64,000 bases of DNA from Truepera sp. Lineage in GTDB: Bacteria > Deinococcota > Deinococci > Deinococcales > Trueperaceae. Positions 1-64,000 of the stretch are shown piece by piece; the stretch's first letter is position 1, and each line of letters starts with the position of its first letter. Made by a program: the position numbers and the translations under genes. The notes beneath the pieces were generated by a model. That model had not been told where the DNA came from, did no database searches, and worked only from the letters and a program-made list of their open reading frames with translations. The stretch lies in assembly GCA_032027045.1 (NCBI GenBank), contig JAVSMU010000001.1, positions 1,635,756 through 1,699,755 of the forward strand, written 5' to 3'.

Positions 1-2025
1 GGCGACGGCGGCGCGCCGAAGCGCGAGGGCCGCGGGCCAACGGGTGAGGGCGGCGCGCCGCCGGAAGGAAGCCCCAAGCGCAGGCTCCCCATCTGGCTCA
101 TCTTCGTCGGCATATTCATAGTCAACTACGTCCTCGTGACCTTCGTGTTCCCGGGCCCGGGAAAACCCGTCGAGATCCCCTACACGCTCTTCACGGAGCA
201 GGTCACGGCCGGGAACGTCGTCACGGTCGCCAGCCGTGGCGACACGCTGCAGGGCCTGCTGGCGAAGCCGATCACGTATCCGCCGCCGACCGCCACGCCC
301 GAGGAGGGCAGCGGCAGCGAGGGCAACGCTTCTGAGCCGGTCGAGGTGACGAAGTTCACCACCACCGTTCCCACCTTCGTCGGCACCGATCTCGAGAAAC
401 TCCTGGTCGACCACGGCGTCGAGATCAGCGCGACCTCGATGGACACCCCCCGTAACCCGCTGCTCACCCTGCTGCTCGCGTTCGGTCCGACGCTCGCGCT
501 GGTCGCCCTGATCGTGTGGATGGGCCGCCGGCTCAGGAGCGGCGCAGGCGCAGGCGGCCTGGGAGGCGCCTTCGGCCTCGGGAAGAGCGCAGTCAAACGC
601 TACGACGAGGCCTCTGACGCCGAACGCGTCACCTTCGACGACGTGGCCGGCATCGACGAGGCGCGAAACGAGCTTGTCGAGATCGTCGACTTCCTCCAGA
701 ACCCCGACAGGTACACGCGTCTCGGCGGCACCGCGCCCAAGGGCGTGCTCCTGGTCGGAGCGCCGGGCACGGGCAAGACGTTGCTGGCGCGAGCGGTGGC
801 CGGGGAGGCCGGCGTCCCGTTCTTCAGCATGAACGCCTCCGAGTTCGTCGAGATGATAGTCGGCGTGGGCGCCAGCCGCGTGCGCGACCTGTTCAAGCAG
901 GCGCGCGAGGCCGCCCCTTCCATCATCTTCATCGACGAGCTGGACGCCATCGGCCGGGCCAGGGGGCGCAGCAGTTTCGGCGGCACCGGCGAGCAGGAGC
1001 AGGCACTCAACCAGATCCTGACGGAGATGGACGGCTTCAGCACGCGCGAGGGCGTGATCGTGCTGTCGGCCACCAACCGTCCCGACGTGCTCGACCCGGC
1101 GCTGCTGCGCGCCGGTCGCTTCGACAGGCGCGTCACGGTTCAGCCGCCCGACAAGGTCGGGCGGGCGAAGATCCTCGAGGTTCACACCCGCAACGTGCCG
1201 CTGGCGCCCGACGTGGACCTCGCGGTCATCGCCTCCATCACGCCGGGCCTGGTCGGCGCCGACCTGCGCAACCTCGTCAACGAGGCCGCCCTGCTGGCCG
1301 CACGGCGCAGGCAGGACAGCGTAACGCAACGCGACTTCGAGGACGCCCTCGAGAAGCTGGTGCTCGGGCCCGTCAGGAGCGTGGTGTTGAGCCTCGCCGA
1401 CCGCACCCGCACCGCCTACCACGAGAGTGGTCACGCGATCCTCGGGCTCGTCGTGCCTGGGGCCGATCCCGTCACGCGCGTCACCATCACGCCGCGCGGG
1501 CAGTCGCTGGGCGTCACGTACCAGCGTCCCGTGGACGACCGCTACAACTACTCGGACACCCACCTCAGGGCGCGCATCGTCGGCGCCATGGGCGGCCGCG
1601 CGGCCGAGGAGATCGTCTACGGTGACCGCACCACGGGCGCCCAGAACGACCTCGAACAGGCCAGCGCGGTGGCGGTCCAGATGGTGACCCGCTGGGGCAT
1701 GAGCGACCGGGTCGGCCCGCTCGCCCTGGCGCCCAAGGGGAACACCTACCTGGGAGGCGCCGAGAGCTTCGGCCTGGAGGGCAAGCCGTACAGCGAGGCC
1801 ACCGCGCGCTTGATCGACGACGAGGTGCGCCGGATCATCGAAGAGAGCTACGCCCAGGCGGTCGAGCTCCTGAAGGAGCACAGAGCCCAGCTCGACGACT
1901 TGGCGAAGGCGCTGCTGGAGCACGAGACCCTGGACGAGGCCGCGGTGCTGGCGGCAACGGGCCTCGGGCCGGCGCCCAAGCAAGCCGCCGCCAACGCGCC
2001 TGAGGTCACCGAAGCGAACGACTAG
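1..2025 (+). CDS. ftsH: ATP-dependent zinc metalloprotease FtsH (5' truncated by window edge)
   Basis: FtsH is a membrane-anchored AAA+ protease that extracts and degrades misfolded membrane proteins and short-lived regulators. The frame is open from base 1, so the true start lies upstream of the window. Hydrophobic segments at about window codons 29-50 and 152-175 flank the extracytoplasmic domain. The AAA+ module has Walker A GAPGTGKT at codons 253-260, a Walker [12 protein letters not shown] and the second-region-of-homology arginines ([10 protein letters not shown]). The M41 zinc site HESGH is at codons 474-478. The last ~30 residues are Ala-rich. The TAG stop shares its bases with the stop of the convergent hisD (CTAG at 2022-2025). 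Confidence 0.97.
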
Positions 2026-3296
2026 CGCCGCAGGCGCGACTCGACGGCGCGGGCGTGGGCCTCGAGGCCCTCGGCCCGCGCCATAAAGGCGGCCGCCGGG
2101 CCGACGTCCTCGACCACGGCGCGAGACAAGTAGGTGAGGGGCATCACCTTCTGGAAATCGCGCAGGTTCAGGAAGGAACTGAAGCGCGCCGTGGTGCCGG
2201 TAGGCATGACGTGGCTGGGCCCGACGACGTAATCGCCCAGGGCCTCCAGGCTGTTGGCGCCGAGGAAGAGACCCCCGGCGTTGCGCGCCTTCGCGGCCAG
2301 GCTCCAGGGGTCATCTACCAGCAAGCAGAGGTGTTCGGGCGCGTAGGCGTTCGCGACGACCATGGCCGCGTCCAGGTCCTCCACGAGCACGGCCACGCCT
2401 CGCTCCTCTACCGACTGGCCGGCCGACCGCGGGTCGGGCAGGGCGGCGGCGGCCCGAGGAAGGGCCTCCAGGACGTGCTCCAGCAGCGCCAGGCTGGGCG
2501 TCACGAGCACGGGCTGCGCGCCCGCGTGCTCGGCCTGCGCCAGCAGGTCGGCAACCACGTGCCCCGCGTCGGCCGAGTCGTCCGCCACCACCAGCGTCTC
2601 CGTGGGGCCGGGCAGGGACTCTATGCCCACCGTGCCGTATAGCTGCCGCTTGGCCTCGACCACGTAGCGGTTGCCGGGGCCGACGACCTTGTCCACGCGC
2701 TGGACGCTGGCCGTGCCGTAGGCGAGGCCGGCGATGGCTTGTGGGCCGCCGACCCTCATGACCTGGTCGGCGCCCGCCAGTCTGGCTGCGAACCGCACCG
2801 CGGCCGGCACGCTGCCGTCCTCGGCCGGCGGCGTGGCCACTACCACCCGCTCGACGCCCGCCACCCTGGCCGGCACGGCCGTCATGAGCACGCTCGAGAA
2901 GAGCGGGGCGCTGCCGCCCGGCACGTAGCAGCCCACGCTCGAGAGCGGCACCACGAGCTGGCCCAGCATGGCGCCGTCTGCCGCGTACAAGAAGCCGCCT
3001 TCGGGCTGGTGGCGGTAGTACTCTTCCACGCGCCTGGCCGCCAACCTGATGGCCGCGGCCAGTTCCGGGTCGAGCTCCGACTCGGCCCCCTCCAGTTCGG
3101 CCGCCCCGACGAGCACGCCGCTCAAGTCGACGCCGTCGAAGCGTGCGGTGTGGTCCACGAGAGCGGCGTCGCCGCGTTGTCGAACGTCCGCGATTATCTC
3201 CCGGACGCTGGCTTCGAGGGCCTCGTCCGGTGAGGATCGGCCGATGCGCTCCTCGCACCAGGCGAGGGCCGCTGAAGTCGAGTTGATGACGCGCAT
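2022..3296 (-). CDS. hisD: Histidinol dehydrogenase
   Basis: HisD carries out the last two steps of histidine synthesis, oxidising L-histidinol to histidine with NAD and a zinc ion. The 424-residue length is typical. Family signatures are CYVPGGSAP near residue 123, [12 protein letters not shown] near 201 and LPGPTET near 228. Zinc and catalytic residues are visible in QAEHAG (Gln254, His257), in YAPEHL (Glu-His) and in [14 protein letters not shown] (Asp, His). A much longer upstream frame exists, but ATG 3296 is preferred because it gives the family N-terminus and sits 7 nt after a -10 box TATCCT (3304-3309). No other his gene is adjacent, although a HisN-like phosphatase lies near 22.4 kb. 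hisD is divergent from the dehydrogenase at 3337. Confidence 0.95.
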
Positions 3297-3303
3297 GCCG
3301 TTC

Positions 3304-3309
3304 AGGATA
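3304..3309 (-). promoter_or_regulatory. -10 box of hisD, leaderless type
   Basis: The box reads TATCCT on the minus strand and ends 7 nt before ATG 3296. This spacing puts the transcript start at or next to the start codon. It supports the short hisD start. Confidence 0.6.
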
Positions 3310-3324
3310 TAGGTGCGGCCGCGG

Positions 3325-3330
3325 TAGAGT
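3325..3330 (+). promoter_or_regulatory. -10 box of the 2-hydroxyacid dehydrogenase, leaderless type
   Basis: The box TAGAGT is followed by exactly 6 nt and then ATG 3337. No Shine-Dalgarno sequence fits between them, so a leaderless mRNA is likely. Confidence 0.6.
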
Positions 3331-3336
3331 CGCTGC

Positions 3337-4311
3337 ATGAGCCTCAAGGTGCTGTGGCGCAACGCCAAGACCGCCGCCGCCGCGCGCGGTCTTCCCGTGC
3401 CGCAGGGCGTGGAACTGCGCTTCGCCGGCCCGGGTGAGGTGGCGGCCTCGGACCGCGACTGGGCCGAGGTGATAGTCACCGGGTCGGCGCCCCCCGGCCT
3501 GCTCACGGGGCCGGCACTGCGGCACATCGTCGTGCCGTTCGCGGGCCTGAGCCCGGAACTGCGCGAGGCGGCCCTGGCGCGGCCCGGGGTGAGCGTCCAC
3601 AACTCCCACTACAACGCCGTCATGGTGGCACATCATGCCCTAGCCCTCATGTTTGCCTGCACCCACGACGTGGTGGTGGCCGACGGGGCCATGCGCCGCG
3701 GCGACTGGGGCAAGGACGAAGCCACGGCCCCGGTCAGCCTCTTCCTCCCCGGCAAGGTGGCGCTGCTCCTCGGCTTCGGTCACATCGCCAAGGCCCAGGT
3801 CGCCCCCCTGAGGGCACTGGGCATGGAGGTGCGCGCGTGGCGGCGGCGTCAGGAGGCCGAGGAGGGCGTCTTCACTTACGGCCCGTCCGACCTGCTCGAA
3901 GCCCTCGCGGCCGCCGACGTGGTCCTCATCAGCCTACCGGCGACGCCGGAAACGGTAGGCCGGGTGGGGCCGGCCGAGCTGGCGGCATTGAAGCCCTCCG
4001 CGGTGCTGGTGAACGTTGGCCGGGGTGCGGTCGTGGACGAGGAGGCGCTCTACCGCGCCCTCGCCGAGCGGCGCCTCAAGGCCGCCGGGATCGACGTCTG
4101 GTACGACTATCCCCCGAGAGGGTACGGTCTGATCAGGACGTTCCCCAGCAAGTTCCCGTTCCAAGAACTGGACAACGTGGTGATGAGCCCTCACCGGGCG
4201 GACGCCGTGCCTGACTGGCAGAGGGCGTCGGCACTCGACACGTTGGAAACGCTTGCCGGCCTGGCGCGCGGCGAGCCGCGGAACCTCGTCGACTTGGCGG
4301 CGGGTTACTGA
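3337..4311 (+). CDS. D-isomer-specific 2-hydroxyacid dehydrogenase family protein
   Basis: This is a 324-residue NAD(P)-dependent oxidoreductase of the phosphoglycerate/glyoxylate/hydroxypyruvate reductase family. The dinucleotide-binding site is seen as LLGFGHIAKAQ near residue 150; it is a GxGxxx variant in which the third glycine is replaced. The substrate-binding Arg is in LVNVGRGAVVDE near residue 225. The catalytic His is in VMSPHRADAV near residue 285. The substrate cannot be read from the sequence. Transcription appears to start at the ATG itself. The gene stands alone between divergent hisD and the convergent TetR gene. Confidence 0.88.
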   Translation: MSLKVLWRNAKTAAAARGLPVPQGVELRFAGPGEVAASDRDWAEVIVTGSAPPGLLTGPALRHIVVPFAGLSPELREAALARPGVSVHNSHYNAVMVAHHALALMFACTHDVVVADGAMRRGDWGKDEATAPVSLFLPGKVALLLGFGHIAKAQVAPLRALGMEVRAWRRRQEAEEGVFTYGPSDLLEALAAADVVLISLPATPETVGRVGPAELAALKPSAVLVNVGRGAVVDEEALYRALAERRLKAAGIDVWYDYPPRGYGLIRTFPSKFPFQELDNVVMSPHRADAVPDWQRASALDTLETLAGLARGEPRNLVDLAAGY

Positions 4312-4329
4312 GAGAGCGACTCCTGCAAC

Positions 4330-4971
4330 TCAGACCCGCAAGCCGTCCAGGGCAAGCCGCAGGGCGACCGCCAACTCCTCGTGTACAGACCGGTCTTGCC
4401 GGTAGGCAGCCCACTGTAGCGCGGTGATGAAGTACGCGTTGGCAAGCGAACGCGCCAGGCGCTCCGAGGAGTAGTCCAGCCTCACCTGGCCTGCCGACTG
4501 CGCCCGCCTGAGCGCGTCCCTGAACATCTCCACCAACGGCAACGCCAGGAACGCCGCACGTGAGCGTTCCTCGTTCGGGTCGAGCAGCTCGAACGAGATG
4601 GGGAGGATGAGTTCGGGGTGGGCCGCGGCGAACGCGGCCAACTCGGTAAACAGGAAGCCGATCTCGGCAAGTGCGTCGAAACCCGCCCCCGCCCGCTTCT
4701 TCTCCACCCGCCGGGCCAGGGCGTCCAACTGGCGGGCGAAATAGGCAACCAGGATGCTCTGCTTGTTGGGGAAGTAGTTGAACACCGTGCCCCGGGATAC
4801 GCCCGCGCGCGCCGCTATGAGCTCGAACGTGGCACCCTTGAGGCCGCGCGCCTCGATGAGCGCCATCGCGCTACCCAAGATGCGCTCGCGGCGGTCCGCC
4901 TTCTTTCGCTCGCGCGGACTCTGGCCGGTGGCCGTAGCCGGTCCCGCCGCAAAATCGCCCGAGGAACTCAC
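4330..4971 (-). CDS. TetR/AcrR-family transcriptional regulator
   Basis: This 213-residue DNA-binding repressor-type protein carries a TetR helix-turn-helix at about residues 25-75 (AARAGVSRGTVFNYFPNKQ). The C-terminal half is a helical ligand-binding and dimerisation region with no recognisable ligand signature. The start is GTG 4971. A TAAGAT -10 box lies exactly 6 nt upstream, and an upstream ATG runs straight into a stop (ATG ACC GCG TGA). Its target is unknown. The convergent 2-hydroxyacid dehydrogenase, 18 bp away, is the only close neighbour. Confidence 0.9.
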   Translation of the reverse strand: MSSSGDFAAGPATATGQSPRERKKADRRERILGSAMALIEARGLKGATFELIAARAGVSRGTVFNYFPNKQSILVAYFARQLDALARRVEKKRAGAGFDALAEIGFLFTELAAFAAAHPELILPISFELLDPNEERSRAAFLALPLVEMFRDALRRAQSAGQVRLDYSSERLARSLANAYFITALQWAAYRQDRSVHEELAVALRLALDGLRV

Positions 4972-4977
4972 GCGGTC

Positions 4978-4983
4978 ATCTTA
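4978..4983 (-). promoter_or_regulatory. -10 box of the TetR gene, leaderless type
   Basis: TAAGAT on the minus strand is followed by 6 nt and then GTG 4971, supporting the GTG start and a leaderless transcript. Confidence 0.6.
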
Positions 4984-5073
4984 GCGTGAGGCACGGCAAC
5001 CGCGAGGGAACCGCGGCCCTCGGACGCGTAGCCGCTGACCGGCGACGCCGTGCCCGCCGGGCCACAAAGCAGT

Positions 5074-5105
5074 GACGCCGCCGGACCGATGGTCATGGCG
5101 GCGTC
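5074..5105. terminator. Inverted repeat downstream of rplT
   Basis: GACGCCGCC (5074-5082) and GGCGGCGTC (5097-5105) form a perfect 9-bp GC-rich stem with a 14-nt loop, starting 23 bp after the rplT stop. There is no clear U-tract on either strand, so a terminator role is inferred from position only. Confidence 0.4.
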
Positions 5106-5128
5106 TTGCATTCCCGCAGTCGTTTGGC

Positions 5129-5479
5129 TCAGGCGTTACGGGCGACGTCGACCAGTGCCTTGAAGGCGGACGGCTCGCGCACTGCCAGGTCGGCCAGAAC
5201 CTTACGGTCGAGCTGCACGCCCGCCTTGCGCAGGCCGGCGACGAAGCGCGAGTAGCTCACGCCCTCGATACGCGCGGCTGCGTTGATGCGCGCGATCCAT
5301 AGGCGGCGGAACACGGCCTTCTTGTCACGGCGGTCGCGATACGCGTAATCGGCGGCGTTGAGAAGCGTCTGTTGCGCGACGCGCACGCTCTTGGAGCGTA
5401 AGCCCCAATAACCCTTGGCGCGCTTGAGGATCTTCTGGTGACGGCGACGGCGAACGATGCCGGTCTTGGCTCTAGGCAT
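5129..5479 (-). CDS. rplT: 50S ribosomal protein L20
   Basis: L20 binds 23S rRNA early in large-subunit assembly. The 116-residue protein has the family start [19 protein letters not shown] and the conserved [12 protein letters not shown] segment. It is the last gene of the infC-rpmI-rplT unit, 11 bp after rpmI, with GGGGG upstream of its ATG as a likely ribosome-binding site. In other bacteria L20 represses its own operon by binding the leader; no such site could be assigned here. Confidence 0.97.
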
Positions 5480-5490
5480 GATTCACCCCC

Positions 5491-5688
5491 TCAGTCGTAG
5501 GGCAGCAGCGTCTTGATGCGCTCTGCCTCTGGCTTGGCGATGATTAGGTCCCTGCGGCCCTGGCGAATCCTGCGGCCTGACTTCTTGTAGTTCAGGTGTC
5601 GCTTGCCTGAGCGCATCGCCTTGACCTTACCTCGCCCTGTGATCTTCACACGGGCTTTGGTGCCCTTATGGGTCTTGAGTTTCGGCAT
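5491..5688 (-). CDS. rpmI: 50S ribosomal protein L35
   Basis: This small, strongly basic 65-residue ribosomal protein is recognisable from MPKLKTHKGTKARVKITGRG and the central GKRHLNYKKSGR. An AGGAGAGA Shine-Dalgarno lies just upstream of ATG 5688. It follows infC after a 143-bp spacer (5689-5831), which is long for this operon. The spacer includes a TAACCT box and a short GCCCT/AGGGC inverted repeat on the coding strand. A secondary promoter or an L20-dependent control site there is possible but not shown. Confidence 0.96.
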   Translation of the reverse strand: MPKLKTHKGTKARVKITGRGKVKAMRSGKRHLNYKKSGRRIRQGRRDLIIAKPEAERIKTLLPYD

Positions 5689-5831
5689 GCTGTCTCTCTC
5701 CTAAAGCTTCCGTCGCTGGTGTCCGGTTCGGTCCAAGCGTCGGCCTCGCCCTCTTGGGGCTAGGGCCCATAGAGGTTACTACATCGGACGTGGAGCTGCC
5801 CACTCGGGCATACTCGTGAGCGTGCAGAGCG

Positions 5832-6356
5832 TCAGCTCTCCACCGGTACTCCCGCCGGGCGCAGGATCATGTTCATGTCCATCCCCGCGATCATCGGGGC
5901 GGCGTCGACCACGGCCAGCTCCGTGACGTCGGAGGCGACGCGGTTGAGGATCCCCTGCCCCAGTTCTGGGTGGGTGCGCTCACGGCCGCGGAACATGATG
6001 GTCACCTTCACCTTGTGACCACCCTTGAGGAAACGGCGGATGTGGTTGACCTTGGTCTCGTAGTCGTGATCGTCGATCTTGACGCGGAACTTGATCGACT
6101 TCATCTCCTGTTGGCGGGAGCGCCGGCGGGCGTCCTTGGTCTGCTGCTGCAACTCGAAACGGTACTTACCGTAGTCCAGCAGCTTGGCGACCGGCGGCTG
6201 CGCCGCCTCGCCCACCATTACGAGATCGAGGTCTTCCTCGCGTGCCATGCGAAGCGCGTCACGGGTCTCGACGATGCCGACCTGTTGGCCATCGGACCCT
6301 ATGAGGCGCACCTGACGCACGCGGATCTGCTCGTTCACTTTCAGCTCTTTCGAAAT
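5832..6356 (-). CDS. infC: Translation initiation factor IF-3, probable ATT start
   Basis: IF-3 binds the 30S subunit, checks the start codon and keeps subunits apart. The N-domain begins SKELKVNEQIRVRQVRLIG and the C-domain carries the KSIKFRVKIDDHDYETK region. ATT 6356 is chosen as start, giving 174 residues. The strong Shine-Dalgarno AGGAGGT occupies 6370-6364, leaving an ideal 7-nt gap to ATT. The only nearby conventional codon, GTG 6365, lies inside that Shine-Dalgarno. An AUU start on infC is established in Escherichia coli and other bacteria, where IF-3 discriminates against it to repress its own synthesis. The gene leads the infC-rpmI-rplT operon. Confidence 0.95.
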   Translation of the reverse strand: MSKELKVNEQIRVRQVRLIGSDGQQVGIVETRDALRMAREEDLDLVMVGEAAQPPVAKLLDYGKYRFELQQQTKDARRRSRQQEMKSIKFRVKIDDHDYETKVNHIRRFLKGGHKVKVTIMFRGRERTHPELGQGILNRVASDVTELAVVDAAPMIAGMDMNMILRPAGVPVES

Positions 6357-6363
6357 GGACTCC

Positions 6364-6370
6364 ACCTCCT
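6364..6370 (-). promoter_or_regulatory. Shine-Dalgarno that decides the infC start
   Basis: AGGAGGT on the minus strand is followed by 7 nt and then ATT (6356-6354). It physically covers the competing GTG codon at 6365. Confidence 0.75.
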
Positions 6371-6453
6371 GGGTGAGTTGTCGTGGCGACGCGTATGGCT
6401 GGCGGGCGCGGCAAGCGCGCTTTACACCTCACCAACATCGCACACAGCGCTCG

Positions 6454-6483
6454 ATTCTAGCAGAGCGGGGTGTCAGGTTACAA
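6454..6483 (-). promoter_or_regulatory. infC operon promoter
   Basis: On the minus strand, TTGTAA (6483-6478) and an extended -10 TGC-TAGAAT (TAGAAT at 6459-6454) are separated by 18 nt. The predicted transcript has a leader of roughly 90 nt before the ATT start, unlike the leaderless genes around it. Confidence 0.6.
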
Positions 6484-6530
6484 CGGGACGCGGGAACGTC
6501 CCTCGGCTTCTCGATCGAGAGCGCCGGCCC

Positions 6531-6592
6531 GGCTCACCTGCCCCACGCGCACCAGCGTGTCGGCTCACCTGCCCCACGCGCACCAGCGTGCC
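6531..6592. repeat. Two tandem 31-bp repeats with an internal hairpin
   Basis: Copies at 6531-6561 and 6562-6592 differ by a single base (TGTC versus TGCC at the end). Each contains CACGC-GCACCA-GCGTG, a 5-bp stem with a 6-nt loop. They lie between the divergent infC and GNAT genes, upstream of the TAGACT box at 6597-6602 that may drive the GNAT gene. Confidence 0.8.
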
Positions 6593-6633
6593 GGCGCTAG
6601 ACTGGCCGCACGACCACGGCCGTCGGTGCAGTC

Positions 6634-7311
6634 ATGGACTCCGACCTTCTCAACAGCTCTCTCAGCGTGCGCCCGGCAACCACCGCGGACGCCCGGGCAA
6701 TCGCAGACGTGGCGTTCGAGACGGCGTTCTTCGGAGCCTCGGCTGCGGTGTTCTTCCCGTGTCCCGAGCTCTTCGGCGAGTTGTGGGTGCAGCCCTACTT
6801 GCATGCGGGCCACGGTCACGTGGCCGTCACCCAAGCGGGCAAGGTGGTCGGCTACTGCGTCGGCGTCGACCAGCCGACCGACTATGCTCGCGGGCTGCTC
6901 GCGCGCCTGCCAAGGACCGTAGCGGCGCTGGCACGCTGCGGGTGTAGTCCCGGTTGGCGCACGGCACTCAGGTACGGTTGGCGCGCGCTGCGTTTCAGGA
7001 CGCCTGCCGCTCCGGCCCGGATCTACCCGGCACACCTCCACCTGGCGCTGCTGCCGGCCAGCCGTGGCGGCGGCGCCGGCCGCGCGCTCCTCAGCGCGTT
7101 CCTGACCGCCGCCGCCGCCCGCGGCGTGCAAGGCCTGCAACTCTCGACCACTGCCGGCCACGTGGCAGCCGTGAACCTCTACCTCTCCTCGGGGTTCGAG
7201 CAATGGGCTGCCGGCGCAAGCCCGCTGTGGCGGCCCTGGACAGGGCACGACGAAACGCACCTGACGCTGGTCACGGCGCTCGGTACTGGTTCTCGGCCGG
7301 TGAGCGGCTGA
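6634..7311 (+). CDS. GNAT-family N-acetyltransferase
   Basis: This 225-residue protein resembles acetyl-CoA-dependent N-acetyltransferases. The N-terminal strand SVRPATTADARAIADVAFETAFFG and the acetyl-CoA-binding region LLPASRGGGAGRALLSAFLTAAAARG (near residue 140) support the family. The C-terminal strand NLYLSSGFEQW is also typical. No substrate can be read. A TAGACT box at 6597-6602, preceded by the 31-bp repeats, could be its promoter with a ~25-nt leader. The 3' end overlaps the convergent PIG-L gene by 41 bp. Confidence 0.82.
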   Translation: MDSDLLNSSLSVRPATTADARAIADVAFETAFFGASAAVFFPCPELFGELWVQPYLHAGHGHVAVTQAGKVVGYCVGVDQPTDYARGLLARLPRTVAALARCGCSPGWRTALRYGWRALRFRTPAAPARIYPAHLHLALLPASRGGGAGRALLSAFLTAAAARGVQGLQLSTTAGHVAAVNLYLSSGFEQWAAGASPLWRPWTGHDETHLTLVTALGTGSRPVSG

Positions 7312-8314
7312 CCAGCTCATTGCGCCGCGCGAACGCTTCGAGGAAGCGCCGCATCAGGTCGACCTGGCTCCGGTAGGCGTAGATCGCGCGGAGCTTGGTC
7401 TCTACCCACTGCGGCTCCAAGTCGAAGCGCTCCCACGCAACGTTCCGCGCCCGCAACGGTGGGAACAGCGGTTGGCGTAGATGCACGCCTTTAGGCAGGG
7501 GCCACTCGCGGTCGCCATGCACGATCCACCAGCGCCCGATGTCGAGTTGGCGGCGCTCACCCAGTAGCTCGATCATGAGTTCACCCACGGCACGGTGATC
7601 TGGATGCGCGTCGCGCGGGATGGGCGCCAGGACCACGGTCGGGTTCACCGCCGCTAACACTCTCCGCAACTCTGCCCGCAAGTTCTCCCCCGTATAGGCG
7701 AGGCCGGGCGACTGCGCCGCCTCGTAAGGCACGCTGGAGCGAAGAGTGAACCGCGAGCGGAAGAGTTTCTTAGGGTCACCGTCGACCAGCGCGCGTAGGC
7801 CGCGGTCCGGGAAGCCGAGCACGACCACGTGGTCGTGCGCCACGCCGAGCATGGCGGCCGCGGTCCGCGCCTCGTCCAGCCTTCGGCGCCCCAGCTCGAG
7901 CATGGGTTCGCCACTCGTCCACACCTTGCGTTCCAGGAGGATCGCGTCCAGCTCGAAGGCGTCACCGGCGGTCACGTAAACGATCCACACCTGGGCTCCC
8001 GCCTCATGGGCCTGGAGCACCATCCCGGCGCAGCACAGCACCTCGTCGTCCGGATGGGGTGCGACCACGAGCACTCGGTCGCCGGCCACCAGGCGCTGTG
8101 CGGCCGGTAAAGCCGCCGCGCTCAGGCCGAAGCGCCGTGCGTACCACCAGGCACCCAGTGCCGGAAGGTTGATGACCAATACCCCGGCCAGTAGCAACGC
8201 ACCAAGAGCCACGAGCGTGATCGCCCGCTCGTTGACCAGGCCCCACGCCGCCACCCCGGCCAGCCCGAACGTTGGCCACGAGCGTTCGCCAGGTGGACGC
8301 CGTGAGCCCGGCAT
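7271..8314 (-). CDS. PIG-L family (LmbE-like) deacetylase with N-terminal membrane anchor
   Basis: This 347-residue protein has the PIG-L zinc-deacetylase signature APHPDDEVLCC at residues 85-95 and the downstream RDAHPDHRAVGEL motif (His-x-Asp-His). Family members remove N-acetyl groups from amino sugars such as GlcNAc-linked lipids or thiol precursors. One hydrophobic stretch at about residues 32-57 (ITLVALGALLLAGVLVINLP) should anchor it in the membrane, which suggests a lipid-linked or envelope substrate. That inference is not tested. A box resembling the leaderless -10 (CAAGCT, C at the first position) lies 6 nt before ATG 8314. Confidence 0.88.
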   Translation of the reverse strand: MPGSRRPPGERSWPTFGLAGVAAWGLVNERAITLVALGALLLAGVLVINLPALGAWWYARRFGLSAAALPAAQRLVAGDRVLVVAPHPDDEVLCCAGMVLQAHEAGAQVWIVYVTAGDAFELDAILLERKVWTSGEPMLELGRRRLDEARTAAAMLGVAHDHVVVLGFPDRGLRALVDGDPKKLFRSRFTLRSSVPYEAAQSPGLAYTGENLRAELRRVLAAVNPTVVLAPIPRDAHPDHRAVGELMIELLGERRQLDIGRWWIVHGDREWPLPKGVHLRQPLFPPLRARNVAWERFDLEPQWVETKLRAIYAYRSQVDLMRRFLEAFARRNELVSRSPAENQYRAP

Positions 8315-8399
8315 GGGCCCAGCTTGTCACAGGGTTGCTCGCGGCGCGGCGCACGTGAGCGCGGCCATACGGATACCGGCCGCGGTCGCAACTCAGGGA

Positions 8400-8405
8400 T
8401 ACATT
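8400..8405 (+). promoter_or_regulatory. -10 box of the CoA-binding protein gene, leaderless type
   Basis: TACATT is followed by 6 nt and then ATG 8412. This supports the start at 8412 over longer in-frame alternatives. Confidence 0.6.
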
Positions 8406-8411
8406 GAGTGC

Positions 8412-8867
8412 ATGGCAATCAGTGACGACCAACTACGCAAGGTGCTCGATGACACCCACACCATCGCGATCCTGGGCGCGAGCACGAAGAGCGACAGGGC
8501 CGCGAATCAGGTGCCTCTCTACTTGCAGCGGCACGGCTACACCGTGCTGCCGGTGAACCCGGTGGCAGCCGGCGGTGAGTTGTTCGGCGAGCCCGTGACG
8601 GCCACGCTCGCCGAGATCTCGCAGCCGGTCGACCTGGTGGACGTCTTCAGGCGCCCCGTCGACATCCCGGCGCACGTGCCCGACATCCTGGCCATGCGCC
8701 CGCTACCCAAGGTCGTTTGGTTCCAACTAGGCATCCGCAACGACGAGGCCGCCGCTCAGTTGGAGGCCGCCGGCATCACGGTGGTGCAGGACAAGTGCAC
8801 GAAAATCGAGCACGCGCGGCTGCTCGGGGGCAGCGCCGGCGCTCGCGAGCCGAGCGACGAAGGGTGA
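8412..8867 (+). CDS. CoA-binding protein (YccU family)
   Basis: This 151-residue single-domain Rossmann protein belongs to the CoA_binding family related to succinyl-CoA synthetase alpha. Signatures are TIAILGASTKSDRAANQV near residue 17, GYTVLPVNPVAAG near 43 and the C-terminal VVQDKCTKIEHARL. Its physiological role is not established in the family. It starts at ATG 8412 directly behind a leaderless-type -10 box. Its TGA overlaps the mqnD GTG start by 4 bp (8864-8867), so the two are translationally coupled. Confidence 0.9.
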   Translation: MAISDDQLRKVLDDTHTIAILGASTKSDRAANQVPLYLQRHGYTVLPVNPVAAGGELFGEPVTATLAEISQPVDLVDVFRRPVDIPAHVPDILAMRPLPKVVWFQLGIRNDEAAAQLEAAGITVVQDKCTKIEHARLLGGSAGAREPSDEG

Positions 8868-9697
8868 GTAACCGCCTGTCGCTCGGCTACTCGCCGTGCC
8901 CCAACGACACCTTCATCTTCCACGCCCTCACCCACGGCCTCCTAGAGTCCGCCGCGGACCTCGAGTTCGTCGTCCTACTGGACGACGTAGAGGCCCTCAA
9001 CCGCTCGGCCGCGGCCGGGCGGCTCGACGTTGCCAAGGTCAGCTACCACGCTTACGGCCACATCTCGTCCGATTACGTGATGCTGCGCAGTGGCGGCGCG
9101 CTCGGCCGCGGCGTCGGGCCGCTGGTCGTGGCCAGAACGCCCGGCCTCGACCTTCGGGGCAAGCGCGTCGCCGTCCCCGGTGGCCGCACCACGGCCAAAC
9201 TCCTCCTCGAGCTGTGGCGGCCCGAGGGACTGGAACTCGAGGAGCTGCGCTATGACGCCATCATCCCGGCCGTGGCAGGCGGCGAAGTGGACGCCGGCCT
9301 CATCATCCACGAGAGTCGCTTCACTTACATGACTCATGGTCTTCATGCCCTGGTCGACCTGGGCGCCTGGTGGGAGGGCGAGGTGGGCGAACTCGTCCCC
9401 CTCGGAGCGATAGTGGCCAGGCGCTCGCTGGGCGCGGCGATGCACACGCGGCTGGCAGGGCTCGTAAGGGCCAGCCTCGAGTACGCCTGGCGTCGGCCCG
9501 GCGCGTCCACCGAGTACGTGGCCGCCAACGCCCAGGAGATGTCGGAGGAGGTTCGGCGGCAACACATCGCCCTCTACGTCAACGATTACTCGCTGGATGT
9601 CGGGGTCGATGGCGAACGCGCCGCGCGCCGGCTCCTCGAACGCGGCCTGAGCCGCGGCCTCTTCCCTGCTCTGCGCGAGCCCATTTTCGCGGCCTAG
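8864..9697 (+). CDS. mqnD: 1,4-dihydroxy-6-naphthoate synthase (futalosine menaquinone pathway)
   Basis: MqnD converts cyclic dehypoxanthinyl futalosine to 1,4-dihydroxy-6-naphthoate in the futalosine route to menaquinone. The 277-residue product opens with RLSLGYSPCPNDTFIFHAL, the characteristic N-terminus, and contains the periplasmic-binding-protein-like fold motifs VAVPGGRTTAKLL and DAGLIIHESRFTY. GTG 8864 is the start; it overlaps the stop of the CoA-binding gene in GTGA. No other mqn gene is in the window. A UbiE/MenG-type methyltransferase at 13.0-13.8 kb could act on the product of this pathway. Confidence 0.93.
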   Translation: MSNRLSLGYSPCPNDTFIFHALTHGLLESAADLEFVVLLDDVEALNRSAAAGRLDVAKVSYHAYGHISSDYVMLRSGGALGRGVGPLVVARTPGLDLRGKRVAVPGGRTTAKLLLELWRPEGLELEELRYDAIIPAVAGGEVDAGLIIHESRFTYMTHGLHALVDLGAWWEGEVGELVPLGAIVARRSLGAAMHTRLAGLVRASLEYAWRRPGASTEYVAANAQEMSEEVRRQHIALYVNDYSLDVGVDGERAARRLLERGLSRGLFPALREPIFAA

Positions 9698-9774
9698 GCT
9701 CGAGGGGCGCGTTGTGGACCCGCTGGAAGCGGCGCGGGGACCGAATGCCCCTGTCGGCGGGGCCGTCTTGAGGG

Positions 9775-9780
9775 TAGGCT
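9775..9780 (+). promoter_or_regulatory. -10 box of the 77-residue protein gene, leaderless type
   Basis: TAGGCT is followed by 6 nt and ATG 9787. It is the best evidence that the small ORF downstream is a real gene. Confidence 0.55.
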
Positions 9781-9786
9781 GGGCGC

Positions 9787-10020
9787 ATGGTGAGCTTCAG
9801 CGTCGGTGAAGAAGTCATTTTCCAGGGCAAGCGCTACGTCATCAGCACGGCCTCGCCACGGCAGCCGTACCAGTACCGCCTGTTGGCGACGACGCCGGAG
9901 GGCGCGCGCGTGGCCTGGGCCATGCGGTCCGACCTAGGGAAGATGGAGAACTACACGACGCCGAACAACGATACGAGTGAGATCAAAGGTAGCGGGCCGA
10001 CCACGGCGCGCCGCCGGTGA
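9787..10020 (+). CDS. Small conserved-looking hypothetical protein
   Basis: I do not recognise this 77-residue protein. It opens with strands MVSFSVGEEVIFQGKRYVIS and YQYRLLATTPEGARVAWA, an alternating hydrophobic pattern suggesting a small beta-barrel (SH3/KOW-like) fold, then ends in a charged, probably disordered tail. It has no signal peptide, membrane segment or cysteine. It is monocistronic, and a TAGGCT -10 box sits at the exact leaderless spacing before its ATG. The 162 bp that follow (10021-10182) hold no gene, only a 13-bp direct repeat (10077-10089 and 10106-10118). Confidence 0.6.
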   Translation: MVSFSVGEEVIFQGKRYVISTASPRQPYQYRLLATTPEGARVAWAMRSDLGKMENYTTPNNDTSEIKGSGPTTARRR

Positions 10021-10170
10021 GACGCGATGCACCGCTAGGCCACCGCACCCATAGTCGGGGCTAAGAGCCGCCTCGAAGCGCGTCCGGCCGACGGAACCGC
10101 CCCGCAGCGCGTCCGGCCTACGCCCCCTCCTGCGGAAGCCCGGGCGACCGCACGGGCCTCCGACCCTCGC

Positions 10171-10176
10171 TACCAT
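10171..10176 (+). promoter_or_regulatory. -10 box of the DUF488 gene, leaderless type
   Basis: TACCAT is followed by 6 nt and GTG 10183. It identifies GTG 10183 as the start; an ATG at 10175 is out of frame. Confidence 0.6.
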
Positions 10177-10182
10177 GGGGCC

Positions 10183-10707
10183 GTGGACGGCACCACCATC
10201 TACACGGTAGGTCATTCGACTCACCCGATCGAGGAGTTCACCGCGTTGCTGCAGGCGCACGGCGTGAAGCGCCTGGTGGACGTTCGCACCATCCCCAAGT
10301 CGCGCCACAACCCCCAGTTCATGAAGGACGCCCTTGCCGCCAGCCTCCGCGCCGCCGGCATCAGCTACCGCTGGGTCAGGGCCCTGGGCGGCCTGCGGCG
10401 CGCGCACGAAGGCAGCCCCAACGGCGGCTGGCGCAACGCCTCGTTCAGGGGTTATGCCGACTACATGCAGACGCCAGAGTTCGCGGCCGCGGTGGACGAC
10501 CTCGTCTCGCACGCCAAGCACGACGACCTGGCCATCATGTGTTCCGAGGCGGTGCCGTGGCGGTGCCACCGCTCACTGATCGGCGACGCGCTCCTGGTTC
10601 GTGGGGTCAAGGTCCTCGACATCATGTCGAAGTCTTCTGCCCGGCCCCACAAGCTGACGCCTTTCGCCCACGTGGACGGCACTAACATCACTTACCCACC
10701 GAGTTGA
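10183..10707 (+). CDS. DUF488 family protein
   Basis: This 174-residue protein has the DUF488 hallmarks: IYTVGHSTHPIEEF at the start, LVDVRTIPKSRHNPQF near residue 30, and the cysteine/arginine motif CSEAVPWRCHRSLIGDAL near residue 120. The biochemical function of the family is not established. The start is GTG 10183, set by the leaderless-type -10 box TACCAT. It is convergent with the aldo/keto reductase gene, 71 bp away. Confidence 0.9.
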   Translation: MDGTTIYTVGHSTHPIEEFTALLQAHGVKRLVDVRTIPKSRHNPQFMKDALAASLRAAGISYRWVRALGGLRRAHEGSPNGGWRNASFRGYADYMQTPEFAAAVDDLVSHAKHDDLAIMCSEAVPWRCHRSLIGDALLVRGVKVLDIMSKSSARPHKLTPFAHVDGTNITYPPS

Positions 10708-10778
10708 CGACTGCGTGAAGCGCCCTCGCCGCCCTGAACCCCTGCCTGGAGAAGACGCCGAGGCGTTACGGGGCCGGC

Positions 10779-11618
10779 TCAGTGACCGAACTCATCGGAG
10801 TCGAGCGTCACGGCGCGCTCACCGCGGCTCAGCGCCTCGATGGCCTCCATCTCGTTCGCGGCAAGAGTGAAGTCGAAGACGCTGAAGTTCTCCAGCAGCC
10901 GCTCGCGGCGCTTCGTCTTGGGGATGACGACGTTGCCGAGCTGCAGACTCCAGCGCAGCACGACCTGAGCCGGCGTCCTTCCGTGCCTCTCGCCTATGTC
11001 CGCGATCACCGGATCGTCGAGCAGCTCACCACCCTTACCGAGTGGCGCCCAGGCCTCGGTGGCTATCTCGTGCTCCTCGTGAAAGGCGCGCACTGCTGAG
11101 CGGTCGGCGAACGGGTTCAACTCGATCTGGTTGACGTCGGGCGCGACCCCGGTCTCGTCCAGCAGCCGCTGGAGGTGGTGCGGCTTGAAGTTGGCCACGC
11201 CGATCGAGCGCACCAGTCCCTCGTCTCGCAACCGGATGAGCCCCCGCCAGGCGTCCACGAACCGACCCCGAGCCGGGTTCGGCCAGTGGATCATCAACTG
11301 GTCGATGCGCTCGAGCCGCAGGCGTTCCGCGCTGCGCTGGAACGCCTCTCGTACGAGGTCCTCGCCGTGCCACCTTGCGTTGAACTTCGTCGTGACGAAC
11401 AGCTCGGAGCGGTCTATCCCCGAGGCCTCGAGCGCCCTGCCGACCCCGACCTCGTTGCCGTAGGACTCGGCGGTATCGAACAGCCGGTAGCCGAGCTCGA
11501 GCGCCCTTCCGACGACCGGTTCCACCTGCTCGTTGTCGAGCGGGTACGTGCCTAGCCCGAGCACCGGCATCTCCGCCCCGCCCAACAGCCTGAGTGTCTT
11601 GCTCGAACGGTCGTCCAT
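10779..11618 (-). CDS. Aldo/keto reductase
   Basis: This 279-residue NADPH-dependent carbonyl reductase has the (beta/alpha)8 AKR fold. The catalytic tetrad is visible as Asp and Tyr in YRLFDTAESYGNE (near residue 48), Lys in FVTTKFN (near 77) and His in LMIHWPNP (near 108). The cofactor region VIPKTKRRERLLEN lies near residue 235. The length and motifs match the 2,5-diketo-D-gluconate reductase-like subgroup, but the substrate is not predictable. A TACCGT -10 box lies exactly 6 nt before its ATG. Confidence 0.92.
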   Translation of the reverse strand: MDDRSSKTLRLLGGAEMPVLGLGTYPLDNEQVEPVVGRALELGYRLFDTAESYGNEVGVGRALEASGIDRSELFVTTKFNARWHGEDLVREAFQRSAERLRLERIDQLMIHWPNPARGRFVDAWRGLIRLRDEGLVRSIGVANFKPHHLQRLLDETGVAPDVNQIELNPFADRSAVRAFHEEHEIATEAWAPLGKGGELLDDPVIADIGERHGRTPAQVVLRWSLQLGNVVIPKTKRRERLLENFSVFDFTLAANEMEAIEALSRGERAVTLDSDEFGH

Positions 11619-11622
11619 GGGC

Positions 11623-12339
11623 CTACGGTACCGCGTGGCGCATGACCGCTCGCGCGAGCGTCATGCCCTGCAGCGCTGCCGTCTCGTAACCGAGACGGCC
11701 GACGCAGGCGCCGGCGGCGTAGAGCCCCTCGAGCCGACCGAGGCGGTAAGTGTCCGGCGACCACTCGGCACCAGCGAAGACGTCGAAGCCGACCTCGTAT
11801 GGCAGAGCCCCACCCAGCGCCTCGAGCCGTAAGGACCCTGCCTCGAACCGGAACCCGCGGGCCAGGAGGTCCTCTTCAAGGTCGGCGTACGCCATCTCGC
11901 TCAACCTCCCGGCGTGCTCGACGCTGGACCCCACGGTGAGCCGCGCCCCGAGGAAGCTGCCGACGCAGAGCGCCACGTTGCCGCCCGCCCTGTCCACGCC
12001 CTCCCACGTTGCGACTCCGGTGACCCTCGAACCGTCCACGAGGAGTGCCGACGCCGTGGACTGCAGGAGGTGCAAACCGGGCTCGGCCTCCAGCAGCCGC
12101 TTCGCTTGGCGCCTGAGCTCCACGGCGTCCGCCACGACCGGACCACCGCGCGAATCACCCAGGCAGGCCTCCATGAGGCTGCCGGGCGGCGGTTGCAGCT
12201 CGTACTCGTCGTGCGCCATCACGTAGAGCGTGTCGAGGCTCGTGGTTACGAGTAGCGTGCCCAGGCCGGCCCTGGCGGCCGCGTAGGCCGCCTCGCAGCC
12301 GGTGATGCCGCCGCCCACGACGATCAGGTCGACCGTCAC
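11623..12339 (-). CDS. Short MnmG/GidA-related FAD-dependent protein
   Basis: This 238-residue protein resembles the N-terminal FAD-binding part of MnmG (GidA): LIVVGGGITGCEAAYAAARAG at residues 5-25, then TSLDTLYVMAHDEYELQPPPG. It lacks the long C-terminal tRNA-binding half of MnmG (~600 residues), so a tRNA wobble-modification role is not supported. Its function is unknown. The start is GTG 12339 with a GGAGG ribosome-binding site, 16 bp after the 228-residue gene. It ends an apparent ubiE-unknown-gidA-like operon. Confidence 0.78.
   Translation of the reverse strand: MTVDLIVVGGGITGCEAAYAAARAGLGTLLVTTSLDTLYVMAHDEYELQPPPGSLMEACLGDSRGGPVVADAVELRRQAKRLLEAEPGLHLLQSTASALLVDGSRVTGVATWEGVDRAGGNVALCVGSFLGARLTVGSSVEHAGRLSEMAYADLEEDLLARGFRFEAGSLRLEALGGALPYEVGFDVFAGAEWSPDTYRLGRLEGLYAAGACVGRLGYETAALQGMTLARAVMRHAVP
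11625..11630 (-). promoter_or_regulatory. -10 box of the aldo/keto reductase gene, leaderless type
   Basis: TACCGT on the minus strand is followed by 6 nt and ATG 11618. The box lies within the last codons of the upstream GidA-like gene. Confidence 0.55.
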
Positions 12340-12355
12340 GCCGTTCGGGCCTCCG

Positions 12356-13042
12356 TCAGTGGTCGCCGTGCCCCACCATCAGCGGGCGGCGACGGCCGGC
12401 TACCTTCACGACCACGTGTTTCCCGGAGCGCGTCCGTTGATAGATGACGGTCCCGCTCTTCGCGCCCACCAGGGGCACGGTCTCCGCCGCGTTGAAGAGG
12501 ACGCGCATGTGCAAGGGCACGGCCCGCCTCAGGTTACCGATCTCGTAATGCTGGTCGTCGCTCACGCGGTAACCGAGGAAGAAGTCGGGGGCGTCGTCGT
12601 CCGAGTAGACGCACAGCAGCGACCTGGCCTCCTCCGACCGGTAATGCGCCACGGCCTCCCACACCACGGCAGCGGCCTCGACATCGGTCAAGTAGCTCAC
12701 CTTCGCCTTGGCCGTATCGCCGAAGAACGCCGCCGGGAAACGCTGCGATTGCGCGTAGTAACCGCCCGGACCCACCCGCAGGCGCATGACGTCGTTGTCG
12801 TACGCTCGACCCTTCACCCTGCCCTTGAGGTGCTCTATGGCCAGGCCGAAGCGCCTTTCGTGGCTATCCTCGCCGTCTTCGAAGGTCGAGTCGAAGAGCG
12901 AGGAATCGGTGTTGACCTCGAAGCCGCTGTCGGGGGTCATGGCCCAGCCGCCCAACGCACCGGCGCCCTGGAGCCCCAGGTGGATCTCTTTGAACCCTGC
13001 GTGAGGGTCGACCTTCTTGGCGGGCTCAAGCTCGTCAGTCAT
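12356..13042 (-). CDS. Hypothetical protein in ubiE operon
   Basis: I do not recognise this 228-residue protein. It is soluble, without signal peptide or membrane segment. It contains a Gly-rich early region (LGLQGAGALGGWAMTPDSG), a charged middle and a basic C-terminus (GKHVVVKVAGRRRPL). Its ATG overlaps the ubiE stop in ATGA (13039-13042), so it is translationally coupled to the methyltransferase. The GidA-like gene follows 16 bp later. Context alone suggests a role near quinone or flavin chemistry, which is weak inference. Codon use matches its neighbours. Confidence 0.75.
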   Translation of the reverse strand: MTDELEPAKKVDPHAGFKEIHLGLQGAGALGGWAMTPDSGFEVNTDSSLFDSTFEDGEDSHERRFGLAIEHLKGRVKGRAYDNDVMRLRVGPGGYYAQSQRFPAAFFGDTAKAKVSYLTDVEAAAVVWEAVAHYRSEEARSLLCVYSDDDAPDFFLGYRVSDDQHYEIGNLRRAVPLHMRVLFNAAETVPLVGAKSGTVIYQRTRSGKHVVVKVAGRRRPLMVGHGDH

Positions 13043-13803
13043 GTTCGCCTCCCGACCGGTTTGGGCACGACGTCCGCCACGTGGAGCGCCGAGACCCCGA
13101 AGGTCTGCAGCCGGTACTCTACCCTCTCGAAGCCGGCCTCCAACAGGTGCGAGTCGAGGGCCTCGGGGGTGAAGAACGCCAGCACCGACTCCGGCAGGTA
13201 GGCATAAGCACCGGGCGCGCCCGACACCAGGCCGCCCAGGCGCGGCAGAACGCGCGTGAAGTAGAAGCGGAACAGCGCACCGAAGGCGCCCGCGGGCGGT
13301 GGGGGGAACTCTAGGATCGTGAGTCGCCCCCCTGTCTTGAGCACACGACGGAACTCGCGCAGTCCGGCATCGGGTTCCGCGAAGTTGCGCAGACCGTAGG
13401 CGATGGTGACGGCGTCGAACGTCGCGTCCGGGTACGGCAGGGCCGTGCCGTCGGCCTGCTCGAACTCTATGTCCGCGCCACGCTTGGCTGCCTTGAGCCG
13501 CGCCAGGTCGAGCATCGGCGCGGCGAAGTCCACGCCCACCACGCGCACGTCCGGTCGCTGTCTTTTCAGGGTGAACGCCAGGTCGCCCGTTCCGGTCGCC
13601 ACGTCGAGCACCGCGCCGGACACCCGAGGGACGTGGGCCAGGGCCGCGCGTGCGGCCTCCGACCGCCAGCGCCTGTCGACACCGAAGGAGAGCACGCCGT
13701 TGAGGAGGTCGTAGGTGGGCGCGATGTCGGAGAACATGGTCCTCACGCGCTCGGCCCGGTCACCGTCACCGCTCGGACCCGGCCCAGCGCCCATGGCAGC
13801 CAT
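13039..13803 (-). CDS. ubiE: Demethylmenaquinone/ubiquinone C-methyltransferase (UbiE/MenG family)
   Basis: This SAM-dependent methyltransferase performs the last methylation of menaquinone (MenG) or ubiquinone synthesis; the futalosine gene mqnD nearby favours menaquinone. The 254-residue sequence has RVRTMFSDIAPTYDLLNGVLS near residue 20, SAM motif I VLDVATGTGDLAF near 65 and the family motif ITIAYGLRNFAEP near 133. The first of two in-frame ATGs (13803, 13794) is preferred because a TAGTTT -10 box lies 7 nt upstream of it. It is first in a three-gene operon with a 4-bp overlap downstream. Confidence 0.93.
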   Translation of the reverse strand: MAAMGAGPGPSGDGDRAERVRTMFSDIAPTYDLLNGVLSFGVDRRWRSEAARAALAHVPRVSGAVLDVATGTGDLAFTLKRQRPDVRVVGVDFAAPMLDLARLKAAKRGADIEFEQADGTALPYPDATFDAVTIAYGLRNFAEPDAGLREFRRVLKTGGRLTILEFPPPPAGAFGALFRFYFTRVLPRLGGLVSGAPGAYAYLPESVLAFFTPEALDSHLLEAGFERVEYRLQTFGVSALHVADVVPKPVGRRT

Positions 13804-13810
13804 GCGGGTG

Positions 13811-13816
13811 AAACTA
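13811..13816 (-). promoter_or_regulatory. -10 box of the ubiE operon, leaderless type
   Basis: TAGTTT on the minus strand is followed by 7 nt and ATG 13803. Confidence 0.55.
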
Positions 13817-13874
13817 CCATCTTCACCCAGGCGCGAGCTGCCCGAAAAACCGTTCTGCGTGCCGCCGGCGGGTT

Positions 13875-14159
13875 TCAGATCTGGGCGACCCCGAGGCGCG
13901 TGAGGAAGTCACGCGCCTTGCGCGGTGAGAAGTTCGAGAGGCTCTCGGCCAGGTCGCCCGCCACCATGGTCGGGACGCTCCGCCGACCCGCGTTGACACG
14001 CATGACCAGCTCGGCCGCCTCAGGATCGTCTTCGATGTTCACCTCGGAATAGGGCAGGCCCTTGGCGTCCAGGTAGGCCTTGAGGGCGTGGCAGTCCGAG
14101 CACCAGGAGGTGGTGTAGAGGGTGATGTGAGGGGGTTGGGGAGATACGGGCATGGGCAC
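13875..14159 (-). CDS. Glutaredoxin-like protein (CxxC)
   Basis: This 94-residue thioredoxin-fold protein has an active-site CSDC in LYTTSWCSDCHALKAYLD at about residues 18-21. The cis-Pro motif RRSVPTMV (near residue 60) is typical of glutaredoxins and NrdH-like proteins. It should act as a small cytosolic thiol-disulfide carrier. The start is either GTG 14159 (GAGG five bases upstream) or ATG 14153. The C-terminal FSPRKARDFLTRLG suggests a uracil-DNA-glycosylase-unrelated helical tail of no known role. It is separated from ubiE by 71 bp. Confidence 0.88.
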   Translation of the reverse strand: MPMPVSPQPPHITLYTTSWCSDCHALKAYLDAKGLPYSEVNIEDDPEAAELVMRVNAGRRSVPTMVAGDLAESLSNFSPRKARDFLTRLGVAQI

Positions 14160-14454
14160 CTAATCCTCAGTTCAGATTTCACTCGCGTCACGAGACGTCG
14201 CCGATGGCCTCGCCCACCTTCAACCTGGGCGGCCCGGGCGCGGCACTTAGCGCCACGCAGAACCTACCAAACCCGGGCAGGGCATTGTGTCGTCTGCCTC
14301 CGCCAAGCGCCTTGTTCACGCGACCGGACGAATGTCCTCGGCGCTCCTCCGTAGGATGAGGCATACGCAAGCTCGGGACCACGCGGGCGCGTTACCGCTC
14401 CTTGTCAAACGAGGCATCGATGGCTGGTCCCCTCTCGACTGATGGGAGAGTCAC
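14160..14454. other. 295-bp divergent intergenic region
   Basis: No convincing gene, RNA or repeat was found here. A TAGGAT box at 14353-14358 and a TTGTCA at 14402-14407 are isolated promoter-like words without correctly spaced partners. Short frames on both strands lack a ribosome-binding site or a leaderless box. Confidence 0.4.
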
Positions 14455-15210
14455 ATGCTCGAACTCAACGGCAAGGTCGCGATCGTCACGGGCGGCGGCG
14501 GCGACATCGGCCGCACGGCTGCCGTCACCCTAGCCAAGCAGGGCGCGAAGGTCTTCATCGTCGACATCGACCAGGGCGCCGTCGACGAGACGCTTGCGGC
14601 CGTGCGTTCCGCCGGCGGGACGGCCGAGGGCATGAAGGCCGACGTCACGCAACCCGCGCAGGTCGAGGCGTACGCCCAGAAGGCGCTCGACACCTTCGGG
14701 TCCATCGACCTGTTCTTCAATAACGCCGGCATCGAGGGGCCCGCCGCGCCCATCCCCGACTACCCGGTCGAGGCGTTCGAGGCCGTCCTGAACGTGAACG
14801 TGAAGGGCGTGTTCCTCGGGCTGAAGTACGTGCTGCCGCGGATCTCGGAGGGCGGGGCGGTCGTCAACACGGCCAGCGTCGCCGGCCTGGGCGGGTCACC
14901 TGGCTTGGTCGGGTACATCGCCTCCAAGCACGCCGTGATCGGCATCACCCGCACCGCGGCCCTCGAGCAGGCACCGCGACGCGTCCGCGTCAACGCCGTC
15001 TGCCCCGCACCGATCTCGGGGCGCATGATGAAGAGCATCGAGTCGAACGTGGGCGCTACCGAGGAGGACGCCTTCAAGGGCATGGTGCCACTGGGCCGTT
15101 ACGGCACGCCACAGGAGGTGGCCAACCTGGTGGTGATGCTGCTCTCCGACGAAGCGAGCTTCCTGACCGGCAGCTACTACACCGTCGACGGAGGCACTAG
15201 GGCCAGCTAG
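14455..15210 (+). CDS. Short-chain dehydrogenase/reductase (SDR)
   Basis: This 251-residue classical SDR has the cofactor motif VTGGGGDIGRTAA at about residues 11-23, FNNAG near 90, catalytic Ser in NTASVAG near 141 and the YIASK Tyr-Lys pair near 153-157. An Asp (VDID) after the second strand favours NAD over NADP. The C-terminal FLTGSYYTVDGGTRAS is typical. The substrate is unknown. GGGAGAG, 4 nt before the ATG, is a clear ribosome-binding site, unlike the leaderless neighbours. A strong hairpin terminator follows at 15299-15351. Confidence 0.93.
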   Translation: MLELNGKVAIVTGGGGDIGRTAAVTLAKQGAKVFIVDIDQGAVDETLAAVRSAGGTAEGMKADVTQPAQVEAYAQKALDTFGSIDLFFNNAGIEGPAAPIPDYPVEAFEAVLNVNVKGVFLGLKYVLPRISEGGAVVNTASVAGLGGSPGLVGYIASKHAVIGITRTAALEQAPRRVRVNAVCPAPISGRMMKSIESNVGATEEDAFKGMVPLGRYGTPQEVANLVVMLLSDEASFLTGSYYTVDGGTRAS

Positions 15211-15298
15211 CATCGGCCGCGCGTATGCCGTATGGGGCACCCTCCGACGCGGCGCGCGAGCGTTCGGAACGCACTCGTCCGTGATTGATCGTCAAGGA

Positions 15299-15351
15299 AG
15301 CCCAACGGGCGGTTAAGGCCGAGATGTTCGGCCCGGACCGTCCGTTGGGCT
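15299..15351 (+). terminator. Long two-tier terminator hairpin after the SDR gene
   Basis: AGCCCAACGGGCGGT and ACCGTCCGTTGGGCT form a 15-bp stem with one G-U pair. Inside it GGCCGA/TCGGCC forms a second stem with a GATGT loop. TTTGCTT follows. This is the strongest hairpin noticed in the window, and it sits between SDR and typA. Confidence 0.8.
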
Positions 15352-15361
15352 TTGCTTGCGC

Positions 15362-15367
15362 TATACT
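15362..15367 (+). promoter_or_regulatory. Possible typA -10 box
   Basis: TATACT lies 51 nt before the typA ATG and directly after the SDR terminator. No good -35 was found at the usual spacing, so this rests on the -10 match and position. The transcript would have a leader with its own ribosome-binding site. Confidence 0.4.
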
Positions 15368-15418
15368 CTCCCGTTACGCGCGTCGCCGGCCTCGGACGCG
15401 CAATACCCCGGAGAGTCC

Positions 15419-17224
<1,806 letters not shown>

Positions 17225-17229
17225 GGGCT

Positions 17230-18042
17230 TCATGCGGCCGGCGCGGCAGCGGGGTCCTCGTGGGGCTCGGCGTCGGCCGCGTCCGCCCAGTCGGCGTGGT
17301 GTGACTGGGGCGGCCGACCGCGGTTCTGAGTCGCCGAGCCGGCTAGGGCGGCGGTAACGGTTATCGGTCCGAATGGTTCGTCTTGGTGAGCGCTTACGCG
17401 CCCCTCGCGCACGAGTTCGAGCACGGCGGCCAGGCCGATCGTGCGTGTCGACCAGTCGCGTGCCCCGAGCAGTTCCCACAGCTGGGCGCTCTTGACGGAG
17501 CGCAAGGCGCGCAGCACGAAGCGAGCCATTCCCGCCAGCGTGAGGTGCTCGATGGCGAACTCGAAATAGCCCCCCACGCGGTACCTGCTCGCCAACCTCG
17601 CTAGCTCCGCCGGGGTGACGCGTGACGGCCTCTCGCGCCGTGGGTACTCGGGCGCGCTCGCGCTCGCCGGGACCACGAAGCGCCGCTCCTCACGCCGCCG
17701 GCGCAGGAACAGGATGGCATCCTCCAACTCCTCCAGCAGGGCGACGGCCTCCAGGGTCGCGGCCACCACCTCCTCCTCGTCGTCCGCCGTAGCCCTCGGG
17801 GGCTTGGGGAGGAGGAGGCGGGTCTTCAGTTCGATGACGTGCGCCAGGCGCGGCAGCGCCTCGGTAGCCAGCTCGAGGTCGGCGGCGGCGTAGCGCTCGA
17901 AGTAGAGGAGGTACGAGCGCACGAGCTGGTAGAGGTCTATCCGCCTGGGGGCGAGCTCGTGCGTACGCAGGGCGTACGCGAGCTCGCCGAGGGTTCCCTG
18001 GAAGTTCTCCTGTTCCACGAGGAACTGCTCGTACTCGGGCAC
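17230..18042 (-). CDS. scpA: Segregation and condensation protein A
   Basis: ScpA is the kleisin subunit that bridges SMC head domains and binds ScpB. The N-terminal part EYEQFLVEQENFQGTLGELAYAL corresponds to the family FEGPLDLLLxLI region in a divergent form. RLAHVIELKTRLLLPKPP (near residue 70) and the C-terminal winged-helix LVREGRVSAHQDEPFGPI support the call. The length of 270 residues is normal. The start is GTG 18042 with a TAACGT -10 box exactly 6 nt upstream. scpB, often adjacent in other bacteria, is not here. Confidence 0.85.
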   Translation of the reverse strand: MPEYEQFLVEQENFQGTLGELAYALRTHELAPRRIDLYQLVRSYLLYFERYAAADLELATEALPRLAHVIELKTRLLLPKPPRATADDEEEVVAATLEAVALLEELEDAILFLRRRREERRFVVPASASAPEYPRRERPSRVTPAELARLASRYRVGGYFEFAIEHLTLAGMARFVLRALRSVKSAQLWELLGARDWSTRTIGLAAVLELVREGRVSAHQDEPFGPITVTAALAGSATQNRGRPPQSHHADWADAADAEPHEDPAAAPAA

Positions 18043-18048
18043 GCGGCG

Positions 18049-18054
18049 ACGTTA
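18049..18054 (-). promoter_or_regulatory. -10 box of scpA, leaderless type
   Basis: TAACGT on the minus strand is followed by 6 nt and GTG 18042. Confidence 0.6.
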
Positions 18055-18232
18055 CCATGGGCTTCTGGGCGCCGGTTCGGCCGCGCGTCTGCCTGGCAGG
18101 CCCCGTCATCCGGTGCCTTTGGACTCGAAGGGCACCTCCGTCAGCCCCGCTCCCTGCCGTCCGCCCCCCTCCCCCGCCGCCGGCGCGGACCCTCGCCGCC
18201 GCCGAAAGCTCTCACAGCCGCCGAAGGAACCG

Positions 18233-19306
18233 ATGAGTCTCTACCAAGCAGCCAGAGGGGTCCTCTTCCGCATGGACCCGGAGCGGGCCCATGACGTAGT
18301 GATGGGTGGTCTCTCCCTCGCCAGCCGCACCTTCCTGGGGCCCAGGCTGTTGGGCGCGTTCGCCCCGCCGCCGGACCCTCGCCTCGCGGTCGACCTCTTC
18401 GGCCTGCGTTTTCCCAACCCCCTCGGCCTGGCTGCCGGCCTCGACAAGGACGGCACGGCCTTCCCTGCCCTGGCCGCCCTCGGGTTCGGCGCCGTGGAGC
18501 TCGGCACCGTCACCGCCACGCCCCAACCGGGCAACGACCGCCCGCGGCTGTTCAGGCTGCTAGAGGACGACGCGCTCATCAACCGCATGGGCTTCAACAA
18601 CGAGGGTGCCGCCGCGATGGCCGCGCGGCTGGCGCGGCTGCAGCGCTCGACCATGCCTACCGCCGTGCTGGGCGTCAACGTCGGCAAGTCGCGCGTGGTC
18701 GACTTAACGGCCGCCGCGGCCGACTACCGCCTTGCCCTCACGGCCGTGTGGAACGTCGCCGATTACCTCGTCTTGAACGTGTCGTCGCCCAACACTCCGG
18801 GCCTGCGCGCCCTGCAGCACTCTGCGCAGCTGCTCGGCCTCCTCGAGGTGGTTGCCGAGCTGCGATCGCGTTTGGGCCCCAAGCCGGTCCTCCTCAAGGT
18901 CGCGCCCGACCTCACCGACTCCGAGCTGGCTAACCTGGTCGACGCCGCCTCGGCAAACGGGGTCTCGGGCCTGGTGGCCACGAACACGACGGTGGCGCGC
19001 GCCGGCCTTGCCTCTCCCTACCAGGCGGAGGCCGGCGGGTTGTCGGGCCGCCCGCTGGCGCAGCGCGCGTTGGGTGTCCTGAAGTCGATCCGGTCTCGCA
19101 CCGACCTGCCGATCGTTGCCGTCGGCGGCATCTTCGACGCCGATGGCGCCCTCGCCCGGCTGGAGGCCGGCGCCGACCTGTTGCAGCTCTACACGGCCTT
19201 CATCTACCGGGGACCGGGGGTGGTGCGGGAGATCCTCGAGGGCATCTCGGCGGAGCTCGACAGGCGCGGCCTCGACAGCGTGCGGGGGCTCGGCCGTCGG
19301 GCCTAG
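18233..19306 (+). CDS. pyrD: Dihydroorotate dehydrogenase (quinone), class 2
   Basis: PyrD oxidises dihydroorotate to orotate in pyrimidine synthesis; class 2 enzymes are membrane-associated and pass electrons to quinone. The 357 residues start MSLYQAARGVLFRMDPERAH, the membrane-contacting N-terminal helix region of class 2. They continue with GLAAGLDKDG, LINRMGFNNEG and the catalytic-Ser motif LNVSSPNTPGLR (class 1 would have Cys). ATG 18233 with AAGGA upstream is preferred over an in-frame start at 18113. The TAG stop interlocks with that of the convergent adenosyltransferase gene (CTAG at 19303-19306). Confidence 0.95.
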   Translation: MSLYQAARGVLFRMDPERAHDVVMGGLSLASRTFLGPRLLGAFAPPPDPRLAVDLFGLRFPNPLGLAAGLDKDGTAFPALAALGFGAVELGTVTATPQPGNDRPRLFRLLEDDALINRMGFNNEGAAAMAARLARLQRSTMPTAVLGVNVGKSRVVDLTAAAADYRLALTAVWNVADYLVLNVSSPNTPGLRALQHSAQLLGLLEVVAELRSRLGPKPVLLKVAPDLTDSELANLVDAASANGVSGLVATNTTVARAGLASPYQAEAGGLSGRPLAQRALGVLKSIRSRTDLPIVAVGGIFDADGALARLEAGADLLQLYTAFIYRGPGVVREILEGISAELDRRGLDSVRGLGRRA

Positions 19307-19908
19307 TGTCCGGGCTTCCTGCGCCTCTCGGGTTTGCGCGCTTCCCAGAGGACCTCGCCCTCGCCGTGCCGCAGGCACGCTACGCGCGCCAGCGTGAATA
19401 GCAGGTCGGAAAGGCGGTTGATGAGCGGCAGCACGTGCTCGCCCACTTCCTCGGTGCGCGCGAGGGTCACGGCGTGCCTCTCGGCTCGCCGCAGGACGGC
19501 GCGCGCGAGTTGCAGCGCGGCCGAAGCGGCGGTGCCGCCCGGCAGGATGAAGTGGGTAAGGGCCGGCAGCTCCTCGGAGTAGTGGTCGATGAGCGCCTCG
19601 GCATGCTCCACGTCCGCGGCGTCGACTGGTCTGATGAACTCACGTGTCTTGGTGCCGTGCGGGGTGGCGAGGTCCGCGCCCAACTCGAAGAGCAGGCTCT
19701 GCAACGCCGCCAGGTCCTCGTCCAACTCCTTGGCCCGCGGATCCTCCGCGCCGCCCGACCTCGCCAGCTCGGCGCGCCCCAGGCCCAGCGCGGCGTTGGC
19801 CTCGTCGACGGTGCCGTAGGCCTCCACCCTGGCGTCGTCCTTGCCGACGCGCGAGCCGCCGAACAGGGCGGTGCTGCCGTCATCACCCGTGCGCGTGTAG
19901 ATCTTCAT
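19303..19908 (-). CDS. Cob(I)yrinic acid a,c-diamide adenosyltransferase (PduO type)
   Basis: This enzyme transfers the adenosyl group of ATP to cob(I)alamin to make adenosylcobalamin. The 201 residues start MKIYTRTGDDGSTALFGGSRVGKDD, the PduO ATP-binding N-terminus. They include YGTVDEANAALGLGRAEL, FILPGGTAASAALQLARAVLRRAER and a C-terminal LLFTLARVACLRHGE. ATG 19908 is preferred over a longer frame because TATCCT lies exactly 6 nt upstream and the family motif begins there. The promoter is shared with the divergent MscS gene. Confidence 0.93.
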   Translation of the reverse strand: MKIYTRTGDDGSTALFGGSRVGKDDARVEAYGTVDEANAALGLGRAELARSGGAEDPRAKELDEDLAALQSLLFELGADLATPHGTKTREFIRPVDAADVEHAEALIDHYSEELPALTHFILPGGTAASAALQLARAVLRRAERHAVTLARTEEVGEHVLPLINRLSDLLFTLARVACLRHGEGEVLWEARKPERRRKPGH

Positions 19909-19913
19909 GACGG

Positions 19914-19920
19914 TAGGATA
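19914..19920. promoter_or_regulatory. Overlapping back-to-back -10 boxes for cobalamin adenosyltransferase and MscS genes
   Basis: On the plus strand TAGGAT (19914-19919) faces the MscS gene. On the minus strand TATCCT (19920-19915) lies 6 nt before ATG 19908. The two boxes share five base pairs, so polymerase could bind only one orientation at a time. Confidence 0.55.
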
Positions 19921-19949
19921 AGCCCAGGACTCCGGTGGAGAGTAGGTAC

Positions 19950-21080
19950 ATGGAAACGGCGGTCGCCGCAGCAGGCCCAGAACGGACGTGGCAGGTCTGG
20001 TTAGTGGCCGCCTTGGTGGCCGCCGTGGTCCTGGCGGCGCTCCTGATAGCGAGGCGCGTGCTAAACCGCCGCCTCGGCCGGGCAGCGGCGGATCCCTCCG
20101 CACCCCAGACCACCAAGGCGCTGCACGCCCTGGCCTCCTCCACGTGGGGCGTGTTCCTGATCCTCTTGGGGCTCTACGCGGGCGCCCGCGTCCTGCAGGT
20201 GAGTGGCGCCACCCTGGCCTGGGCCGACAGGGCCATCACCCTGGCGGTGTTCGCTCAGGCCGCCAACTGGGCCATCGCCATCCTCAACCGGTTGGTTCTC
20301 GTCCGTCGCGGCGTGGAACCCGAAGCCGGCGGCGCCGGGGAGCCCCTCTCGGCGGCGGCGTTCCTCGCGCGCCTCGTGATCTTGGCGGTGTTCGCACTCC
20401 TGGCGCTGGACAACCTAGGGGTGAACGTTTCCACGCTGATCGCCGGCCTCGGGATCACGTCCCTGGCGGTCGCGCTGGCGCTGCAGAACATCCTGGGCGA
20501 CCTGTTCGCGTCGCTCTCCATCCACTTCGACAAGCCGTTCGAGGTGGGCGACTCGATCGCGGTGGACGACCTGCGAGGCACGGTGGAGCACGTGGGCATG
20601 CGGACCACCCGGTTGCGCAGCCTGACCGGCGAGCAACTGGTGGTGGGAAACCGCGACCTTCTCTCCAGCCGCATCCGCAACTACAAGCGCATGCGCGACC
20701 GCCGCGCCGTGCTGAACTTCGGCATCGTCGCCGGCGTGCCGGCCGACCTGGTCGCGCGCGTTCCCGAGGTGGTGAAGGAGACGGTCACCGCGCAGGAGCA
20801 CGCCCGCTTCGACCGCGCCCACCTCGTCTCCGCACAGGGCGGAACGCTCACGTTCGAGTCGGTCTATTACATGCGCGACCCCGACTACGGCGTGTTCATG
20901 GACACGCAACAGGCGATCTACCTGCTGCTCTACCGGCGCTTCGCGGAGTTGGGCCTCGACTTCGCGTACCCGACGCAGAAGGTGCTGGTCGAACCGGGCA
21001 AGGTCTCGGCCGCGGGTGCAGCGTGGGGAGAGGGCGGCGACCCCGATGCCAGTCGGAGCCCCGGTCCTACTCGGCGCTGA
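19950..21080 (+). CDS. MscS-family mechanosensitive ion channel
   Basis: This 376-residue membrane protein is likely a small-conductance tension-gated channel that protects against osmotic downshock. Hydrophobic helices lie at about residues 16-37, 60-80, 93-115 and 133-155. The pore-lining TM3 and the start of the beta domain are recognisable in [20 protein letters not shown] and [21 protein letters not shown]. The C-terminal tail is low-complexity. ATG 19950 with GGAG 9 nt upstream is preferred to GTG 19935. The 3' end overlaps convergent ispG by 14 bp. Confidence 0.92.
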
Positions 21081-22296
21081 CGACGCCGAAGCGCCGTTCC
21101 ACGTAGTCGTCCAGCAGGCGGTTGAAGTCGCCGGCGATGTCGGGGCCTTGTAGCGTCGTCAGGAGCTTACCGTCCTGGTAGACGGGCGCCTTCGGCGCCT
21201 CACCCGTCCCCGGCAGGCTGATCCCGATGTCGGCGTGCTTCGACTCGCCGGGGCCGTTCACCACGCAGCCCATGACGGCCACGCGCAGCGCCTCCACTCC
21301 GGGATAGCGGTCCTTCCAAGCCGGCATGGCCGCCTTGAGGTGCGCCTGGATATCGCGCGCCATCTCCTGGAACAGCGTGCTCGTGGTGCGGCCGCAGCCC
21401 GGACAAGCGGTGACGCTCGGCGCGAAGTGGCGCATGTCGAGCGCCTGCAGGACCTCCTGGGCGATCTCGACCTCGCGCTCGCGCGGCGCCCCCGGGTCGG
21501 GCGTGAGCGAAACGCGGATGGTGTCGCCGATGCCCTCGGCGAGGAGCGGGGCCAGGGCGGCCGTGCTGGCCACGGCGCCCTTGACGCCCATGCCCGCCTC
21601 GGTGAGCCCGAGGTGAAGGGGGTAGTCGCAGCGCCGAGCCAGCCGCCGGTAGACCTCCCACAGGTCGCGAACGGTGCTGACCTTGGCGCTGATCACTATG
21701 CGGTCGTGGGGCAGGCCGTGGCCCTCGGCTGCCTCGGCCGAGTTGAGCGCCGACGCGATGAGGGCCTCGATGAGGACCTCTTGCGCCGGCAACGGCTCTG
21801 GCCGCTGGCCGTTCTCGTCCATCATGCTCGTGAGGAGCGCCTGGTCGAGCGATCCCCAGTTGACGCCGATGCGCACAGGCTTGCCGTTGTCCTTGGCCAC
21901 GTCGATGATGGTCAGGAAGTTCTCGTCGTGGCGCCTCCCCGGCCCCACGTTGCCGGGGTTGATGCGGTACTTGTCGAGCGTGGCAGCCATGGCCGGGTAG
22001 GCGGTGAGGAGCTTGTGCCCGTTGTAGTGGAAGTCGCCCACCAGCGGCGCCGTCACGCCCATGTCGTCTAGCCGCGCGCGGATCTCCGGTACGGCGGCGG
22101 CCGCGCGGGCGTCGTTCACAGTCACCCGGACGATCTCGCTGCCGGCCCGCCACAGAGCGGCCACCTGGGCCGCAGTCTCCGCCGCCGCCGCGGTGTCCGT
22201 GTTAGTCATCGACTGCACCACGACCGGGTGGCCGCTGCCGATGGGCACCGCCCCGACCCAGGTGGTGGGGGTCGAACGTCTGAGGGAGAGTTCCAT
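21067..22296 (-). CDS. ispG: 4-hydroxy-3-methylbut-2-enyl diphosphate synthase (flavodoxin/ferredoxin)
   Basis: IspG makes HMBPP from methylerythritol cyclodiphosphate in the MEP isoprenoid pathway, using a [4Fe-4S] cluster. The 409-residue sequence starts [20 protein letters not shown] and shows [17 protein letters not shown], the cluster Cys in [15 protein letters not shown] and [22 protein letters not shown] lies 8 nt before ATG 22296, suggesting a leaderless or near-leaderless transcript. The product pathway supplies the isoprenoid side chain of menaquinone. Confidence 0.96.
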
Positions 22297-22304
22297 CGCC
22301 TGCG

Positions 22305-22310
22305 AGTCTA
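22305..22310 (-). promoter_or_regulatory. -10 box of ispG
   Basis: TAGACT on the minus strand is 8 nt before ATG 22296. Confidence 0.5.
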
Positions 22311-22360
22311 CTACCGGCCTCCGCCGACCGCCGTAGGCGCAGAGCGGAAGAGTTCGGCCG

Positions 22361-23134
22361 TCAGCCCCGCAGCACGCTCAGCACCTCGGGCAGGAGCGCT
22401 GTCGACGTGCTGAGTCCCTCGCCGCCGTGGATGCCCGCGTTGCCGCTCCAGTCGCCGAAGTAGCCACCGGCCTCGGGCAGGATGACGCCGAACGGACCCG
22501 CGTCGTAGGCGTTCATGATCGGGTCGAGCATCAGTTCCAGCCTGCCGGACGCCACCAGCGCATGGCCGTAGGCGTCCGACCAGCCCACTCGGTGGTAGGT
22601 GGCCGCCTGCACGCGCTCCCACGCCGCTCCTCGCCCCTGCGCCGCGAAGGAGCCCGCGTCGGTGAACGCCACGAAGGAGCGCGCCAACGTGGCCGTGTCG
22701 CGCACCCTCACCTGCCGCCCGTTGAGGAACGCGCCGCGTCCCTTGGCGGCGTACAGCATCTCGTCTAGCGCCGGGAAGTAGGCGGCGCCCACCACCACTT
22801 CGCCCTCGGCCTCCAACCCCAGCAGCACCGCGTATAGCGGCACGCCGCGCATGAAGCTCTTGGTGCCGTCGATGGGGTCGACGAACCAGCGTAGTGAGGC
22901 GCCCTCGCCGCTCGTGCCGGTCTCCTCGCCGACGATCCCGTGGTCGGGGTAGGCGGCCTCGAGGCGCGCCCTTATGAGCTCCTCGGCCGCCCTGTCGGCC
23001 TTCGTGACGGGGGTGTCGTCGGCCTTGAACTCCACCGGTGGGTTGGTGCCGAAGTAGCCGAGCGTCAGGCGGCCGGCGTCGTAGGCGGCCTGGACGCAAG
23101 TCTTCAGGAAGTCATCGATGGGAAGCGTGGGCAT
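22361..23134 (-). CDS. Inositol-monophosphatase-family phosphatase, histidinol-phosphatase-like
   Basis: This 257-residue magnesium-dependent phosphatase has [31 protein letters not shown] (metal-binding Glu near residue 65) and [14 protein letters not shown] (near residue 84), the metal site of the family. The C-terminal [19 protein letters not shown] completes it. The sequence resembles HisN-type histidinol-phosphate phosphatases, which would pair with hisD, but inositol-phosphatase or other specificities cannot be excluded. ATG 23134 is chosen for the family N-terminus ([17 protein letters not shown]) and for the TATCGT box 8 nt upstream. Confidence 0.85.
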
Positions 23135-23141
23135 GGCTTGG

Positions 23142-23148
23142 TACGATA
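23142..23148. promoter_or_regulatory. Overlapping back-to-back -10 boxes in the 22-bp hisN-like/dgt gap
   Basis: On the plus strand TACGAT (23142-23147) lies 9 nt before ATG 23157. On the minus strand TATCGT (23148-23143) lies 8 nt before ATG 23134. Both boxes use the same central base pairs of the near-palindrome GGTACGATACC. Confidence 0.55.
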
Positions 23149-23156
23149 CCGCCATC

Positions 23157-24305
23157 ATGTTGATGACGCGTGAGCAGCTCGAGCGTAACGAACGCCTGAC
23201 GTTGGCGCCGTATGCCTCCCTCGCCGCGGAGTCGCGGGGCCGCATCCACCCCGAGGGCGAGAGCGCGTACCGCACCGCTTTCCAGAAGGACCGCGACCGG
23301 GTGGTCCACACGAGCGCCTTCCGCCGCCTCGAGTACAAGACGCAGGTGTTCGTCAACTACGAGGGCGACTACTACCGCACGCGCCTCACGCACACCCTGG
23401 AGGTGGCTCAGGTCGCCACCAGCATCGCGCGCGCGCTCGGCCTCAACGAGGACCTGAGCGAGACCATCGCCCTGGCGCACGACCTCGGCCATCCGCCTTT
23501 CGGCCACGCGGGCGAGACGGCGCTCAACTCCCTCGCCGCCAACGTGGGCGGCTTCGACCACAACCGGCAGAGTTTCCGCATAGTCACCAAGCTCGAGCGG
23601 CGCTATCCGGGCTTCCCCGGCCTCAACCTCACCTGGGAGACGCTCGAGGGGATCATGAAGCACGAGACCGACTACGACGTTCCCGACCCCAGCTGGGAGC
23701 CGGACGTCCAGCCGTCGCTGGAGGCGCAAGTGGTGAACGTGGCCGACGAGGTCGCCTACAACGCCCACGACCTCGACGACGGCCTCAGGTCCGGCCACCT
23801 CGACGTCGTGGACGTGGCCCAGGTGCCGATCCTGGGCGAGCTGTTCGGCCGGCTCGGCCTTAACCCCGAGCGCTTCGACTCCTCGCAGCGTTACGTGCTC
23901 ATCCGCGAGCTGCTCGGCGACGTCATCACCGACGTGGTGCACGCCACCCATGCGCGCCTCACCGAGCAGTGCGTGGACAGCCTGGCGGCCGTGCGAGAGG
24001 CGCCCGCCAAACTGCTCGCGCCCTCCGAGGGCATGACCAAGCAGCTGGCCGAGTTGAAGGACTACCTCTACACCAACTTCTACTTCCACCACCGGCTCAT
24101 CCGCATGACGCGCAAGGCTCACCTGGTCCTGGAGCGCATCTACCACGCCTACCTCGAGGCACCCGACATGCTGCCGCCCGACGTGTCGAAGCAGGTCAGG
24201 GACCTGGGGCTGGAACGCGCCGTCACCGACTACTTGGCCGGCATGACCGACCGCTACGCCAACGAGGAGTACCGCCGGCTGTTCGACCCGCTGGCGCTTA
24301 CCTGA
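23157..24305 (+). CDS. dgt: Deoxyguanosinetriphosphate triphosphohydrolase-like HD protein (dGTPase)
   Basis: This 382-residue HD-domain phosphohydrolase hydrolyses dNTPs to deoxynucleoside and triphosphate. Signatures are YRTAFQKDRDRVVHTSAFRRL near residue 37, RTRLTHTLEVAQVA (first His) near 76 and the HD motif ALAHDLGHPPFGHAGE near 106-120. GGFDHNRQSFR and VNVADEVAYNAHDLDDG follow. These fit the dGTPase type 2/3 subfamily. The start is ATG 23157 or ATG 23163. The intergenic space to the divergent phosphatase is only 22 bp. Confidence 0.93.
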   Translation: MLMTREQLERNERLTLAPYASLAAESRGRIHPEGESAYRTAFQKDRDRVVHTSAFRRLEYKTQVFVNYEGDYYRTRLTHTLEVAQVATSIARALGLNEDLSETIALAHDLGHPPFGHAGETALNSLAANVGGFDHNRQSFRIVTKLERRYPGFPGLNLTWETLEGIMKHETDYDVPDPSWEPDVQPSLEAQVVNVADEVAYNAHDLDDGLRSGHLDVVDVAQVPILGELFGRLGLNPERFDSSQRYVLIRELLGDVITDVVHATHARLTEQCVDSLAAVREAPAKLLAPSEGMTKQLAELKDYLYTNFYFHHRLIRMTRKAHLVLERIYHAYLEAPDMLPPDVSKQVRDLGLERAVTDYLAGMTDRYANEEYRRLFDPLALT

Positions 24306-24309
24306 CGCG

Positions 24310-25389
24310 TCAGGGGGAGATGCGCGCCACGCCGATCAGGGCGCCGCTCTTGGCGTCTCTGAGCCACGCCGCCGCGTAACCGCCACGCTGCACGCGGATG
24401 ATGAGCCACGGACTGGTGAGGGCCTGGGTGGTGATGGAGCCGGCCGCGGGTTCGGTGAGCGTCAGGTCGACGTACAGGTCGCCCTCCTCCTCGCGCACGG
24501 ACCGCACCTCGAGGCCGTAGCCGCCCGACGGCTTGGTGCCCAGGAAGAGCGCCACCACCGTCTCGCGGCGGTAGTCGAGGCTCGGCACCGGCGGCACCGT
24601 GAGTTGGCTGCCGTAGGCGCGCTGCCAGAGCGAGATGAGTTGATCCTGGTTGGACACGAGTTGGTACGAGGCCGAGGGGAAGCCGACGGCCTGGCTGCCC
24701 TGCGCCACCACGTCCCACACCAGTTCCTCCGGTGCGGCCCGGTAGGCGGACTCGTCGACCCCGATGCCCTGTTGCACGTAAACGCCCGTGCGGCGTTGCT
24801 CCGCGACGCCGTCGACGGGGTGCGGCGGCAGGCCTGCCTTGGGCAAGAGCGCGATGGCCAAGGGCTTTCCAAGCGCCTGCAGCGCGTCGGCGAGGGCGTC
24901 GGCTTCCGCGCTGCTCAGCTCGCCCAGCCCGCGCAAACCGTTGAGGCGCGGCCGCGGGACGACACGCTGGACTGTCCCCGCCTCACCCTCCAGCATGAGG
25001 CGAAGGAACGACTGGCCGTCGTAGTAGACGACCTCTTGCACGTCGGCACCGAGCGTCACCTGCAAGTCGGTGGTGAGCGCGATGCGGCTGACCGTGACCG
25101 GGGCGACGCCCAGCGGCGTCAGGCTCTCCCGCAGGAACGGGTTGCCGTCCACGAAAAGAGCGCCACGCACGGCGAAGGGCACTTGCAGCTTGCGAGAGCC
25201 CGGGTCGGGCTCCGTGAGGGTGAGCGTGCGCCCTGAGTAGAGGAGCTGCCCCGGCTCCCCGTAGAAGTGCGTGTAGCGCGCGTTCTGGTAGCCGTAGAGG
25301 TAAAGGTCGTGCATCTTGATCACCGAAGTCGGCGCGCAGCCCCCCAGAACGAGTGCGACCAACGCGACCAACAGCCAGATTCGTGGCAT
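24310..25389 (-). CDS. Lipoprotein with C-terminal PrcB-like domain
   Basis: This 359-residue exported lipoprotein has a signal peptide PRIWLLVALVALVLGGC ending in the lipobox LGGC (Cys near residue 18). The C-terminal ~100 residues (ETVVALFLGTKPSGGYGLEVRSV and SPWLIIRV) resemble the PrcB C-terminal domain, named for a partner of a Treponema protease complex. The middle region is not recognised. ATG 25389 is preferred because GGAGGG precedes it and it starts the signal peptide. TACCAT at 25406-25411 may be its -10, giving a leader just long enough for the ribosome-binding site. Confidence 0.75.
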   Translation of the reverse strand: MPRIWLLVALVALVLGGCAPTSVIKMHDLYLYGYQNARYTHFYGEPGQLLYSGRTLTLTEPDPGSRKLQVPFAVRGALFVDGNPFLRESLTPLGVAPVTVSRIALTTDLQVTLGADVQEVVYYDGQSFLRLMLEGEAGTVQRVVPRPRLNGLRGLGELSSAEADALADALQALGKPLAIALLPKAGLPPHPVDGVAEQRRTGVYVQQGIGVDESAYRAAPEELVWDVVAQGSQAVGFPSASYQLVSNQDQLISLWQRAYGSQLTVPPVPSLDYRRETVVALFLGTKPSGGYGLEVRSVREEEGDLYVDLTLTEPAAGSITTQALTSPWLIIRVQRGGYAAAWLRDAKSGALIGVARISP

Positions 25390-25487
25390 CAGACCCTCCG
25401 AGGAGATGGTAGCACCCGGTACTTGAGAAGCTCCTGAGCGCACTTCTCGCGGTCATGGCCTGCCTGGCCCCGCGACGGCCGGCTTGC

Positions 25488-25493
25488 TATGCT
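25488..25493 (+). promoter_or_regulatory. -10 box of the glycosyltransferase gene, leaderless type
   Basis: TATGCT is followed by 6 nt and GTG 25500, selecting this GTG over upstream in-frame starts. Confidence 0.6.
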
Positions 25494-25499
25494 CCGGCG

Positions 25500-26663
25500 G
25501 TGACCGATCAGGCCCGCGTGCTGCTTCTGTCGGCTTCGATCGGTGGCGGCCACGTCGTCACCGGTCGGGCGTTGGAGGCCGCGTTCCTGGCTCAGGGCGC
25601 CACCGCCGCGCACGTCGACCTGCTGGAGCACACGGCGGTTCCTTTCAGACGCCTGTACCGCCAGGCGTACTTCGACCTGGTGCGGACCATGCCCGACTTG
25701 GTGGAATGGGTGGGGCGCCGCTTCGACCGCAGGCCCAGCGAGTACAAGACCGTACAGGAGCGCTTGCGCGCGCGCGTCACTCGCACGCTCTCCTACGAGG
25801 TGCCGCGCATCATCGAGCGCTACCGCCCGGACGTCGTGGTTCACACGCACTTCCTTGGTGCCGAGATCATGTCTGGGCGCATGCGGCGCCACCGTCCGCT
25901 GCCCCAGGCCGTGGTCATCACGGACTTCTTCTCCCACGCGTTCTGGCTGCAACCGGGGGTCGCTCGCTACTTCGTGGCCAGCGACGACGTGAGGGCGCAG
26001 TTGCTGGCCGCCGGCGTCGACGAGCACCGCGTCCGGGTCACGGGCATCCCGATCGACGCGGGCTTCTCGCAGTTGCCGTCTCGCGAGGCGGCGCGCAGCT
26101 CCCTTGGCACACACCCCGACAGGGACGTGCTCCTGTTACTCGCGAGCGGCCTCGGCGCGGCGACTCTCAAGCGGATCCTCGAGCAACTGACGAGCTTCCG
26201 CTGGCCCCTTCACGTCATGGTCGTCTGCGGGCGCAGCCAACAACTGGGGGCCGTGGCGCAGTCGTTCGTGGAGCGCGTGGAGGCGCCCGTGACACTCTCG
26301 GTCAGCGGGTTCGTGAGCGACATGCCCTTGCGGATGGCCGCCGCCACCTTACTGGTGAGCAAGCCCGGCGGGTTGACGAGCAGCGAGGCGCTCGCCGCCG
26401 GCCTGCCCCTGATGCTGGTGAGCCCCTATCCCCTACAGGAAGAGGCCAACGCGAACGTGCTCCTCGAACACGGCACGGCCGTGCGTGTGGAGCCCATCTC
26501 CACCTTCAGCCACAAGCTGCGGAAGCTGCTGGAGTCGCCGGAACGCCTGCTGCAGATGCGGGCCAACTGCGCCGAGCTCGCTAGGCCGGACGCCGCCTCG
26601 AACGTGGCCGCAACCGTCCTCGACGAACTGGTGCCGCGCGGCCGTACCGGGCGCCCACGGTGA
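25500..26663 (+). CDS. MGDG synthase/MurG-type glycosyltransferase
   Basis: This 387-residue GT-B glycosyltransferase resembles processive diacylglycerol glucosyltransferases and plant MGDG synthases. The N-terminal acceptor domain has LLLSASIGGGHVVTGRALEAAF at residues 8-29. The C-terminal nucleotide-sugar domain has LLLASGLGAATLKRILEQL near residue 218 and SKPGGLTSSEALAAGLPLML near 287. A role in glycolipid synthesis at the inner face of the membrane is likely from the family. The start is GTG 25500 with a -10 at the exact leaderless spacing. The stop overlaps the next gene in GTGA (26660-26663). Confidence 0.9.
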   Translation: MTDQARVLLLSASIGGGHVVTGRALEAAFLAQGATAAHVDLLEHTAVPFRRLYRQAYFDLVRTMPDLVEWVGRRFDRRPSEYKTVQERLRARVTRTLSYEVPRIIERYRPDVVVHTHFLGAEIMSGRMRRHRPLPQAVVITDFFSHAFWLQPGVARYFVASDDVRAQLLAAGVDEHRVRVTGIPIDAGFSQLPSREAARSSLGTHPDRDVLLLLASGLGAATLKRILEQLTSFRWPLHVMVVCGRSQQLGAVAQSFVERVEAPVTLSVSGFVSDMPLRMAAATLLVSKPGGLTSSEALAAGLPLMLVSPYPLQEEANANVLLEHGTAVRVEPISTFSHKLRKLLESPERLLQMRANCAELARPDAASNVAATVLDELVPRGRTGRPR

Positions 26664-28465
26664 GCAGACCGCTCGCACTATTGGCCGCCTGCGTGCTTGC
26701 GTGGGGCGCCGTCGCCTGCGCCCAAAGGCCGCTGGGTCCAAGCGATCCTGGTGCCGGCGGCACCGCCTACTTCGACGTCGTGGTGTATGGCAGCGAGCCG
26801 GAGGGCGTGGCGGCCGCCGTTGCCGCGGCGGAGGAGGGCGCAAGGACGCTCCTCGTGTCGGGCGACGCGCGCGTTGGCGGCTTGTTCGTGCTGGGCGAGC
26901 TGAACATGCTCGATATGCGCACTCAGCCGTTCAACTACCAGCGCGGGTTCTTCGAGCGCTGGTGGCGCCAGGTGGGGTCGAAATCGGCGTTCGACGTGCT
27001 GCAGGCCGAGGATGCGTTCGGCCGGTTGCTGGCGGATGCGGGGGTGGAGGTCTGGCTGGGCGCAGGCCCGGTCGAGCCCCGCGTCGTGGCCGAAGGTTTG
27101 CGCGGGGTCCTCCTCCCCGAACGCAACGTCGCGGTCAACGCCCTGCAAGTGATAGACGCCAGCGCCAACGCCGACCTTGCTGCCAAGGCGGGCGCTCCAT
27201 TCGACTTCGGCTGGGAGCGGTTCGGCGTGGCCCAGCGCCAGGCCGACACCCTGGTGCTCAACGTGGCCGGCGTCGACTGGGAGGCGCTCAGGCGTGAGAT
27301 CAGCGCGCGTGGCCGGGCGTACGCGAGCATCAGCAGCACGGTCGCGTGGGGCCATTTCGGCGGCATGCCGGCGGCTTACGTCCCCACCCAGGAGGGCACC
27401 CGCCTACGGGGACTCAACCTCGGCCTGCAACGAGACGGCAGCGTGCTGGTGAACGCCCTACTGCTCTACGGCCTCGACCCGCTGGACCCCGTCAGCCTGG
27501 CCGCCGGCCGCGCCAAGGGCCTCGCGGAGGGCGAGGCGATCGTCGCCTACCTGAAGAAGAACCTCGCGGGGTTCGCCAACGCGCGACTGGCGGGCGCCGC
27601 CACGGAACTCTACGTGCGCGAGTCGCGCCACCTGCTCGCCGACTGCGTGCTCAGCGCCGACGACACGCTCTCCAACGTCGTGACCGCCCAGGACGTGGCG
27701 GCGGGAGGCTATCCACTGGATGCACAGAGCTTCACCCCTCACGACGCGGGCTTCGTCTGGGGTGCGCCCGACATCTACGGTGGGCGACTCTGCATGCTGA
27801 CGACCTCACACGTCGAGGACCTGTGGGTGGTGGGGCGCAGCGCCGGCTACGATCCGGTGGCGTTCGCGTCGGCGCGCGTCGTTCCGTTCGGCATGGCCAT
27901 GGCCGAGGCCGCGGGGGTGGCAGCGGCCACCGCCGTGCGCCAGGGGGTGCCGGCGAGCCAGGTGGCGCAAGGCGAGGCGTTGATAGGGGTGGTTCGCGCC
28001 CACCTCCTGCGGCGCGGGGCGCTCTTGCCCGAGGTGCGCCAGCGCATGGCGGTGGGCCCGGTTGCCGACCCGGCCTACCCCGCTTTCAGGGTGCTGCTCG
28101 CACGCGGCCTGGCCGTTGGTGGCTACGACAACGACCCCGAACTCGATGGTCGGGTGAGCGCACTGTCCTTCGCCTACCTCCTCAGCCACGTCGCGACGCG
28201 CTTCTACTACCGGCCCGGCCTGGGCGCCGCCCTGGTGGGCCTCGCCGAGGAGCTCACCGCCGGCGACGGGACCGCACCACTTAGCGCCGACGTAGCCGGT
28301 CCCCTGCTGGCGTTGGCGGCCTGCCTGCTCGACCACTGCCCCCCCAGCGCCTCCTGGCAGGACCTGCGCGCCGCCGGCCTGGCCGACTTCGCGGAGCCCA
28401 TGGGACCACTTACTCGCGGCGACTCTTACCGGCTGGCGGCGGCCCTGGCGGCAAGCGCGCCCTAG
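26660..28465 (+). CDS. Exported FAD-dependent oxidoreductase
   Basis: This 601-residue flavoprotein belongs to the FAD-dependent oxidoreductase family typified by PF12831. A signal peptide (LALLAACVLAWGAVACAQ) precedes the mature part; the Cys near residue 20 could be a lipobox. The dinucleotide fold is FDVVVYGSEPEGVAAAVAAAEEG near residue 38, a variant with Ser-Glu in place of Gly-x-Gly. RESRHLLAD and ILVGRSAGY-like segments (here WVVGRSAGYDPVAFA) complete it. The substrate is unknown. It is coupled to the glycosyltransferase through a 4-bp overlap, so the two may act on the same envelope component (inference). Confidence 0.82.
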   Translation: MSRPLALLAACVLAWGAVACAQRPLGPSDPGAGGTAYFDVVVYGSEPEGVAAAVAAAEEGARTLLVSGDARVGGLFVLGELNMLDMRTQPFNYQRGFFERWWRQVGSKSAFDVLQAEDAFGRLLADAGVEVWLGAGPVEPRVVAEGLRGVLLPERNVAVNALQVIDASANADLAAKAGAPFDFGWERFGVAQRQADTLVLNVAGVDWEALRREISARGRAYASISSTVAWGHFGGMPAAYVPTQEGTRLRGLNLGLQRDGSVLVNALLLYGLDPLDPVSLAAGRAKGLAEGEAIVAYLKKNLAGFANARLAGAATELYVRESRHLLADCVLSADDTLSNVVTAQDVAAGGYPLDAQSFTPHDAGFVWGAPDIYGGRLCMLTTSHVEDLWVVGRSAGYDPVAFASARVVPFGMAMAEAAGVAAATAVRQGVPASQVAQGEALIGVVRAHLLRRGALLPEVRQRMAVGPVADPAYPAFRVLLARGLAVGGYDNDPELDGRVSALSFAYLLSHVATRFYYRPGLGAALVGLAEELTAGDGTAPLSADVAGPLLALAACLLDHCPPSASWQDLRAAGLADFAEPMGPLTRGDSYRLAAALAASAP

Positions 28466-28470
28466 GCCGG

Positions 28471-28484
28471 GCCGGCCGGCCGGC
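28471..28484. terminator. GC palindrome between convergent genes
   Basis: A perfect 14-nt palindrome of alternating GCC/GGC lies in the 19-bp gap between the oxidoreductase and the P-type ATPase. A bidirectional terminator role is possible, but there is no U-tract. Confidence 0.35.
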
Positions 28485-31298
<2,814 letters not shown>

Positions 31299-31306
31299 AC
31301 TTTCCC

Positions 31307-31312
31307 AGGGTA
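31307..31312 (-). promoter_or_regulatory. -10 box of the P-type ATPase gene
   Basis: TACCCT on the minus strand is 8 nt before ATG 31298. Confidence 0.45.
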
Positions 31313-31361
31313 GCCGTGCGCGCCCCGGCGCGAAAGGGTCGCACGCCCTGCTACGGCCGGG

Positions 31362-32573
31362 TCACTCGGCCTGGTGCGGCTCTCCAATGCTGTCCACGAA
31401 CTGCCGCGCCGTCCGACCGGAGTAGCCGTTGTTCCACTCGGCGAAGCGCAGCGCTCCCTCGTCGAGCTCGGGCCCGGCGGCCAGGCCTCGGCTGCCCGCC
31501 AGCGACTTCACGACCTGGAGGTACCGCCGCTGGTCGGCGCCGGGGAAGGTGATCACGAGTCCGAACCGGTCGGCCAGGGCCAGGCGCTCGTGGTGCGTGT
31601 CCCAGGCATGAACGTCGTCGTCGAGTGGGTCCGGGCGGTCGCTGAGACGCTCTTTCACGAGGTGGCGCCTGTTGGAGGTGGCGTACAGGGCGGTGTTGTC
31701 GGGCCGGCGCCTGACCCCGCCCTCCAGGAGGCTCTTGAGTGGGCGGTGCCGCGAGTCGTCGCCCTCGAACGTCAGGTCGTCGACGAACAACACGAACTTC
31801 AGCGGCTGGGGCCGCAGTTCCTCGAGCAGGTCCGGAAGCTCCTCCAGAGCGTCCAAGGGAACCTCGATGAGGCGCAGACCGCGCGCGGAGTAGCGGCTCA
31901 CGAGACCGCGAACGGCGGTCGACTTGCCACTGCCCCGGGCGCCGTACAGCAGGCAATCGTTGGTTCTGTTGCCCGCCAGGAGGGCCTCCGTGTTCCTTGC
32001 CAGCCGCTCGAGCGGTCCTTCCAGGTCGACGAGCGACTCCCACGACGGCCGGTCAGGGTACCGCACGGGCTCGAGTACCCCCGAGCGCCACGTCAGGACC
32101 GGATAGATGGCCGAAGGCCCGTTGCCGACCCGCCGCAAGAGACCGAGGAAGGCCTCCGCAAGCTCGTCGGCTTTGGCGGTGAGCAGGGCGGCGGCCAGCT
32201 TGCCGACGATCTCGGCCGCCTCCTCGTCCAGGTTGGGGGCAGCCAGGTCCTCGAGTACTGGAGCCTTCACCCCCGCGGCTGCACCCTGGTTGGGGCGGTG
32301 GATGCGCCGCAGCATCTCGCCCAGCCGCCAGAGCTCGGCGCGGAGCAAGAGCCTGAGACCGTCGGGCACGGGGCGCGTAGCGTAATCGCTAAGAACGGAG
32401 CGGTGCGCGAGGAGCGTGTGTGCCATCGCCAGCGCCGGATCGGGGTGACCGCTCGCGGCCAGCGCCACCGGCAGGTCGTCGCCCGAGGAACTCGCTTCGC
32501 GGCGGGCGACGAACGGCCCCCACCAGGAAGAGGTGACGAGCGCGGGGAACAGCGAACGATCGGGGTTGGTCAT
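31362..32573 (-). CDS. DUF815 family AAA+ ATPase
   Basis: This 403-residue protein of the DUF815 P-loop ATPase family has a helical N-terminal half and a C-terminal AAA+ core. The core has Walker A LYGARGSGKST near residue 205, Walker B FVLFVDDLTFEG near 255, ALYATSNRRHLV (sensor) and DRFGLVITFPGADQ. The function of the family is not known. Its ATG overlaps the patatin stop in ATGA (32570-32573). A TACCCT box lies 7 nt upstream within the patatin coding region, so both coupled and independent expression are possible. Confidence 0.9.
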   Translation of the reverse strand: MTNPDRSLFPALVTSSWWGPFVARREASSSGDDLPVALAASGHPDPALAMAHTLLAHRSVLSDYATRPVPDGLRLLLRAELWRLGEMLRRIHRPNQGAAAGVKAPVLEDLAAPNLDEEAAEIVGKLAAALLTAKADELAEAFLGLLRRVGNGPSAIYPVLTWRSGVLEPVRYPDRPSWESLVDLEGPLERLARNTEALLAGNRTNDCLLYGARGSGKSTAVRGLVSRYSARGLRLIEVPLDALEELPDLLEELRPQPLKFVLFVDDLTFEGDDSRHRPLKSLLEGGVRRRPDNTALYATSNRRHLVKERLSDRPDPLDDDVHAWDTHHERLALADRFGLVITFPGADQRRYLQVVKSLAGSRGLAAGPELDEGALRFAEWNNGYSGRTARQFVDSIGEPHQAE

Positions 32574-33463
32574 CGAGCCAAGGGTACCGCGCCGCGCGGC
32601 TTCGGAAAACCGCCTTCGAGCAGGTCGTGGATGGCCCTCTCCCCCGCCTGGATGGCCGCGGGCGACTTATGGAAGTCCCACCACGCGATGTGCGGCTCGA
32701 CGCGGAGCAGCGTGGCGCCCCGAGGCACGTGCAGATCGCGGCTGTAGGAGGCGAGCGAGATGGCGAGGCCTCGGTAGATCTGGCCGAACGGACCTTGCGG
32801 CTTGGCGTGCTTACCCCGGCGCAGGAACTCGCGGCCGAACGCGGTGGCGTTGAAGCGTCTTATCGCCCGCACCACGCTCGAGCGGCGCACGTCGACACCG
32901 GCGTGAACGCCCAGCTTCAAGGAGGCCCCGGAGCCCGCGAGAATCGAGAAGGGTACCGGCTCGACGAAGCCGCCGTCGATCAACCAGCGCCCCTGCAAGT
33001 GCACCGGCGCGAACAGGCCGGGCAGCGCGCAACTGGCGCGCACGGCGTCGGCTATCGATCCTGAACTCAGTGGCACCAACTCGCCCGTCGCCAGGTCGGT
33101 GGTGGCGATGACCAGCGGCACCTCCACGTCCTCGAAGGAGGCGCCCATGAAGTACTTACGGTCCAGCCAGTCGCGCAGCCGGCGCCCGTGGATGAGGGCT
33201 CCGCGGTGCAAGCCGAAGTCGATGCCCTGCCGCCACAACTCCGCCATGTCCTGGTCGCGCACTATCCGCTCGAGTTCATAACCGTTCCCGCACACGGCGT
33301 AGAGCGCGGCAACGATCGCGCCGAACGAGGTGCCCCCCAGCATCGTCGGGCGCAGGCCGCGGTCGTCGAGGGCCTTCAGGACGCCGACGTGAACCAGGCC
33401 GCGGGCGGTGCCGCCGCCAAGCGCCAGGGCGATGTCGTTGGTGGCCGCCCTCGCCTTCTGCAT
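32570..33463 (-). CDS. Patatin-like phospholipase (RssA type)
   Basis: This 297-residue serine lipase-like protein has the patatin oxyanion motif ALGGGTARGLVHVGVLKAL near residue 11 and the nucleophile elbow GGTSFGAIVAAL near 39 (G-x-S-x-G). The catalytic Asp is in LIDGGFVEPVP near residue 157. The size fits the short bacterial RssA/YlbK group, which acts on membrane lipids. A TAACAT -10 box is exactly 6 nt before its ATG. It is divergent from dnaX and starts a two-gene unit with the DUF815 ATPase. Confidence 0.93.
   Translation of the reverse strand: MQKARAATNDIALALGGGTARGLVHVGVLKALDDRGLRPTMLGGTSFGAIVAALYAVCGNGYELERIVRDQDMAELWRQGIDFGLHRGALIHGRRLRDWLDRKYFMGASFEDVEVPLVIATTDLATGELVPLSSGSIADAVRASCALPGLFAPVHLQGRWLIDGGFVEPVPFSILAGSGASLKLGVHAGVDVRRSSVVRAIRRFNATAFGREFLRRGKHAKPQGPFGQIYRGLAISLASYSRDLHVPRGATLLRVEPHIAWWDFHKSPAAIQAGERAIHDLLEGGFPKPRGAVPLAR
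32581..32586 (-). promoter_or_regulatory. Possible internal -10 box before the DUF815 gene
   Basis: TACCCT on the minus strand, inside the patatin coding region, is 7 nt before ATG 32573. Confidence 0.4.
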
Positions 33464-33469
33464 GAGCCG

Positions 33470-33475
33470 ATGTTA
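33470..33475 (-). promoter_or_regulatory. -10 box of the patatin gene, leaderless type
   Basis: TAACAT on the minus strand is followed by 6 nt and ATG 33463. Confidence 0.6.
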
Positions 33476-33523
33476 CAGCCGCGCCCGACGCGGTGCAGGA
33501 CGGCCCCGAATGGGGGCCGGTGG

Positions 33524-33529
33524 TAGACT
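33524..33529 (+). promoter_or_regulatory. -10 box of dnaX
   Basis: TAGACT lies 10 nt before ATG 33540. The leader would be only a few nucleotides long. Confidence 0.5.
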
Positions 33530-33539
33530 CCTTGCCGAG

Positions 33540-35018
33540 ATGTCGGCTCTATACCAAAGGGCGCGGCCCGTCACCTTCGACGAGGTCGTCGGGCAAGATC
33601 ACGTCAAGGACGTCCTGACGTCGGCCATCGCACGCTCGCGTGTGGGCCATGCCTACCTCTTCTCCGGACCGCGCGGCGTGGGCAAGACCACCAGCGCCCG
33701 GCTCCTGGCCATGGCCGTGAACTGCGAGGCGCCGCTGGAGCAGCGTCCTTGCGGCAAGTGCGAGTCGTGCCGGTTGGTCCAGTCGGGGGCGCATCCCGAC
33801 GTCATCGAGCTCGATGCCGCCTCGAACAACTCGGTCGAGGACGTGCGCGACTTGCGCGAGCGGGCCATGCTCTCGAGCATGCGTGGGGGCACTCGGGTGT
33901 GGATCCTCGACGAGGCTCACATGTTCAGCAAGGCCGCCGCCAACGCCCTCCTCAAGACCCTCGAGGAGCCTCCCCCGGGCCTCATGTTCATCCTCGCGAC
34001 GACCGAGCCCGAGCGGCTGCCGCCGACGGTCCTGTCGCGCTGCCAGCACTTCCGCTTCAGGCGCCTCACCAACGCCGAGATCGTGGGCAAACTCGCCCGC
34101 CTCGCCAACGCCGCCGGCGTAGCGGCGGATACCTCGGCGCTCGACCTCGTGGCGCGCAGCGCCGACGGCGGCATGCGCGACGCCGAGTCGCTCCTGGACA
34201 GGCTGCTGGCCAGCGGCGAGGCCATCACGTTGCAGCGGGCCGAGGACGCCCTGGGGCTGCCGCCCCAGGAGCGGCTGCGGTCGATGGCCGAAGGGTTGGC
34301 CACGGGCGACCTCGCCCAACTGTTGGAGCAGGCCGGCCTGCTCTACCGCGCGGGCTTCGCCCCGCGGACGCTGGCGGAACAACTCGCCCGGACCCTGCGG
34401 GCGGCCCTGCACGCGAGGCTGGCCGGCGAACCTTGGCTGTCCTTGGGCGAGGACGAGCTCTTGAGGCTCCTGCACGCCCTCGACGACGAGCAGGAGCGCT
34501 TCGTGCGGCACGACGACCTCTACTCGCTGGAGGTGGCGCTGATCAAGGCGCGCAACGCGCTCTGCGCCAACGTGCCCGCGGCCTTCGTGGCGCAAGCAGC
34601 AGACGCGAGTCGAACGACGGCCCCGCCGCCTGAGACGGTCGCCCCGGCACCAGAATCCCCCGGCCCCCATCCCGACGCCGTGGGCGCGGTCGAAGCGCCG
34701 CAGGCCGCCACCGCGCCGGCCACCGTGCCGGCCGCCTCTGCCGCCGCGTTCTCGTGGCACGCGGTCAGGAGCCGCGCGGACGTCCGCCTCAAGGCCTTCC
34801 TCGCACCCGCTCGCGTGGAGCAAGGCGAGAACACGATCCGGGTCATCTTTCCCGAGGCCAACGAGTTCCACCACAAGCAGCTGCTGCTGCGGCTGGACGA
34901 GTTCGCCGCGCTGGTGGCCGAGGTTGCCGGTCCGGGCTTCGAGCTCGTCATCGACGGACCGGGGGGCGTCACCCGGGCGCCCAAGCCGGCCGCCGGTGGT
35001 GGTTCAAAAAAAGCCTGA
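33540..35018 (+). CDS. dnaX: DNA polymerase III gamma/tau subunit, zero-frame (short, gamma-like) product
   Basis: DnaX is the clamp-loader ATPase of the replicative polymerase. The 492-residue zero-frame product starts SALYQRARPVTFDEVVGQDHV. It has Walker A FSGPRGVGKTT near residue 41, a four-Cys zinc module (CEAPLEQRPCGKCESC) near 61-77, Walker B VWILDEAHM near 121 and the SRC motif TVLSRCQHFRF. Domain III and part of the following region are present. Translation ends GGGSKKA-stop just after seven A residues. A -1 shift there opens a 229-codon extension, so this product would be the short form. An in-frame start at 33408 is rejected because it lies upstream of the promoter box and lacks family sequence. 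Confidence 0.95.
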   Translation: MSALYQRARPVTFDEVVGQDHVKDVLTSAIARSRVGHAYLFSGPRGVGKTTSARLLAMAVNCEAPLEQRPCGKCESCRLVQSGAHPDVIELDAASNNSVEDVRDLRERAMLSSMRGGTRVWILDEAHMFSKAAANALLKTLEEPPPGLMFILATTEPERLPPTVLSRCQHFRFRRLTNAEIVGKLARLANAAGVAADTSALDLVARSADGGMRDAESLLDRLLASGEAITLQRAEDALGLPPQERLRSMAEGLATGDLAQLLEQAGLLYRAGFAPRTLAEQLARTLRAALHARLAGEPWLSLGEDELLRLLHALDDEQERFVRHDDLYSLEVALIKARNALCANVPAAFVAQAADASRTTAPPPETVAPAPESPGPHPDAVGAVEAPQAATAPATVPAASAAAFSWHAVRSRADVRLKAFLAPARVEQGENTIRVIFPEANEFHHKQLLLRLDEFAALVAEVAGPGFELVIDGPGGVTRAPKPAAGGGSKKA

Positions 35019-35701
35019 CGGGGCGCCCCACCGCCGCCCCGAAGGCAACCCGGGACGAACGCGCTCCTGGCCCACCTGCAGCCGCGGAGACCGCGGCGTC
35101 CGCCGAGAGTCCCTCGCAAGCGCCCCCGAACACCAAGCGGCACACGAAGCCACGGCCCGCCGCCGGGCCACCCGCCGCCGGGCCCCCCGCCGCCGGGCCC
35201 CCCGCCGCCGAGCCGCCCGCCGCCGAGCCGCCCGCCGCCGAGCCGCCTGCGGCCACGGCGCCGCCACCCACCGAGCTTCCGCCCGCACCCGAGGTCGACG
35301 ACCTCATCCCGGACGACGTCGAGTCTTCGTTCGGCGGCGCCACAGGCGACCTGTGGGACGAGTCGCAAGCACCGGCCCACACGGCGCCCGCAGCGCATGA
35401 GCCACCCGCTGCGGCACGAAAGGCCGCGGAGCCCGTGCCCGCCCCCAAACCGAAGCGACGCGCGCCCGCCAAGCCCTCCCGCTCGGCAGGCGCCTCCCCC
35501 GCCGTCGCCTCCGACACGCCCGAGGGCAAGGCTTTCGCGGAGGTCCAGACGCTGTTCCCGGGCCGCGTCCTGGAAGTGGTCGCGCTCAGACCAGGGCGCG
35601 GCGAGGAAGCGGCGCCGACCGCCTCGGAGGGAACCGACGACGCCTTCACCGCCGGTTACGATGTTCGAGACGAGCAGGATGGCCCGGGCGACGACGCCTG
35701 A
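33540..35701 (+). CDS. dnaX: DNA polymerase III tau-like product made by -1 frameshift at A7
   Basis: Reading shifts from frame 0 to -1 on A_AAA_AAA (35006-35012) and continues AGC CTG ACG to the TGA at 35699-35701. This adds 229 residues for about 720 in total. The extension has codon use like a real gene (strong G/C at third positions). It contains a Pro/Ala pentapeptide repeat, an acidic segment (EVDDLIPDDVESSFGG) and a C-terminal EVQTLFPGRVLEVVALRP that looks like a folded tail. In other bacteria tau uses this region to bind the polymerase and helicase. Alternatives are transcriptional slippage on the A-run, or an assembly error of one A. Confidence 0.75.
34995..35041 (+). promoter_or_regulatory. 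Programmed -1 frameshift signal in dnaX
   Basis: The slippery heptamer A_AAA_AAA is at 35006-35012 in the correct phase (TCA AAA AAA). The zero-frame stop TGA is at 35016-35018. A hairpin CGGGGCG (35019-35025)/CGCCCCG (35035-35041) with a 9-nt loop begins 6 nt after the heptamer. GGTGGTGG just upstream could act as a Shine-Dalgarno-like stimulator. Confidence 0.78.
35158..35253 (+). repeat. 15-bp tandem repeat encoding Pro-Pro-Ala-Ala-Gly/Glu in the dnaX extension
   Basis: About six 15-bp units read GPPAA three times and then EPPAA three times in the -1 frame. The length is divisible by three, and the unit switches from Gly to Glu through GGG/GAG. Confidence 0.85.
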
Positions 35702-35757
35702 GGCGGCCGGCTAAAGGTGGACCGAACCAACCCTCATCGAGGACCGAAGGAGCACAG

Positions 35758-36078
35758 GTGAACATCCAGAAGCTCATGAAAGAGGCGCAGCGCGCCCAGC
35801 AGAAAGTGGCCGAGGCTCAGGAGCGGCTGGCGGGCATGACGGTCGAGGGCTCGGCCGGAGCCGGGCTGGTACGAGCCGAGGCCACAGGCGACGGCACGGT
35901 CACCAAGGTGCGGATAGACCCGAAGGTCGTCGACGCGGATGACGTCGAGATGCTCGAGGATCTCGTCACGGCGGCCGTGAACGAAGCGCAGCGCAAGGCG
36001 AAGGAACTGCAAGAGCGGGAGATGGGTGCGGCCATGGGCGGGATGGGCGGCCTGGGCGGCCTCGGAGGCATGCTCTGA
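35758..36078 (+). CDS. ybaB: Nucleoid-associated protein, YbaB/EbfC family
   Basis: This small 106-residue dimeric DNA-binding protein is classically found between dnaX and recR. The sequence NIQKLMKEAQRAQQKVAEAQERL forms the N-terminal helix. VRAEATGDGTVTKVRIDPKVV and LEDLVTAAVNEAQRKAKELQ are family motifs. The tail is Gly/Met-rich (MGGMGGLGG). GTG 35758 is the start, with an AAGGAG ribosome-binding site 5 nt upstream, so translation here is Shine-Dalgarno dependent. It lies 56 bp after the dnaX frameshift ORF. Confidence 0.95.
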   Translation: MNIQKLMKEAQRAQQKVAEAQERLAGMTVEGSAGAGLVRAEATGDGTVTKVRIDPKVVDADDVEMLEDLVTAAVNEAQRKAKELQEREMGAAMGGMGGLGGLGGML

Positions 36079-36109
36079 TCAGGCTTCACCCGGTTGAGGA
36101 GAGCGCGGC

Positions 36110-36712
36110 TTGAGCGTCCGCTTCCCCTCCGCGCTCCTTACCCTCATCCGCGAGCTGGGACGCCTGCCCGGCATCGGCCCGAAGAGCGCCCAGAGGCTGG
36201 CCTTCTACCTCTTCAACCGACCGGAGGAAGAGGTCAGGGCGCTGGCCGAGGCCCTCGTCGACGCCAAGACCGGGCTCGAGCCCTGCCCGAACTGTTTCAA
36301 CGTCATGAGCGCGGGTTCGCCCTGCTGCGCGGTCTGCTCCGACACGCGCCGCGACCGCGGGCTGTTGTGCGTCGTCGAACAGCCGGCAGACCTCCTCGCC
36401 ATCGAGCGCTCGGGCGAGTACGCCGGCCTCTATCACGTCCTCCAGGGCGCCCTCAGCCCCATGAACGGGGTCGGGCCCGACCAGCTCACGATCTCCGCGC
36501 TCGAGCGGCGGTTGGAGGGCGTCGGCGAGGTGGTGCTGGCCACGTCGACGACGGTGGAGGGCGAGGCCACCGCCCATTACCTCGCCCGCCTGCTGGCCCC
36601 GGCGGGCGTGCGCGTCAGCCGTATCGCGTACGGTCTGCCCGTCGGCGGCGACCTCGAGTACGCCGACGAGGTCACTCTCGGTCGGGCCATCAGCAACCGA
36701 CGTCCCGTCTGA
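36110..36712 (+). CDS. recR: Recombination mediator RecR
   Basis: RecR works with RecO (and RecF) to load RecA on gapped DNA. The 200 residues begin SVRFPSALLTLIRELGRLPGIG with a helix-hairpin-helix. They have a zinc module with Cys59, Cys62, Cys73 and Cys76, a Toprim domain starting LLCVVEQPADLLAIE and a Walker-like tail LPVGGDLEYADEVTLGRA. The start is TTG 36110 with GAGGAG 9 nt upstream; no ATG or GTG fits. The order ybaB-recR after dnaX is widely conserved, and recO follows at 40.1 kb. Confidence 0.96.
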   Translation: MSVRFPSALLTLIRELGRLPGIGPKSAQRLAFYLFNRPEEEVRALAEALVDAKTGLEPCPNCFNVMSAGSPCCAVCSDTRRDRGLLCVVEQPADLLAIERSGEYAGLYHVLQGALSPMNGVGPDQLTISALERRLEGVGEVVLATSTTVEGEATAHYLARLLAPAGVRVSRIAYGLPVGGDLEYADEVTLGRAISNRRPV

Positions 36713-36735
36713 CCGCCCCCTCCTCCCCCTCCTCC

Positions 36736-36763
36736 TTGACGCCGCGAAGGGCGTGCGTATAAT
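36736..36763 (+). promoter_or_regulatory. topA promoter, near-consensus sigma-70 type
   Basis: TTGACG (36736-36741), a 16-nt spacer and a perfect TATAAT (36758-36763). The transcript would carry a leader of about 28 nt with an AGGGGT ribosome-binding site (36786-36791). It is the best -35/-10 promoter in the window. Confidence 0.8.
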
Positions 36764-36797
36764 GTCCGCGCTTCGAGAGGGATAAGGGGTACGCAAT

Positions 36798-39782
36798 TTG
36801 TCGTCATCACCCGCAATGAAGCGCCTCGTCATCGTCGAGTCGCCAACCAAGGCACGCACCATCAAACGTTTCCTGCCGCCCGACTACCAAGTCGAGGCGA
36901 GCATGGGGCACGTTCGCGACCTGCCGTCCAACGCGGCCGAGATCCCCGACAAGTACAAGGGCAACGAGTGGGCGCGGCTAGGTGTCAACGTCGACGCGGA
37001 TTTCGAGCCCATATATGTCGTCTCACCCAAGAAGCGGGCGGTCGTCAAGAACCTCCAGGCGGCGCTCGAGGACGCCGGAGAGGTCTATATCGCGACTGAC
37101 GAGGACCGCGAAGGCGAGTCCATCGGCTGGCACCTGATCGAGTTGCTCAAACCGCACGTGCCCGTGAAGCGCATGGTGTTCCACGAGATCACGGAACAGG
37201 CCATACTGGACGCGCTGGACAACACCCGCGAGATCGACTCCAACCTGGTCGACGCCCAGGAGACGAGGCGCGTCCTCGACCGCCTGGTGGGTTACGCCAT
37301 CAGTCCACTGCTGTGGCGCAAGATCGCTCCCAAGCTCAGCGCCGGCCGGGTGCAGAGCGTGGCGGTGCGCCTGCTGGTCATGCGCGAGCGCGAGCGCATG
37401 CGCTTCGTGCCTGCCAGCTACTGGGACCTGGCGGCAAAGCTCGCCAAGGGCGCCACGACCTTCGAGGCTACCCTCACGCACTCAGGCGGTGTGCGCGTCG
37501 CAGGCGGCCGCGACTACGACGCCGAAACGGGGCGGCTCAAGGCAGGGCTGAGCCGGGGCGTCGACGTTCTCGAGCTCTCCCAGGAGCGCGCCGAGGCGTT
37601 GGCGGCACGAGCGCCCAAGGCGACATGGTCGGTGGCCGACCTCGAGGAGCGCGAGCAGACGCGCAGCCCCGCCGCGCCCTTCACCACCTCGACCCTGCAG
37701 CAGGAGGCGGGCCGCAAGCTCGGCCTGGCCGCCCGCGACACCATGCGCGTGGCCCAAAGCCTGTACGAGAACGGCTACATAACCTACATGCGCACCGACT
37801 CCATCAACCTTTCCAGCGAGGCCCTCGCCGCCACCCGCGAGGCCATCGCCCGCCGCTACGGCGACGACTTCCTGAGCCCGAAGGAGCGCAAGCACAAGGG
37901 GGCCCCGAAGGGCGCGCAGGAGGCCCACGAGGCCATCCGCCCGGCCGGCACCGAGATGAAGACGGCCGCGGAGCACGGCCTCAAGGGCCTGGAGGCCGCC
38001 GTCTACGACCTGGTCTGGAAGCGCACCGTGGCGTCGCAGATGGCGGACGCACGCATCAAGTTCGTGACGGCGCGGATCTCGGCGCTGCTCCAGGGCGAGC
38101 CGGAGCTGACCTTCAGGGCCAGCGGCCGCAGCGTCCTCTTCGCCGGCTTCTTCCGCGCGTACGTGGAGGGAAGCGACGACCCGGAGGCCGCCCTCGACGA
38201 CCGTGACCAGCCCCTGCCGCTGCTCGCCAAGGGCGACGGCCTGGCCTGCGACGCCGTGAGCGCCGAGGGCCACGAGACCAAGCCGCCCGCGCGCTACACC
38301 GAGGCGTCACTCGTCAAGCTCCTCGAGGCCGAGGGGATCGGGCGGCCGAGCACCTACGCGAGCATCATCGAGACCATCCAGGCACGGGGCTACGCCCGCA
38401 AACAGGGCCAGCAGCTCGTCCCGACGTTCACGGCCTTCGCCACCAACAACCTGCTCGAGAAGCAGTTCCGCCGCCTCGTCGACACGGAGTTCACGGCGCA
38501 GATGGAGAAGGTGCTCGACGACATCGCTGCGGGGGAGCGCACCTCGGCGAACTACCTCCGCGATTTCTACCTGGGCGATCACGGCATCGCGCGCCTCGTC
38601 GACGAGGCCCTCGAAGAGATCGACGCCCGGCAGATCTCCACCATCCACAACGAGGCATGGTCGCCTTACGTGGTGCGCGTGGGACGCTACGGACCGTACG
38701 TCGAGGGGCCGCTCGACGGTGAGACCAAGACGACCTCGCTGCCCAAGGACGTGTCTCCCGGCGACCTGACCAAGGAAGCGCTCGTCGCCTACCTCACCGA
38801 GGGGAACATGGGTGACGTCGAGGTGGCCACCGAACCGACGATGGGCATGCCCATCAACCTGAAGCGCGGTCCCTTCGGACCGTACTTGCAGCTCGGCGAC
38901 ACCGGCAAGGGCGGCGAGAAACCCAAGCGCGTCTCGTTGCCGCCGGGCGTGGAGCCTCACGACGTGAACGAGGAGCTCGCGCTCAAGCTGATCGAGCTCC
39001 CCAAGCGGCTGGGGGAGTTCCCCGGCGACGACAAGGGCGTGGAGGTCGGCATCGGCCGCTACGGGCCGTACGTCAAGCATGGGAGCGTCTTCGCCTCGAT
39101 ACCCAAGGGCGAGTTCTTGTTGGACGTCACCCTGGAGCGCGCCCTGGAGCTGCTCGCGCAGAAGAAGCGTCGCGGCAACGCGCCCGTCAAGGAGCTGGGA
39201 GACGATCCCACCTCGGGCGACCCCATCGAGCTGTACGAGGGTCGGTTCGGGCCGTATGTGAAGCGCGGCAAGGTGAACGCCTCGTTGCCGCGCGACGTGG
39301 CCATCGACGACATCTCGCTGGAGCGCGCCGCCGAGTTGCTGGACGCTCGCGAAGCCACCCTCGGCGCGAGCGGCGGTAGTGGCCGTGCTGGAGGGCGCGG
39401 CAAGGCGAAGCAGGCGTCCGCCGCCAAGAAGGCGCCCGCCAAGGGGGCCAAGGGTGCCAAGGCTAAAGCGCCGAAGGGCAAGGCGCAGAAAGGCAAGGCA
39501 CAGAAGGGCAAGACACGCGGTGCCGATCCCGGCAAGTCCTCGGCCGCGAAGAGGCCGAAGGCGACGCCCGAGCAACTGGCGGCCCACCTGGGCGAACTCG
39601 ACGCCGGCGACGCCGCCGTCGTCCGGCTCACCCTGGGCGTAGACGCCCCGGCGGCAAGCGTGGCGGAGGCCGCTAAGAAGCTGGGCCTCAGCGAGGACGA
39701 GGCGGCGGCGCGCAACAAGCGCGGGCTGTTCAAGTTGCGCATGAGCTACGGACGCGCTCGGAAGCGCGAGGCCGGCGGCTGA
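36798..39782 (+). CDS. topA: DNA topoisomerase I with C-terminal Lys/Ala linker and extra domain
   Basis: TopA relaxes negative supercoils. The 994 residues start, by TTG 36798 (ribosome-binding site 6 nt upstream) or ATG 36816, just before KRLVIVESPTKARTIKRFL (Toprim). They include EDREGESIGWH and the active-site Tyr in NGYITYMRTDS near residue 329. Zinc fingers are absent. Instead four C-terminal repeats of the GRYGPYV type occur (near 640, 695, 755 and 816). A Lys/Ala/Gly-rich linker (near 860-915) leads to a last ~65-residue segment that resembles sigma region 4. The gene is transcribed from its own strong promoter. Confidence 0.95.
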   Translation: MSSSPAMKRLVIVESPTKARTIKRFLPPDYQVEASMGHVRDLPSNAAEIPDKYKGNEWARLGVNVDADFEPIYVVSPKKRAVVKNLQAALEDAGEVYIATDEDREGESIGWHLIELLKPHVPVKRMVFHEITEQAILDALDNTREIDSNLVDAQETRRVLDRLVGYAISPLLWRKIAPKLSAGRVQSVAVRLLVMRERERMRFVPASYWDLAAKLAKGATTFEATLTHSGGVRVAGGRDYDAETGRLKAGLSRGVDVLELSQERAEALAARAPKATWSVADLEEREQTRSPAAPFTTSTLQQEAGRKLGLAARDTMRVAQSLYENGYITYMRTDSINLSSEALAATREAIARRYGDDFLSPKERKHKGAPKGAQEAHEAIRPAGTEMKTAAEHGLKGLEAAVYDLVWKRTVASQMADARIKFVTARISALLQGEPELTFRASGRSVLFAGFFRAYVEGSDDPEAALDDRDQPLPLLAKGDGLACDAVSAEGHETKPPARYTEASLVKLLEAEGIGRPSTYASIIETIQARGYARKQGQQLVPTFTAFATNNLLEKQFRRLVDTEFTAQMEKVLDDIAAGERTSANYLRDFYLGDHGIARLVDEALEEIDARQISTIHNEAWSPYVVRVGRYGPYVEGPLDGETKTTSLPKDVSPGDLTKEALVAYLTEGNMGDVEVATEPTMGMPINLKRGPFGPYLQLGDTGKGGEKPKRVSLPPGVEPHDVNEELALKLIELPKRLGEFPGDDKGVEVGIGRYGPYVKHGSVFASIPKGEFLLDVTLERALELLAQKKRRGNAPVKELGDDPTSGDPIELYEGRFGPYVKRGKVNASLPRDVAIDDISLERAAELLDAREATLGASGGSGRAGGRGKAKQASAAKKAPAKGAKGAKAKAPKGKAQKGKAQKGKTRGADPGKSSAAKRPKATPEQLAAHLGELDAGDAAVVRLTLGVDAPAASVAEAAKKLGLSEDEAAARNKRGLFKLRMSYGRARKREAGG

Positions 39783-39784
39783 GG

Positions 39785-40081
39785 GTGACGACTCCCGGCC
39801 GGGCCCTGAACCTCCCGGCCCTGGCGCGCTCCGCCGCGGGGGAACCGATCGACGTTCCGGGCAGCCCGTTCAGGGTCCAGCAGTTGCTGGTGCCCTGCGA
39901 CTCGTCGGGCAACGCGGCGCGCTGGGTCATGGTCATGAGCGGCGAGGTGATCGTCGATCTCGAAGCGGGCGAGTTCCGGGTGCTGCGCCCGGGTGACGCC
40001 CTGGACTTGCCCGCGGGCACGACCGCCACGCTGCGCAGCGTGGCAACCCCGGCGATGTTGCTCTGGCACCAAGCGCGCTAG
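39785..40081 (+). CDS. Small cupin-like protein
   Basis: This 98-residue protein has a single cupin-like barrel pattern: WVMVMSGEVIVDLEAGEFRVLRPGDALDLPAGTTATLRS resembles cupin motif 1-2 spacing. The metal-binding histidines are not conserved, so enzymatic activity is not supported. GTG 39785 starts 2 bp after the topA stop, suggesting co-transcription. Its TAG stop forms the first three bases of the TAGACT -10 box of recO. The function is unknown. Confidence 0.72.
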   Translation: MTTPGRALNLPALARSAAGEPIDVPGSPFRVQQLLVPCDSSGNAARWVMVMSGEVIVDLEAGEFRVLRPGDALDLPAGTTATLRSVATPAMLLWHQAR

Positions 40082-40084
40082 ACT
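40079..40084 (+). promoter_or_regulatory. -10 box of recO, leaderless type
   Basis: TAGACT is followed by 6 nt and ATG 40091. It overlaps the stop codon of the preceding gene. Confidence 0.6.
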
Positions 40085-40090
40085 TCCTCG

Positions 40091-40825
40091 ATGAAGCGCT
40101 ACACGGTCAGTGACGGCCTGGTCATCAAACGGCGCGCGCTGCCGTCTGGCGACGTGGTGGTCACGCTCCTGGGGCGCCAGGGCAAGTGGCGGGCAGTGGC
40201 CCGCAAGGGAACGCTGCCGGGCGGCAACCTCGGCCGACTGTCGCTCTTCCACGACGTTACCGTGCAGTTCTACCGGCGCCAGGAGGACGACCTGGCCCTG
40301 CTAACGCAAGTGCAGCTCAACGGCGCCCTGGCGGGCCTGAGCGGCACGGCGACCTACCCCCTCGCACACCTCCTCTGCGAGTTGGCCGACGCCCTCACCG
40401 TCGACCTCCACCTGGAAGCGCGCGTGTACGACTACCTGACCTCTGCCCTGAGGGGGTTGAACGAGCACCACGACCCCGAGCTGGTGGCGCTCCTCTACGC
40501 CTGGCGCCTGCTGGGGGTCACCGGCCTGGCGCCTAGCGTCAAGGCGTGCTTGGTCTGCGGCGCGGCCGGGCCGTTGGTGGCCCTGAACGTGGCGGACGGC
40601 GGCCTCACCTGTGCGACGCACCGCAGCGGCCTGGCGCTGCTGGGGGCCAAGGCGGAGGAGCTCCGGCTCCTGGTCGAGGGGCCCATGGCAGCGGCTCTCG
40701 CGGCCGAGTACGTGGACCGCGGCCAGCACTGGAAGCTGCTCGAGGCCTACGTGACCTACCACGTGCGTGAACTCCGCAGCTTCGCCGCGGCGCGCGACAG
40801 CGCCCTGGTGCGCCCCGGTGTTTGA
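40091..40825 (+). CDS. recO: DNA repair protein RecO
   Basis: RecO anneals single strands and, with RecR, helps RecA displace SSB. The 244-residue protein has an N-terminal OB fold (YTVSDGLVIKRRALPSGDVVVTLLG), a helical domain and a zinc site CLVCGAAGPLVALNVADGGLTCATH near residues 154-178. ATG 40091 lies at the leaderless spacing from TAGACT. The 3' end overlaps plsY by 8 bp. Confidence 0.95.
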   Translation: MKRYTVSDGLVIKRRALPSGDVVVTLLGRQGKWRAVARKGTLPGGNLGRLSLFHDVTVQFYRRQEDDLALLTQVQLNGALAGLSGTATYPLAHLLCELADALTVDLHLEARVYDYLTSALRGLNEHHDPELVALLYAWRLLGVTGLAPSVKACLVCGAAGPLVALNVADGGLTCATHRSGLALLGAKAEELRLLVEGPMAAALAAEYVDRGQHWKLLEAYVTYHVRELRSFAAARDSALVRPGV

Positions 40826-41471
40826 GGGGCTCGCGGCTCTGGCTGTCGGCTACCTGGTGGGTTCGGTGCCCACGGCCGCTTGGATCGCCAGGGCCAAGGG
40901 GAAGGACGTGTTCGGGCTGGGGTCGGGGAACATGGGCGCCATGAACACGGCCCGCAACCTAGGCTTCGGCCTCGGCGCCGCCGTGCTAGTGGTCGACGTG
41001 GCCAAGGGCGCCCTCGCCACCTTCTTGGGCATGCTGATAGCGGGCGCCTCGAGCGCCGCCGGTGGCACCGATCCGAGCCTCCTGGCCCCGCTGGCCGCCG
41101 GCTTCGGCGCCGTGCTCGGCCACGCTTTCTCCATGTTCGTGGGCTTCAGCGGGGGCAAGGGGCTCGCCACCACGTTCGGCGTCTCGCTGCCGCTATACCC
41201 GCAGGTGGGTCTGGCGGCGCTCGTGCTCATAGTGGCGCTGATCCTCATCACACGTAGTGCCGGCGTGGCGGCCGTCATCACCGTCCTCACGTACCCCTTC
41301 CTCGCGCTACTCACCCTGAACCGGTTCGGTTGGGAACAGGAACGAGCCTTCGAGGTCGTGACCGGCGTGCTTCCCATCGTCTTGGTCGTGTTGCTCAAGC
41401 ACGCGCTGCAGTGGCGCGGCGGCGGCAAGGTCACTGCCAGCGAGGGCGATCCTCGCCGGCGTCCCCGGTAA
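40818..41471 (+). CDS. plsY: Glycerol-3-phosphate acyltransferase PlsY
   Basis: PlsY is a polytopic membrane enzyme that acylates glycerol-3-phosphate from acyl-phosphate, the first step of phospholipid synthesis. The 217 residues have motif 1 GSVPTAAWIA/GLGSGNMGAMNTARN near residue 14-48. Motif 2 is GHAFSMFVGFSGGKGLATTFG near 101. Several hydrophobic helices are present. The C-terminal tail is short and basic. GTG 40818 is the start, overlapping recO by 8 bp. The 3' end overlaps convergent folC by 41 bp. Confidence 0.94.
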   Translation: MFEGLAALAVGYLVGSVPTAAWIARAKGKDVFGLGSGNMGAMNTARNLGFGLGAAVLVVDVAKGALATFLGMLIAGASSAAGGTDPSLLAPLAAGFGAVLGHAFSMFVGFSGGKGLATTFGVSLPLYPQVGLAALVLIVALILITRSAGVAAVITVLTYPFLALLTLNRFGWEQERAFEVVTGVLPIVLVVLLKHALQWRGGGKVTASEGDPRRRPR

Positions 41472-42732
41472 GCCGGTCACGCGCCTCCCCGACCAGGAAG
41501 AGGCTGCCCGCGACAACTACGGTCTCTCCCGGTCGCGAGAGGCCGAGCGCCGCCTCGAGCGCCGCCCCCGGGTCGTCGGCGACCGTGGCGCCCGGGAGCA
41601 GCGCCGCCAGGTCCAGGGGCGCCATCGCCCTGGGGCTGTGCACGGCGTGGGTCACGACGGTCCGGCGCGCCACCGGCGCCAGGGCCGCCACCACGCCCGC
41701 GACGTCCTTGTCTGCCGACGCGCCGAACACGAGCACCGCGGCCTCACCCGTCAGCTCGGTGATCGCCGCCGCCAGGGCGCGGGCCGCGGCGGGGTTGTGG
41801 GCCCCATCCAGGACCACGCGGCGTCCCTGCAACCAGAAGCTCTCGAGGCGCCCGGGCCACCGCGCATGGCGCACGGCGTCGAGCGCCTCCTCGAGGCCGA
41901 CGCCTAGACGGCAGCCGGCCTCGAGTGCAAGCGTGAGGTTGGCGACCTGGTGCCTACCCACCAGGCCGGAGGCCACCCGCACGCCGTCGCTCGCGGCGCC
42001 CGGATGCCGCCAAGTGAAGCTCGTGCCCTCCCAGGCCAGCCGCGCGTCCTCGCCCCAGAAGTCCTTGCCGTACACGGTCAGGCCGGCGCCAACTTCGGCG
42101 GCCCGGCGGGCGATGACGCCCGCGGGTCGCGGCTCGGTGACTCCGGAGATCAGCGGCACGCCTGGCCGCATGACGCCCGCCTTCTCGAAGGCGATCTCCT
42201 CGAGGGTGGCGCCCAGGACCGCCGTGTGATCGAGGGCCACCGAGGTGATGACGCTCAGCTCGGGCCTGACGGCGTTGGTGGCGTCGAGGCGGCCGCCCAG
42301 GCCGACCTCGAGGACGGCCCAGGCCACCCCCGCCTCCGCGAAGCGCAGCAGGGCCGCCGCGGTCACCACCTCGAAGAACGTGTTGCCATGCCGCTCGGCG
42401 GCGGGCCTGACCCGCCCGATCAGCTCCTCGATCCGCTCGTGCGGCTCGGGGGCCAGGTCCACTTGCACCCGCTCGCCGAGCCGCTGGAGGTGGGGGCTCG
42501 TGTAGAGCCCGACGCGCTCGCCGGCCTTCATCAGGCTCGCCGCGAGCACGCGCGCCACGCTGCCCTTGCCGTTGGTGCCCGCGACCAGCACGCAGCGCAG
42601 CCGCTCGTCGGGCGAGCCCAGCTCCGTGAGGAGGGCCCTTATCGGCCCGAGGCCGGGCTTCACGCCGAAGCGCTGCAAGGAGAAGAGCCAGTCCAGGTTG
42701 GAGGCGGCCCCCAGCGCGTCACGTGCGCTCAT
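41431..42732 (-). CDS. folC: Folylpolyglutamate synthase/dihydrofolate synthase
   Basis: FolC adds glutamate to dihydropteroate and to folates using ATP. The 433-residue protein has the P-loop LVAGTNGKGSVARVL near residue 47, YTSPHLQRLGERV near 73, GGRLDATNAV near 147 and LDGAHNPAAARALA near 300. It belongs to the Mur-ligase-like superfamily. ATG 42732 with GGAG 4 nt upstream is preferred over a longer frame. It overlaps the upstream HD-domain gene by 14 bp and so forms a unit with it. Confidence 0.94.
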   Translation of the reverse strand: MSARDALGAASNLDWLFSLQRFGVKPGLGPIRALLTELGSPDERLRCVLVAGTNGKGSVARVLAASLMKAGERVGLYTSPHLQRLGERVQVDLAPEPHERIEELIGRVRPAAERHGNTFFEVVTAAALLRFAEAGVAWAVLEVGLGGRLDATNAVRPELSVITSVALDHTAVLGATLEEIAFEKAGVMRPGVPLISGVTEPRPAGVIARRAAEVGAGLTVYGKDFWGEDARLAWEGTSFTWRHPGAASDGVRVASGLVGRHQVANLTLALEAGCRLGVGLEEALDAVRHARWPGRLESFWLQGRRVVLDGAHNPAAARALAAAITELTGEAAVLVFGASADKDVAGVVAALAPVARRTVVTHAVHSPRAMAPLDLAALLPGATVADDPGAALEAALGLSRPGETVVVAGSLFLVGEARDRLTGDAGEDRPRWQ

Positions 42733-43222
42733 CGCACTCCAACAGGAGCTTCGCGTCGGGGTCGGCGCCATCCGAATGGTGACGCTGCACGAGTTCGACG
42801 ACGCGGGGGGCGGCACCGGCGCCGCGCAGGAGGTCCGCGCCGTAGCGGGCGTGATGCGCGCGCGCCTGCCGCGCTCCGGCCAGGCCGCGCAACCTGGGCT
42901 CGGGCGGCACGTTCGCCCATGGCAGGAGGTGCGCCAGGATCCGCCAGCCGGTCGCTTGTGGCGTTCCGAGCTTGCCCACGTCGTGGAGCAGCGCGGCGGC
43001 CACCACCTCCCTCGGGGCGTCCGGCCTGAGGCGCCTTAGTCGGCGCGCCACGTCCACCCCGTGCGCCCGCTCCTGGGGCGAGAGCCGGGCGAAGAGCGCG
43101 TACTCGTTCGGCGTCAGGTGCTGCTCGGCCCACGGGTCGTCCGGCCTGGCCAGCGCGGGCACCAGCGACAGCAACGTTCGCCGCAGGGCGTTCGCGTACC
43201 AGACGGGGGGCTTCAAGCGCAT
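42719..43222 (-). CDS. HD-domain phosphohydrolase
   Basis: This 167-residue protein has the HD signature: His in ERAHGVDVARRL near residue 53, then ALLHDVGKLGTP (HD pair) near 78, then HHARYGADLL and VELVQRHHSD. Metal-dependent phosphohydrolases of this type act on nucleotides or signalling nucleotides; the substrate is unknown. It is the first gene of a unit with folC (14-bp overlap). TAGACT lies 9 nt before ATG 43222. Confidence 0.88.
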   Translation of the reverse strand: MRLKPPVWYANALRRTLLSLVPALARPDDPWAEQHLTPNEYALFARLSPQERAHGVDVARRLRRLRPDAPREVVAAALLHDVGKLGTPQATGWRILAHLLPWANVPPEPRLRGLAGARQARAHHARYGADLLRGAGAAPRVVELVQRHHSDGADPDAKLLLECDERT

Positions 43223-43231
43223 GCAAGGGCA

Positions 43232-43237
43232 AGTCTA
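43232..43237 (-). promoter_or_regulatory. -10 box of the HD-folC unit
   Basis: TAGACT on the minus strand is 9 nt before ATG 43222. Confidence 0.45.
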
Positions 43238-43261
43238 CGACCGGCGCCCTGCCGGGGGCGG

Positions 43262-43267
43262 TATGCT
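43262..43267 (+). promoter_or_regulatory. -10 box of the SpoIIM-like membrane protein gene
   Basis: TATGCT stands 6 nt before an in-frame ATT (43274) and 39 nt before GTG 43307. Which codon it serves is discussed in the findings. Confidence 0.5.
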
Positions 43268-43306
43268 AGCGCCATTCCCGCCGGCACGGCGGCCCTGGAG
43301 TCCTTG

Positions 43307-44488
43307 GTGCTTGACCGTCCCGTCCGACCCGAACGCTGGCCATCGTTGATCGTCTTGCTCCTGGCGCTGCTCGCAGCCACGGGCTGGGCTCAGTCGCCCA
43401 CCGCGCCGCAAGCTCCCGCCGCCCCAGGGGGGCCCGCGGACGGTGGCCCGGTCGCCGAGGCGCCGGCAGATCCGGTGCCCCAGGAGGCCGATGCGGCCGT
43501 CAAGGCGTGGCTCGCGCGCGAGCCCGTGTCGCTCATGAGCCTCTCGCAACTCGATGCGGCCGACCTCTGTCGGCAACTCCCCGACCTAATCGCGAACCCG
43601 GCCCCGCTGCCCGGCACCGAGGTGCGGCTCGAGGACCGGATCGAGCAGCCCAGCGACGACCCCGACGTCAGGCGCTTCACTTACGCGGCCGTGCGGCCGG
43701 GCAACCAACTCGACGTGGTCGAGGTCGTCATGCAACGAGCCGACGGCGCCTGGAAGGCCGCCAGCGTGGGCTTCCTCAACCAGAACCAACCCGTTGGCGC
43801 CCGCGCCTGGTTGCAGACCCCGGCGGCGGCGTGGGTGTTCGCCGCGTTCTCGCTTCTCGTGCTTCTCGCCCTGACCCGCAAGGGCTCCCTGCTGCGGCGC
43901 TGGTTGGCGGCGGGCCTCACAGTCATCCGCGAGCACCGCCGGCTCGTCGCAATCACGCTCATCTCGCTGTACGCCCTGTTCGGCCTCGGCGCCTTCGTCG
44001 GCACCACGCTCCCCGTGGAGTGCGAGCAGGCCGTGCTGGACGTCGTGAACGCCGCCATCGGCACGGTGGGCGCGAGCCAGGCGTACGGCAGCGGCAACGT
44101 CTTGCGCGCCGCGGCTACCACCTACTTCCAGAACTTCGTGGTGGTGACGACCTCCGTCACCTTCCCGCTCGCGGCGCTCTTCGGGGTGCCCGCCTACGTT
44201 TTCGCGGCCGCGTCCTTCTTCACGCAGGGCATCCCGTTCGGGTTGCTCGCCTCAGGCGGCCCCATCTACATCCTGTTGCTGCTGGTTCTGCTCGCCCTCG
44301 AGCTGACGTCATACTTCCTGGTCGTCGCCGGAGGCGGCATGCTTCTCGCCACCCTGGTGCGGCCCGGCCCGCCGGGCCGGTTCGCGCGCGGCTTCCGCAA
44401 GCTGCTCCTCATGCTGCCGATCGCGGGCGTCATCCTCCTGGTCGGCGCGTGGTACGAGGCGCTGATCATCATCCTCGGCCTTGCCTAA
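43307..44488 (+). CDS. Exported/membrane protein resembling the SpoIIM (DUF95) fold
   Basis: This 393-residue protein has a signal peptide (PSLIVLLLALLAATGWAQ), a ~150-residue Pro/Ala-rich then globular extracytoplasmic domain, and five or six hydrophobic helices from about residue 180 on. The C-terminal stretch (FPLAALFGVPAYVFAAAS, LLALELTSYFLVVAGGGML) resembles stage II sporulation protein M family membrane proteins, which also occur in non-sporulating bacteria. The function is unknown. GTG 43307 (GGAG 6 nt upstream) is the chosen start; an ATT at 43274 is an alternative. The stop interlocks with the convergent gene at 44485-44488. Confidence 0.72.
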   Translation: MLDRPVRPERWPSLIVLLLALLAATGWAQSPTAPQAPAAPGGPADGGPVAEAPADPVPQEADAAVKAWLAREPVSLMSLSQLDAADLCRQLPDLIANPAPLPGTEVRLEDRIEQPSDDPDVRRFTYAAVRPGNQLDVVEVVMQRADGAWKAASVGFLNQNQPVGARAWLQTPAAAWVFAAFSLLVLLALTRKGSLLRRWLAAGLTVIREHRRLVAITLISLYALFGLGAFVGTTLPVECEQAVLDVVNAAIGTVGASQAYGSGNVLRAAATTYFQNFVVVTTSVTFPLAALFGVPAYVFAAASFFTQGIPFGLLASGGPIYILLLLVLLALELTSYFLVVAGGGMLLATLVRPGPPGRFARGFRKLLLMLPIAGVILLVGAWYEALIIILGLA

Positions 44489-45414
44489 GGCCCTGTAACG
44501 AGCCCCCAGAAGCGCTCGATGGCCGGCGCCACGTCGAGAAGCGATTCGGCGCCGGCGAACTCGGGCGCGCCCGGCCCGAAGACCAACAGGGGGACCCGGT
44601 TCAGCGTATGCCGGCCAGAAGTGACGTCCTCGAGGTTGCCGTGATCCGAGGTCACGACCACCGTGATGCCGGAACCGGCCACGCGCTCGAGTAATAGATC
44701 GACCTGTTCGAGCAACCTCGTTGCCCCGCTGAAGTCCCGGGCGTGACCGAGCGCGTCGGTGGGCCAGACGTCGAAGAAGACGAAGGACGCGCTCGCCGCG
44801 AGGCGGATCAGGCTGCCGGCGGCCCCCGCCGCGCCCTGCGGGGTGAGGCTCGGGTCCATGCGGGCGAAGCGCGCACCGTCGACGTCGGCGGCCACCGCGA
44901 GGCCGGCGCGGTAGGCGCCCATGTCGCGGAGTTCCAGGCCGGCGGCGGTGGCGGCCACCACCGGCGCGTTCGGCCGGTGGCGCCTGGTGCCCAGCGACTC
45001 GAAGTACTGGGGTGGGTAGGCGTTGGCCAGCACCGCGCCGCGGAGTTCCAGGCCCCTGGTGAATAGCGAGCCCTTCTCGAGCACCGCCCTCAGGGTCGGA
45101 CCGGGCCAGGGCCCGTAATGGCGTCCCATGGCCAGCGCCCCGTTCACGCCCGTAAGCAGGGTCGTCTGGCCCGTGGCCGACTGCGGCAGCCCCTCGACCC
45201 CCAGGGTGGCGTCCAAGCGGCGGTAGACGACACCGGGCCTGGTGACCTCGGGCGTCTCCCTGGTGAGGGGCCCGGCCAATACCTCGCGCAAGAAGGGCGT
45301 GGCGGCCGCGGCCAGGGGGTTGGTGGCGGGGTCGGCCACGCCCAGGCCGACGCCGTCGAGGAACACGAACAGCACGCTGTCCGGCAACCTCTCGCCGCCC
45401 TCGGACCGACCCAT
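44485..45414 (-). CDS. Alkaline-phosphatase-superfamily metalloenzyme
   Basis: This 309-residue protein has metal-binding motifs of the alkaline phosphatase/phosphopentomutase superfamily. They are VLFVFLDGVGLG near residue 14 (Asp ligand), QSATGQTTLLTGVNG near 78 (Thr nucleophile region) and VVVTSDHGNLEDVTSGRHT near 248 (Asp-His and His). DVWPTDALGHARD provides another ligand set. It is shorter than phosphopentomutase or iPGM, so the substrate is uncertain. It follows trpS by 14 bp on the same strand and is probably co-transcribed. Confidence 0.82.
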   Translation of the reverse strand: MGRSEGGERLPDSVLFVFLDGVGLGVADPATNPLAAAATPFLREVLAGPLTRETPEVTRPGVVYRRLDATLGVEGLPQSATGQTTLLTGVNGALAMGRHYGPWPGPTLRAVLEKGSLFTRGLELRGAVLANAYPPQYFESLGTRRHRPNAPVVAATAAGLELRDMGAYRAGLAVAADVDGARFARMDPSLTPQGAAGAAGSLIRLAASASFVFFDVWPTDALGHARDFSGATRLLEQVDLLLERVAGSGITVVVTSDHGNLEDVTSGRHTLNRVPLLVFGPGAPEFAGAESLLDVAPAIERFWGLVTGP

Positions 45415-45428
45415 GCGGCCGCCCGTCG

Positions 45429-46442
45429 TCAGCCGACCCCCATGGCGGCGCGTACGCGCTGCATGGTGGCGCCTGCGATCTCGCGGGCGCGGTCGGCGCC
45501 CGTCGCGAGGAGTGCCTCCAGCTGGGCCCGGTCGTCCATGTACTCGTGGTAGCGGGCCTGGATGGGCCGGAGCGTCTCGACCACCACCTCCACCACCGCC
45601 TTCTTGAGGTGGCCGTAGCCGGCGCCGTCGAACTCGGCCTCGATCTCGGCCGGCGCCTTGCGCGTGAGCACCTGGTAGATCGAGAGGAGGTTCCGGACGC
45701 CCGGGGAGGCGTGCTCGAAGCGCAACTCGCGCCCCGAATCGGTGACGGCGCTCATGACGGCCTTCTTGATGGCTGCCGGGTCGTCCAGGAGGTTGATGGC
45801 GTGGCCGGGCCTATGCACGGCGATGCTCTTGGACATCTTCACGGTCGGCTCGTCGAGCCCCATGATGCGCGCGCCCACCTCGGGGATCTGCGCCTTGGGG
45901 ACCTTGAAGACCTCGCCGAAGAGGTTGTTGAAGCGCTGCGCCAAGTCACGCGTGAGCTCGATGTGCTGCACCTGGTCCTCACCCACCGGCACGAAGGCCG
46001 TGTCGTAAAGCAAGATGTCGGCCGCCATGAGCACGGGGTAGTCGAGTAGGCCGGTGCCGACGCTGTCGCGGCCCTCCGACTTCGACTTGAACTGCGTCAT
46101 GCGGTAGAGCCACCCGAGCGGCGTCACGCAGTTGAGGAGCCAGGTCAACTCGGTGTGCTCGCGCACCGCCGACTGCACGAACACCAGGTTGTTCTCGGGC
46201 TCGATCCCGACCGCGAAGTAAAGCGCCGCCACGCTGCGCACCTGCTCCTTGAGGCGGGCGGGCTCCACCTCTTCGGGCACGGTCAAGGCGTGCAGGTCTA
46301 CCACGCAGAAGATGCCGTCGCGCTCGTGCTGCTGCGCCACCCACTGCTGCAGGGCGCCAACGTACGTGCCCAGGTGGAGGGTTCCGGTGGGTTGCACGCC
46401 CGAGAAGACGCGCGCCTTGGCCACGGTGGTTGCTGGACTCAT
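45429..46442 (-). CDS. trpS: Tryptophanyl-tRNA synthetase
   Basis: TrpRS charges tRNA-Trp. The 337-residue class Ic synthetase has the HIGH-equivalent GTLHLGTYVGAL near residue 21, the KMSKS loop TVKMSKSIAVHRPGHAI near 202 and the typical DQVQHIELTRDLAQRFN. ATG 46442 is chosen because TATACT lies 8 nt upstream. TTG 46451, nine bases earlier, is possible but would overlap the promoter. Confidence 0.96.
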   Translation of the reverse strand: MSPATTVAKARVFSGVQPTGTLHLGTYVGALQQWVAQQHERDGIFCVVDLHALTVPEEVEPARLKEQVRSVAALYFAVGIEPENNLVFVQSAVREHTELTWLLNCVTPLGWLYRMTQFKSKSEGRDSVGTGLLDYPVLMAADILLYDTAFVPVGEDQVQHIELTRDLAQRFNNLFGEVFKVPKAQIPEVGARIMGLDEPTVKMSKSIAVHRPGHAINLLDDPAAIKKAVMSAVTDSGRELRFEHASPGVRNLLSIYQVLTRKAPAEIEAEFDGAGYGHLKKAVVEVVVETLRPIQARYHEYMDDRAQLEALLATGADRAREIAGATMQRVRAAMGVG

Positions 46443-46450
46443 AAGGGCCA

Positions 46451-46456
46451 AGTATA
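46451..46456 (-). promoter_or_regulatory. -10 box of trpS
   Basis: TATACT on the minus strand is 8 nt before ATG 46442. Confidence 0.5.
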
Positions 46457-46479
46457 CGGGTGCCCCTGCCGCCGGCGGT

Positions 46480-48090
46480 TCAGCGCAGCGGGATCACGCT
46501 CAGGCCGAGGGCCGGAAGCTCGAGGTTGCCGCCCTCGAGGACGCGCAGCGGGGCGCCCGTAACGAGGTCCGGGTAGCTTGCCATGCGCAGGTCGCCCGGC
46601 TCCCACTCCGCCGCCCGCGCCGACAAGTTGGCGAGCACCAGCAGTCGCTCGCCGCCGGGCGCGGTGCGCACCAGCGCCAGCACGGCCCTCGAGGAGCCGG
46701 TAGGCACCACGCTCCAGTCGCCAGAACGCAGGGCCTCGTGCGAGTTCCGCAGCGCGGCCAGGTGGCGGTAGTGGTTGAGGAGCGAGGCCGGGTCGGCGTC
46801 CTGTTCGGCCACGCTCACGCCCGGGATGCCGCGGCCAGGGTCGGTCCACGGCTGCGCCGTGCTGAACCCGAACAGGCCGTCCGCGTCCACCGCCTCCCAG
46901 CGCATGGGCGTCCGCTTCTCCACGTCGAACACGCCGGGGCCGTCGGGCATGCCGATCTCGTCACCGTAATAGACGAACGGCGTGCCCGGCAGCGTGAGCA
47001 AGAGTCCCGCGGCCAGCTTCAACCTGGCCTCGTCGCGGCGGGGGATCGAGAGCCTGGTCGCCAGCCGCGTCTGGTCGTGATTGTCGAGGAACGTGCCCCG
47101 GACCGCTCCCTCCGGATACAGCTTCCTCTCCTGCGCCAGGGTGTCGGCCAGGTCCGCCGCGCTGCGCGATTGCAGGGCGGAGAGCAGGACCTTCCAGAGG
47201 GGGTAGTCGAACGACATGTCGAGGTTGCCGGCCGTGTGATAGCGGACGATGGCTGGCATCTCCGTCCACGTCTCACCCACGAGGAACGCATGCGGCGCGA
47301 CCTCATGCACGTACGCCTCGAAGGCGCGCACCCACTCGTAGGTCTCTGGAGTGTTCGAGATCTGCCCGTCCGGGCCCTCGATGAGGTGCTGGATGGCGTC
47401 GATCCGAAAACCGTCCACCCCCAGCTCCAGCCAGTGGAGCGCGGCAGCCTGCAGCTCGGCGGTGACGGCGGGGTTGGCGAGGTTCAGGTCGGGCATGCGC
47501 TCCGAGAACAGCCCCAGGTAGCTGGTGCCGTCCGGAGCGAGGTGCCAGGCGTTGCCCCCCCTCGTGCCGCGCATCGGCGGGGGGTCCCGCTCGAAGCGGT
47601 AGTAAGCGCGGAAAGTCTCGTCACCGGCCAGCGCGGCGCGGAACCACGGGTGGGCGCTGGAGGTGTGGTTCGGAACGAAGTCCAGGATCACGCGGATGCC
47701 AAGCTCGTGGGCACGCTCGACGAGTTCCACCAGGTCGGCCTCGTCGCCGTATTCCGGGTTGACTCCCGTGTAGTCGGTGACGTCGTAGCCGTGGTAGCTG
47801 GGGCTCGGGTAGATGGGCATGAGCCACAGGCCGCCGACGCCTAGGCCGGAAAGGTACGGCAGGCGTTCGATGAGGCCCCGCAAGTCGCCGATGCCGTCGC
47901 CGTCCGAGTCCTGGAACGAGCGCACGAAAACCTCGTACCAGACGACCTCGCTCCAGTGCGGCGTGCCGGGCGGCAACGCGCTGGCCGCGTCCCGGGCGAG
48001 CGCGGGCTGGCCGGGGAGAACGAGTGTGAGCAGTGCCATCGTCAACAGCGCGCCCCCCAGTTTGAGTCCTGGGCGTGCGGCTCGGGTCAC
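46480..48090 (-). CDS. Secreted alpha-amylase-family glycoside hydrolase (GH13)
   Basis: This 536-residue GH13 enzyme acts on alpha-glucans or oligosaccharides outside the cytoplasm. A signal peptide (LGGALLTMALLTLVLPGQPALA) is followed by WYEVFVRSFQDSDGDGIGDL and VILDFVPNHTS. The nucleophile is in GFRIDAIQHL, the acid/base in FLVGETWTEM and the transition-state Asp in FLDNHDQTRL. A C-terminal all-beta domain ends the protein. GTG 48090 overlaps the M23 peptidase stop in GTGA, so the enzyme is translated by coupling. Confidence 0.92.
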   Translation of the reverse strand: MTRAARPGLKLGGALLTMALLTLVLPGQPALARDAASALPPGTPHWSEVVWYEVFVRSFQDSDGDGIGDLRGLIERLPYLSGLGVGGLWLMPIYPSPSYHGYDVTDYTGVNPEYGDEADLVELVERAHELGIRVILDFVPNHTSSAHPWFRAALAGDETFRAYYRFERDPPPMRGTRGGNAWHLAPDGTSYLGLFSERMPDLNLANPAVTAELQAAALHWLELGVDGFRIDAIQHLIEGPDGQISNTPETYEWVRAFEAYVHEVAPHAFLVGETWTEMPAIVRYHTAGNLDMSFDYPLWKVLLSALQSRSAADLADTLAQERKLYPEGAVRGTFLDNHDQTRLATRLSIPRRDEARLKLAAGLLLTLPGTPFVYYGDEIGMPDGPGVFDVEKRTPMRWEAVDADGLFGFSTAQPWTDPGRGIPGVSVAEQDADPASLLNHYRHLAALRNSHEALRSGDWSVVPTGSSRAVLALVRTAPGGERLLVLANLSARAAEWEPGDLRMASYPDLVTGAPLRVLEGGNLELPALGLSVIPLR

Positions 48091-49253
48091 GGGAACGTCT
48101 TGCCCACCCAGGCGAGCGGGTTGCTTGCCGCCTGCCTCACGCGCATCTCCCAGTGCAGGTGGGGTCCGGTCGAGAGGCCCGTGGTGCCCACGAGGCCGAT
48201 GACGTCGCCCTGCTTCACTTCCTGCCCGACTTCCGCCTTCACCTCGGACATGTGGAAGTAGTAACTCATCAGGCCGGCACCGTGGTCGATGGCGACCCAG
48301 CCGCCCTTGATGGGGTAGCGGCCGGCAACGACCACGACGCCGTCGTTGGTGGCGTGGATGGGCGTGCCCTGGGCGGTGGCCAGGTCCAGTCCGTAGTGAA
48401 ACGACACGGGACCGTCCTGAACGTACCGCCGCGCGTCGCCGAAGCCGCTCGTCGACACGCCGTCTATGGGCATGATGAACGGCTTGGTCCATAGCGGGCC
48501 CGGCCGCGCACCGGCCCACGCGGCGGCGGCGGTCTCGGCCTCCAACTCGCGGCCCTCGGGAGTGATCACGGCGAGGGTGGACGCCGAGAGCCTCAACTGC
48601 TCCACCTCGACCGGCAGCGCTTCCAGGAGGGTGGTGGTGCTCACGTCATAGGCGCGACCGAACTCGTCGGTCACGTGCAGCGCCAGGGTCAGGGCCTGCG
48701 GGTCCACGGTCATGGGGGTCGCGAGCATGCCGCGGTAGGCCGGGCCCGCCACCTCGCGCAGCGGCACGACCGCGCCGTCCGCCGTCAGCGTCACGGACGT
48801 GACGGCCGCGCTCAGCACCGGATCGGCGCCGGGGCCGGGGAGTCCGGTGATGGTCACTCCGAGCGGGTCGCCGGCCCTGACCTGGCCCGGCGCCGCTAGT
48901 GCCGGCTCGAAGGCCGGCACCCCTACTATGGACGCCTCCAGCACGGTCTCGTTTCCGGCCGCGTCCTTGGCGCTTAGGTGCGCCAGCTGCACGCCCGGAA
49001 CGGCGGGAACGTCGAAAGTCGCGTCCTGGTCGACCAGCGTGGTCGTCTCGCCGCCGTAATCGAGAACGTACGTTACGGGTTCGTCAGCGCTGACGAAGAG
49101 GCCGAGCGGGGCGCCGACCGCCAACCGGGTCGGGGGCTCGGAATACAGCTGTGGCGGCGTGGTGTCGCGCAGCGCCGCCGCCACCGTGAGCGTGACGAGG
49201 GCGAGGCCGAGTACCGCGAGGGCCACCAAGGCGTTCCGGCGTGCCCGCGGCAT
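48087..49253 (-). CDS. M23-family metalloendopeptidase (LytM-type), membrane-anchored
   Basis: This 388-residue protein has an N-terminal membrane segment (ALVALAVLGLALVTLTVAAAL), a long beta-rich extracytoplasmic region and a C-terminal M23 domain. The zinc site is seen in FHYGLDLATAQGTPIHA (His-x3-Asp) and GPHLHWEMRV (His-x-His). VAGRYPIKGGWVAIDHG and SYYFHMSEV belong to the same fold. M23 enzymes cleave peptidoglycan cross-bridges. It starts 1 nt inside the hpt stop (TGATG at 49251-49255) and ends overlapping the amylase. Confidence 0.92.
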   Translation of the reverse strand: MPRARRNALVALAVLGLALVTLTVAAALRDTTPPQLYSEPPTRLAVGAPLGLFVSADEPVTYVLDYGGETTTLVDQDATFDVPAVPGVQLAHLSAKDAAGNETVLEASIVGVPAFEPALAAPGQVRAGDPLGVTITGLPGPGADPVLSAAVTSVTLTADGAVVPLREVAGPAYRGMLATPMTVDPQALTLALHVTDEFGRAYDVSTTTLLEALPVEVEQLRLSASTLAVITPEGRELEAETAAAAWAGARPGPLWTKPFIMPIDGVSTSGFGDARRYVQDGPVSFHYGLDLATAQGTPIHATNDGVVVVAGRYPIKGGWVAIDHGAGLMSYYFHMSEVKAEVGQEVKQGDVIGLVGTTGLSTGPHLHWEMRVRQAASNPLAWVGKTFP

Positions 49254-49792
49254 CAGGTCCCTTGGCTCGTGACGAACGGCAGGTTACGCAGGCGGTGGTC
49301 GACGTCGAGGCCGAAGCCGTAGACGAAGGCATCGTCGATGGTGAAGCCGACGTAATCGATGGGCACTTCCACCTTGCGCCGCGAGGGCTTGCTCAGCAGC
49401 GTGGCGACCTTCACCGACCGGGGCGCCCGCCCATGCAGGTAAGAAAGGAGGTACTGCATGGTCAGGCCCGTGTCGACGATGTCCTCCACCAACACCACGC
49501 TCCGGCCCTTGAGGCTCTGCTCGAGGTCCTTCACCAAGCGCACCTCGCCGCTGGACTCGGTGCGCGACCCGTAGCTGGAGACCGACAGGAAGTCGAGCGT
49601 CAAGGGTCGGTCGATGGCCCTGACGAGATCCGCCATGAAGATGAACGCGCCGTTCAGCACGCAGATCAGGTGAAGGTCCGCCCCTTCGTGGTCGGCGGCG
49701 ATCTGTTGGCCCATCTCAGCCACGCGTGCGGCTATCGCGCCTGCACTTATCTGCACCGCGCCCGTGCCCGGGTGGAAGATGCCGCTCGTCAC
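49253..49792 (-). CDS. hpt: Hypoxanthine phosphoribosyltransferase
   Basis: Hpt salvages hypoxanthine and guanine with PRPP. The 179-residue protein has the PRPP loop VVLVEDIVDTGLTMQYLL near residue 98 and LICVLNGAFIFMADLVRAI near 40. VDYVGFTIDDAFVYGFGLDVD completes the fold (IDYVGFTIDD in this sequence). GTG 49792 with AGGAC upstream gives the usual length; a longer frame to 49906 overlaps the pseudouridine synthase and is rejected. It heads the hpt-M23-amylase unit. Confidence 0.92.
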   Translation of the reverse strand: MTSGIFHPGTGAVQISAGAIAARVAEMGQQIAADHEGADLHLICVLNGAFIFMADLVRAIDRPLTLDFLSVSSYGSRTESSGEVRLVKDLEQSLKGRSVVLVEDIVDTGLTMQYLLSYLHGRAPRSVKVATLLSKPSRRKVEVPIDYVGFTIDDAFVYGFGLDVDHRLRNLPFVTSQGT

Positions 49793-49877
49793 TCGAGGTC
49801 CTGGTTCACTTGACTGCACCGTTGGCAACGCTCCTGCTGCGGCGATAACCGGTACCCGACTGTCCGGGCCGTGGCTC

Positions 49878-50732
49878 TCAGCTCCGCTCGTCGGGATTAT
49901 ACCCAAGCGCGCGCAGCTCCTTGGGCGTCAACTCCCGGAAGCCCCCTACCGCCAGATCGCCCAGCTTCAGACCGCCCGCACGCACACGAACCAGCCTCTC
50001 GACCGAGTAACCGAGCGCCTTGAAGAGCCGCCTGACCTCGCGCTTGCGACCTTCGGTCAATACCACGTAAGCGCCACCTGGAGCGGGCCTGGCGCTCTTG
50101 GCGGCGGCGTGGCCGTCTTCGAGTTCCACCCCGCCTAAGAGTCGCTTCAGGGCGGCCGGGTCCACCCGACCCTGCTTGGTCCAGACGCGGTACTCCTTCT
50201 CCAGCTCGTAACGCGGATGGGTGAGCTTGAGCGTGAGGTCGCCATCGGTGGTGAGGACCAGCAGCCCTTCGGACTCGCGGTCCAGGCGGCCCACCGAGTG
50301 CAGCCCGGGGGTCGGGGGCAGGAGGTCGAAGACCGTGGCCCGGCCCCGCTCGTCTCGCGCCGTCGTCACGTAGCCCGCCGGCTTGTTGAGGACGTAGGTC
50401 ACGTGGTCGTCGCTCACGTGCAACTGCTTGCCGTCTACACGTACGTCGTCGCCGGGCAGGGCGCGGTCGCCCAGCTCCGCCACGCGGCCGTTGATCTTGA
50501 CGCGGCGGGCCGTGATGAGTTCCTCGGCCTTGCGGCGGCTCGCCACGCCGGCCCGCGCGATCAAGCGCTGGACGCGCTCGCCCGCTAGGGGGCTCGAGGG
50601 CGCCGCGGGCCGCTGCCGGCGCCCGGCCCCGGCACCTTCCTCGGAGGCCCCGGTGGTGGTCCCCTTGCGCTTGGTCCGCTGTGTTGGTTTGCTCGTGGGA
50701 GGCCCCCGTCGCGGCGGCCGCTTCGCGCTCAT
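49878..50732 (-). CDS. Pseudouridine synthase, RsuA/RluB family
   Basis: This rRNA pseudouridine synthase of 284 residues has a basic disordered N-terminus (~50 residues, KRPPRRGPPTS), an S4 domain (ERVQRLIARAGVASRRKAEELI) and the catalytic motif GRLDRESEGLLVLTTDGDL near residue 143 (catalytic Asp in GRLDxxxxGL). A C-terminal EGRKREVRRLFKALGY follows. RluB and RluF are not separable by eye. ATG 50732 sits 8 nt after TATCAT. It is 85 bp upstream of hpt. Confidence 0.92.
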   Translation of the reverse strand: MSAKRPPRRGPPTSKPTQRTKRKGTTTGASEEGAGAGRRQRPAAPSSPLAGERVQRLIARAGVASRRKAEELITARRVKINGRVAELGDRALPGDDVRVDGKQLHVSDDHVTYVLNKPAGYVTTARDERGRATVFDLLPPTPGLHSVGRLDRESEGLLVLTTDGDLTLKLTHPRYELEKEYRVWTKQGRVDPAALKRLLGGVELEDGHAAAKSARPAPGGAYVVLTEGRKREVRRLFKALGYSVERLVRVRAGGLKLGDLAVGGFRELTPKELRALGYNPDERS

Positions 50733-50740
50733 GCAGGCCC

Positions 50741-50746
50741 ATGATA
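50741..50746 (-). promoter_or_regulatory. -10 box of the pseudouridine synthase gene
   Basis: TATCAT on the minus strand is 8 nt before ATG 50732. Confidence 0.5.
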
Positions 50747-50794
50747 AGGGAAGGGCGCAACGCCCCGCGTGCCCTCGCGCCACCACGGCGCGGG

Positions 50795-50800
50795 TAGCAT
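50795..50800 (+). promoter_or_regulatory. -10 box of the thioesterase gene, leaderless type
   Basis: TAGCAT is followed by 5 nt and ATG 50806. Confidence 0.5.
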
Positions 50801-50805
50801 GGGGC

Positions 50806-51261
50806 ATGTCGGATTCCGTGAGTGCCCTCGACTCTACGCTGCGCTCCATCATCGAGGACGTCATCCCTTTCAACCGCCACCTGGGCGTGAAGGTCGAGGA
50901 GATCGACCGGGCCGGCAACCGCGTGAGCCTGGCGATGCCGGTGCAGGACGCGCACATCGGTAACGTGGTGAGGCGCATGCCGCATGGCGGGGTGGTGGCC
51001 GCCCTCGTCGACGCCGCCGCCGGGGCCGCCGCGGCCCTCACCCTCGACGACCTCTCCCGGGCGCCCAGCGTCGCGACCATCGACATGCGGGTGGATTTCG
51101 TGAGGCCCGGGCGAGGCGCCTCGCTCAGGGCCGACGCCGAGGTCATGCGCAGCGGCCGCAGCGTGATCGTCGTGCGCACGGAAGTGTTCGACGACGACGG
51201 CACGCTGCTGGCTCTGGGCTCGAGCGCGTTCACCGTCGAGCGCGGCGGCCGCGCCGAGTGA
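50806..51261 (+). CDS. PaaI-family hotdog thioesterase
   Basis: This 151-residue protein has a single hotdog fold with the PaaI signature MPHGGVVAALVDAAAGAAA near residue 57 and the central TIDMRVDFVRPGRGASLRADAEV. Family members hydrolyse acyl-CoA thioesters, often aryl-acetyl-CoA. The specificity is unknown. The start ATG 50806 follows TAGCAT by 5 nt; a much longer in-frame extension (to 50428) is antisense to the pseudouridine synthase and rejected. The aminopeptidase gene follows 13 bp later. Confidence 0.9.
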   Translation: MSDSVSALDSTLRSIIEDVIPFNRHLGVKVEEIDRAGNRVSLAMPVQDAHIGNVVRRMPHGGVVAALVDAAAGAAAALTLDDLSRAPSVATIDMRVDFVRPGRGASLRADAEVMRSGRSVIVVRTEVFDDDGTLLALGSSAFTVERGGRAE

Positions 51262-51267
51262 TAGCGT
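51262..51267 (+). promoter_or_regulatory. -10 box of the aminopeptidase gene, leaderless type
   Basis: TAGCGT directly follows the thioesterase stop and ends 7 nt before ATG 51275. Confidence 0.5.
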
Positions 51268-51274
51268 TCCAGGC

Positions 51275-52363
51275 ATGATCCACCCCATGAGCGACCGGTA
51301 CGCCAAGCTGCTGGTCGAGTACTGCCTGAACGTACAGCCGGGGGACGACGTCTTGCTCCAGGTAGAGACCGGCGCGCTGTCGCTGGCGCGGGCACTCACC
51401 CGCCGCGTGCTCGCGGCGGGCGCCGAGCCCCACCTGCGGCTCGCGTACCCCGAGCTGGCGGCCGACATCATGGAGCTGGCCTCGGACGCGCTGCTCGCGT
51501 CTCCACCGCAGGTGCAGCTCGAGGAGATAAGGCGTATGGACGGCTACGTGCGGGTATCGGCCCCGTCCAACTCGCACCACCTTCAAGGCGTCGACTCGAG
51601 CCGCGTGACGGCGTGGAGCAAGCGCATGCAGGACGTGACCCGCCACCGCGTGGCGAGTACACGCTGGGTCGGAACGCTATATCCGACCAGCGCGGCCGCG
51701 CAGTCCGCCGGCATGAGCACGGACGCCTACGAGAAGTTCGTGTTCGGCGCCATGTTCCTCCACGACCCCGACCCCGCCCAGCGCTGGCGCGAGCTGGGTG
51801 CGGCGCAGCAGCGCTGGGTCGACCGCCTCGAGCGCGCCGGCGAGGTGAGGATCGAGGGGCCCGGCACCGACCTGCGCTTAAGCGTCGCGGGCCGCAAGTG
51901 GGTCAACTCGGACGGCAAACGCAACATGCCTTCGGGCGAGGTGTTCACCGGGCCCATCGAGGATTCCGCCGAGGGCACGATCCACTTCGCCATCCCATCG
52001 AGCGTGGCGGGCACGGTGGTCGAAGGCGTAACGCTGCGCTTCGAGGCAGGCAAGGTGGTCGAGGCCACGGCCCGCCAGGGTCAGGCGGTGCTCGACGCGC
52101 AGCTGAACACCGACCCCGGCGCGAGGTTCCTGGGCGAGCTTGGCATAGGCACCAACCCGCACATCACGTTCCCCACGCTACAGACTCTCTTCGACGAGAA
52201 GATCCTCGGCACCATCCACCTCGCCCTCGGATCCTCGTACGCGGAAACGGGCGGGGTGAACAGGAGTGGCGTCCATTGGGACCTCGTCTGCGACCTCCGC
52301 TCAGAGGGCAGCGTCGCGCTCGACGGCGAGCCGTTCCTGGCGGGCGGCAAGCTGGTCGGTTGA
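51275..52363 (+). CDS. M29-family (thermophilic) aminopeptidase
   Basis: This 362-residue metallo-aminopeptidase of family M29 (AmpT/AmpS) removes N-terminal residues in the cytosol. Motifs are YCLNVQPGDDVLLQ near residue 14, NMPSGEVFTGPIEDSAEGT near 218 (Glu ligand) and HLALGSSYAETGGVNRSGVHWDLVCDL near 311-337 (His, Tyr, His-x-Asp ligands). The protein is slightly shorter than classic M29 members (~400). The start is ATG 51275, with MSDRY at 51287 as an alternative. It is in line with the thioesterase but has its own TAGCGT box. Confidence 0.92.
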   Translation: MIHPMSDRYAKLLVEYCLNVQPGDDVLLQVETGALSLARALTRRVLAAGAEPHLRLAYPELAADIMELASDALLASPPQVQLEEIRRMDGYVRVSAPSNSHHLQGVDSSRVTAWSKRMQDVTRHRVASTRWVGTLYPTSAAAQSAGMSTDAYEKFVFGAMFLHDPDPAQRWRELGAAQQRWVDRLERAGEVRIEGPGTDLRLSVAGRKWVNSDGKRNMPSGEVFTGPIEDSAEGTIHFAIPSSVAGTVVEGVTLRFEAGKVVEATARQGQAVLDAQLNTDPGARFLGELGIGTNPHITFPTLQTLFDEKILGTIHLALGSSYAETGGVNRSGVHWDLVCDLRSEGSVALDGEPFLAGGKLVG

Positions 52364-52388
52364 GCGTGCCGATTGCCCCATGGGGCAC

Positions 52389-52417
52389 TTGCGCGACCGG
52401 CCGGGGCTGGGTATCCT
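52389..52417 (+). promoter_or_regulatory. tRNA-Leu promoter
   Basis: TTGCGC (52389-52394), 17 nt, then TATCCT (52412-52417), 19 nt before the mature tRNA 5' end. The -35 matches only its TTG part. Confidence 0.5.
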
Positions 52418-52436
52418 TCTAGACCGCTGAGCGCGT

Positions 52437-52523
52437 GCCGAAGTGGCGGAATCGGTAGACGCGCACGATTCAGGGTCGTGTGTCCGTGAGGACGTGTGGG
52501 TTCAAGTCCCACCTTCGGCACCA
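52437..52523 (+). tRNA. tRNA-Leu (anticodon CAG)
   Basis: The 87-nt gene with acceptor GCCGAAG/CTTCGGC, D-arm, anticodon stem CACGA/TCGTG and loop TTCAGGG gives anticodon CAG for CUG codons. It has a long variable arm as expected for leucine, the TTCAAGT T-loop and an encoded CCA end. A strong hairpin follows at 52548-52576. Confidence 0.96.
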
Positions 52524-52547
52524 GAGCGCGCGCTGCGGCGAACCAGA

Positions 52548-52576
52548 GGGGCCCCGGAGAAACCGTCCGGGGCCCC
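52548..52576 (+). terminator. Hairpin terminator after tRNA-Leu
   Basis: GGGGCCCCGGA and TCCGGGGCCCC form a perfect 11-bp stem with a 7-nt loop followed by TTCG. The stem could also end glyS transcription from the other strand. Confidence 0.7.
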
Positions 52577-52630
52577 TTCGACTGCCGCGAACGCCCGCCA
52601 GCGCGCCCTAGCTAGGTCCTTTTGCGCGTC

Positions 52631-54799
52631 CTAGGAACCCGCGAGTTGCTCGAGGTCGCCGAGTTGGCGGAGCAGGCGCACTACCTCGCTCAGGAGCGCC
52701 AGGCGGTTTCGGCGCACGTCCGGGTCGTCGGCCATCACGAGCACGCCGTCGAGGAAGTCGTCGAGCGGCGCCTTGATGCCTATCAGGGCCTGCAGCGCGT
52801 CGGCCACGCCCGTCAGCTGGCGTGGGGCGGGGTCCCTCAGGTCCCAGCCGGGCAGCTGGCCCTTGGCGGCGGCCAGCAGTTCGTCGGCGCCGCGCTGCGC
52901 GGCGGGTAACGCCGCCAGGAGCGGCGCTTCTTGCGGCTCGGTGAACAGCGCCGGCTTGACGGCGGCGCCCAACTTGTGCTCCGGGTGGTCGAAGGCGTGC
53001 GCGTCGACTGGCACGGCCTCGCCCTTCGCGAGGTTGGCTGCGCGCTTGTAAAGCGCCATCAGGGCGGGCATCTCTTCGAGGTCCATGAGCGCCTTGAGTA
53101 GCTCCACCCTGCGGGCGGCGCCTATGACCGTCACCGAGCCCTGGATGGCGGCGCGGACCACGTTGACGGGGGCGCCGTTGTCGAGCAGGAGCGACGCCAC
53201 CCGGTCCCAGACGAACTCCACTACCGCCTGCTGCACGTCGGTGGAGGCGGTCACCGGGCCGGCCGCGTAGGCGGCGGAGCCCGCCTCCACCAGGGTCGTC
53301 AGGCGCAACGGCCAGCCGCGAGCGTTCAGCACCCGCGCCACCGCCAGGCCGTCGCGGCGCAGAGCGAACGGGTCGGCCGACCCGCTCGGGCGCTTACCCA
53401 GTGCGAAGAAGCCGATCAGCTTGTCGACCCTGTCGGCCAGGGCCAGCACGGCGCCCGCGGCGGTGGCGGGTACGTCGTCCTCGTGCGTCCTGGGGCTCAC
53501 GCCGCCCAGGAGCGCTTCGGCGGTCGCGGCCGGGAGCCCCTCGGCGAGGGCGTAGGCGCGCGCCATCACCCCCTCGAGCTCCGGGAACTCGAAGATCATC
53601 TCGGTCGCCAGGTCGGCGCGGAAGATGGGCAGGGCCTGCGTTGCGGCGTAGGCCTCCTTCTGCTCGAGGTCGAGGGCGTCGAGCAGCTGGCCGACGGTCT
53701 CGCCCACGCGGGCGGTCTTGTCGGCCATGCTGCCGAGTTCCTGCTGGAAGGCGATCCCGCTGAGGCCCCAGGCGTGCTGCGACAGGCTCTTGCGCCGGTC
53801 GGAGGTCCAGAAGAAACGGGCGTCGTAGAGGCGCCCCGCGAGCACCTGCTCGTAGCCTTGCCGCACCACGGCCACGTCGGGCACGGAGGTGTTGGAGACG
53901 CCCACGAAGGCGGCCGCCAGGCGCCCGGAGGCGTCGCGCGTGGGGAAGAAGCGCTGGTGCTTGATCATCACCGTTGCCAGCACCTCCTCGGGCAGTTGCA
54001 GGTAGCCGCTCGCGAAGCTCCCCAGTACCGCGAACGGGCTCTCGACCAGGTCGGTCACCTCGTCGAGCAGCGCGTCGTCCTCGGTGACGCTCAGGCCCTG
54101 CTCGTCGGCGGCCGCCTGCACCGCCAGCCAGGTGGCTTCGCGGCGCGCCGCGCGGTCGGCCATGACGAAGCGTTCCGCAAGCGCGGGCGCGTAATCGGCG
54201 GCGCTCTTCACCCCGAACTCGCCTTCCGCCATGAAGCGGTGGCCACGAGTGATTGCGCCGGCCCGGACGCCGGCCGCTGCCACCGGAATGACCTCGTCGC
54301 CGAGGAGCGCCAGCAGCCAGGCCACCGGCCGGATGAACGGGGTCGGCTCGTCGCCCCAGCGCATCTTCCGTGGCGCCGGGAGGTCCTTGACCACGCCGGC
54401 GAGAAGTTCAGGTAGAACGGCCGCGGCGGCCTCTCCCCCGACCGTTACGTGGGCGTAGACGTACTCGCCCTTCTCATCCTTCCGAAGCTCCAACGCCCCC
54501 TGGTCGACACCGTTCTTGGCTGCGAAGGCCAGGGCCGCCTTCGTGGGGGCCCCAGATTCGTCGAAGGCCACGCTCGCCGGCGGCCCACGTCGCTCCACCG
54601 TGCGCTTGGGGGTGGAGGCCGGTAGGCCCCTCGCCCATACGGCCAGCCTGCGGGGGGTGGCGTAGCCCGAGGCGCCGGTGGGCGCGAGTTCGGCGGCGGC
54701 AAGGCGCTGCGTCAGTAACACCACCAGCGCTTCGCCGCCCGACTTCACGTACCAGCTGGGTAGCTCCTCCGTGCCGATCTCGAACAACAGGTCAGCCAC
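52631..54799 (-). CDS. glyS: Glycyl-tRNA synthetase beta subunit
   Basis: The beta subunit of the alpha2beta2 bacterial GlyRS binds and charges tRNA-Gly with the alpha subunit. The 722 residues begin [17 protein letters not shown], the family N-terminus. They contain [37 protein letters not shown] and an HD-like/anticodon-binding C-terminus ([21 protein letters not shown]). The start overlaps the glyQ end by 8 bp, so the subunits are translated together. Confidence 0.96.
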
Positions 54800-55661
54800 C
54801 CGTGGCCTCCGCTCCCGCCTGCTCGACCGGCCGCAAGTACGCCTTGGCGGTGGCCTCGGCCATGCGTCTCACGCGCTGAACGAACGCCTGGCGCTCGGTC
54901 TGCGAGAGGACGCCCCTGGCGTCGAGCAGGTTGAAGGCGTGAGAACAGCGCAGCACGAACTCGTAGCCCGGATAGACGAGCCCCTTGCCGAGAAGCCGGT
55001 ACGCCTCCAGCTCGAACTTCTCGAACAGCAGGCGTTGGAGTTCGGGATCGGACTCCTCGAAGTTGTAACGGGAGTGCTGGACCTCGAGGTCGCGCCGCAG
55101 GTCTCCCAGCGTGACGCCGGGGCCGTAATCCACGTCGAACGCGTGCGTCTTGCCCTGCAAGTACATGGTGAGGCGCTCCAGCCCGTAGGTCAGCTCGACC
55201 GAGACCGGCTTGCAGTCGAAGCCCGCCACCTGCTGGAAGTAGGTGAACTGCGTGACCTCCATGCCGTCCATCCACACCTCCCAGCCAAGCCCCCAGGCTC
55301 CCAGCGTGGGCGATTCCCAGTTGTCCTCCACGAAGCGGATGTCGTGCGCCTTGGGATCTATGCCCAGCGCGTAGAGCGAGTCCAGGTAGAGGTCTTGCAC
55401 GTCGGCGGGCGAGGGCTTGAGGAGGACCTGGTACTGGTAGAAGTACTGGAAACGGTAAGGGTTGTCGCCGTAGCGGCCGTCGGTCGGCCGGCGGCTCGGG
55501 GCGATGCCGGCCACGCGCCACGGCTCTTCGCCCAGCGACCGCAAGAAGGTGGTCGGGTAGAACGTGCCCGCGCCGACCTCGGTGTCTTGCGGCGGGGCCA
55601 CCACGCAGCCGCGTTCCGCCCAATAGCGGTCGAGGCGTGCGACTATCTCCTGGAAGAGCAT
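54792..55661 (-). CDS. glyQ: Glycyl-tRNA synthetase alpha subunit
   Basis: The alpha subunit carries the class II aminoacylation core. The 289 residues begin [20 protein letters not shown] and contain the motifs [40 protein letters not shown] and [21 protein letters not shown] (class II motifs). AGGGAG lies 4 nt before ATG 55661. A promoter on the minus strand near 55829-55802 would give a structured leader of about 130 nt. Confidence 0.97.
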
Positions 55662-55801
55662 GCTACTCCCTAGTTCGGCCCGGGCGCTGCCCGCCGGCCG
55701 CGCGGCACGCGAGGAAGGGCGCCGCCATCACCTCGCGATTGTAAGCGTTGATCGGGTCCAAGCCCCAGGGTCCATGTCTGGATGGCGGCCCGATGAAGGA
55801 A

Positions 55802-55829
55802 ATGGTAACGAAGTCGCAGCCTGTCGCAA
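55802..55829 (-). promoter_or_regulatory. Possible glyQS promoter
   Basis: On the minus strand TTGCGA (55829-55824), 16 nt, then TACCAT (55807-55802). The leader contains ATCGGG/CCCGAT and CGCGAGG/CCTCGCG stems. No T-box or glycine-riboswitch consensus was recognised. Confidence 0.4.
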
Positions 55830-55840
55830 CCTCGGACGGG

Positions 55841-55846
55841 TACTAT
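55841..55846 (+). promoter_or_regulatory. -10 box of the clpC leader ORF, leaderless type
   Basis: TACTAT is followed by 6 nt (GGGCCC) and ATG 55853, the start of a 26-codon ORF upstream of clpC. Confidence 0.55.
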
Positions 55847-55852
55847 GGGCCC

Positions 55853-55925
55853 ATGACTACGCGGCGTCGTCCGCAATCACCAGTTTTTCTGCGCGCCAGC
55901 GGGCCGTCCCGGTTCGGAGATCACC

Positions 55926-55933
<8 letters not shown>
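55853..55933 (+). CDS. Leaderless 26-codon upstream ORF overlapping the clpC start
   Basis: ATG 55853 stands 6 nt after TACTAT, the same arrangement as the leaderless genes of this window. The ORF begins MTTRRRPQSPVF, is basic, and ends GDHRE at TAG 55931-55933, eight bases past the first base of the clpC GTG (55926). The clpC ribosome-binding site GGAG lies inside this ORF. The peptide itself is unrecognised. A regulatory role by translation coupling is inferred from the layout. Confidence 0.5.
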
Positions 55934-58136
<2,203 letters not shown>

Positions 58137-58203
58137 TCCCGCGCCGGCTAGAACGAGCAGCGGTACCGGCCGCTACGCCCGGCGCCTCAGGCTGAGGCCG
58201 CGG

Positions 58204-59532
58204 GTGGCCCGGGGCGCCGGCTACGTCTGTCAGGAGTGCGGGGCACGCAGCCCCGCTCACCTGGGCCGCTGCCCGACGTGTGGCGCGTGGGGCAGCATGA
58301 TCGCCGAGCAACCGTCGCCAACCGCGGGCGGCGCCCGCGGCCCGGGCAAGGCCCGCCACCTGGAGAGCATGCGCCTGGACGCGGTCTCCGACGCCGGCCT
58401 CGTAAGGTTCGCGAGCGGTGACGCCGAGGTCGACAGGGTGCTGGGCGGCGGTTGGGTCGTGGGAGCCGCCGTGCTCTTGGCGGGCGAGCCCGGGATCGGC
58501 AAGTCGACCCTGCTGCTGCAACTCGCGCAGCACGCGGTGGCCGCCGGACGCCGCGTGCTCTACGTTGCGGGCGAGGAATCGCCGGCCCAGGTGCGGCTGC
58601 GCGCCGACCGCCTGGGGCTCGGCGCCGGCATGGAGCTGACGCGCGAGAACGACGCCAACGTGATCGCCGAGCACCTGTACGCCACGGCGCCGGACCTGGT
58701 GATCGTCGACTCCATCCAGACGCTGGTGGTCGAGGAGGGCACGGTTCCAGGCACCCTCACGAGCCTGCGTGACGCCACCGCACTGCTCGTGAAGGCCGCC
58801 AAGGCCGCCGGCACGACGCTGGTGCTCATCGGCCACGTGACAAAACAGGGCTCGATAGCCGGACCCAAGGTCATAGAGCACGTGGTCGACGCCACCTTCG
58901 CCCTCGAGTCGGCCGCGGGACTGCGGGTGGTCCGCGCCATCAAGAACCGCTTCGGCCCCGCGGGTGAGGTGGGCGTCTTCGAGATGACTGCCACGGGGAT
59001 GCAGGCGGTCGGGAACCCGAGCGAGGCGTTCTTGGCGGAGCGGCCCCTGGGGGCGCCCGGTTCGGTGGTCGTGGCCGCGCTGGAGGGACAGCGACCACTC
59101 CTCCTGGAGGTTCAGGCGCTGGCGTCCAAGAGCCCGTACGCGGCCCCGCGCCGCGTGGTCCAGGGCCTCGACGCCCGCCGCGTGGACGTGGTGCTGGCAG
59201 TGCTCGAGCGGCGCCTCGAGTTGCCGCTGGCGGCGCTCGACGTGTTCGTGAACGTGGCCGGCGGCCTGCGCATAACCGACCCCGGCGCGGACCTGGCGGT
59301 GGCCGTGGCGGTCTATTCCGCCGTGACCAACCGGCCCGCCCCGGAGGACACGGCGTTCGTGGGCGAGATAGGCCTGGCCGGGGAACTCCGCTCCGTCAGC
59401 CAGTTGAGCAGGCGCCTGGAGGAGGCGAAGCGCGCCGGGCACCCCCACCTCGTGGGCCCCCGCTCGCGCGAGCTGAAAGACGGAGTGGGTACCCTGCGCG
59501 AGGCGCTGTTGCTACTGTGGGGTTCGACATGA
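58204..59532 (+). CDS. radA: DNA repair protein RadA (Sms)
   Basis: RadA is a hexameric RecA-like helicase that aids branch migration in recombination. The 442 residues have an N-terminal zinc finger with CQECG and CPTCG (residues 9-27), Walker A AGEPGIGKSTLLLQ near 95, the KNRFGPAGEVGVFEM motif near 247 and a C-terminal Lon-like domain (NVAGGLRITDPGADLAVA). The start is GTG 58204. It ends in an ATGA overlap with yacL. Confidence 0.95.
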   Translation: MARGAGYVCQECGARSPAHLGRCPTCGAWGSMIAEQPSPTAGGARGPGKARHLESMRLDAVSDAGLVRFASGDAEVDRVLGGGWVVGAAVLLAGEPGIGKSTLLLQLAQHAVAAGRRVLYVAGEESPAQVRLRADRLGLGAGMELTRENDANVIAEHLYATAPDLVIVDSIQTLVVEEGTVPGTLTSLRDATALLVKAAKAAGTTLVLIGHVTKQGSIAGPKVIEHVVDATFALESAAGLRVVRAIKNRFGPAGEVGVFEMTATGMQAVGNPSEAFLAERPLGAPGSVVVAALEGQRPLLLEVQALASKSPYAAPRRVVQGLDARRVDVVLAVLERRLELPLAALDVFVNVAGGLRITDPGADLAVAVAVYSAVTNRPAPEDTAFVGEIGLAGELRSVSQLSRRLEEAKRAGHPHLVGPRSRELKDGVGTLREALLLLWGST

Positions 59533-60722
59533 ACCATGAAGCCGACCAGAACCGCGGCCACGCCGGCGCCGGGGGTTACGACGGCCGCACCGGCACCGGG
59601 GGCTATGAGGTCCGCACCGGCGGGCGCGAGGCGGCGGGCGGCAGCAGCAGCTCCCACCTGGGGGCCGCCCTGGCGCGCGGAGCGCTGGCCCTGGCCGGCG
59701 GCATCGTGGGTTTCCTGGTCGGCAGGCTGCTGGTCGACCGCGGTCTGCTGTCGGGGCCCAACAACGTCTTGTTCATCACCGTGGTCGGGGTGCTCAGCGC
59801 CTACCTGTTCGGCGGTCCCCTGGCGGAGCGCTTCGGGCACGTGTGGGAGCGGTTCATGGCGCGGGTGTCGGGCGTGCGGCCCGACGCGGTGCTCGCCGCC
59901 TTCGCCGGCGCCACCCTTGGGCTGCTGGTGACCGTGCTCATCAACAACGTCCTCGCCAACGTGCCCGGCTTCACCTGGTACTGGTCCCTGCTGGCGGCCA
60001 TCGTCCTGGTCGCGGGCATGGGCGGGTTCTTCGTCACCAACCGCCGCCTGCTCTACTTCCTCCCGGCCGCCGACGGCAAGCGCGTGGGCGCCGGGGCCGG
60101 CGCGGCTAACGACAAGGTAGTAGACAGCTCGGCGGTCATCGACGGCCGGCTGCTGGCGGTGCTCGATTCGAACTTCCTCGAGGGAAAGCTGATCCTGCCG
60201 CACTTCGTCCTGACCGAGCTGCAGCACATCGCCGACTCGGACGACCAACTCAAGCGTCAGCGCGGGCGGCGCGGCCTGGAGACCCTCGACCTGCTCGCCT
60301 CCTCGCCGGGCGTGGTGACGGAGGTGGCGCACGACGACGTCGGCAAGGGGGTGGTCGATGACAAGCTCGTGCGCCTCTGCCTGGAACGAAACGCGGACCT
60401 CATCACGACCGACTACAACCTGAGCCGGGTGGCGGCGCTGCAGGGCGTGCGCGTTCTCAACCTCCACCAGCTCGCCAGTGCGGTGAGGATCGCGTACCTT
60501 CCTGGCGAGCGCCTCGCCCTGAGCATCGTGCGGCAGGGCCGCGAGTCCGGCCAGGGCCTCGCTTACCTCGAGGACGGCACCATGGTGGTGGTCGAGGAGG
60601 CCGGCGACCGCGTGGGCCATACCATCGACGTGGTCGTCACCTCCAGCCTGCAGACGAACATGGGTCGAATGCTGTTCGCCAAGCCTTCAGACGAGTCCAC
60701 GCTCCTTGACAAGACACCCTAG
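59529..60722 (+). CDS. PIN/TRAM-domain membrane protein (YacL family)
   Basis: This 397-residue protein has a Gly-rich N-terminus and four hydrophobic helices at about residues 45-165. A PIN-like nuclease domain follows (KVVDSSAVIDGRL near 196 with acidic residues, later RNADLITTDYNLSRVA). The C-terminal TRAM domain is SIVRQGRESGQGLAYLEDGTMVVVE. The family is known next to radA/disA in other bacteria; its substrate is not established. ATG 59529 overlaps the radA stop in ATGA. The last codons contain a TTGACA that may serve as -35 for tRNA-Ala. Confidence 0.92.
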   Translation: MNHEADQNRGHAGAGGYDGRTGTGGYEVRTGGREAAGGSSSSHLGAALARGALALAGGIVGFLVGRLLVDRGLLSGPNNVLFITVVGVLSAYLFGGPLAERFGHVWERFMARVSGVRPDAVLAAFAGATLGLLVTVLINNVLANVPGFTWYWSLLAAIVLVAGMGGFFVTNRRLLYFLPAADGKRVGAGAGAANDKVVDSSAVIDGRLLAVLDSNFLEGKLILPHFVLTELQHIADSDDQLKRQRGRRGLETLDLLASSPGVVTEVAHDDVGKGVVDDKLVRLCLERNADLITTDYNLSRVAALQGVRVLNLHQLASAVRIAYLPGERLALSIVRQGRESGQGLAYLEDGTMVVVEEAGDRVGHTIDVVVTSSLQTNMGRMLFAKPSDESTLLDKTP

Positions 60723-60736
60723 ACCCGACGTACGCT
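60706..60736 (+). promoter_or_regulatory. tRNA-Ala promoter
   Basis: A perfect TTGACA (60706-60711, inside the yacL 3' end), 19 nt, then TACGCT (60731-60736). The spacer is 2 nt longer than ideal. The mature tRNA begins 25 nt after the -10. Confidence 0.5.
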
Positions 60737-60761
60737 CTAGGCGCCCACCACCGCGCCGTGA

Positions 60762-60837
60762 GGGGCCTTAGCTCAGCTGGGAGAGCGTTCGCTTTGCAAG
60801 CGAGATGTCGCCGGTTCGAGTCCGGCAGGCTCCACCA
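60762..60837 (+). tRNA. tRNA-Ala (anticodon TGC)
   Basis: The 76-nt gene with acceptor GGGGCCT/AGGCTCC (one G-U pair), anticodon loop TTTGCAA giving TGC for GCN codons, GTTCGAGTC T-loop and encoded CCA. It is followed by a 30-nt perfect palindrome. Confidence 0.96.
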
Positions 60838-60855
60838 AACGCGCGCCAGCGCCAA

Positions 60856-60885
60856 TCGAACCCCCGCTCCGGAGCGGGGGTTCGA
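60856..60885. terminator. 30-nt perfect palindrome after tRNA-Ala
   Basis: A 15-bp self-complementary stem centred on CTCC/GGAG without a loop or U-tract. It probably ends the tRNA transcript, and the symmetry would serve both strands. Confidence 0.5.
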
Positions 60886-61084
60886 ACGCTAGATGCTGCC
60901 GTTAATCCATTCGGGCGATCGGCGCCGTGGCGAATCCACCTGCTGGGCCCGGCTCGAGGGGCCTAACATGGTCCAAGTACGTTCCGTAGGAGAGGATTCG
61001 AGGGTGCGACTCCTCGAGAGCTAAAAGGCATTACGGCTCTGAAATACGCCGCAAGGCGGTTGTGATAGATTGTGCCAGGTTCAC

Positions 61085-61165
61085 ATGCGGCAGCGCCGCC
61101 GAAGAGCGTACAGCACGGGCCCCACGGCCCGGTCTCGTGTTAGGAGGTCGATCCCAGCATCATGA
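61085..61165 (+). CDS. Small basic ORF upstream of actA (26 codons)
   Basis: The ORF begins MRQRRRRAYSTG and is strongly basic. ATG 61085 lies 13 nt after TAGATT. Its TGA overlaps the ATG of the next small ORF in ATGA. No homolog is recognised. Support is the chained layout only. Confidence 0.3.
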   Translation: MRQRRRRAYSTGPTARSRVRRSIPAS

Positions 61166-61266
61166 GCGTCGAACCCAGTCGGCCCGCGCAAACCCGCGCG
61201 ATGAGGCCGCTCAGCGTCCCCCCACGCGTGCACAGACATAAGGAGAGCTTCGAGGTGTCCGCCTGA
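61162..61266 (+). CDS. Small ORF coupled to actA (34 codons)
   Basis: The ORF begins MSVEPSRPAQTR and ends KESFEVSA. AGGAGGT (61142-61148) lies 13 nt upstream. Its TGA and the actA ATG share one base (TGATG at 61264-61268). It is unrecognised and may be a leader peptide or chance. Confidence 0.35.
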   Translation: MSVEPSRPAQTRAMRPLSVPPRVHRHKESFEVSA

Positions 61267-61928
61267 TGCCGCAGTACTTCCCACCCAACTCGAACGCCTT
61301 CGTGACCTGGGCAGTGTGGGGTGGCGGCGTCTTCGTCGTTCTCTTGCTGATCGCTATGCCCTTCTACGCCCGCGTCACCAACAACAACGTCGGCGTGCCC
61401 GTGGCGCAGCCCGTGGACTACCCGCACAACCTCCACGTGGTGCAAGTAGGCCTCGACTGCCGCTACTGCCACACCACCGTCGAGACCTCCAACACCGCCT
61501 CCGTCCCCCCCACCGAGACCTGCATGACCTGCCACTCGCAGTTGCGCGTGGGCACGCCACAGACGCAGGCCGTCGTGGATTCCTGGAACGCCCAGGTTCC
61601 GCTGCAGTGGAACCGCGTCCACGAGCTTCCCGATTTCGTCTATTTCAACCACAGCGCGCACGTGAACAACGGCGTCGGCTGCAGCAGCTGCCACGGTCGC
61701 ATCGACGAGATGACCCAGATCTGGAAGAACCAGCCCATGACGATGGGTTGGTGCCTCGAGTGCCACCGCAACCCCGCCAAGGCGCTGCGGCCCGTGAGCG
61801 AGGTCTTCAACATGGCCTATCAGCCTTTGCCCGAACCCAACTCTCAGCTCGCCCTGGGCGCCACCCTGGTGGAGGCGTACCACATCGACACCGACAAGCT
61901 CATTCAGTGCTCGACGTGCCACCGATGA
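61266..61928 (+). CDS. actA: Alternative complex III pentaheme cytochrome c subunit ActA
   Basis: ActA is the membrane-anchored multiheme subunit of alternative complex III, a menaquinol:cytochrome c/cupredoxin oxidoreductase. The 220 residues have one N-terminal hydrophobic segment (TWAVWGGGVFVVLLLIAMPF) and five CxxCH heme sites (CRYCH, CMTCH, CSSCH, CLECH, CSTCH). GAGGTG 8 nt before ATG 61266 is the ribosome-binding site. The stop overlaps actB in ATGA. The gene follows tRNA-Ala and two short ORFs. Confidence 0.93.
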   Translation: MPQYFPPNSNAFVTWAVWGGGVFVVLLLIAMPFYARVTNNNVGVPVAQPVDYPHNLHVVQVGLDCRYCHTTVETSNTASVPPTETCMTCHSQLRVGTPQTQAVVDSWNAQVPLQWNRVHELPDFVYFNHSAHVNNGVGCSSCHGRIDEMTQIWKNQPMTMGWCLECHRNPAKALRPVSEVFNMAYQPLPEPNSQLALGATLVEAYHIDTDKLIQCSTCHR

Positions 61929-64000
61929 GCGATTCCCAGATGGACTTCAGCAAGATCCGCGCCAAGCTCGCCAACCAGGAGGGCCCCGCCTACTGGCGCA
62001 GCCTGGACCAACTGGCGGACACCGAAGAGTTCCAGCTCTTCTTACAGCGCGAGTTCCCGCGCCAGGCCGCGCCCATGGAGAACAGCCTCGAGCGCCGCGA
62101 CTTCCTCAAGCTGCTGGGAGCCAGCATGGCGCTGGCAGGCCTGAGCGCCTGCGCCCGGCCGCCCCTGGCACACGAGAAGATCGTCCCCTACGTCAAGCAA
62201 CCCGAACAGATCACGCCCGGCAGGCCGCTGTTCTTCGCCACCGCCGTCACCTACGGCGGCTACGCGGAGGGCGTGTTGGCCGAGAGCCATCAGGGCCGCC
62301 CGACCAAGCTGGAGGGCAACCCCGACCACCCCGCCAGCCTCGGCGCCACCGCCGCCGTCACTCAGGCGCAGGTCCTCTCGCTCTACGACCCCGACCGGTC
62401 GCAGGAGTTCACCCGCGGCGGGGTGGCGAGCACCTGGGAGGACTTCTCGGCCGCCGTCACGGGGGCGCTGTCACAACTGCCGAACGGCGAGGGATTCGCG
62501 CTCCTGACCGAGAACGTCACCTCGCCCACGCTGGCCTCGCAGATCGCGGCGTTGCAGGCCAAGTACCCCGCGGCACGCTGGTACCAGTACGACCCGCTCC
62601 ACCCAGATAACGCGGTGGCGGGAGCCCGGCTGGCGTTCGGGCAAGACGTCACGCCGGTCCTCGACTTCAGCAAGGCGACAGTGGTCGTGGGGCTCGACGC
62701 CGACTTCATGAACTCCGGCCCCGGCCGCCTGGCACACGCGCGCGGCTTCGCCGACGCGCGCCGCATCCACCGTTCGACGGACAGCATGAACCGCCTGTAC
62801 CAGTTCGAGACGACCCCCACGACCTCGGCCTCGCTGGCCGACCACCGGGTGGCGCTCAAGCCGAGCGACGTCGCCGCCTTCTCCGCGGCCCTGGCGGCAG
62901 CCGTGGGCGCATCCGCCCCGCAGGCGCAACTGCCCGCCGGCGTATCCAAGGAGCTCTTCGACGCCCTGGTGGCGGACCTGAACGCCAACAAGGGCAAGAG
63001 CCTCGTCATCGCCGGCGAGAACCAGCCACCCGTGGTCCATGCGCTCGCTCACGCTATGAACGAGGCGCTCGGGAACGTCGGCCAGACCGTGAGTTACGTG
63101 GCGCCCGCGGACGCTCGCCCGGCCATCCACCGCGACGAGCTGGCCGGCCTGGTGGCCGACCTGAACGACGGCAACATCAAGGCGCTCGTGATCGTCGACG
63201 CCAACCCCGTCTACACGGCGCCCGCCAGCCTGGACTTCGCGGCGGCCCTGAAGAAGGCGCCGTTCACCGCGCACTTGGGGCTCTACCCGGACGAGACCTC
63301 GGCGGCCGTCGAATGGGCTCTGCCCCAGACCCACTTCCTCGAGGCCTGGAGCGACGCCCGCGCTTTCGACGGCACCGTGACCATCATGCAACCGCTCATC
63401 CTGCCCTTCTACAACGGCAAGAGCGCCCACGAGCTCCTGGCCGTCATCCTGGGTGACGCCAAGTCGACCAGCTACGACCTGGTGCGCGCCTACTGGAAGG
63501 CGAACGTCACCGGCTCGTTCGACGACTTCTGGCGCGAGACCGTCTACCGCGGCACGGTGGCGGGAAGCGCCTCCCCCGTGGTGAACGTCACCGCGGCGGC
63601 GGTGACCGCCGCGCTCCCCACCGGAGCAGACACCGAACTCAGCCTGGTGCTCGACGCCTCGCTCCTAGACGGCCGCTTCGCCAACAACGGCTGGCTGCAG
63701 GAGCTTCCCAAGGCGTTCAGCAACCTCACCTGGGACAACGCGGCGCTCATAGCCCCCGCCACCGCCGAGGAGCTCGAGCTCAAGAGCGGCGACGTGGTCA
63801 AGCTCACGAGCAACGGTCGCGACCTGGAGGCGCCCGTCTGGGTGCAGCCGGGTCAGGCAGCGGGCGCGCTGACGCTCTCGCTCGGATACGGCCGCACCAA
63901 GGCCGGCAAGGTCGGAACGGGCGTGGGCGTCGACGCCTACAGCCTCGTCGATCACACCGTCCAGGGCGCCCCTGCCGTGACCGTCAGCAAGACCGGCGCG
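61925..64000 (+). CDS. actB: Alternative complex III molybdopterin-like/iron-sulfur subunit ActB (3' truncated)
   Basis: ActB is the large extracytoplasmic subunit of alternative complex III; family members fuse a molybdopterin-oxidoreductase-like domain, thought not to bind the cofactor, to an iron-sulfur domain. The 692 codons in the window start SDSQMDFSKIRAKLANQEG. A twin-arginine motif RRDFLKLLGASM near residue 59 precedes a lipobox-like LSAC (Cys near 77). The rest resembles the molybdopterin-oxidoreductase fold, with a C-terminal domain beginning near 640. The iron-sulfur part lies beyond the window. The start overlaps actA in ATGA. Confidence 0.92.
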   Translation, partial: MSDSQMDFSKIRAKLANQEGPAYWRSLDQLADTEEFQLFLQREFPRQAAPMENSLERRDFLKLLGASMALAGLSACARPPLAHEKIVPYVKQPEQITPGRPLFFATAVTYGGYAEGVLAESHQGRPTKLEGNPDHPASLGATAAVTQAQVLSLYDPDRSQEFTRGGVASTWEDFSAAVTGALSQLPNGEGFALLTENVTSPTLASQIAALQAKYPAARWYQYDPLHPDNAVAGARLAFGQDVTPVLDFSKATVVVGLDADFMNSGPGRLAHARGFADARRIHRSTDSMNRLYQFETTPTTSASLADHRVALKPSDVAAFSAALAAAVGASAPQAQLPAGVSKELFDALVADLNANKGKSLVIAGENQPPVVHALAHAMNEALGNVGQTVSYVAPADARPAIHRDELAGLVADLNDGNIKALVIVDANPVYTAPASLDFAAALKKAPFTAHLGLYPDETSAAVEWALPQTHFLEAWSDARAFDGTVTIMQPLILPFYNGKSAHELLAVILGDAKSTSYDLVRAYWKANVTGSFDDFWRETVYRGTVAGSASPVVNVTAAAVTAALPTGADTELSLVLDASLLDGRFANNGWLQELPKAFSNLTWDNAALIAPATAEELELKSGDVVKLTSNGRDLEAPVWVQPGQAAGALTLSLGYGRTKAGKVGTGVGVDAYSLVDHTVQGAPAVTVSKTGA

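Follow-up and report, generated by a model that had tools for sequence, protein, structure and literature searches.

Conserved signals point to programmed -1 ribosomal frameshifting as the source of long DnaX in the Trueperaceae

Bacteria of the family Trueperaceae very probably make the long product of dnaX, the DNA-replication gene for the clamp loader, by programmed -1 ribosomal frameshifting, as judged by comparison of sequences across the family. In the proposed mechanism, ribosomes on A_AAA_AAA (or A_AAA_AAG), their P and A sites both filled by tRNA-Lys, would encounter a stem downstream and, in many relatives, also a Shine-Dalgarno (SD)-like stretch upstream. A fraction of them would shift back by one base, skip the stop located one codon on, and add a disordered linker and a tail with the conserved LFPGRV helix motif at its end. 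Unshifted ribosomes would release a short DnaX comprising the ATPase domains and a domain-V-like fold, without the tail. The core claim of a preliminary description of this locus, that a -1 shift gives the long form with the usual roles reversed, is thus supported: heptamer phase, stop, stem pairing and -1 protein are conserved family-wide.

Results

Truepera is a radiation-resistant bacterium. The window, by which we mean the whole 64-kb stretch of Truepera DNA analysed, carries dnaX with the features given below. The heptamer, stop, spacer, stem and -1 frame coordinates previously assigned to it proved exact in a direct check of the sequence.

33540..35018, + strand: dnaX zero frame, with ATG at 33540; 492 aa plus TGA, the short (gamma-like) DnaX
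34725..34979, + strand: C-terminal globular domain of short DnaX, tau domain V / tau-C type, by profile, PF20964 and AlphaFold/Foldseek
34993..35001, + strand: weak SD-like stretch CCGGTGGTG upstream of the heptamer; anti-SD duplex -6.4 kcal/mol
35006..35012, + strand: slippery heptamer A_AAA_AAA, from direct sequence; zero-frame codons TCA AAA AAA GCC TGA
35013-35018, + strand: spacer GCCTGA, 6 nt between heptamer and stem
35016..35018, + strand: zero-frame stop TGA, one codon (GCC) past the heptamer; position fixed in 30 genomes
35019..35041, + strand: hairpin, putative stimulator; arms 35019-35025 CGGGGCG and 35035-35041 CGCCCCG, 7 G/C pairs, 9-nt loop
35012..35701, + strand: -1 frame extension, 229 aa plus TGA (35699-35701); linker and tail of the long (tau-like) DnaX
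35155..35247, + strand: 15-nt tandem repeats, P-A-A-G/E-P linker of the extension, by Tandem Repeats Finder
35294..35356, + strand: linker motif VDDLIPDDVESSFGGATGDLW (family form ELPPDFW), conserved in relatives
35531..35581, + strand: conserved tail motif AFAEVQTLFPGRVLEVV, with near-invariant F-P-G in 28 sequences, the only confident helix and homology to sister-family tau

The short product matches NCBIfam NF011524/PRK14963 above the cut-off (E 4.8e-202), making it DnaX of the PRK14963 type, and AAA+ and lid domains were detected within the zero frame (33540..35018). The gene ybaB begins 56 nt beyond the end of the -1 frame (35701) and is followed by recR and topA. Upstream of topA, the window has a near-consensus sigma-70 promoter-like site (36736-36763, TTGACG-16-TATAAT).

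The case for frameshifting is built on conservation in relatives, not on the hairpin or open frame of the window. One A7 run was seen in the 64-kb window against 0.34 expected, and the 2.92-Mb genome has two in all on both strands, the dnaX site being one. The hairpin, singled out earlier as a perfect 7-bp all-GC stem, is indeed that and covaries in the family, but it is weak in the window alone. It reached z = -2.3 to -3.7 against dinucleotide shuffles, but only z = -0.57 when the -1 frame was shuffled synonymously, and it is ordinary among other segments across the same GC-rich dnaX. The SD-like stretch is weak as well, its duplex energy corresponding to the 11.5th percentile of dnaX in an anti-SD duplex scan. 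Because other frames and the opposite strand are likewise open at the locus, the open -1 frame alone is weak evidence. As stand-alone evidence, the open frame and hairpin of the window were dropped, being too weak in GC-rich DNA. In codon usage, the extension scored best in the -1 frame (+0.06 per codon vs -0.13 to -0.60 in the other five frames; dnaX itself scored +0.30 but belongs to the training set), in keeping with the coding-like codon use noted before.

Relatives were drawn from a first search of 101 genomes, in which dnaX was present in 101/101 and 38 genomes shared the family of the window. The Trueperaceae set comprises 39 genomes, of which 35 have a readable junction (it is unreadable in G001, G023, G026 and G034); most of the relatives are drafts assembled from metagenomes, and genomes that share ancestry do not count as independent observations. 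The preliminary description had named dnaX of related genomes as a check on its claim, and the outcome was favourable: a heptamer, one codon, a stop and a downstream hairpin occur in the same phase in 30 of the 35 readable genomes, representing 13 genera. Seventeen of these heptamers are A7, twelve are A_AAA_AAG (A6G) and one is G_GGA_AAA; the X_XXY_YYZ pattern in zero-frame phase, characteristic of -1 frameshifting of the E. coli dnaX type, is accordingly found in 30/35. The stop varies in identity at a constant position (21 TGA, 5 TAG, 4 TAA).

These data also settle the main rival raised earlier, namely that one A is missing through sequencing or assembly error and dnaX is a single ordinary frame. 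Homopolymer runs are error-prone, and two relatives (G029 and G009) do have an uninterrupted frame. Against this, the same junction recurs in 30 genomes of 13 genera with differing stops and heptamers, including a single-contig genome (G017, 3,260,398 bp) that reads A_AAA_AAG CCC TAG and has the hairpin. For comparison, the finished Truepera radiovictrix genome has 3,260,398 bp, 153x coverage and an error below 1 in 100,000 (PMC3072082). The missing-base explanation is refuted for the family, and we give it next to no credence.

The reversed layout is absent from 5 of the 35 genomes (G009, G012, G014, G019 and G029), and four of these (all except G019) read on in frame into all or the first part of the extension. 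In none of the five is the short form the only one kept, and none loses the tail. G012 (L050) has an A9 run and, like Thermus, reads the long form in frame, an apparent return to Thermus-type slippage; this genome is AT-richer and nested among frameshift-type relatives. G009 has no A-run and an uninterrupted frame. G014 also lacks a run, and its frame is open through the remaining 34 bases of the contig, so that the uninterrupted frame is only partly seen. In G029 (L057), AAG AAA AGC stands in frame, the slippery site being lost and the frame restored; its sister is the frameshift-type genome G035. Finally, G019 (L051) has A7 in another phase (AAA AAA ATA GTC TGA) with an open -1 tail. That phase is unsuited to tandem slippage and may reflect slippage or a draft error. 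In the DnaX tree, the Trueperaceae are well supported, the reversed layout occupies deep branches and the exceptions are scattered, which suggests one origin and several escapes. A scan of dnaX from the other phyla sampled here gave no convincing reversed case.

The signal is constrained at the nucleotide level. Just before the two Lys codons, 29 of the 30 genomes have an A, even though codons ending in A account for 2-29% of the codons in these genes. As this A falls in TCA, CCA, AGA, CGA, GTA, GCA, TTA, ACA and AAA codons, protein sequence does not explain it. The stem begins 6 nt past the heptamer, within the range expected of a stimulatory stem-loop (about 5-9 nt downstream), and its arms covary between genera (one genome per genus; z between -5.1 and -6.2, with p at 2e-4, the lowest value that 5,000 permutations allow). 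For this test the arms were permuted among genomes without an alignment, because MAFFT failed to align the 3' arms in the downstream region. The arms are GGAG/CTCC in seven genomes and mostly GGGG/CCCC in twenty (Fisher 4e-5), and the exchange between the two occurs inside the genus of the window itself. A combined z of -10.3 against synonymous shuffles over the 30 genomes is overstated, since relatives are not independent. SD-like stretches, which in shifting of the E. coli dnaX type lie about 10 nt upstream as stimulators, are enriched in the family (mean percentile 0.11, with 13 of the 30 genomes falling under the 5th percentile), that of the window being weak. Reading A_AAA_AAA requires just the UUU tRNA, and the genome of the window also encodes tRNA-Lys(CUU), which a pattern scan found in G000, G010, G017 and G025. 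A tie between heptamer type and tRNA-Lys(CUU) was considered and dropped, as genomes bearing the CUU tRNA show both heptamer types.

Two kinds of slippage could produce such a site. Under transcriptional slippage, RNA polymerase would add or drop an A in the run, and the mixed mRNAs would give both proteins by ordinary translation. Such slippage is established for Thermus dnaX (PMC1088944, PMC5009743), and was favoured even for an A7 run in Chlorobium by Antonov et al. (PMC3711429). Sister families have A8-A10 runs at the homologous codon, after the same domain, and within the Trueperaceae the A9 of G012 and the A7 of G019, which lies out of tandem-slip phase, point the same way. However, the run is A6 followed by G in 12 of 30 genomes and GGGAAAA in one. 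These variants are tandem-slip sites and poor transcriptional slip sites, which argues against RNA polymerase slippage. Moreover, transcriptional slippage needs neither a fixed phase and stop nor a conserved, covarying stem 6 nt downstream, whereas ribosomal tandem slippage is marked by a fixed phase, six or seven A and a stem at constant spacing. We therefore consider transcriptional slippage unlikely; that ribosomes and not RNA polymerase slip, we infer from these comparisons. With ribosomal shifting, the Trueperaceae would have trimmed the A-run to six or seven residues, fixed its phase and retained a stem at constant spacing.

The -1 frame encodes a conserved protein end. Among relatives, the extension is 76-288 aa long and retains the ELPPDFW-like motif in its centre and an LQxLFPGRV motif towards the C-terminus, with the frame open to ybaB; F, P and G of the tail motif are nearly invariant (28 sequences). 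A profile of the tail aligned with the C-termini that tau of sister families carries in frame (hhalign E 4e-6, probability 87%), the match lying at DPRFxxLxxLFGGR, about 25 residues before the end. By this homology, which extends to tau of the Thermus type, the -1 frame would restore the ordinary tau end, as expected of a reversed dnaX whose -1 frame encodes the conserved tau C-terminus. The only helix that AlphaFold placed with confidence spans residues 170-181, the rest of the chain being of low confidence; as modelled, linker and tail are disordered apart from this one conserved helix. The 15-nt array (window 35155-35247) has 6.2 copies and codes for proline-alanine repeats. In G036 (L061), the LFPGRV motif is lost near the end of the extension, probably through a draft frameshift.

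Because the extension is fast-evolving and largely of low complexity, it could be seen as a case of tolerated decay, with short DnaX as the only product and a relic -1 frame, or of a tail that is translated on its own. The conservation of F, P and G and the frame that stays open to ybaB speak against decay, as does dN, which is below dS in every pair tested. Within the genus, dN/dS was only moderately low, at 0.37-0.61 in all but one pair and 0.91 in the most diverged. In addition, the extension of the window contains no methionine, and the tail persists in every exception. Decay or separate translation is thus highly improbable compared to frameshifting.

We also characterized the end of the short form. 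A 30-homologue profile of the last ~85 residues before the linker matches Thermus aquaticus tau-C (4iqj_M, E 4.7e-9), and DnaX_C PF20964 was found in 30/30 members; chain M of PDB 4iqj also includes the Thermus tail. The domain was modelled by AlphaFold with pLDDT 84, and in Foldseek the model is similar to E. coli tau of 5fku_E (probability 0.96, TM 0.65), although E is 0.31. Since the short form ends past the tau-C domain, it corresponds to tau without its tail and not to E. coli gamma, from which domain V is missing. The gamma/tau reversal that had been proposed therefore holds in so far as the long form needs the -1 shift, but the short form, which keeps a domain-V-like fold, is not E. coli gamma-like.

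Discussion

The Trueperaceae signal combines traits of known dnaX systems. As in E. coli, there is a tandem-Lys heptamer (A_AAA_AAG in 12 relatives, A_AAA_AAA in the window), a downstream stem-loop and, in many relatives, an SD-like element. In E. coli, however, the shifted product is the short gamma, without domains IV and V, whereas in the Trueperaceae it would be the long form. With the A9 transcriptional slippage of Thermus thermophilus, the site shares its homologous position past the same tau-C domain and a homologous tail on the long form. It differs in its six or seven A, fixed phase and conserved stem, and in that the zero frame of the template does not encode the long product. A homopolymer of the Thermus type (A8-A10) is not what we found: the window has A7, nearly all relatives have A6G or A7, and A9 occurs only in G012. 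The class-level search added only genomes of Thermaceae type and no Deinococcaceae. In one sister family (f4; L074, L075, L097, L099), the run is A9 or A10 and the zero frame holds the stop of the short form, so that the reversed layout exists there too, presumably by slippage.

Inverted roles had previously been taken as a departure from known systems, but a reversed layout is already in print (PMC3711429, PMC5009743). Antonov et al. 2013 (PMC3711429) reported reversed dnaX, with tau needing recoding, in 17 genes, and favoured slippage. Their two-ORF dnaX genes (Chlorobium, Chloroherpeton and species with 10 A) likewise have a zero-frame stop right after the A-run and gain tau by recoding. 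There slippage was proposed, whereas A6G, GGGAAAA and stem covariation point to ribosomal shifting in the Trueperaceae. The main text of that paper contains no mention of Truepera. The review by Atkins et al. 2016 (PMC5009743) describes dnaX genes in which tau requires recoding and states that one nucleotide can reverse the roles if shifting is near 50%; the Trueperaceae look like such a case. It also presents Chlorobium phaeobacteroides dnaX, noted as unpublished, as a ribosomal candidate with reversed roles and suggested E. coli-like stimulatory signals; that species belongs to another phylum, and the passage on it gives no comparative set. Our literature search, to which subscription journals contributed little, returned no paper tying Truepera to dnaX recoding. 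What is new is thus a case that spans a whole family, in which comparison of genomes provides evidence for ribosomal shifting, the reversed layout itself being known in a few unrelated bacteria.

Jergic et al. 2007 reportedly place, in their title, the alpha-binding site of the E. coli protein, and by analogy the Trueperaceae tail may bind polymerase alpha. If so, shift frequency would set the number of polymerases per clamp loader. For a broader scenario, the arguments seem to us evenly balanced: that the polymerase-binding tail is made only through ribosomal frameshifting across the Trueperaceae, at a site that replaced an older transcriptional-slippage site in the same place, that ribosomes and not RNA polymerase determine how many polymerases each clamp loader carries, and that several lineages escaped by restoring one frame.

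For annotation, these data carry a warning, as dnaX of the Trueperaceae will be called truncated. The reversed dnaX layout gains a large comparative set, and sister families in the phylum use transcriptional slippage at the same spot, offering one homologous site at which two recoding mechanisms can be studied. Given that the shift appears to add only the tail, which would be polymerase-binding by analogy, and that four lineages kept only the long frame, the purpose of short DnaX becomes testable by comparison.
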